A DNA stretch of 27,369 bases from the IMG/VR virus record IMGVR_UViG_3300022074_000300, positions 1 through 27,369 of that record, one strand, 5' to 3'. This DNA is from a virus. Made by a program: the position numbers and the translations under genes. The notes beneath the pieces are model-generated. The model was not told where the DNA came from. It worked only from the letters and a program-made list of their open reading frames with translations, and ran no database searches. Numbering within the stretch: the stretch's first letter is position 1; every line of letters begins with the position of its first letter. This document shows positions 1 through 27,369 of the stretch, piece after piece.

Positions 1-17
1 TAACATTACATTAAGAG

Positions 18-55
18 AGTTTTATTTCTCTCACCATAAATGGAGAGATAAAACT
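18..55. repeat. Long bulged inverted repeat (hairpin)
   Basis: AGTTTTAT (18-25) plus CTCTC (28-32) pairs with GAGAG (43-47) plus ATAAAACT (48-55). This gives 13 base pairs with a TT bulge and a ten-base loop. There is no T-run on either side, so an intrinsic terminator is unlikely. It could be an operator or the leader structure of a transcript. Confidence 0.55.
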
Positions 56-139
56 ATCTATGTAATATAGTTAGATAAGTAAGAAGTCAAGCATGTATTT
101 GTGTGATCCTCTGCGCCTGTCGTTTCCTGCATGACTACA

Positions 140-179
140 GGTATCTTCGATACCGCAGTTCGTGTGCGAAACTCACGAA
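140..179. repeat. Two adjacent small hairpins
   Basis: GGTATC-TTC-GATACC (140-154) is followed by TTCGTG (159-164) paired with CACGAA (174-179). The GC content is higher than in the flanks. I tested the stretch as a tRNA and could not fold one. The role is unknown. Confidence 0.45.
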
Positions 180-191
180 GCTAGTTGTACC

Positions 192-205
192 GTCCAACGT
201 TGGAC
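192..205. repeat. Perfect 14-base palindrome
   Basis: GTCCAACGTTGGAC is its own reverse complement. A perfect 14-mer fits a binding site for a dimeric DNA-binding protein. It lies just before the first TGTGATCACA palindrome. Confidence 0.55.
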
Positions 206-211
206 AGTTGA

Positions 212-287
212 TGTGATCACACTACCCTATGGGGGTAGGGTAAAATAAGCATCGGCATTGCAACACACACTGTTTTTTGTGATCACA
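212..287. promoter_or_regulatory. Paired TGTGATCACA palindromes flanking a hairpin
   Basis: The 10-base palindrome TGTGATCACA occurs at 212-221 and again at 278-287, 66 bases apart. Immediately after the first copy ACCCTA (224-229) pairs with TAGGGT (236-241). The half-sites TGTGA and TCACA resemble CRP/FNR-class half-sites, but the six-base spacer of a CRP site is missing. Paired operator sites are possible; the binding protein is unknown. Confidence 0.45.
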
Positions 288-379
288 GTACTAGATACAG
301 ATTATTTGATGGCAACTGATTGCATAACAGTTGACGAATAGCAGTAAGTTGTTGATATGTTGGAAGTTTTCTCATGCAT

Positions 380-510
380 GGTGGATGTGAGTGTGTGATA
401 TGTGTACACCTAGCGCCTCATGTGTGTGTATATGGGTGTGTATGCGCCTCAGACGCAGGGGTAGGCAGGGGCCACGTGGGGGGTGTGCGTATATATGCAT
501 GTATATCTAC
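380..510. other. GT-rich alternating purine-pyrimidine stretch
   Basis: This segment is rich in TGTGTG and TATATA runs, with the palindromes GTGTACAC and CCACGTGG, an imperfect TGCG..CGCA palindrome (443-457) and G-runs around 459-482. Alternating purine-pyrimidine runs can adopt non-B structure. The composition differs sharply from the coding regions and no reading frame explains it. Confidence 0.45.
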
Positions 511-604
511 ACAGATCAGGAAAAATGAGTGTTAACCACATTGTATATATAGTGGTATACACACAACTTGGCTACAGAAAATATGTTTATTTTACGATTG
601 GGGG

Positions 605-638
605 TTGACATAGGCTGTAAAATGTGTAAAACTATATA
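605..638 (+). promoter_or_regulatory. Promoter candidate, TTGACA-N16-TAAAACTATATA
   Basis: A perfect -35 box TTGACA (605-610) is followed after 16 bases by TAAAAC (627-632) and TATATA. The same arrangement recurs at 782-815 and, with TATAACTATAGA, before the capsid gene at 15235. Transcription would start near 639-642 and give a leader of about 145 bases for the first gene. The -10 hexamer matches TATAAT in four of six positions, so strength is uncertain. Confidence 0.5.
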
Positions 639-650
639 TAACTAAACTAA

Positions 651-677
651 GAATCACTTAAAGTGATTCACTTAAAG
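651..677. repeat. 19-base inverted repeat plus direct repeat
   Basis: GAATCACTT (651-659), a central A, then AAGTGATTC (661-669) form a perfect inverted repeat. TCACTTAAAG occurs twice (654-663 and 668-677), and CACTTAAA again near 716. It lies just downstream of the predicted start from the 605 promoter, so it could be an operator or a leader hairpin. Confidence 0.5.
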
Positions 678-725
678 ATTAAATATACTAAATATAATTA
701 TACTTAACTAAGATACACTTAAATG

Positions 726-749
726 TTACACTATAAGTGAGTAGTGTAA
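726..749. repeat. Inverted repeat with T-rich tail
   Basis: TTACACTA (726-733) pairs with TAGTGTAA (742-749) around an eight-base loop, followed by a short T-run at 756-760. The stem is AT-rich, so it would be a weak terminator at best. A leader hairpin or operator before the first gene is equally possible. Confidence 0.4.
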
Positions 750-781
750 TAGATATTTTTGTATAATTATTAAGAAAGTTC

Positions 782-815
782 TTGACAATGAGTAAAAAAT
801 CAGTAAAACTATATA
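782..815 (+). promoter_or_regulatory. Second TTGACA-N16-TAAAACTATATA unit across a start codon
   Basis: TTGACA (782-787), 16 bases, TAAAAC (804-809) and TATATA (810-815) match the unit at 605-638 in all 18 box positions. This copy covers the ATG at 788 of the first gene, which sits inside the spacer. A transcript from here would begin around 816-819, inside that gene, and serve the genes after it. The match could also be coincidental with coding sequence. Confidence 0.35.
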
Positions 816-1006
816 CTGACAATGTTCTTGAAGAGTTTTACAAACACGTACTTGACGGTAACATTGAAGATTTGCACATTCCCCACAGTGATGTATTCTA
901 TGTACGTGAAGCTGTACAGGCTCACTACGGTAGACCTTTTACGTTAGAGCATGTAGAGTGGGCAATGCGTATGGAAGGTTGGACTGATGGCAACGATACG
1001 AGGTAA
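788..1006 (+). CDS. Small acidic conserved phage protein, function unknown
   Basis: This 72-residue protein has no domain I can name. It is mixed helical, soluble and acidic, and ends in a His- and Trp-containing segment (HVEWAMRMEGW, about residues 54-64) of a kind I recall from other marine podovirus proteins. The ATG at 788 is chosen; an in-frame TTG six bases earlier belongs to the TTGACA box at 782. No strong ribosome binding site is visible, only AAGAAAG at about 773. It is the first gene of the array and the next small frame begins six bases after its stop. Confidence 0.7.
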   Translation: MSKKSVKLYTDNVLEEFYKHVLDGNIEDLHIPHSDVFYVREAVQAHYGRPFTLEHVEWAMRMEGWTDGNDTR

Positions 1007-1012
1007 TAAAGC

Positions 1013-1102
1013 ATGATAACTTGGTTTAAAAAGAAATGCATCAGTAAAGACAAAAGCAAACATAGACTTTATACAGTTTTGTATGAAGACTTGTGTATGT
1101 GA
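1013..1102 (+). CDS. Possible 29-residue peptide
   Basis: An ATG six bases after the preceding stop opens a 29-codon frame that ends at TGA 1100-1102, ten bases before the next gene's chosen start. The peptide begins MITWFKKK, is basic, and carries two Cys. The tight spacing on both sides fills an otherwise empty gap and suggests translational coupling. No recognised family and no clear ribosome binding site; it may be non-coding. Confidence 0.35.
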   Translation: MITWFKKKCISKDKSKHRLYTVLYEDLCM

Positions 1103-1112
1103 GATTGGACTG

Positions 1113-1403
1113 ATGGCTGAGAAAAAAGGCTCAATGAAAGGACACACTATTAAAGGTGGTCATAAACGCCCCACAAAGAAGGGTGCAGGTATGACAGCTA
1201 AAGGTGTAGCTAAGTATCGTAGAGATAACCCAGGATCTAAGCTAAAGACAGCCGTTACAGGTAAAGTAAAAAAAGGTAGTAAAGCTGCTGCTCGTAGAAA
1301 GTCTTTTTGTGCTAGAAGCGCAGGACAAATGAAAAAGTTTCCTAAAGCAGCTAAAGATCCTAATTCAAGATTACGTCAGGCACGTAAACGTTGGAAATGT
1401 TAA
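1113..1403 (+). CDS. Small basic protein, DUF6321-like
   Basis: This 96-residue, very Lys/Arg-rich protein contains a GGHKRPTKKGAGMT-type segment near the N-terminus, then KYRRDNPGSKLKTAVT, RRKSFCARSAGQMKK and a C-terminal RWKC. This pattern matches a conserved uncharacterised family found in marine phages that I remember as DUF6321; the number was not checked. The frame extends upstream to an ATG at 1083, but MAEKKGSM at 1113 matches how the family usually begins. Two conserved Cys (in SFCAR and the terminal Cys) and high charge suggest a nucleic-acid-binding or virion-internal protein; this is inference. Confidence 0.8.
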   Translation: MAEKKGSMKGHTIKGGHKRPTKKGAGMTAKGVAKYRRDNPGSKLKTAVTGKVKKGSKAAARRKSFCARSAGQMKKFPKAAKDPNSRLRQARKRWKC

Positions 1404-1413
1404 GGACAAGAAA

Positions 1414-2169
1414 ATGCTAAGATCGTTACTAAGTGCAACTAAAAAAACAAAGAAGGCAGTTAAAAAGGCCAAAAAAGGCACACAGAATATATTTGCCGAT
1501 AGATTTGTAAGTCAGTTAGATGAGGGTCAAGCACCCTCTCGTGGAACATTAGATGTAGAGGCAGGTAGAGCAGGTAGAGTTACTGTAGGTAGATCTAGTA
1601 TGCCTACTATGAAAGATGCTCTTAGTATGGGTTCACGTAAACGTGCAAAACTTGTAGCTAGACTTGAAAACCTAGAAGAAAAAGGTGACATCACTAAAAC
1701 TCAACAGACAATGCTTAATCGTTTAAATGCTTTATCACGACAAGCAGATGAAGCACGTACTAGTGCAGCAGCTAAAACAAGAAGAGATAAAGCAGTAAAA
1801 GACAAAGGTGTTAGTCTTGCAGGGATGGAAGGTAAAATAACTGTAGGTTCTAAACCTAGACTAAAAGATAGTGACATGATGGTAGGTAATACTACAAATG
1901 GTATTACTAAAGACGGTGAGATCATAGGTAATCCTACAGATAATCAAATTGCTGCAGTGGTTAGAAATTTAGATGCACGTAAAAGATTAAGCACAGACGC
2001 TAAACGAAACTTAGCTAAACTTAAACGTATGTCTAAACGACAAAGGCAAGATAGAGCTATTAGTAGATTAAATAGAGACATAAGAGATACAGGACCAGAC
2101 AGAAAAAATAAAGGTGGTCTAATGAAAGCAGTGCATACAGATATGCGTAAAAGTGGTATGTTTAGATAA
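1414..2169 (+). CDS. Basic helical protein, function unknown
   Basis: This 251-residue protein has a lysine-rich N-terminus (residues 10-23), a predicted helical middle (about 77-135) and an Arg/Lys-rich helical C-terminal third (about 185-230). There is no signal peptide, membrane helix or catalytic motif that I recognise. It begins ten bases after the preceding gene with a weak AAGGACAAG upstream. The strong positive charge and position among small virion-type genes fit a DNA-associated or internal virion protein, but nothing in the sequence proves it. Confidence 0.7.
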   Translation: MLRSLLSATKKTKKAVKKAKKGTQNIFADRFVSQLDEGQAPSRGTLDVEAGRAGRVTVGRSSMPTMKDALSMGSRKRAKLVARLENLEEKGDITKTQQTMLNRLNALSRQADEARTSAAAKTRRDKAVKDKGVSLAGMEGKITVGSKPRLKDSDMMVGNTTNGITKDGEIIGNPTDNQIAAVVRNLDARKRLSTDAKRNLAKLKRMSKRQRQDRAISRLNRDIRDTGPDRKNKGGLMKAVHTDMRKSGMFR

Positions 2170-2181
2170 AGGAACTATAAA

Positions 2182-2568
2182 ATGAGTAAAACAGAAATAG
2201 CTGTGATAGCAGCATGGGTAGGCTTAGCTGCAATAATGGCAACTACAGCGTCTTACGCAAAAGATTTTTCTATAGTAGGACAAACATTGTCTATAGGTGC
2301 AGACTCTGATCTTAATTATACAACTGGTACAGAGGAGTGGGAATGGGAACTTACACCATCTGCAGGAGTAACTACATTAGGTATAGGTTTAAGTGTAGCT
2401 ACAGATATTGATATGCTAGAGTTAGACGAAGGTGATATATTTCAAGGTCTAGACTTTACAGCAGATTATACTGTGCCTAGCACAAATATTAGTTTATATA
2501 CTGAGGTATCTACAGACTCTGATTTAGAGTTTGGTGATGTAACAGTAGGGGCTATGGTTAGTTTCTAA
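2182..2568 (+). CDS. Exported beta-barrel-like outer-membrane protein
   Basis: This 128-residue protein has a signal peptide: short polar start, hydrophobic core (residues 6-22) and a likely signal peptidase I site after A26 (SYA). The mature part of about 102 residues shows alternating polar and hydrophobic strands with glycine and acidic turns and ends in VSF. A terminal Phe is typical of outer-membrane barrels recognised by the BAM complex. I infer a small barrel in the host outer membrane, possibly altering surface or blocking superinfection, as described for other phage-encoded barrels. AAAGGAACT precedes the start. A periplasmic beta-sandwich is the main alternative. Confidence 0.65.
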   Translation: MSKTEIAVIAAWVGLAAIMATTASYAKDFSIVGQTLSIGADSDLNYTTGTEEWEWELTPSAGVTTLGIGLSVATDIDMLELDEGDIFQGLDFTADYTVPSTNISLYTEVSTDSDLEFGDVTVGAMVSF

Positions 2569-2762
2569 TGTGGATAGCATTTATGCTTCTTTGTACTTCA
2601 CCTGCATCATTATCTTGTGAGGTTATGGCAAAGACAAAAGCAACGTTTATTACAGAAGAAGAATGTGCTCAAGAGGCATTGGTAGTGGCTAGGTATTTTC
2701 AACAACAGGGATACCTAGCAGTACCTCAATGTATACATATTAAAATGGGAGTTTCATTATGA
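2568..2762 (+). CDS. Small exported cysteine-containing protein
   Basis: The 64-residue product starts with a hydrophobic segment (MWIAFMLLCTSPASLS) followed by C17, then a TEEEC segment around residues 28-32 and a PQC near residue 55. This layout, a short export signal followed by spaced cysteines, resembles small exported prophage proteins such as DUF1482, though I cannot confirm membership. Its ATG overlaps the previous stop by one base (TAATG), so translation is coupled to the barrel-like gene. It may work in the periplasm together with that protein. Confidence 0.6.
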   Translation: MWIAFMLLCTSPASLSCEVMAKTKATFITEEECAQEALVVARYFQQQGYLAVPQCIHIKMGVSL

Positions 2763-2854
2763 GAGTAATTAAATGGTTTTGGAGATACTTTAAAAGAATA
2801 GGGTGTGCAATTTTAAATAGAAATTGTGGGCCAGAGTGTAACTGCAAGGCATAA
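2759..2854 (+). CDS. 31-residue basic, Cys-rich peptide
   Basis: An ATGA overlap with the preceding stop opens a 31-codon frame. The peptide is aromatic and basic at its N-terminus (MRVIKWFWRYFKR), an amphipathic membrane-seeking pattern, and ends with a Cys cluster (NCGPECNCK); C16, C23, C27 and C29 are the cysteines. The tight coupling on both sides and the non-random composition support a real gene. The Cys spacing could bind a metal, but no known domain is recognised. Confidence 0.55.
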   Translation: MRVIKWFWRYFKRIGCAILNRNCGPECNCKA

Positions 2855-2857
2855 ACA

Positions 2858-3019
2858 ATGCCTTTAAAAAAAGGAAAAAGTAATAAAGCTATAAGTTCTA
2901 ATATACGTATGTTACGTAAAGAGGGCAAGCCACAAAAACAAGCTGTGGCAATAGCTTTAACAACTGCAGGTAAAAATAAAAATGGCAAAGCAAAAAGATC
3001 CAAAAGTAGGAACAGGTAA
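2858..3019 (+). CDS. Small basic protein, DUF6496-like
   Basis: The 53-residue frame begins [19 protein letters not shown] and continues with [14 protein letters not shown], which matches a widespread family of uncharacterised phage and bacterial proteins I remember as DUF6496 (not checked). Its last 13 codons overlap the start of the next gene in another frame, an overlap of 38 bases. The lysine-rich tail falls in the overlap. The gene starts three bases after the stop of the preceding peptide. Function unknown; it is one of a run of small basic proteins. Confidence 0.75.
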
Positions 3020-3287
3020 AAAACCTAAAGGGTCTGGACGTAGACTATATACAGATGAGAATCCAAAAGATACGGTATCAATTAAGTTTGCTACGATGGC
3101 TGATGCCAGAGCTACAGTAGCAAAAGTAAAAAAAGTAAAAAAACCTTACGCAAGAAAGATTCAGATATTGACAGTAGCTGAACAACGTGCTAAAGTTATG
3201 GGAAAGACAGCAATAGCAAATGTCTTTAAACAAGCTAAAGCAGACTTGCGGAGGAAACATAAAAAGAATGGCGTATCTACAAAGTAA
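2982..3287 (+). CDS. Small basic conserved phage protein
   Basis: This 101-residue protein has a glycine/lysine-rich N-terminus with a [19 protein letters not shown] segment (residues 10-28), a beta/alpha middle, and a lysine-rich C-terminus. The RLYTDENP segment recurs in marine phage proteins of unknown function. It overlaps the previous gene by 38 bases and the next by 20. No enzyme motif is visible. Charge suggests nucleic acid or virion association, which is inference. Confidence 0.75.
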
Positions 3288-3942
3288 CATACCCTACTTC
3301 AAAGCATGGGTAAGAAGAGAATACACAAAGAATATGCAGGAGTATCATGGTGAGTTCTTGCACTGTATGGTAATAGCAGTAACATCTATGCCAAATAGAA
3401 CATTAAGTTTTCAGGTTATCTTCACTGGATGTGAATCAGACGATGAAGATGAACCTAATATACACGGTGGTGCAATGTGGGCTAGGATGCCTCTTACGGC
3501 ACTTGTGGCAGATACCCCCCTAGAGGAATGGCCCACAGAACTACCACCTTATTTAGCACAACCTTGGGATTGTATGTCTCACACACACTCAGTATATAAA
3601 CTGGAACGTGCAAGTCCTGCCCCTTGGATAGCTAAAATAGATAATGAATTTTATCCTGCAAAATATTACTTTACTGTAGACTATACTGAAAGTGAAGTGG
3701 CAGATGATCCTGCACAACATAAACAGTCTCATGTTTTAGAATTGTTAGACGCAGGTGAATATACAGGTAACATGGTTGCGTTACCCAATAATAGAGTGAG
3801 AGTAACTCACCCTGCTTGGTTTGAAACTGGAGAAGGTGCTCCAGACTTTAGACCAAATCAAAATATCTTTAACTCTAAAGAAGATGTAGACTATGTATGG
3901 GATACACATAGAGTATTTAATAATTTATATCAGGAGAAATAA
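3268..3942 (+). CDS. Conserved phage protein of unknown function, acidic
   Basis: The 224-residue protein is acidic and beta-rich, with several Trp/Cys/His clusters, for example MPNRTLSFQVIFTG, an EDEPNIHGGAMWARMPL segment and a QPWDCMSHTHSVY segment. I do not recognise a named domain, though this kind of protein recurs in marine podoviruses. The frame reaches back to 3220, but the ATG at 3268 is preferred because GGAGG lies at 3250-3254, 13 bases upstream. It follows directly on the basic protein before it. A structural or morphogenesis role is possible but unproven. Confidence 0.75.
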   Translation: MAYLQSNIPYFKAWVRREYTKNMQEYHGEFLHCMVIAVTSMPNRTLSFQVIFTGCESDDEDEPNIHGGAMWARMPLTALVADTPLEEWPTELPPYLAQPWDCMSHTHSVYKLERASPAPWIAKIDNEFYPAKYYFTVDYTESEVADDPAQHKQSHVLELLDAGEYTGNMVALPNNRVRVTHPAWFETGEGAPDFRPNQNIFNSKEDVDYVWDTHRVFNNLYQEK

Positions 3943-3944
3943 TC

Positions 3945-4148
3945 ATGGCAATGCATGGAAATAAAAAGAAGAACGGAATGAAGAAAAAAGGAATGGCACG
4001 TGGAGGCATGAAGAAAAAAGGTTATGCTAAAGGTGGCATGGGTATGATGAAGAAAAAAGGCATGGCAAAAGGCGGTGCAGCAAGTATGACACTAGCAAAA
4101 ATTAGGGCTGCAGCAAAAGCTAAAGGCTACAAGCTAGTAAAAGAATAA
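3945..4148 (+). CDS. Met/Lys/Gly repeat protein
   Basis: This 67-residue protein is built largely of Lys, Gly and Met. The motif MKKKG(M/Y)A(K/R)GG appears three times, encoded by ATGAAGAAAAAAGG at 3978, 4008 and 4047 (one copy offset by nine bases). The C-terminal third (about 48-67) is different, an alanine- and lysine-rich helix ending in KGYKLVKE. It starts two bases after the preceding stop. The extreme charge suggests nucleic acid or membrane binding. The repeats would allow easy gain or loss of copies. Confidence 0.7.
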   Translation: MAMHGNKKKNGMKKKGMARGGMKKKGYAKGGMGMMKKKGMAKGGAASMTLAKIRAAAKAKGYKLVKE

Positions 4149-4192
4149 TAACTATAAGTGGTCAACCCACATTAATCTAAAGGATTTATAAA

Positions 4193-4777
4193 ATGACAAC
4201 AACTACTTTTACATCAGGTATTGAAGAATACGAAGAAAACGTAACCTTTGGTACTGGAATTACAGGCACTGGCCTAGTACATTCATTTGGAACACGTAAG
4301 ATCCAAACGTTTGTAGGAAGCCTTGCCGCAACAGACACAAGCACAGCTTACGCTGATGGTGACGTTCTAGTAGAGCTAGGTGCTCTAGACACATCTGCAC
4401 CTTCAAGCATTGTAACACCCTCTAAGTTTTTTATTCATAGAGCTTTGATAGGTATTACAACTGCTGCAGGTGAAACACTTGTAGGTGGTCTATCTCTTAG
4501 TGCTACTTCAGGTACAGCTACTAACTCTGCTGTTTCTTCAGGAACAGAGATTGTGGGCGCAGGTGTAACATCTTTTAACGAACAGTTAAGTGCAACACAG
4601 TCAATCACTGAGGTTGATGTGAACTTTAACAACACAGCAGGTAACTATCACATATTTGTACCTAATATTACTGCTGCTATTGCAAGTAAAAACTTGTATG
4701 CATTTGCAACAACTACATTAAATGCAGATGCTACTGCAGGACGATTTACTGTTGAGCTAGAATACTCAGTATTTTAA
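4193..4777 (+). CDS. Beta-rich candidate virion (decoration) protein
   Basis: This 194-residue protein is rich in Thr, Ser, Ala and Gly with many short beta segments and no cysteine or signal peptide. Composition and length are like capsid decoration or small fibre proteins. AAAGGATT precedes the start. It is followed after 15 bases by another beta-rich gene, and the pair looks like a virion unit embedded among small basic genes. No named family recognised. Confidence 0.65.
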   Translation: MTTTTFTSGIEEYEENVTFGTGITGTGLVHSFGTRKIQTFVGSLAATDTSTAYADGDVLVELGALDTSAPSSIVTPSKFFIHRALIGITTAAGETLVGGLSLSATSGTATNSAVSSGTEIVGAGVTSFNEQLSATQSITEVDVNFNNTAGNYHIFVPNITAAIASKNLYAFATTTLNADATAGRFTVELEYSVF

Positions 4778-4792
4778 AGGGAGGAATAATAA

Positions 4793-5104
4793 ATGTCAAC
4801 TTCCGTAGGCACATTCCAACCTAATACGTTACGATGGAGCGTACAAACAAAACAAACCGTAGATAATACAGCAGCTAACACAAAACATTTTACCTGCACT
4901 GGTTTTAAAGTTGTACACCTTCACGCTGACCAAGAGTTTCTAATTAACTTTGGTACTGCAGAAGCAAACTGTGGTGATAATGATCTAGAATTAGAAGCAG
5001 GTAACTACACTCTTGCGATACCTGACGCTATTGGTGACACTGTTATAATGAATATCTTAGCAGCAACCAGTGATAACGTAACTATTAAAGTAGTACTTTC
5101 ATAA
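4793..5104 (+). CDS. Small beta-rich candidate virion protein
   Basis: The 103-residue protein consists of alternating beta strands with a Gly/Asn-rich loop and ends in a hydrophobic strand (TIKVVLS). An AAGGGAGG ribosome binding site at about 4777-4784 is among the stronger ones in the window, so high expression is likely. No signal peptide. Its pattern resembles single-domain jelly-roll or head-decoration proteins, and it probably acts with the preceding gene. A hairpin follows six bases after the stop. Confidence 0.65.
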   Translation: MSTSVGTFQPNTLRWSVQTKQTVDNTAANTKHFTCTGFKVVHLHADQEFLINFGTAEANCGDNDLELEAGNYTLAIPDAIGDTVIMNILAATSDNVTIKVVLS

Positions 5105-5109
5105 AATAT

Positions 5110-5140
5110 TGCAACCCTGCTAGAATATAGTGGGGTTGTA
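5110..5140 (+). terminator. Hairpin after candidate virion genes
   Basis: TGCAACCC (5110-5117) pairs with GGGTTGTA (5133-5140), including one G-T wobble, around a 15-base loop. There is no clean T-run after it, so it may slow or stabilise transcripts rather than terminate strongly. Confidence 0.4.
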
Positions 5141-5160
5141 TTAACATAAGGAATAATTAA

Positions 5161-5322
5161 ATGGAATTAAAAAAACCAACAACCGATCAAAAGGGTTTAA
5201 AAAAATTACCTACTGCAGTTCGTAATAAAATGGGTTACATGAAAAAGGGTGGTACACCTAAACCTACAGATTATCGTAAAACAGGAATGTTTTATGGTGG
5301 CATGTCAAAGAAAAAGGGTTGA
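5161..5322 (+). CDS. Small basic protein, function unknown
   Basis: A 53-codon frame starts 21 bases after the hairpin, preceded by AAGGAATAATTAA. The product begins MELKKPTTDQKGLKKLP and has repeated MKKGG and GGMSKKKG segments, with a PKPTDYRKTGMFYGG core that I recall from other marine phage small proteins. It is strongly basic with no hydrophobic stretch. Its stop is one base from the next start. Function unknown. Confidence 0.65.
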   Translation: MELKKPTTDQKGLKKLPTAVRNKMGYMKKGGTPKPTDYRKTGMFYGGMSKKKG

Positions 5323-5323
5323 T

Positions 5324-5581
5324 ATGAAACTTAAAGACAACAAAGTATTATCAGATAAAAATAAAGTAATAGCTGAAAATATTAATGGTGACTGGGTATC
5401 TAAAGATGACTCTGTTTCTATCTTTACTATTTTAGACTTTGTTAAAGATGCTGAAGTAGAAGAAACAGAAATGGTACGTGCTCGTAATGAGAAAGGTCAT
5501 TATATAGCTGACGATCCTAATACACCTGAAAATGAAGCTTGGACAACTAAAGTTGTCAAGAAGATTGTGGGAAAAGCATAA
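5324..5581 (+). CDS. Small acidic/mixed protein, function unknown
   Basis: The 85-residue protein starts MKLKDNKVLSDKNKVIAEN and ends WTTKVVKKIVGKA. It has a beta-rich first half and an acidic middle (about 45-70). The frame extends upstream to 5249, but the ATG at 5324, one base after the previous stop, is chosen because the upstream part overlaps the preceding gene entirely. No recognised family. Confidence 0.6.
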   Translation: MKLKDNKVLSDKNKVIAENINGDWVSKDDSVSIFTILDFVKDAEVEETEMVRARNEKGHYIADDPNTPENEAWTTKVVKKIVGKA

Positions 5582-5586
5582 CAGGG

Positions 5587-5630
5587 TTGCATTTTTATCT
5601 ATAGTATGTTATAACTATATGTGATATAAC
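5587..5630 (+). promoter_or_regulatory. Two overlapping extended -10 promoters
   Basis: TTGCAT (5587-5592), 17 bases, and TATAAC (5610-5615) preceded by TG form one candidate promoter. A second TATAAC (5625-5630), also preceded by TGA, lies 15 bases on without a good -35 box. Both carry the TATAACTAT string found at the capsid promoter. Predicted starts are near 5622 and 5637. Confidence 0.45.
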
Positions 5631-5670
5631 TATCTCTGGTAGCTAAAGTTACCGTTAACACAGGAGATAG
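5630..5670 (+). promoter_or_regulatory. Leader structure hiding the ribosome binding site
   Basis: CTATCTC (5630-5636) is a perfect complement of GAGATAG (5664-5670), which overlaps the AGGAG site (5662-5666) of the DUF1127 gene. Inside lies a second hairpin, GGTAGC (5638-5643) with GTTACC (5648-5653) and loop TAAA. The outer stem would block translation when the transcript begins upstream of 5630. Confidence 0.5.
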
Positions 5671-5673
5671 ATT

Positions 5674-5847
5674 ATGTTAAAAAGAATATTTAATAGAATA
5701 ATTGAAGCAAGAATAGAATCAGCAAAACGTAAGATTGCACGTAATCAATTATATAGTATGACCGACTCAGAACTAAGAGATATAGGCATAGGTCGCTATG
5801 ACATAGAAAGAGTTTTAAGACATGGCTATAAAGAAGCGAACCACTAA
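5674..5847 (+). CDS. DUF1127-family small protein
   Basis: The 57-residue protein has a basic helical N-terminus (residues 1-24) and the segment LYSMTDSELRDIGIGRYDI (26-44), which matches the DUF1127 signature of L..M.D.EL.DIG..R.DI. In Alphaproteobacteria such small Arg-rich proteins bind RNA and influence RNA turnover and phosphate or stress responses. A phage copy could act on host or phage transcripts; that is inference. It has its own promoter candidates and an AGGAG site seven bases before the ATG. The last 26 bases overlap the next gene. Confidence 0.8.
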   Translation: MLKRIFNRIIEARIESAKRKIARNQLYSMTDSELRDIGIGRYDIERVLRHGYKEANH

Positions 5848-6058
5848 TACACGTAAAGCTAAACCATTAAAAATGTCTAAAGGTGGTAAGAGTACAGTTA
5901 ATAAAGCAGGTAACTATACTAAACCCACCATGCGTAAAAATATTTTTAATAGAATAAAAGCAGGAAGTAAAGGCGGTGGTGCAGGTCAATGGTCTGCACG
6001 TAAAGCTCAAATGCTTGCAAAAGCGTATAAAGCTGCAGGAGGCGGCTATAAAAATTAG
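5822..6058 (+). CDS. Small basic conserved phage protein
   Basis: This 78-residue protein has a lysine-rich N-terminus (1-25), then KAGNYTKPTMRKNIFNRIKAG and GQWSARKAQMLAKAYKAAGGGY. The second half is strongly conserved in my memory among marine phages, though no function has been assigned. Its start lies within the last codons of the DUF1127 gene, a 26-base overlap that suggests coupled translation. Charge and the amphipathic helix suggest binding to DNA or virion proteins. Confidence 0.75.
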   Translation: MAIKKRTTNTRKAKPLKMSKGGKSTVNKAGNYTKPTMRKNIFNRIKAGSKGGGAGQWSARKAQMLAKAYKAAGGGYKN

Positions 6059-6066
6059 AGGCTAAG

Positions 6067-6528
6067 ATGGACCCAGTTACAATTATTGGTGGGGCTACTG
6101 TAGCATTTAATGCCCTCAAGAAGGGATTTCAAGTAGGTAAAGACCTACAAGATATGTCTGGGCAGTTAACACAATGGGCAGGTGCTATGAGTGACCTGTC
6201 CTTCATGGAACAAAAAAATAAAAATCCTCCATGGTGGAAAGCGTTAAATGGACAATCTGTTGAAGCCGAAGCATTAGAAATATTTACAGCTAAAAAGAAA
6301 GCAGAGTCTATGCGTCAGGAGTTAAAAGACTGGATTAGTTTTAGTATGGGTCCAAGTGCATGGGATGAACTAGTAGCTACTGAGGGTAGAATACGTAAAC
6401 AAAAGAAAGAACAAGAGTACCGTAAAGCTGAAATGATTGAAGCAATTATAACTTGGACAGTCACGGGTTTATTAATGGTTTCAGGTATAGGTGCTTTAAT
6501 ATTAATAGCATGGATAATAAATGGCTAA
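6067..6528 (+). CDS. Membrane-anchored helical protein near lysis genes
   Basis: The 153-residue protein has a mildly hydrophobic N-terminus (3-15), a PPWW motif at 54-57, a charged helical region (about 68-122) and a single strong membrane helix near 126-150. This layout, a soluble helical part and C-terminal anchor, recurs in cyanophage and other marine phage proteins of unknown role. It precedes the lysis genes, so a role in lysis or membrane attachment is possible, but no lysis motif is visible. It overlaps the next gene by eight bases. Confidence 0.7.
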   Translation: MDPVTIIGGATVAFNALKKGFQVGKDLQDMSGQLTQWAGAMSDLSFMEQKNKNPPWWKALNGQSVEAEALEIFTAKKKAESMRQELKDWISFSMGPSAWDELVATEGRIRKQKKEQEYRKAEMIEAIITWTVTGLLMVSGIGALILIAWIING

Positions 6529-6778
6529 ATCAGCATCACAAAAAAGTCTTGACAAATGGACAAGACAAAAATGGAGAACTAAAAGTGGTAAACCTTCTAC
6601 GCAAGGATCAAAAGCTACTGGTGAACGATACTTGCCAGAGGCAGCAATCAAGGCTATGTCTAGTTCGCAGTATGCAGCAACTACGGCTAAAAAAAGAAAA
6701 GATAAAGCAGCAGGTAAACAGTTTTCTAAACAACCTAAAGCTGCGGCTAAAACTTCCAGACGTTACAGGAGATCTTAA
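6521..6778 (+). CDS. Small basic protein, DUF5872-like
   Basis: This 85-residue protein contains LDKWTRQKWRTKSGKPS (10-26), TGERYLPEAAIKAMSS (33-48) and a C-terminal basic tail with GKQFSKQPK. The pattern matches a family I remember as DUF5872, shared by marine phages and some large algal viruses; the number was not checked. It is strongly basic and has no membrane segment. It sits between two membrane protein genes, so its role may be separate from lysis. Function unknown. Confidence 0.75.
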   Translation: MAKSASQKSLDKWTRQKWRTKSGKPSTQGSKATGERYLPEAAIKAMSSSQYAATTAKKRKDKAAGKQFSKQPKAAAKTSRRYRRS

Positions 6779-7108
6779 TTGGTAATAGATTTTGATGTAG
6801 ATGGTGATGGTAAGATCACAGCAGAAGAAATAGCAATGAAAGAACGTATGCTTGAGGTTGAGCTACGTGAAGAAAAATCATCATCACAAAAATTTATGGC
6901 ATGGGTAGCAATGGGAATGATGATTGTATTTACGGTTATTTTATTTACTCCTATGATGACAGATTCAAGAGTAGAAGCCCTTGCAGATTTGCTTGGGTTA
7001 TTTTATATTGCACAGACAGGTGTTGTAGCAGCCTATATGGGAGCTACAGCTTACATGGCAGGTAAACCAATGGGCAATAGAGTGGCAATGCAAAAGGATA
7101 TGAGATGA
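6779..7108 (+). CDS. EF-hand protein with two membrane helices (holin candidate)
   Basis: The 109-residue protein starts at a TTG (6779), seven bases after AGGAG (6767-6771); no ATG fits. Residues 6-17 form a perfect EF-hand loop (D6, D8, D10, G11, I13, E17), expected to bind calcium. A charged helix follows, then two membrane helices (about 40-60 and 67-93) and a short basic tail. Two helices, small size and a position just before the endolysin suggest a holin. The EF-hand outside the membrane is unusual and may make pore formation sensitive to calcium; this is inference. The stop overlaps the endolysin start by four bases. Confidence 0.65.
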   Translation: MVIDFDVDGDGKITAEEIAMKERMLEVELREEKSSSQKFMAWVAMGMMIVFTVILFTPMMTDSRVEALADLLGLFYIAQTGVVAAYMGATAYMAGKPMGNRVAMQKDMR

Positions 7109-7572
7109 GTTTTAAATTAAGTCAGAGATCAATGGATAGATTAGAGGGTGTGCATCCTGCTATGACTGGAGTAGTAGAAAGAGCTATACAACTTACAGAT
7201 GTAGACTTTGGAGTTACACAGGGTGTAAGAACTTTAGAAGAACAAAAGGCTAATGTAGCTGCAGGAAGATCACAAACAATGGCTAGTAAACATTTATTAC
7301 AGGACGATGGATTTAGCCATGCTGTAGATGTTGTAGCTTATGTAGGACCAGACGTATCATGGGAATTAAATTTGTACGATAATATTTGTGATGCTTTTAA
7401 ACAAGCAGCAGAAGAAACTGGGGCATCTATTAAATGGGGTGCTGCATGGTCTGAGGGAGATATTAGATCATATTCTGGAACAGCAGAGGACGCTATGATG
7501 GCATATGTAGATTTGCGTAGATCACAAGGTCGTAGACCTTTTATTGATGCGCCACATTTTGAGTTGATGTAA
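7105..7572 (+). CDS. M15-family peptidase, endolysin
   Basis: The 155-residue protein has the M15 (VanY/CwlK type) metallopeptidase layout: a DFGVTQGVRTLEEQ strand (34-47), SKH with H63, HAVDV with D75, and C-terminal PHFEL with H151. H63, D75 and H151 are the expected zinc ligands. This family cuts peptide cross-bridges of peptidoglycan (L-Ala-D-Glu or D-Ala-D-Ala bonds), as in the T5 endolysin. There is no signal peptide, so a holin is needed for release, and the upstream gene is a candidate. Length fits a complete single-domain enzyme. Confidence 0.9.
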   Translation: MSFKLSQRSMDRLEGVHPAMTGVVERAIQLTDVDFGVTQGVRTLEEQKANVAAGRSQTMASKHLLQDDGFSHAVDVVAYVGPDVSWELNLYDNICDAFKQAAEETGASIKWGAAWSEGDIRSYSGTAEDAMMAYVDLRRSQGRRPFIDAPHFELM

Positions 7573-7925
7573 TGAGATGGTTACTACTCGTTCTATTTTT
7601 ATCTTCTTGTGGTTTGAGTACTCTGCTTCCGCTAGGAGGGTCAGACGGTCCTACAGTAAATTCAAATGCACAGATAGGTGCAGAAAATAGACAGGCAGTA
7701 ATGTCTGTAGAACAAACAGAAGAAGTTACAGCAGGTAGAGATGTTGTAACTACAGAAGTTTTAAAAGAAATAGAAACAGGTATGGTTGAAAAACTAAATA
7801 TTCAAAACATACCACCTTGGGTAATGATCCTATTGTTATTAGGATGGTTACTGCCAACACCTACAGAAATGGGCAGAGGCATGTTTAACTTTGTACTATT
7901 ATTATTTGGAAGACAGAAACTATGA
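7572..7925 (+). CDS. Lipoprotein with C-terminal membrane helix (spanin candidate)
   Basis: The 117-residue protein begins with a lipoprotein signal ending in the lipobox LSSC (10-13), so C13 would be lipidated and held in the outer membrane. A polar linker of about 65 residues follows, then a hydrophobic segment (about 82-95) and a further hydrophobic stretch to residue 112. Linking an outer-membrane lipid anchor to an inner-membrane helix is the definition of a unimolecular spanin, as in phage T1 gp11 (about 130 residues). Position right after the endolysin supports this. It overlaps its neighbours by 1 and 4 bases. A non-lysis lipoprotein is the alternative. Confidence 0.65.
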   Translation: MRWLLLVLFLSSCGLSTLLPLGGSDGPTVNSNAQIGAENRQAVMSVEQTEEVTAGRDVVTTEVLKEIETGMVEKLNIQNIPPWVMILLLLGWLLPTPTEMGRGMFNFVLLLFGRQKL

Positions 7926-8293
7926 CACGAGCACTAACAGAGAAACAACAAAAGCTATTAGCTGTGCTGTTTGACGAAGCAGGTGGAGATATTGTGACCG
8001 CAAAGAAACTTGCAGGATATTCTGATGCTACATCCTCTGCTGAAGTAGTAAAGTCTCTTAAAGAAGAAATACTAGATGCAACGCAGACTTACATGGCACG
8101 TAATGCACCTAAAGCTGCAATGTCTATGGTGGGTGCATTGTACGATCCTACTGAGTTAGGTATTCGTGACAAGATGCAAGCTGCCAAAGAACTACTTGAT
8201 CGTACAGGTCTAGTAAAAACAGAAAAGATGCAAGTAGAAGCAAAGGGTGGTGTAATGCTTATGCCACCTAAACAAATGGATGAAGATGACTAA
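7922..8293 (+). CDS. Terminase small subunit
   Basis: The 123-residue protein has an N-terminal helical DNA-binding region (LTEKQQKLLAVLFDEAGGD, then a KKLAGYSD helix-turn-helix at about 28-36), a helical middle for oligomer formation (about 42-100) and a Met/Pro-rich acidic tail. Small terminases recognise phage DNA and load the large subunit. The N-terminal KLAGYS pattern and the position ahead of the large subunit support the call. The tail runs into the next gene's start (14-base overlap). Confidence 0.8.
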   Translation: MTRALTEKQQKLLAVLFDEAGGDIVTAKKLAGYSDATSSAEVVKSLKEEILDATQTYMARNAPKAAMSMVGALYDPTELGIRDKMQAAKELLDRTGLVKTEKMQVEAKGGVMLMPPKQMDEDD

Positions 8294-8711
8294 ACCTCTA
8301 CAAAAGTGGAAGTTACCCCAACCAACCGACATAAAAGAAGACAATGAATGGATTGTTATTCCACGAATATCAAGAACAATACCATTTGGATATGAAATAG
8401 ATAAGGACGATCCCGATATACTTCTACCTATTGAGCACGAACTTAATATGCTTGAAGAGGCAAAGAAATATATAAAACAATATTCATATCGTGAGGTAGC
8501 TAATTGGTTATCTAGAAATACAGGTAGATCTATATCTCACGTAGGACTCAAGAAACGGTTGGATAATGAGCGAAGAAGAAAAAACAAAGCTGGAAGCCTA
8601 CGCAGATGGGCAGACTATGCGAAAAAGGCAATCGCCAAAGCGGAAGAAATTGAAACTAAACGCATCGGTGCAAAAGCCTACGAAGAAGAAAGCTACCCCA
8701 AAGCAAGTTAA
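8280..8711 (+). CDS. Helix-turn-helix protein beside terminase
   Basis: The 143-residue protein has an acidic, Pro-containing N-terminal half and a YREVANWLSRNTGRSISHVGL helix-turn-helix-like segment at about 68-88, followed by a long basic helix (about 90-135). The layout resembles site-specific DNA-binding proteins that accompany terminases in marine podoviruses. The start may be the ATG at 8280 or at 8286, both within the end of the small terminase gene. Its last 146 bases overlap the assigned large terminase start. A role in packaging is inference. Confidence 0.65.
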   Translation: MKMTKPLQKWKLPQPTDIKEDNEWIVIPRISRTIPFGYEIDKDDPDILLPIEHELNMLEEAKKYIKQYSYREVANWLSRNTGRSISHVGLKKRLDNERRRKNKAGSLRRWADYAKKAIAKAEEIETKRIGAKAYEEESYPKAS

Positions 8712-10137
8712 TATCGTTGAGGAGATTCCTGTTGAGGAACAACACAACGTTATTTTCAAACCTAATGAAGGTCCACAGACAGACTTTCTAGCTGCAGGTG
8801 AACGAGAAGTTTTATATGGCGGCTCTGCAGGTGGTGGTAAGAGCTATGCAATGTTAGCAGATCCATTAAGGTATATGGGTCATCCTGATTTTTCAGGCTT
8901 ATTACTACGGCATACAACAGAAGAACTTAGGGAACTTATATTTAAATCACAGGAGATGTACCCTAAGATTTGGAAGGGTATCAAGTGGTCTGAACGAAAG
9001 ATGCAGTGGACTGCGCCCTCTGGAGCGAGGTTGTGGATGTCCTACCTAGACAGGGAAGATGACGTCCTGCGCTACCAAGGTCTAGCGTTTAGTTGGATAG
9101 GCTTTGACGAGTTGACTCAATGGCCCTCACCATTCGCATGGAACTACATGCGCTCTCGTCTACGGTCCACTGCACCCGATCTGCCAGTGTATATGAGAGC
9201 TACTACTAACCCAGGAGGTAGAGGACATCACTGGGTAAAGAAAATGTTTATTGACCCTGCACCCCACAATAAACCTTTTGAAGCAACAGATATAGAAACA
9301 GGAGAAGTTTTAAAATATCCTGCAGGTCACGAGAAAGCAGGTAAAGCATTATTTAAACGTAGGTTTATACCTGCACGACTATCAGATAATCCATATTTAG
9401 CTACACAAGGTGACTATGAAGCAATGCTATTGTCACTACCAGAGCAACAACGCAGACAATTATTAGATGGTGACTGGGATATTAAAGAAGGTGCAGCCTT
9501 TACAGAGTTTGATAGAAGCATACATGTTGTTGAACCATTTAATATTCCTAATAACTGGGTAAAGTTTAGAGCATGTGATTATGGATATGGTTCTCATAGT
9601 GCAGTTATTTGGTTTGCCGTTGCTCCTAATGAACAACTTATTGTATATAGAGAACTATATGTTAGTAAAGTATTAGCAACAGATTTAGCTGATATGGTTC
9701 TTGATCTAGAAGCAGAAGATGGTAATATAAAATATGGAGTACTGGATAGCTCTTTATGGCATAAGCGTGGCGATACAGGTCCAAGCCTTGCGGAGCAAAT
9801 GATTATAAGAGGATGTAGGTGGCGGCCCTCTGATAGATCAAGAGGATCAAGAGTATCAGGAAAAAATGAAATACATAGACGTTTACAAGTAGATGAATTT
9901 ACTGAAGAACCTAGACTAGTATTTTTTGAAAACTGTACAAATACTATTGCTCAACTACCTGCAATACCTTTAGATAAAAAAAATCCAGAAGATGTTGACA
10001 CAAATGCAGAAGACCACTTGTATGATGCTTTAAGATATGGTATAATGTCAAGACCTCGTTTTAGTGTATTTGATTATGATCCTATGGGTAGACCCTCAAC
10101 AGGTATGAGAGTAGCAGATACAACGTTTGGATATTAA
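8566..10137 (+). CDS. Terminase large subunit
   Basis: The 523-residue ATPase-nuclease pumps DNA into the prohead. Walker A is GGSAGGGKS (85-93), Walker B is WIGFDE (177-182), and TTNPGG (213-218) is the coupling motif. The C-terminal RuvC-like nuclease has D338 in ACDYGYG, D394 in LDSS, and D483/D487 in the ED..YDALRY segment. Length is near P22 gp2 (499). The first 47 residues are lysine-rich and overlap the preceding gene, so the true start may lie later; an in-frame ATG is at 8617. The ATPase core from about residue 50 is secure. Confidence 0.93.
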   Translation: MSEEEKTKLEAYADGQTMRKRQSPKRKKLKLNASVQKPTKKKATPKQVNIVEEIPVEEQHNVIFKPNEGPQTDFLAAGEREVLYGGSAGGGKSYAMLADPLRYMGHPDFSGLLLRHTTEELRELIFKSQEMYPKIWKGIKWSERKMQWTAPSGARLWMSYLDREDDVLRYQGLAFSWIGFDELTQWPSPFAWNYMRSRLRSTAPDLPVYMRATTNPGGRGHHWVKKMFIDPAPHNKPFEATDIETGEVLKYPAGHEKAGKALFKRRFIPARLSDNPYLATQGDYEAMLLSLPEQQRRQLLDGDWDIKEGAAFTEFDRSIHVVEPFNIPNNWVKFRACDYGYGSHSAVIWFAVAPNEQLIVYRELYVSKVLATDLADMVLDLEAEDGNIKYGVLDSSLWHKRGDTGPSLAEQMIIRGCRWRPSDRSRGSRVSGKNEIHRRLQVDEFTEEPRLVFFENCTNTIAQLPAIPLDKKNPEDVDTNAEDHLYDALRYGIMSRPRFSVFDYDPMGRPSTGMRVADTTFGY

Positions 10138-10147
10138 GGAAAAATAA

Positions 10148-12286
10148 ATGGCAGAAGATAATGAAGTATTTATTGAGGATGACGCAGTAGTTCTTAATGA
10201 TACAGAAAATTCTACAGAAGAAGATAAAGATACCGATAATATAATTCCATTTGTTATGCAACGGTTTAGTCGTGCAGAAGATTATCGTAAGCAGGATGAA
10301 GAACGTTGGTTAAGAGCTTATCGTAATTATCGTGGTATATATGGACCTGATGTACAATTTACAGAAGCAGAAAAATCTCGTGTATTTATTAAGGTAACTA
10401 AAACAAAAACATTAGCTGCCTATGGTCAAATTGTAGATGTACTATTTGCAAAAAACAATTTTCCGTTAACAGTTGATCCTACAGAACTTCCAGAAGGTGT
10501 AGTTGAAAATGTCTCTTTTGATCCTGCTTTGCCTAAAGAACTACAAGAAGATAAAAAGAAAGATCCAGTATCGCCTTATGGTTTTGCAGGTGACGGTAGA
10601 GAAATACCTAAAGGTGCTACGGCTAAAACGTTAGAGGAGTTATTAAATCCAGAGTTAGTTGAAAAATTAGATTCAATTGATGGGATTAAAGAAGGTGTTG
10701 GTAGTACACCTACAGCCATTACATTTAGTCCTGCTATGATAGCAGCAAAGAAAATGCAAAAGAAAATACAGGATCAACTTGATGAGTCCTCTGCATCTAA
10801 ACATTTACGCAGCACTGCATTTGAAATGGCACTGTTTGGCACAGGTGTAATGAAAGGACCATTTGCTGTAGACAAAGAGTATCCTAGTTGGGATGATGAA
10901 ACAGGTGAATACTCTCCTGCATTTAAAACTGTACCACAAGTATCACATGTATCTGTATGGAATTTTTATCCTGATCCTGATGCAAATAATATAGACGAAG
11001 CTCAGTATGTAATAGAACGACATAAATTATCTCGTTCACAAATGCGTAATTTAAAAAAGCGTCCATACTTTCGTTCAGCAGTAATAGATGAAGCAATTTC
11101 TCTTGGAGAAAATTATAACAAAGAATATTGGGAAAATGATTTAGCAGATTATGCACCTGAGTATGGTGTAGAAAGATTTGAGGTATTTGAATATTGGGGT
11201 ATGTGTGATGTAGACATGCTACAAGAACAAGGCGTAGACATACCAAAAGAACTAACAAAAATGGATGAACTACAGGCAAACATATGGATTTGCAATGGTA
11301 AACTTTTACGTATGGTTCTTAATCCATTTAAACCTGCTAAAATACCTTACATGGCAGCACCCTATGAGTTAAATCCATATTCATTTTTTGGTATAGGTAT
11401 TGCAGAAAACATGGAAGATACTCAACTTCTAATGAACGGCTTTATGAGAATGGCTGTAGATAATGCTGTGTTATCTGGTAATTTATTAATAGAGGTAGAT
11501 GAAACTAATTTAGTTCCAGGCCAAGACCTATCAGTATATCCAGGGAAGATATTTAGAAGACAAGGTGGTGCTCCTGGGCAAGCTATCTTTGGAACTAAGT
11601 TTCCAAACGTTGCAGGTGAGAACTTACAGCTATTTGATAAGGCACGAGTACTAGCTGATGAATCTACAGGCTTTCCTTCTTTTGCCCATGGACAGACAGG
11701 TGTTATGGGTGTAGGTAGAACTGCAAGTGGTATTAGTATGCTAATGGGTGCAGCTAGTGGTACAATTAAAAATGTTATTAAAAATGTAGACGATTATTTA
11801 CTACGTCCATTAGGAGAAGGACTGTTTCAATTTAATATGCAGTTTGACTTTGATCCTGAAATTAAAGGTGATCTAGAAGTTAAGGCACGTGGAACAGAAT
11901 CTCTCATGGCTAACGAAGTACGTAGTCAAAGGCTTATGCAATTCTTGCAAGTGTCTTCCAACCCTGCACTTGCACCATTTGCTAAGTTTCAATATATTAT
12001 TCGTGAGATTGCGAAGTCTCTTGATCTTGATCCCGACAAGGTTACTAACAATATGAATGATGCTGTAATACAAGCTGAACTTATGAAACAGTTTCAACAA
12101 GAACAACAAACAGAACAAGGTGCTCCTGCAGGTGCAAACCCAATGGACACATCGGGAGCAGGTGGTGGAAATATAGGCGTAGGCCAAGCACCAACACCGC
12201 AAGAACAAGGATTTAGTGGAAATGCAGGACAGGGAGAACCTCAACAAGCTCAAGGGATTGGTCAACAACCACTCCCAGTGGGATAA
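10148..12286 (+). CDS. Portal protein (P22-type)
   Basis: The 712-residue protein is near the length of P22 portal (725). An acidic N-terminus is followed by FSRAEDYRKQDEERWLRAY (39-57), a FYPDPDANNIDEAQYVIE segment in the middle (about 275-292) and MLMGAASGTIKNVIKNVDDY late on (about 533-552), typical of podovirus portals. The last 65 residues are Gln/Gly/Pro-rich. The portal is a ring of twelve at one vertex through which DNA enters. It starts ten bases after the terminase stop, with AAGGAAAAATAA before it. Confidence 0.88.
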   Translation: MAEDNEVFIEDDAVVLNDTENSTEEDKDTDNIIPFVMQRFSRAEDYRKQDEERWLRAYRNYRGIYGPDVQFTEAEKSRVFIKVTKTKTLAAYGQIVDVLFAKNNFPLTVDPTELPEGVVENVSFDPALPKELQEDKKKDPVSPYGFAGDGREIPKGATAKTLEELLNPELVEKLDSIDGIKEGVGSTPTAITFSPAMIAAKKMQKKIQDQLDESSASKHLRSTAFEMALFGTGVMKGPFAVDKEYPSWDDETGEYSPAFKTVPQVSHVSVWNFYPDPDANNIDEAQYVIERHKLSRSQMRNLKKRPYFRSAVIDEAISLGENYNKEYWENDLADYAPEYGVERFEVFEYWGMCDVDMLQEQGVDIPKELTKMDELQANIWICNGKLLRMVLNPFKPAKIPYMAAPYELNPYSFFGIGIAENMEDTQLLMNGFMRMAVDNAVLSGNLLIEVDETNLVPGQDLSVYPGKIFRRQGGAPGQAIFGTKFPNVAGENLQLFDKARVLADESTGFPSFAHGQTGVMGVGRTASGISMLMGAASGTIKNVIKNVDDYLLRPLGEGLFQFNMQFDFDPEIKGDLEVKARGTESLMANEVRSQRLMQFLQVSSNPALAPFAKFQYIIREIAKSLDLDPDKVTNNMNDAVIQAELMKQFQQEQQTEQGAPAGANPMDTSGAGGGNIGVGQAPTPQEQGFSGNAGQGEPQQAQGIGQQPLPVG

Positions 12287-12437
12287 TTTTGAGAAGTATT
12301 TAGATACTTTAATAAACAATCAACACAGAATAATGGAACAAACAGAAGATTGTGTTGCCTTGCATAGAGCACAAGGGGCGATATATCAGTTACGTAGACT
12401 TAAACTATTAAGAGATGAGGTACTAAAAAATGCTTGA
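12216..12437 (+). CDS. Small helical protein overlapping the portal end
   Basis: This 73-residue protein is helical, with a Trp-containing segment (NHSQWDNFEKYLDTL) and VALHRAQGAIYQLRRLKLLRDEVL. The RAQGAIYQLRRL pattern recurs in small proteins after portal genes in many podoviruses. It overlaps the portal's Gln/Gly-rich tail by 71 bases in another frame; ATG 12216 or 12222 may be the start. It also overlaps the next gene by eight bases. Function unknown; portal assembly or scaffold association is a guess from position. Confidence 0.75.
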   Translation: MEMQDRENLNKLKGLVNNHSQWDNFEKYLDTLINNQHRIMEQTEDCVALHRAQGAIYQLRRLKLLRDEVLKNA

Positions 12438-14271
12438 AGAACAAATGGAAATGTTTAATGAAGGTGGTTTAAAAGATGAGGGTGGTACTGTAGACCCTGT
12501 ATCTGGTAATGACGTACCTATTGGTTCTACTAAAAAAGAAGTACGTGACGATATACCTGCTATGTTAAGTGAAGGTGAGTTTGTTTTTCCTGCTGACGTA
12601 ACACGTTTTATTGGTTTAGAAAAACTAATGCAACAACGACAAGATGCTAAAATGGGTCTTAAACAAATGGAAGCTATGGGTCAGATGGGTAATAGTGACG
12701 AGGCTACTATGCCTGACGATATGCCATTTGGACCTGCAGATATTATTGTATTAGGTAAACCTCAAGAAGACGAACCAAAAGAAATGAATCAGGGTGGTAT
12801 TGCAACAGGTATAGGTGGCTATCAACCATCTGTGTTTCAAAATCAAGTGCCAATGACTGCAGGTTTTACACCCCCTAGTTCAGTAGCACCACCAACTCCT
12901 ACACCTGCTCCTACAGGAGGATTTATACCATCTTTTGTATACAATGAAAGTATTCCTACCACGGTATCTGGTGCACCAGTTACTGCACCTGCACCAGTTG
13001 TTAGTACACCTGTTACTGCTACGCAAACAACACCTACTGAAGATAAATTTGTACCAACAGTAGAAGATCAATACTATACTATAAAATATATAAATGAAAG
13101 CACAGGTGAAATAAGAGATTTTTTCTTTTATCAAGGTAATCCTGTTACACCTATTCCTGATGGTTTTGTACCATATACTCCACCTACAGTTGATGATGTA
13201 ACCACAGACACAGATGTAACTACAGCTACAGATACAGTTACGGATACAGGTGTAGATACTACTAGTGTAAGAGGAGATAGAAGTTTAAATATAATAGAAC
13301 AAAATTTACAAAGAGAAATTAAAAAAATAGATTTTAGTAAATATGAAAATGATGACTTACTAAATGCATTTGAAGAAAATAGAATAGGTAGAATGGGTTT
13401 AAATATTTTAGGTCTTGCTAATCCTTTATTTTTATTATTTGGTCAATTTGCAACAAGAAGACAAGAAGCTGAAATAGTAGCAGAATTAGAAAAAAGAGGG
13501 ATCACTCCACCAGAAGTTAATGAAAATATTTTTACTAAAATTGTAGATAGTTTTACTAATATACTTGGCATAGATAAGAAACCAGAAATTGAACAGGCTA
13601 TTATTGATACAGAAAAAGTTGCATCTCCAGTTGTTTCACGTATTGATCCTTTAGCTGTAACACAAGAAGAAGAATTTGCAAGTTCTATACGTACTAGAGA
13701 TCCATTTATACCTGAAGAACCAAGTATAGGAACAGGGTTTACTACTCAAGCTACACCTACACCTACTACACCATATATTCCTGAAGATCCAACTATGCCT
13801 ACACCATTAGAATCAAGAAGTAATGTTAAGGCATTAAGAGATAAAATAGAAAGAGAAAGAGATTTTTCAAATGCTATGAAAGATATTTCTTTAGCTTCTG
13901 CTAGAGTAGCAAAAGATGCAGGTTTTGATTTAGCAAGGTATGGCAGAGGTTATTCAAAAAGATTAGCTGAGATAGATGCTAGACTTGGTAGAAAAGATCC
14001 TGATGCTCTTGATCCAAGAGGACCAGATCAAAGAGGACTAACAGCACAACAAACAGAAGATATGATAGAACAGCAGAGAGCAGCAGCAAAAGAAGCAGCA
14101 AGAAAAGCAGCTAGAGATAGACGTAAAAAGAAAAAAACAGCAGATGATGCACGTAGAGCTGCAACAAAAGCGGTAAAAGAACAGCAAGCTGCAGGAAGAA
14201 CTGAATCAATACAACAAAAAATTACAAGAGGTAGCGGTTTCAAGAAAGGTGGACTTGCAAGCCGTAACTAA
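12430..14271 (+). CDS. 613-residue structural protein of unknown role
   Basis: Residues 1-100 hold a conserved block (KKEVRDDIPAMLSEGEFVFP, then ADVTRFIGLEKLMQQRQ and MEAMGQMGN) that I recall from marine podoviruses at this same position. A Pro/Thr/Val-rich low-complexity linker (about 140-290) follows, then a hydrophobic segment (about 316-335), another linker and an Ala/Arg/Lys-rich helical C-terminus. No enzyme motif is visible. Position between portal and scaffold, where P22 has nothing comparable, suggests a virion protein, possibly ejected or portal-bound. It starts inside the previous gene (eight-base overlap). Confidence 0.75.
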   Translation: MLEEQMEMFNEGGLKDEGGTVDPVSGNDVPIGSTKKEVRDDIPAMLSEGEFVFPADVTRFIGLEKLMQQRQDAKMGLKQMEAMGQMGNSDEATMPDDMPFGPADIIVLGKPQEDEPKEMNQGGIATGIGGYQPSVFQNQVPMTAGFTPPSSVAPPTPTPAPTGGFIPSFVYNESIPTTVSGAPVTAPAPVVSTPVTATQTTPTEDKFVPTVEDQYYTIKYINESTGEIRDFFFYQGNPVTPIPDGFVPYTPPTVDDVTTDTDVTTATDTVTDTGVDTTSVRGDRSLNIIEQNLQREIKKIDFSKYENDDLLNAFEENRIGRMGLNILGLANPLFLLFGQFATRRQEAEIVAELEKRGITPPEVNENIFTKIVDSFTNILGIDKKPEIEQAIIDTEKVASPVVSRIDPLAVTQEEEFASSIRTRDPFIPEEPSIGTGFTTQATPTPTTPYIPEDPTMPTPLESRSNVKALRDKIERERDFSNAMKDISLASARVAKDAGFDLARYGRGYSKRLAEIDARLGRKDPDALDPRGPDQRGLTAQQTEDMIEQQRAAAKEAARKAARDRRKKKKTADDARRAATKAVKEQQAAGRTESIQQKITRGSGFKKGGLASRN

Positions 14272-14348
14272 TAATTATCCACCAATTTGACTAGCTACCC
14301 ATCCCCCATCCAACATGGCTACGGTGGCCCTAGAAAGAAAGAAGTATA

Positions 14349-15227
14349 ATGAATACTACTGTTATGGCAGGAGAAGTAACTGCTCCTAAAAAAGTTACGT
14401 TTGCAGATAGAAAAAATGCTAACTCAAATAGAATAGAACAAGATGAAAAAGAACTACAAGAGTTAATGCAAACTGAAGAAAAGGTTGATGAAGAAAAAGA
14501 ACCAGAGGTAGAGGCACAAGAAGCTGAACCAGTTAACGCAGAAGAAAAAAGTTTTAAAAAACGTTATGGTGATTTACGTAGACATCAACAAACTAAAGAA
14601 AAAGAATATGAAGAAAGAATTAAAAAGTTAGAACAACAATTAGTTGAATCTACTAAAAGTGAGATTAAGTTACCAAAGTCTGATGAGGACATTGAAGCTT
14701 GGGCAAAACAATATCCTGATGTAGCAGGTATTGTAGAAACAATTGCAATTAAAAAAGCACTTGAACAATCAGAAGGGCTTGAGGAAACAAAAAAAGAAAT
14801 AGATGAATTAAAAGCTACGGCTGCACGAGAAAGAGCAGAAGTAGAACTTATGAAAATTCATCCTGACTTTGGTGAAATAAGAGATAGTGATGACTTTCAT
14901 AACTGGGCTGAAGAACAGCCTAAGTGGGTACAAGAAGCTCTATATGAAAATGATACAGATGCTCGTTCTGCAAGTCGTGCAATCGACTTATACAAAGTAG
15001 ATATGAATATCACATCAAAAAAACCAGAGAGCAATAAAGACGCTGCACGATCAGTAGATAGTCGCAGCAGTCGTGATGAACCTAAAGTAGATGGTAAAGA
15101 AGGTACATTCACAGAGTCACAAGTTGCAAAAATGACAACGCAACAATACGAAAAAGCTTCCGATCAAATTATGGAAGCTATAAGAACTGGCAAATTTATT
15201 TATGATATGTCTGGTTCTGCCCGATAA
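14349..15227 (+). CDS. Capsid scaffolding protein
   Basis: The 292-residue protein is Glu/Lys-rich and almost wholly helical, with coiled-coil stretches at about 60-105 and 130-165. The C-terminal part (FTESQVAKMTTQQYEKASDQ onward, ending GKFIYDMSGSAR) is the kind of short helical basic tail that binds coat protein. P22 gp8 (303 residues) has the same size, composition and position between portal and coat. Scaffold shapes the procapsid and leaves before maturation. Start is 14349 or an in-frame ATG at 14364. Confidence 0.85.
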   Translation: MNTTVMAGEVTAPKKVTFADRKNANSNRIEQDEKELQELMQTEEKVDEEKEPEVEAQEAEPVNAEEKSFKKRYGDLRRHQQTKEKEYEERIKKLEQQLVESTKSEIKLPKSDEDIEAWAKQYPDVAGIVETIAIKKALEQSEGLEETKKEIDELKATAARERAEVELMKIHPDFGEIRDSDDFHNWAEEQPKWVQEALYENDTDARSASRAIDLYKVDMNITSKKPESNKDAARSVDSRSSRDEPKVDGKEGTFTESQVAKMTTQQYEKASDQIMEAIRTGKFIYDMSGSAR

Positions 15228-15234
15228 TATACCA

Positions 15235-15262
15235 TTGACAAATAAAAATAATATGGTATAAC
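15235..15262 (+). promoter_or_regulatory. Strong promoter for the capsid cassette
   Basis: TTGACA (15235-15240), 16 bases, and TATAAC (15257-15262) with a TGG extended -10. The -35 box is perfect and the -10 matches in five of six positions. Transcription should begin near 15269. It lies eight bases after the scaffold stop and drives the major capsid gene. The same box pattern occurs at 605 and 782. Confidence 0.75.
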
Positions 15263-15268
15263 TATAGA

Positions 15269-15479
15269 TATGATTATTACTAGCCGCATTTAAGCCTACC
15301 TAGTAATAAATTATATCATTCGATAGACTAAACAATACGTAAGACTTACCTGTTCAAGTATAGGCCCATAGAATTATCGGTAGGCCAACTGATAATAATA
15401 TGCACCCTAGAAAACGTACAGCCTCTATGTGATAATGTTTAGCTTGTAATTAAGCCTAAACTTTATAGGAGGAACTATT
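15269..15479 (+). promoter_or_regulatory. Structured leader of the capsid mRNA
   Basis: About 210 untranslated bases contain three hairpins. TTATTACTAG (15274-15283) pairs with CTAGTAATAA (15300-15309) over a 16-base loop. ATTATCGGT (15373-15381) pairs with ACTGATAAT (15388-15396). GTTTAGCTT (15437-15445) pairs with AAGcCTAAAC (15452-15461). GCCTACC (15294-15300) can instead pair with GGTAGGC (15379-15385), offering an alternative fold. A perfect AGGAGG (15467-15472) sits seven bases before the ATG. Confidence 0.6.
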
Positions 15480-16553
15480 ATGGCTTTTAGATCAGCAGCA
15501 GGTTACAGCAATTTACCTAATGGTAATTTCTCGCCAGTAATCTACTCCAAACAGGTACAACTTGCATTTCGCAAAGCTACCGTAGTAGGAGACATAACTA
15601 ACTCTGATTATTTTGGGGAGATTTCTGCCCAAGGTGATACAGTGAAAATTATCAAAGAACCTGAAATTTCTGTGAGCGAGTATGCTCGTGGGACACAGGT
15701 TAATGCACAAGACCTTGACGATGAGGATTTTTCACTCGTTATTGACAAAGCTAACTACTATGCTTTTAAGATGGACGATATAGAAGAAGCTCATAGTCAT
15801 GTAAACTTTATGGACCTTGCAAGCAATCGTGCTGCGTATCGTCTATCTGATCAATATGACCAAGAAGTACTTGGTTATTTGTCAGGCTTTAAGCAATCTG
15901 CATTACATGCAAAAGCAGATACAGCAAATGACCAAGTAAATGGTACAAAAGCTGTAACTACTGCAGGTTCAGATGAGTTGCTTACAAGCATGAAGATACG
16001 TAAAGATTCATTTGGTAATATTACAACATCGTCTGCAGGGGATCATTCAATCCCAGTAACTGCACGTATGCCTGGAGCTACATCACTTCCAACTGCAACT
16101 GTTTCACCTGCGATGATTATTTCACGCATGAAACGTTTGCTTGATCAACAACAAGTGGATACTCAAGGTAGATGGCTCGTAATTGACCCAGTGTTTATGG
16201 AAATCTTATCAGATGAAGATTCTCGATTTATGAATGGAGATTATGGTGAATCTGGTGGACTACGTAACGGTCTTGTAATTAACAACTTTCATGGCTTCCG
16301 TTTATATGTATCTTCAAACCTACCTGCAGTAGGTACTGGTCCAGGTACATCAGGAACAGCAAACCAAAACTCAAACTTTGGTGTGATTGTTGCAGGACAT
16401 GAATCTGCAGTTGCAACAGCAGAGCAGATTAATAAGACAGAAACATATCGTGACCCTGACAGCTTTGCTGACATTGTTCGTGGTATGCATCTATATGGCA
16501 GGAAGATTCTTCGACCAGAAGCAATCGCAACTGCTAAATACAACGCAGCGTAA
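15480..16553 (+). CDS. Major capsid protein
   Basis: The 357-residue protein follows scaffold and a strong promoter, as coat follows gp8 in P22. Segments such as YSKQVQLAFRKATVVGDIT near the N-terminus, an RWLVIDPVFMEILSDEDSRF block in the middle (about 229-249) and NNFHGFRLYVSSNLP (about 268-282) are typical of HK97-fold coat proteins of marine podoviruses. The ATG is preceded by a perfect AGGAGG at seven bases. The coat assembles around the scaffold into the icosahedral shell. Length is shorter than P22 coat (430), so the extra P22 insertion domain is probably absent. Confidence 0.92.
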   Translation: MAFRSAAGYSNLPNGNFSPVIYSKQVQLAFRKATVVGDITNSDYFGEISAQGDTVKIIKEPEISVSEYARGTQVNAQDLDDEDFSLVIDKANYYAFKMDDIEEAHSHVNFMDLASNRAAYRLSDQYDQEVLGYLSGFKQSALHAKADTANDQVNGTKAVTTAGSDELLTSMKIRKDSFGNITTSSAGDHSIPVTARMPGATSLPTATVSPAMIISRMKRLLDQQQVDTQGRWLVIDPVFMEILSDEDSRFMNGDYGESGGLRNGLVINNFHGFRLYVSSNLPAVGTGPGTSGTANQNSNFGVIVAGHESAVATAEQINKTETYRDPDSFADIVRGMHLYGRKILRPEAIATAKYNAA

Positions 16554-16567
16554 GGAGGGATTAAGAT

Positions 16568-17104
16568 ATGGCTACTTTTGACATGACCTCAAAAGCTACT
16601 GTTGGTGTCGATTCAGACAGCATTGCAGCAGCTACCTCACGCTACCAAGCAATGGGAATGTACATGCGTGAAGCACGTCTTGACATTGCTAAAATGGTAG
16701 AAGACGGATATTCCTGTACCAATGGGGATATCTTTCAGCTTCTAGAAATACCTGCTAATACATTAGTATTGTTTGCAGGTGCTGAAGTTGAAACTGCTTT
16801 TAACGGTACATCTCCAACTGTGGATATTGATTTCGCAGCAGGTGATGACATCGTTGACGGTGGTGACGTTAGTTCTGCAGGTTTCTTAGCAAGCGGAACA
16901 AACGGTCAAAGTATGGTAGTAAACACTGCAGCAGCAGATACGTTTACAGCACATGTAACATCTACAGACACAATTGACGTTAAGTTAATTGCTTCATCTG
17001 CAGATGTAACATCTGGTATCCTACGTGTTATGGCATGTTGCATTGACACAGGTGCTAGAGGTGGACGTGCACCAACTGAAGTAGATCGTGATCTACTTGC
17101 ATAA
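16568..17104 (+). CDS. Capsid-associated (decoration-like) protein
   Basis: The 178-residue protein begins 14 bases after coat with AGGAGG (16553-16558) nine bases upstream, so both should be made at high level from one mRNA. The N-terminal 60 residues are helical and polar, the rest is beta-rich with Ala/Thr/Asp-rich turns, and CC occurs near the C-terminus. P22 has no gene at this place. The position and strong ribosome binding site point to a stoichiometric capsid component such as a decoration protein. No named family recognised. Confidence 0.7.
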   Translation: MATFDMTSKATVGVDSDSIAAATSRYQAMGMYMREARLDIAKMVEDGYSCTNGDIFQLLEIPANTLVLFAGAEVETAFNGTSPTVDIDFAAGDDIVDGGDVSSAGFLASGTNGQSMVVNTAAADTFTAHVTSTDTIDVKLIASSADVTSGILRVMACCIDTGARGGRAPTEVDRDLLA

Positions 17105-17111
17105 AACTTTA

Positions 17112-17133
17112 GGGGCTGACTTCGGTTGGCCCC
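17112..17133 (+). terminator. C(UUCG)G hairpin closing the capsid cassette
   Basis: GGGGCTGAC (17112-17120), the tetraloop TTCG, and GTTGGCCCC (17125-17133) form a nine-pair stem with two G-T wobbles. C(UUCG)G is the most stable RNA tetraloop. It lies eight bases after the stop. The downstream tract (TTCACTACATTT) is only weakly T-rich, so partial termination or protection of the 3' end is likely. Confidence 0.7.
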
Positions 17134-17156
17134 TTCACTACATTTAAGGAAACAAT

Positions 17157-18101
17157 ATGGCTTTGACATTTCTTTCATTAACTAATGATGTAATTACACG
17201 TATGAATGAGGTAACGCTTACTTCAACTACTTTTGCTAATGCTAGGGGTGTTCAAGTACAGTGTCAAAATGCTGTCAATGAAGCCATCAGATATATAAAT
17301 CAAAGAGAGTTTGGATACTCTTTTAATCATGCACAGAATACCTCTACATTAACTTCAGGTGTATGTAGGTATACTGCACCCACAGATGCTAAATCAATTG
17401 ACTATGCTACCGCTAGAATTAAAAAAGATAGTGATGTTAGTGCAGCAGGAAATAATTTAGTAATTCTTAATTATAACGAGTATATACAAAAAGGTTATCC
17501 TAATGAAGAGGACGATGTTGCAACAACAACTATTAATGCAACAGATGGATTATCTGCAGCCGTGACAACAATAACTGTTGCATCTACAACAGATTTTAGT
17601 GCAACAGGAACTCTACACATAGGTGGAGAACAAATAACTTATACAGGTATATCGGGTAATGATTTTACAGGATGTACTAGAGGTGCAAATAGTACTACAG
17701 CAGCAGCAATATCAAACAGTACTACTGTAACACAATTTAGTGGTGGTGGTATTCCTAGAAACATAGTTAGAACACCAGATAATAATTATTTATTATATCC
17801 TTATCCAGATAAACAATACACACTTATCTTTGACTACTTTACATTTGCTTCTGATTTATCAGCGCATGGAGATACTACAAGTATTCCAGATAGATTTGCA
17901 CCTGTAATTGTAGATGGGGCTGCTGCTTTTGTTTACCAGTATCGGGGTGAAACACAACAGTATCAATTAAACTTTGCTAGATTTGAGCAAGGTATTAAAA
18001 ATATGCAAAGCTTACTTATTAACAAATATGAGTATGTACGATCTACAGTTATTATTGCCCCTAGAGGTTCTGCTAACTTTATGGGTGGAGTTGTTTCCTA
18101 A
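17157..18101 (+). CDS. Head-tail adaptor (P22 gp4-like position)
   Basis: The 314-residue protein has a helical N-terminus with NAVNEAIRYINQREFGYSF (39-57), typical of podovirus adaptors that plug onto the portal. Residues about 123-194 form an extra beta domain with a TGTLHIGGEQITYTG segment, also seen in the next gene. The C-terminal third (about 200-314) is alpha/beta with FEQGIKNMQSLLINKYEY. Without the insert it would be about 240 residues, longer than P22 gp4 (166). AAGGAA precedes the ATG. The stop overlaps the next start by one base. Confidence 0.75.
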   Translation: MALTFLSLTNDVITRMNEVTLTSTTFANARGVQVQCQNAVNEAIRYINQREFGYSFNHAQNTSTLTSGVCRYTAPTDAKSIDYATARIKKDSDVSAAGNNLVILNYNEYIQKGYPNEEDDVATTTINATDGLSAAVTTITVASTTDFSATGTLHIGGEQITYTGISGNDFTGCTRGANSTTAAAISNSTTVTQFSGGGIPRNIVRTPDNNYLLYPYPDKQYTLIFDYFTFASDLSAHGDTTSIPDRFAPVIVDGAAAFVYQYRGETQQYQLNFARFEQGIKNMQSLLINKYEYVRSTVIIAPRGSANFMGGVVS

Positions 18102-19840
18102 TGCCAGATCTATCTCAAGCACAACCTGCAGCATTTAACTGTGAGGGTGGCTTAGTTTTAAATCGTTCTACTTTCTTAATGCAACCAGGAGAAGCATTAG
18201 AATTAGAAAACTTTGAGCCTGACATTGAGGGTGGCTATAGAAGAATAAATGGTTTTCGTAAATACGTAAATCAACAAGTGCCTCAAACTTCTGACTCTGG
18301 TGAAAAAATACTTATGGTTGCTAACTTTGCAGATAAAGTATTAGCAGCTAGAGGTGAGAAGATATTTAGTTCTGCATCTACTGAGCTTGCAGTTAAAATT
18401 GTTTCTAGCACAGGCATGACAGGTTCTGGAACTATATCTGTAGACTCTACAACAGGATTTTCTTCTAGTGGAACGTTACAGATTAACGATGAGTTGTTTA
18501 CGTACACTGGTGTTACCTCTACTACTTTTACAGGTGTAACTCGTGCTGCCACAAGCACAACTGCTGCTAATCATGCTCTTGACGATGTGGTATCAGAGTC
18601 TTGGACTGAAAGAGATACTGGTAGAACTAGTGCAGGTAAATATAGTTTTGAGAGATACAACTTTGATGGTAACGAAAAGATTATAGTTGTTGATGGTGCA
18701 AATGCTCCAACTATATTTAATTCTTCTTTATCAGCAACAGATGTTAGTGAGAGTTCTGTAGCAGGTTCTACAATAGTTGTAGCTTTTAAATCTCATATGT
18801 TTTATGCAGGTAAGTCTACTACACCACAGACCTTAGTATTTAGTGAACCTTTTGATGAGGATGGTTTTACAGGAGGTCAAGGTGCAGGTACTATTAAAGT
18901 AGATGATAACATTGTTGGACTAAAAGTATTTAGGGATTCTTTATTTATATTCTGTGAGAATAGAATATTTAAAATGACAGGATCTACTCTCAGTGACTTT
19001 GCTATACAACCAGTTACTAGGGATATTGGTTGTGTAAATAAAGACACGATACAGGAATTTGCAGGTGACTTATTATTCCTTGGCCCTGATGGACTCAGAA
19101 CTGTTGCTGCTACTGCAAGAATTGGTGATACGGCTCTTGGTGCTATTACACAAAACGTACAGTCTATATTTGATGCTAATATTAAAGACTCTACAGTGTT
19201 TGACAGTGTAGTTATTCCAGACAAAACACAATACAGAATATTTTTTTCAAAAGCAGGACAGGGTGAAAACTTAACAAGAGGTATTATCTGTGTTAGAAGA
19301 GCAGATAAATTTGAGTTTGCAGAAATACGTGGAGTAAAACCTGCAGCTACGGATGCTTTAGTTGTTGATGGAGATGTAAGAGTTATACATGGTGACTTTT
19401 CAGGTTTTGTTCACAGACAAGAAGAAGGTAATACTTTTGATGGCACAGCAATACTAGCTAGGTATAGAAGTCCTGATTTAAGTTTTGGGGATACTGGTGT
19501 TAGAAAACACATGCAAAGAGTTATCCTTAACTTTAAACCTGAGTCAGCTATAGATGCAGATTTATTTGTTCGTTACGACAACGAGGCTTCTGACTCTGCA
19601 AGACCTGCAGCATATCCTTTAGATAGTTCTCAGGTTGCAGCACAGTTTGGTTCCGCAACTTTTAGTACAACTAGTAGTGCTGCACAGTTTGTTTTTGGTG
19701 GTCCTTCACAGCCACTTGTAAGACAGTCAGTAGAAGGATCAGGTTTTTCTGTTGCATTAAGAATTAAAGATGGTGGACAGACAGCACCATATTCCCTAAA
19801 AGGGTTTCAATTAGAATATCAAGTAGGAGCAAGACGTTAG
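18101..19840 (+). CDS. Tail hub / DNA stabilisation protein (P22 gp10-like)
   Basis: The 579-residue protein starts with NCEGGLVLNRSTFLMQPGEALELENFEPD (pattern across 13-41; two halves), the same opening as gp10-type stabilisation proteins that close the portal channel. It has a repeated-strand pattern like a beta-propeller, with GAT/GDG turns. Residues about 100-167 hold the same inserted domain as the adaptor (TGFSSSGTLQINDELFTYTG). The order after the adaptor matches P22 gp4-gp10. P22 gp10 is 472 residues; the insert accounts for most of the excess. The next gene begins immediately after its stop. Confidence 0.75.
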   Translation: MPDLSQAQPAAFNCEGGLVLNRSTFLMQPGEALELENFEPDIEGGYRRINGFRKYVNQQVPQTSDSGEKILMVANFADKVLAARGEKIFSSASTELAVKIVSSTGMTGSGTISVDSTTGFSSSGTLQINDELFTYTGVTSTTFTGVTRAATSTTAANHALDDVVSESWTERDTGRTSAGKYSFERYNFDGNEKIIVVDGANAPTIFNSSLSATDVSESSVAGSTIVVAFKSHMFYAGKSTTPQTLVFSEPFDEDGFTGGQGAGTIKVDDNIVGLKVFRDSLFIFCENRIFKMTGSTLSDFAIQPVTRDIGCVNKDTIQEFAGDLLFLGPDGLRTVAATARIGDTALGAITQNVQSIFDANIKDSTVFDSVVIPDKTQYRIFFSKAGQGENLTRGIICVRRADKFEFAEIRGVKPAATDALVVDGDVRVIHGDFSGFVHRQEEGNTFDGTAILARYRSPDLSFGDTGVRKHMQRVILNFKPESAIDADLFVRYDNEASDSARPAAYPLDSSQVAAQFGSATFSTTSSAAQFVFGGPSQPLVRQSVEGSGFSVALRIKDGGQTAPYSLKGFQLEYQVGARR

Positions 19841-22459
19841 ATGGGTAATACATACACGAGACAATCCAGTTTTACAGACGGTGATGTTATTACTGCCGAT
19901 CTGTTTAACAACGAATATGATCAACTTTTAGCTGCCTTTGCAGCAAGCACAGGACACACTCACGATGGTACTGCTGCAGAGGGTGGACCTATTACTAAGC
20001 TATTAGGCACAGGTATTACTATTGGTGATGGTACATCAGGCACTGATATTACAGTGACCTTTGATGGTGAGACTAATGATGGTGAACTTAAATGGATGGA
20101 AGACGAAGATTACTTTGAGTTCTCCGATGATATTCTTATTGCCTCTACAGAAAAGATACAGTTTCGTGACACAGCTATATTTATAAACTCTAGTGCCGAT
20201 GGTCAGCTTGATCTTGTTGCAGATACAGAAATACAGATTGCTGCTACAACAGTAGACATCAATGGTAATGTAGATGTATCAGGAACACTTACTGTTGCAG
20301 GTGCTGTAGACTTTGGTGACGCTGCTTTATCAAATGTAGGTGCAGTACAACTAGATAGTATCGCAGGTGATGCTGACTCTAACACAAGTATAGCTTTCAG
20401 TGGCTCTGATGTAATTACAGTTACTGCAGGTGGTGAGACACAGGTTACTTTTAACAATGGATCAATACTTCCTACAACAGATGACGATGTAGATCTAGGT
20501 TCTAGTTCTTTTGAATTTAAAGATGGTTATTTTGATGGCACTCTTCACGCAGATGCAATAAACTTTAACGGTACAGCTATAACAGCAACTGCTGCTGAAC
20601 TTAATATTATGGATGGTGTTACCTCTACGGCTGCAGAGTTAAATATACTTGATGGTGCTACGGTAGTTGTAGGAGAGATTAATGCTCTTGATCTAGGATC
20701 TACAGGTACAGGCACAGCTATTAACTCTAAAGCAGTTATATTAGATGCTAACAAAGACTACACAGGCATAAGAAACCTCACACTTACAGGTGATCTCACT
20801 ATTGGTGGTGATGATCTCACTATGGCTACCAACACTTCAGGACATCTTCTTATTGCAGATGGCACAAACTTTAACCCTACTGGTGTAGGTGATTTATCTG
20901 AGATTAGTACAGTTGCTAATGATGACGTGTTTCTTGCCGTAGACACCTCTGGTGGTGGTCTTAAAAAGATTACACGTAGCACTATAGTCTCTGGTCTTGC
21001 TGTTGGTGGTGTTGCTCTATCTAACATAGTAGAAGATAGCACTCCACAGTTAGGTGGCAACCTTGATATGAACGGTAACGATATTGTTACTACATCAAAT
21101 GCCGATATTGACCTAGCACCTAACGGCACAGGTAAAGTAGTTGTAAAGGGTAATACTAATCCTGGTACTGTAGTATTTAACTGTGAGTCTAACTCTCATG
21201 GTCAAACAGTTAAGTCGCAACCACACTCAGCTTCTGTTACTAACGTGCTAACTCTTCCTGCAGGTGGTGATCAGGAAATTGTTGGTACGACAGCAACACA
21301 AACACTTACAAACAAAACAATGGGTGCTACTAGCTTCGGTGATAACAATATTACTAACGTTGGTGACATTGCTCTAGACTCTATTAGTGCTGATGCCACA
21401 GATATTAACGTTGCTGTTTCTGATAACTCAGCTACTGCACTTACAATTAAACAAGGCTCAGATGCCTATCTTATAATTGATACAGCTAACAGCAGTGAGT
21501 CTGTCTCTATCGGTACAGGTATATCTGGTACAGCTATCACACTAGGACACAGTACCTCAGAGGTTACAGTAGCAGATAACCTTACAGTTACAGGTGACTT
21601 AACTGTATCGGGTACAACTACAACAGTAAACTCTACCACTGTAAACCTTAACGATCACAACATTGTTCTTGACAGTGGTAACAGTACATCTGCTGTAGTT
21701 AATGGTGCAGGTATTACAATAGAGGGTGGTAGTGGTGATGATGCTACATTTACCTATAATACTTCAGGACCAAAGTTTGAGTTAAAACTAGGCTCTAGCC
21801 ATGAAGATTTACAGGTAGACAAACTTACTGCAAATGGTGGTCTAGTTGCAGATAATATTACTATTGACGGAACAGAGATAGATTTATCATCTGGAGACTT
21901 GACAATTGATGTTGAGGGTGATATAATCCTTGACGCAAATGGTGGTGACTTTAAGTTTCAAGATGACGGAACTGAGATACTTAGAATTACTAACTCATCC
22001 AGTGACGTAGTTATTAGACCTGTTGTAGATGCTAAAGATATTATCTTTCAACAAAGAGATGGTACAGAAGTAGCTAGGATAGAAGACAATGGTACATTTA
22101 ACGTTGTCACAAGTAAACTAGCTATAAATGGAACTGCCATAACTTCAACAGCAGCAGAGTTAAATATACTTGATGGTGTAACATCTACTGCTGCTGAATT
22201 AAACATACTTGACGGTGTAACTTCTACAGCAGCAGAGTTAAATATACTTGATGGTGTTACAGCAACAGCGTCAGAACTAAACTTACTAGATGGTGATACT
22301 TCTGTTGGTAGTTCAATAACAGTAGCAGACGCTGACGGTTTTTTAGTTAATGACGGTGGAACAATGAAAACTATTCCTGCAACAGATGTAAAAACTTACG
22401 CTGCAGGTAGTGCTGCCACTAAAGGATTTGCCATTGCTATGGCAATAGTATTTGGATAG
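19841..22459 (+). CDS. Tail fibre protein with AELNILDG repeats
   Basis: The 872-residue protein begins with SFTDGDVITADLFNNEYDQL and a GHTHDG motif (38-43) of tail-fibre attachment domains in marine phages. It continues as a long Thr/Ser/Asp-rich beta fibre with collagen-free repeats: AELNI(L/M)DG units at about residues 250-275 and again at 770-821, and a NLNDHNIVLDSGN segment common in cyanophage fibres. The C-terminal 50 residues end in a hydrophobic helix-like segment. It binds host surface structures. The ATG directly follows the preceding TAG, with AGGAG 11-15 bases upstream. Confidence 0.85.
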   Translation: MGNTYTRQSSFTDGDVITADLFNNEYDQLLAAFAASTGHTHDGTAAEGGPITKLLGTGITIGDGTSGTDITVTFDGETNDGELKWMEDEDYFEFSDDILIASTEKIQFRDTAIFINSSADGQLDLVADTEIQIAATTVDINGNVDVSGTLTVAGAVDFGDAALSNVGAVQLDSIAGDADSNTSIAFSGSDVITVTAGGETQVTFNNGSILPTTDDDVDLGSSSFEFKDGYFDGTLHADAINFNGTAITATAAELNIMDGVTSTAAELNILDGATVVVGEINALDLGSTGTGTAINSKAVILDANKDYTGIRNLTLTGDLTIGGDDLTMATNTSGHLLIADGTNFNPTGVGDLSEISTVANDDVFLAVDTSGGGLKKITRSTIVSGLAVGGVALSNIVEDSTPQLGGNLDMNGNDIVTTSNADIDLAPNGTGKVVVKGNTNPGTVVFNCESNSHGQTVKSQPHSASVTNVLTLPAGGDQEIVGTTATQTLTNKTMGATSFGDNNITNVGDIALDSISADATDINVAVSDNSATALTIKQGSDAYLIIDTANSSESVSIGTGISGTAITLGHSTSEVTVADNLTVTGDLTVSGTTTTVNSTTVNLNDHNIVLDSGNSTSAVVNGAGITIEGGSGDDATFTYNTSGPKFELKLGSSHEDLQVDKLTANGGLVADNITIDGTEIDLSSGDLTIDVEGDIILDANGGDFKFQDDGTEILRITNSSSDVVIRPVVDAKDIIFQQRDGTEVARIEDNGTFNVVTSKLAINGTAITSTAAELNILDGVTSTAAELNILDGVTSTAAELNILDGVTATASELNLLDGDTSVGSSITVADADGFLVNDGGTMKTIPATDVKTYAAGSAATKGFAIAMAIVFG
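20588..20665 (+). repeat. Two tandem 39-base repeat units in the fibre
   Basis: Two copies of a 13-codon unit encoding TAAELNI(L/M)DG followed by three residues. The DNA of the two copies differs at many third positions, so they are old. A similar set lies near the gene's 3' end. Confidence 0.7.
22148..22303 (+). repeat. Four tandem 39-base repeat units in the fibre
   Basis: Four 13-codon units, each encoding T-A-(A/S)-E-L-N-(I/L)-L-D-G plus three residues. Units one and three are nearly identical in DNA, unit four diverges. Tandem in-frame repeats of this type could change copy number by recombination or slippage. Confidence 0.8.
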
Positions 22460-22473
22460 AAAGGTAAAAGTAA

Positions 22474-22836
22474 ATGGCAACCCCAAATATAATTAATGTA
22501 GCGACTATTACTCCAAAGGTAGCAGTTGGTGCAGTGACAACAAGTAGAGCAGACATCGTTGATGTACCTGCAGAAAACTGTGCAAAGATAAACACGTTAA
22601 TGATATCAAACATAGATGGTACAAATGCTGCTGACATTACCGTTGAGGTAAGTGTAGATAACGGATCAAACTATGTTAAAATAGCTAACACAATATCTGT
22701 ACCTGCTGACGCAACTCTAGTTGTTGTAGGTAAAGACAACGGATTTTATTTAGACGAAACAGATCTACTCGCTGTTACAGCTTCTGCTAACAGTGACCTA
22801 ACATACTTAGTTAGTTACGAACTTCTAGTAGACTAA
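22474..22836 (+). CDS. Small beta-rich virion protein
   Basis: The 120-residue protein is a single beta domain: PKVAVGAVTTSRADIVDVPA, a SNIDGTNAADITVEVSVDNG segment in the middle, and a hydrophobic final strand (LTYLVSYELLVD). This pattern recurs in small virion proteins of T4-like cyanophages and marine podoviruses, beside fibre genes. AAAGGT lies ahead of the start. It lies between the fibre and the HNLG-type adhesin and may act as a connector or chaperone; that is position-based. Confidence 0.7.
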   Translation: MATPNIINVATITPKVAVGAVTTSRADIVDVPAENCAKINTLMISNIDGTNAADITVEVSVDNGSNYVKIANTISVPADATLVVVGKDNGFYLDETDLLAVTASANSDLTYLVSYELLVD

Positions 22837-22848
22837 AGGTAATTAATA

Positions 22849-25089
22849 ATGCCCAGATACAACGGTGGTTTTATAGGCACTGATGGATTAGATGCACCTG
22901 ATGAACCAACTATCGGTACACCTAGTGCAAGTTCAACACAAGCAGATATAGCATTTACTGCACCTACTGATGTAGGCACGTCTGCTATTACAGAATATGT
23001 TGCAACAACTAACGATGGTATTGGAGCTACAGGTAGTTCATCACCTATAACTATTACTGGTTTAACCAACAACACATCTTACACAGCTAGAGTTTACGCA
23101 AGAAATGCTTATGGTACATCTGCTGCTAGTGAGGCTAGTGCTAGTTTTACTCCTCTTGCAGAAGTTATTAGTGGTTTGTTTTCAACTCATTTGTATAACG
23201 GTTCTAATAGTACTCAATTAATCGACAATGGAATTGACTTAACTAAAGGTGGAATGACATGGATTAAAAACCGCAGTACAGGTTCAAGCGATCATACAAT
23301 TTTTGATAGTGAAAGAGGACCAGGAAGATATAGATTAGAGTCTAATACAACTGCTGCACAAGAAGACCAAGGTACTACATCATGGAACGCACAATCATCA
23401 GGATTTTACCTTGGTGGTGATGGTGGTACAGACACTTTTAACAATAGTAGTCAAGAATATGTCTCTTGGACCTTTAGAAAGCAGCCTAAGTTTTTTGATG
23501 TTGTTACGTGGTCTGGAAATGGTGGTGGAGCAAGAAATATTTCTCATAATCTAGGCTCTACCCCAGGTATGATGCTTATAAGAAGATATGATGGTACTGA
23601 AGATTGGGGCGTTTATCATCGTAGAGGAAACGGTGGTACAAATGATGAACAGTATTATGCTCTCTTACACAACGATCAGGGTTTTAGTGATGCCGATTAT
23701 TTTAACGATACAGCTCCAACATCAACACAGTTTACAGTTAACTCTGGAAGAAATATAAGTAGTAGAAACTATATAGCCTACCTATTCGCACACAATAACA
23801 ATGACGGTGGGTTTGGTCCTGATAGTGAAGATATTATTAAATGTGGTTCGTACACAGGTAATGGTAATTCTACTGGTACTGTTGTAAACCTTGGGTTTGA
23901 GCCACAGTTTTTAATGATAAAAAGAGCAGTTGGTGGCAGTGGACCTTGGGCTGTTGCAGATAGTATGCGTGGCGTAACAGCAGATGGAGAAATATCTTTA
24001 CTAAGATGGAATACTAACGGTTCAGAAGCGACAGGTGTAAGCAGAGTAGGTTTTACATCTACTGGTTTTCAACTTAAAAATAGCGATAGTGACTTTAACA
24101 ATAATGGCGACACCTACGTCTACATGGCAATACGTAGAGGCGGTATGGCAACTCCTACTTTAGCTTCTGATGTATTTTTTGTAGATGAAACTGGTTCATC
24201 TGAAGCAGCAGGAACACAAAAAACAACAGGATTTCCTGTAGATATGCAGATAGCTAAATTAAATGGTGGTAGTCATACGTATATAATGGACAGGCTCAGA
24301 GGTGCATCTAGTACCACAACTAGTAGTGGTCCATATATTTTAGGAAGTTCTACAACAGATGAAGCAGGTTCAACTTACACACGAAAATGGGATAATACTG
24401 GTTATCAAATATCTTCAGCTTTTGCAAATAACCCATACATATTCTGGAACTGGAGGAGAGCCAGAGGTTATTTCGATGTGGTTTGTTACCAAGGCACAGG
24501 AAGCATGGGCCTTACACTAAACCATAATCTTGGTGTAGTACCAGAGATGATTTGGGTTAAAAATAGATCAGCTAGTAACGATGATTGGTTTGTCTATCAT
24601 TCTGCTTTAGGAAATACTAAATGGTTAGAGTTAAATCAAACTACTGCTGAACAAACCAATCAAGCTGCTTGGAATAACACATCACCGACTGCTACACAAT
24701 TTACTGTTGGAGCTTATAATGGTGTTAATGGTTCAACTGGATATTCCTACGTAGCCTACCTTTTCGCTACCGTCCCAAATGTCAGTTTCGTTGGAAGCTA
24801 TACTGGTGATGGATCTGCAGGTAAAGTTATTGATTGTGGTTTTACTAATGGTGCTAAATTTGTGTTAATTAAAGAACTAAGCGATAGTCATAATTGGCTT
24901 GTTTATGATACTACAAGAGGTATATCTTCTGGTAATGATCCTTATTTTTGGTTAAATACTAACGCTGCTGAAAATGATCAGACAGATAGCATTGACCCTG
25001 ATTCAAGTGGTTTTGCTGTAAACTACGCAAATACAAACTCTAATGGTGAAACATATATATTTTATGCAATTGCCACTGACCCATCATAA
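22849..25089 (+). CDS. FN3-containing adhesin with HNLG-type repeats
   Basis: The 746-residue protein starts with a fibronectin-III domain (about 14-103, with APTDVGTSAITEYVATT and ITGLTNNTSYTARVYARNA). Repeated modules follow, each with F(F)DVV.(W/Y).G, then HNLG..P.M(I/M)..(K/R)R.....DW.VYH, then a T.FTV turn and a (Y)VAYLF segment. The clearest copies are at about 216-310 and 544-640, with shorter copies between and after. I recall this module as DUF7483, common in marine phage tails. It probably binds cell surface glycans. The final residues FYAIATDPS end a beta strand. Confidence 0.8.
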   Translation: MPRYNGGFIGTDGLDAPDEPTIGTPSASSTQADIAFTAPTDVGTSAITEYVATTNDGIGATGSSSPITITGLTNNTSYTARVYARNAYGTSAASEASASFTPLAEVISGLFSTHLYNGSNSTQLIDNGIDLTKGGMTWIKNRSTGSSDHTIFDSERGPGRYRLESNTTAAQEDQGTTSWNAQSSGFYLGGDGGTDTFNNSSQEYVSWTFRKQPKFFDVVTWSGNGGGARNISHNLGSTPGMMLIRRYDGTEDWGVYHRRGNGGTNDEQYYALLHNDQGFSDADYFNDTAPTSTQFTVNSGRNISSRNYIAYLFAHNNNDGGFGPDSEDIIKCGSYTGNGNSTGTVVNLGFEPQFLMIKRAVGGSGPWAVADSMRGVTADGEISLLRWNTNGSEATGVSRVGFTSTGFQLKNSDSDFNNNGDTYVYMAIRRGGMATPTLASDVFFVDETGSSEAAGTQKTTGFPVDMQIAKLNGGSHTYIMDRLRGASSTTTSSGPYILGSSTTDEAGSTYTRKWDNTGYQISSAFANNPYIFWNWRRARGYFDVVCYQGTGSMGLTLNHNLGVVPEMIWVKNRSASNDDWFVYHSALGNTKWLELNQTTAEQTNQAAWNNTSPTATQFTVGAYNGVNGSTGYSYVAYLFATVPNVSFVGSYTGDGSAGKVIDCGFTNGAKFVLIKELSDSHNWLVYDTTRGISSGNDPYFWLNTNAAENDQTDSIDPDSSGFAVNYANTNSNGETYIFYAIATDPS

Positions 25090-25106
25090 AAAAGGAATAA
25101 TAAGTA

Positions 25107-26051
25107 ATGCCTAACTATAATGGCGTGTGGTCACTCACAACACAGTTGCAGTATGTTGCAGATTGGCCTAGCCCTCCTGCAAGAGCAATAATACATAGGG
25201 CTAATAACGTAGCTCAAGAAACAATAGATTTTGTTGATATGGCTAGTACAGGGGATACTAGTGATTTTGGAGATCTAACTGTAGCTAGAGCCTCTGGTTT
25301 AGATACATGTGGCTCATCTACCAGAGCTACTTTTGGTGGAGGGCAGGTTAAATCAAATGTAATAGATTTTGTTACCATAGCAACCACTGGTGATGCTACT
25401 GATTTTGGAGATCTAACTGATGGAAGACATGGGGCAGGTGCTTTATCAAATAATACTAGAGGTGTTTGGGCAGGTGGAGAAGGTTCATCTAATCCTGTAG
25501 ATATTATAGATTATATTACAATAGCCTCTACTGGAGATGCCACAGACTTTGGTAATTTAAGTGCTACAAGAAATCAAGCATCTGCTGCTGCATCTACTAC
25601 GAGAGGTGTATTTCTTGGTGGAAGTGGTAGCACTAGTTCTACTGTTTATAACATTATAGAATATATAACTATAGGTTCTACAGGGAATGCTACTGATTTT
25701 GGTGATCTCTCTGATACAGCTAGATTAGGTTCAGCTTGTTCAAGTAACACAAGGATAGTTGTTCATTGTGGTATTCTTGGGGGAAATATTGTAAATACTT
25801 TGGAATATATTACAACAGCCAGTACAGGTAATAGTACTGACTTTGGTGATCTTACTGCTGCAGTTTACAGCACAGGAGCTACGTCTAATCGTATTTTAGG
25901 AATATTTATAGGTGGCGTTAGCGATAGAAATAATATAGATAAAATAACTATAGCTTCTACTGGTGACGCTGCAGATTTTGGAGACTTGTCTGCAACTGGT
26001 AATCGTGATCCATCGGCCACCTCTTCAGCACATGGAGGCATAGCAGCCTAA
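25107..26051 (+). CDS. Six-repeat kelch-like propeller adhesin
   Basis: The 314-residue protein has six repeats of about 40-48 residues. Each has (I/L)(D/E)(Y/F/K)(I/V)TIASTGDATDFGDL or a variant, then a Ser/Ala-rich strand, then TRG(V/A)..GG. Diglycine ends and six units suggest a six-bladed kelch-like beta-propeller, with the N-terminal strand RAIIHRA completing the last blade. Such propellers bind sugars or proteins. The start follows AAGGAATAAT. Its stop overlaps the next start by one base (TAATG). Confidence 0.75.
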   Translation: MPNYNGVWSLTTQLQYVADWPSPPARAIIHRANNVAQETIDFVDMASTGDTSDFGDLTVARASGLDTCGSSTRATFGGGQVKSNVIDFVTIATTGDATDFGDLTDGRHGAGALSNNTRGVWAGGEGSSNPVDIIDYITIASTGDATDFGNLSATRNQASAAASTTRGVFLGGSGSTSSTVYNIIEYITIGSTGNATDFGDLSDTARLGSACSSNTRIVVHCGILGGNIVNTLEYITTASTGNSTDFGDLTAAVYSTGATSNRILGIFIGGVSDRNNIDKITIASTGDAADFGDLSATGNRDPSATSSAHGGIAA

Positions 26052-27369
26052 TGACAACTAGAGACTACACAGCTAACGTTATATCTGCTACTAAAGTAGT
26101 GCCTGATGGTAACTTTAAAACTAGTAAAGCATCAGGTGTGTGGGATATTAATGAAGCACTAGATCTTATTAAAGGTGGTAACTGGCCTAACGCAGCTAAC
26201 ATCAACCCTGCTGCTTTTGTCGATGGTTTGTTTCAGACTCATTTGTATGCTGGAAATGGTGGCACACAATCTATTGTCAACAACATTGACCTTACTAAAG
26301 GTGGGTTAGTTTGGACTAAAAGACGTGACAGTTCAACAAATGGTGATCACACTTTGTATGATACTGTAAGAGGAACAGGTACTGGGGGAAGGCTTAGATC
26401 AAATAATAACCAACAAGCTTATAGTCCTTCAGATGCTGTAACTGCATTTAATAATAATGGTTTTAGTATTGGGGCTGATGCAAGTATAAATACTAATACT
26501 GCAGAATACGTTTCTTGGACCTTTAGAAAGCAGCCTAAATTTTTTGATGTTGTAACATATACTGGAGATGGATCTACAACAAAAACTGTAAGTCACAATC
26601 TTAACTCTACTCCAGGTATGATATTTTTTAAAAGAACTGATTCAACAGGAAATTGGATAGTATATCATACTAGTCTTTCAGGTGGTACACAAGCATTTCT
26701 AAGACTTAATGCTAATTTTCCTACTTCAAGTTTGGGAGATTATGGAAATAGTCTAGCTCCAACATCCTCTGTCATACGCACTCCAGTTCATTCAAATGCT
26801 AGTAATACAGCAGACAGTGTAAATGTTAATGGTGCATCATATGTAGCATATATATTTGCTAACAATAATGATGACGGTGGCTTTGGTGAACCTGGAGATC
26901 AGGATATTATTAAGTGTGGGAGTTATACTGGTAATGGTAACTCAACTGGTCCAGTTGTTACTCTTGGGTTTGAGCCTCAATTTGTTATGATTAAATCAAA
27001 CGGTGGAAGTGAGGCTTGGTATGTTTATGATAATATGAGAGGAATGATTGTAGGTGGAGATGATGCAGAACTAGCTTGGAACTTAGATACTGAAGAAAAT
27101 GGTATTTTAGGAACTAGTAAAGCTATATTAGATCCAACTCCAACAGGTTTTAATATAACAAACACTAGCTCTACTGCTAATACAAATACTCATACTTACA
27201 TCTACATGGCAATAAGACGTGGTGGTATGCAAACCCCAACTACAGCGTCTGATGTTTTTGCTATTGATGAAATGGATAATTCGCCAACTGCACCGCCAAC
27301 CTTATATTCTGGTTTTCCTGTGGATATGGCGTTTTATAGAGATAAAAGCACAACCAGTAACACAAACAT
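26051..27369 (+). CDS. Second HNLG-type adhesin, 3' end outside window
   Basis: A frame opens at ATG 26051, overlapping the previous stop by one base, and stays open to the window edge (439 codons). The first 50 residues are distinct (a YTANVISATKVVPDGNFKTS opening). Then GLFQTHLYAGNGGTQSI, a FFDVVTYTGDGSTTKTVSHN block and a (D)W.VYH turn follow as in the 22849 gene. A DNA stretch of about 45 bases at 26510-26553 is nearly the same as 23461-23505. It is a paralogue of that adhesin without the fibronectin-III domain. Confidence 0.8.
   Translation, partial: MTTRDYTANVISATKVVPDGNFKTSKASGVWDINEALDLIKGGNWPNAANINPAAFVDGLFQTHLYAGNGGTQSIVNNIDLTKGGLVWTKRRDSSTNGDHTLYDTVRGTGTGGRLRSNNNQQAYSPSDAVTAFNNNGFSIGADASINTNTAEYVSWTFRKQPKFFDVVTYTGDGSTTKTVSHNLNSTPGMIFFKRTDSTGNWIVYHTSLSGGTQAFLRLNANFPTSSLGDYGNSLAPTSSVIRTPVHSNASNTADSVNVNGASYVAYIFANNNDDGGFGEPGDQDIIKCGSYTGNGNSTGPVVTLGFEPQFVMIKSNGGSEAWYVYDNMRGMIVGGDDAELAWNLDTEENGILGTSKAILDPTPTGFNITNTSSTANTNTHTYIYMAIRRGGMQTPTTASDVFAIDEMDNSPTAPPTLYSGFPVDMAFYRDKSTTSNTN

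Follow-up and report, generated by a model that had tools for sequence, protein, structure and literature searches.

In a marine phage, 252 bases (positions 15228–15479) separate the major capsid protein (MCP) gene from the open reading frame upstream of it. The window, by which we mean the whole stretch of DNA analyzed, runs from position 1 to 27,369 of IMG/VR record IMGVR_UViG_3300022074_000300, and the phage of this 27,369-nt record is an HMO-2011-type marine podophage, of a group described as dominant and widespread in the ocean (PMC9038755). Between 14800 and 16000 its closest named relatives are Roseobacter phage CRP-1, Puniceispirillum phage HMO-2011 and CRP-345, the similarity spanning the intergenic region and both flanking genes. 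The MCP gene (15480–16553; this gene, the upstream ORF, the promoter and the leader parts below lie on the + strand) matches the major head protein family PHROG 267 (E 8e-62) and Pfam Phage_capsid_4 (E 6e-8); the upstream ORF (14349–15227) falls in PHROG 13678, a family without assigned function, and is a putative scaffold judged by gene order only. The initial annotation had proposed a capsid leader of about 210 bases, and this is borne out: the intergenic region contains a promoter at 15235–15262, and its length is conserved in homologues (212–293 nt in nearly all IMG/VR contigs with a locatable upstream ORF end; the single 34-nt outlier, L065, is a stop-finding artefact).

The promoter-like element, TTGACA-N16-TATAACTA, is located between the putative scaffold and MCP genes (−35 TTGACA at 15235–15240, a 16-nt spacer, −10 TATAAC at 15257–15262, then TA). 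The −35 hexamer is TTGACA in all 128 homologous leaders, with a 16-nt spacer in 120 and a −10 element of TATAACTA/G in 126, and the exact arrangement TTGACA-N15..18-TATAAC occurs just 0–3 times per ~55-kb phage genome. By consensus match, transcription is predicted to start near 15267–15269, placing ~212 nt of leader downstream of the promoter. Phage T7 likewise has a promoter (phi10) between its scaffold and capsid genes, with a 5′-terminal hairpin and a strong Shine–Dalgarno (SD) sequence. At the level of sequence our leader resembles that of T7 gene 10 in having its own promoter between putative scaffold and capsid, a 5′ hairpin near +1 and a strong SD; it differs in its length (~212 nt), its multi-helix conserved fold, its two identical internal loops and its sigma-70-like promoter. 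The shared gene order, together with a first hairpin (P1) that begins a few bases from the predicted 5′ end, speaks for a constitutive 5′ untranslated region of the T7 type, in which structure shields the 5′ end and fixes a high rate of capsid translation with neither ligand nor switching. We consider this unlikely, on account of the internal loops and of the environment of the SD.

Reading 130 distinct leaders allowed us to deduce a common fold, consisting of the P1 hairpin, then a helix P0 that surrounds P2 and P3, and lastly P4, directly 5′ of the SD. P1 (15267–15317) has a stem of 15267–15283 with 15300–15317, interrupted by an internal loop of CC (15284–15285) opposite CUAC (15296–15299) and closed by an inner stem, P1b (GC/GC). 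The initial annotation had described a 10-pair stem near the start of the transcript; P1 does begin within a few bases of the predicted start, and the stem itself consists in computed folds of 9 pairs, a bulged A and 8 further pairs. The pattern stem-CC-hairpin-NYAC-stem is present in 108/129 leaders and in 26/1290 shuffles (2%), and the P1 stems have many different sequences with pairing preserved (e.g., UA/CG/AU/GC at outer6). The 5′ strand of P0, CUAAAC (15328–15333), pairs in the ON fold with GUUUAG (15437–15442). Within it, the 5′ side of P2 (15341–15353, from covariance model R1) reads AAGA (P2a), the (N)NYAC loop CUUAC (15345–15349) and CUGU (P2b, 15350–15353), and the 3′ side (15418–15427) reads ACAG (P2b), the CC loop (15422–15423) and UCUA (P2a); the general form is AAGA-(N)NYAC-CUGU with ACAG-CC-UCUU, and the P2b pair composition is GC:71, AU:14, CG:1. 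P2 continues with AGUA and the UAGG of P2c (15357–15364), facing CCUA, the 3′ strand of P2c, and GAA (15406–15412). AGUA (15357–15360) is one half of an AGUA/GAA bulged-G-like loop; it is found in 110/129 leaders, in 99 of them together with GAA, and these 99 carry the helix-flanked, AGUA-opposite-GAA signature of a sarcin–ricin/bulged-G module as far as primary sequence can tell. P3 (15367–15402) has a lower stem (15367–15370/15399–15402), an upper stem (15374–15381/15388–15395) and the loop AGGCCA. Beyond P2 lie the switching strand GUUUAGCUU (15437–15445), whose partner may be either upstream (P0) or downstream (P4), and the 3′ strand of P4, AAGCCUAAAC (15452–15461); the leader ends, as had been annotated, in a perfect AGGAGG (15467–15472), to which the CCUC within the 3′ side of P2 (15422–15425) is the anti-SD.

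One internal loop, with CC facing (N)NYAC, occurs in both P1 and P2, circularly permuted between them (the strand order is reversed). As a candidate identity we considered the C-loop module, an asymmetric internal loop with characteristic non-canonical pairs. A structure that merely stabilized the message would need no invariant unpaired loop bases in two permuted copies, which argues against the constitutive reading. An interaction suggested initially, a seven-base complementarity between a first loop (15294–15300) and the second hairpin (15379–15385) that might form a kissing loop, is not upheld: the window offers 6 pairs (GCCUAC/GUAGGC), the supposed loop is the 3′ side of the conserved internal loop (CUAC), and across 102 leaders P1-loop/P3-loop complementarity does not differ between loops of one phage and loops swapped between phages, such that the P1–P3 contact is not conserved.

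The P3 stem is free to vary in sequence; the apical part of P3 is swapped for other hairpins in some relatives, and its loops are mostly self-complementary (GGCC, GCGC, UGAUCA). This modular exchange of palindromic loops would fit a leader that is released as a separate RNA for assembly or packaging, akin to a pRNA and making RNA–RNA contacts through P3; several of the loops are non-palindromic (GGCA, GGCG) and some relatives (L068, L077) have a short P3 only, and we hold this reading to be highly improbable. In five leaders (L007, L033, L067, L081, L083) a hairpin with a YUGAUCA heptaloop replaces the usual NGGCCN/NGCGCA hexaloop of P3, both loop types being palindromic for the most part. P4 also accepts insertions, of ~70–100-nt hairpins (CCACACAUAACUCGA...CUUGUGUGG) in L085, L121, L125, L146 and L165 and of another, different long hairpin in the L056/L063/L099/L192 relatives.

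Folded on its own, the window's leader is modestly unusual (z = −1.98, with an equal fold in 4/200 shuffles), and the case for structure therefore rests on homologues. A covariance model of the P0–P2–P3 core (30 pairs) shows two-sided changes in 27/30 pairs and a covariation score of 0.366, against 0.130 ± 0.006 for shuffled and ≤ 0.067 for slid controls, an excess of compensatory changes of the kind that marks a conserved structured RNA. Because the alignment is fitted to this model, we added alignment-free tests, in which a phage's own two strands are compared with strands swapped between phages. P3 displays the strongest covariation (pair 55–155 is AU:36, GC:31; own versus swapped, rank 0.057). 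For P0, in which both sides have changed in 6/6 pairs, the comparison across clades gives a rank of 0.15 (p 0.0002; reversed-strand controls 0.33), and that of P0 with the outer part of the switching strand alone, in the main clade only, is null. P4 as a whole is supported (p 0.0002); its outer stem alone gives p 0.0036, yet the reversed-strand control gives p 0.009, so that covariation here is weak and not cleanly separable from an effect of composition. The SD and anti-SD barely vary, and the SD helix therefore affords no covariation test. The check for covariation in homologues that the initial annotation had proposed thus returned a strong signal, and its suggestion of an undescribed cis-acting RNA that may tune translation is upheld by this signal, by retention of the leader 5′ of MCP and by the lack of any Rfam match. 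We conclude that the MCP leader is almost certainly a conserved, undescribed structured cis RNA.

Homologous leaders are found 5′ of MCP in HMO-2011, in CRP roseophages (CRP-212 included) and in > 100 IMG/VR contigs. The covariance model locates one copy, 5′ of MCP, in 16/17 records; in the 17th, CRP-345, the leader falls below the model threshold and is recognizable by eye. A model trained without them detects HMO-2011, CRP-603, CRP-235, CRP-2, CRP-207 and CRP-3. A degenerate pattern scan, made without reference to MCP, yielded 117 contigs with testable downstream sequence, and in 115 of these the first MCP residue begins 47–127 nt past the match (in the remaining two, L172 and L205, the downstream sequence aligns to an internal part of MCP only). 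Neither the 17 records nor the 117 pattern matches place a leader at a second genomic site or before a gene other than MCP. Fourteen pattern matches in genome contigs, considered as possible cellular copies, are ascribed to chance, none being confirmed by the covariance model. The SAR11 phages HTVC103P, HTVC104P and HTVC033P have gaps of 30–50 nt with no leader match, and this capsid type as such can therefore do without the leader. A gene for an HNH-type nuclease (2021–2590) separates the upstream ORF from the leader in phage ctYwJ313 (L086), where the P0–P2–P3 core still adjoins MCP; what remains of this leader contains no TATAAC, and its promoter may have been lost or displaced. In CRP-9 (L084, MW514246; 2097–2114) MCP is annotated to start 15 nt 5′ of the ATG placed after the SD by the leader model (R2 match at 2052–2114), and this annotated start is probably wrong.

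This distribution bears on a further alternative, that the leader works in antitermination, modifying RNA polymerase through a site at the start of the late transcript. The put RNA of phage HK022, a two-domain stem-loop with which a phage transcript begins, makes RNA polymerase terminator-resistant, and our leader is alike by description: conserved stem-loops form the extreme 5′ end of a transcript driven by a sigma-70-like promoter, upstream of structural genes. Unlike put, it is tied strictly to the MCP start and SD: it lies at most ~130 nt from the MCP start codon, with no copy elsewhere in the genomes searched, its final hairpin is predicted to engage the SD, and downstream terminator-like sites are no commoner than in shuffles. 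We regard antitermination as very unlikely. Attenuation was also considered and set aside, there being no U-run 3′ of P4 in the sequences read.

We examined computationally how the fold could gate access to the SD. GGAGG is present in 100/125 leaders, and in these 100 it is predicted to pair with the CCUC of P2 with a mean probability of 0.81 (ViennaRNA). In computed folds of the window's clade, strand GUUUAGCUU alternates between P0 upstream and AAGCCUAAAC beside the SD. The alternative fold that the initial annotation had envisaged is thus supported in another guise, as competition for the GUUUAGCUU and CCUC strands beside the SD rather than as a kissing loop. When the two states are enforced, the closed state is favored by 3.5 ± 2.8 kcal/mol in an energy model that leaves out non-canonical loops and tertiary contacts, and this modeled advantage could be offset by such loops and contacts or by a bound factor. 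Comparison of transcripts cut at the P4 loop (representing the nascent state) with complete leaders (n = 82) indicates that P2a falls from 0.62 to 0.06 and P0 from 1.41 to 0.13 as SD:anti-SD pairing rises from 0 to 0.91, in 81–82 of the 82; for the window's clade, the SD is therefore computed to be open while the RNA is nascent and to close at equilibrium. When the P4 region alone is shuffled, SD:anti-SD drops from 0.80 to 0.23 (39/40 leaders), and the closed state is therefore not a trivial encounter of GGAGG with CCUC. A simply exposed SD was not supported for the main clade (SD unpaired 0.11, versus 0.22 with P4 shuffled), and likewise on shuffling the upstream part (0.21 versus 0.27). That main-clade occlusion exceeds its P4-shuffled controls is a second point against a constitutive leader; in favor of one, the SD is predicted to be mostly unpaired in CRP-1, CRP-345, CRP-212, CRP-235 and HMO-2011 (paired 0.18–0.39). 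Since the SD is mostly free in these outlying clades, its occlusion is not universal. For the distant CRP-3, folding predicts that strand GUUCUUCU finds its partner upstream, forming P0.

The shift from nascent to complete leader, computed in nearly every sequence compared, would by itself make a kinetic timer, in which new transcripts start ON and relax to OFF without any ligand, giving a burst of capsid synthesis per mRNA. Such a timer leaves the conserved loops of P1 unexplained (P1 being outside the strand exchange) and is not predicted for the outlying clades; we judge it quite unlikely. A translational switch, to which we give about an even chance, would accommodate both loops, the switching step being modeled from the competing folds. 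During transcription P1 and P0/P2/P3 would form first, with the SD still accessible. After synthesis of the final ~40 nt, an SD hairpin built from CCUC:GGAGG and GUUUAGCUU:AAGCCUAAAC would capture the CC/UCUU of P2 and the 3′ strand of P0, unless a factor bound to the CC/NYAC loops of P1 and P2 were to hold P2 and P0 together. With the factor bound the SD would stay free and capsid synthesis high, and with the factor absent the SD would close. From the identity of the loops we infer that one factor may read both; candidates are a phage protein, a host protein or a metabolite. In a co-occurrence comparison (references HMO-2011 and CRP-1), B12-dependent ribonucleotide reductase was the sole gene present in 10/10 leader-positive and 0/2 leader-negative genomes; with two negatives only, this is no evidence of a link, and it was dropped as a regulator. 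More tentatively, and at rather less than an even chance, the leader could represent a novel class of RNA that senses a ligand or a protein, exclusive to HMO-2011-type phages, that gates capsid translation via two permuted recognition loops; capsid production would then begin upon a specific late-infection or host signal.

This RNA recalls translational riboswitches and protein-sensing leaders: a conserved aptamer-like domain precedes a single gene and, in the main clade, helices predicted to be mutually exclusive leave the SD sequestered in one computed state. It differs in matching no Rfam family, in its proposed control of a virion structural gene and in an SD occlusion predicted for only some clades. 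None of 4227 Rfam families matches the whole window at gathering score, and over the leader there are chance matches only (E 2.7–4.8). Its proposed action is that of a translational leader switch; we assign it to no named family of riboswitches or antiterminators. A full-text literature search returned no report of such a leader and nothing on control of gene expression in HMO-2011-type phages, and the main genomic paper on the group makes no mention of promoters or intergenic regions. Marine T4-like cyanophages also have candidate structured 5′ leaders, the manA and wcaG motifs, which lie in front of metabolic and stress genes; capsid genes are unmentioned in that paper (PMC2864571). HMO-2011-type phages hereby gain a specific, testable control element on their main structural gene, and the duplicated, permuted internal loop is a handle for finding the bound factor. 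Our results suggest that compact phage genomes can hold undescribed structured leaders missed by standard annotation.

Several observations concern promoters. Another promoter of this kind (CRP-1 12503, CRP-345 13358) was rejected as a site of another such leader, an ORF lying ~35 nt downstream without a long leader. TTGACA-N17-TATAAC also occurs on the other strand at the 3′ end of the DNA polymerase gene (L232, CRP-1, 504–532; L233, CRP-345, 459–487), with a near-identical spacer in several phages. A 12/12 sigma-70 consensus (TTGACA-17-TATAAT with TG) at 21899–21927, within the large tail-region ORF 19841–22459, may be a chance occurrence. At 15228–15260 and in homologues, an inverted repeat (TATACCAT...ATGGTATA in the window) extends over the −35 and spacer that precede MCP; its arms reach at least 7 in 28% of leaders versus 2% of controls, their sequences differing between phages, and it might serve as an operator or, as an RNA hairpin, terminate the upstream transcript.
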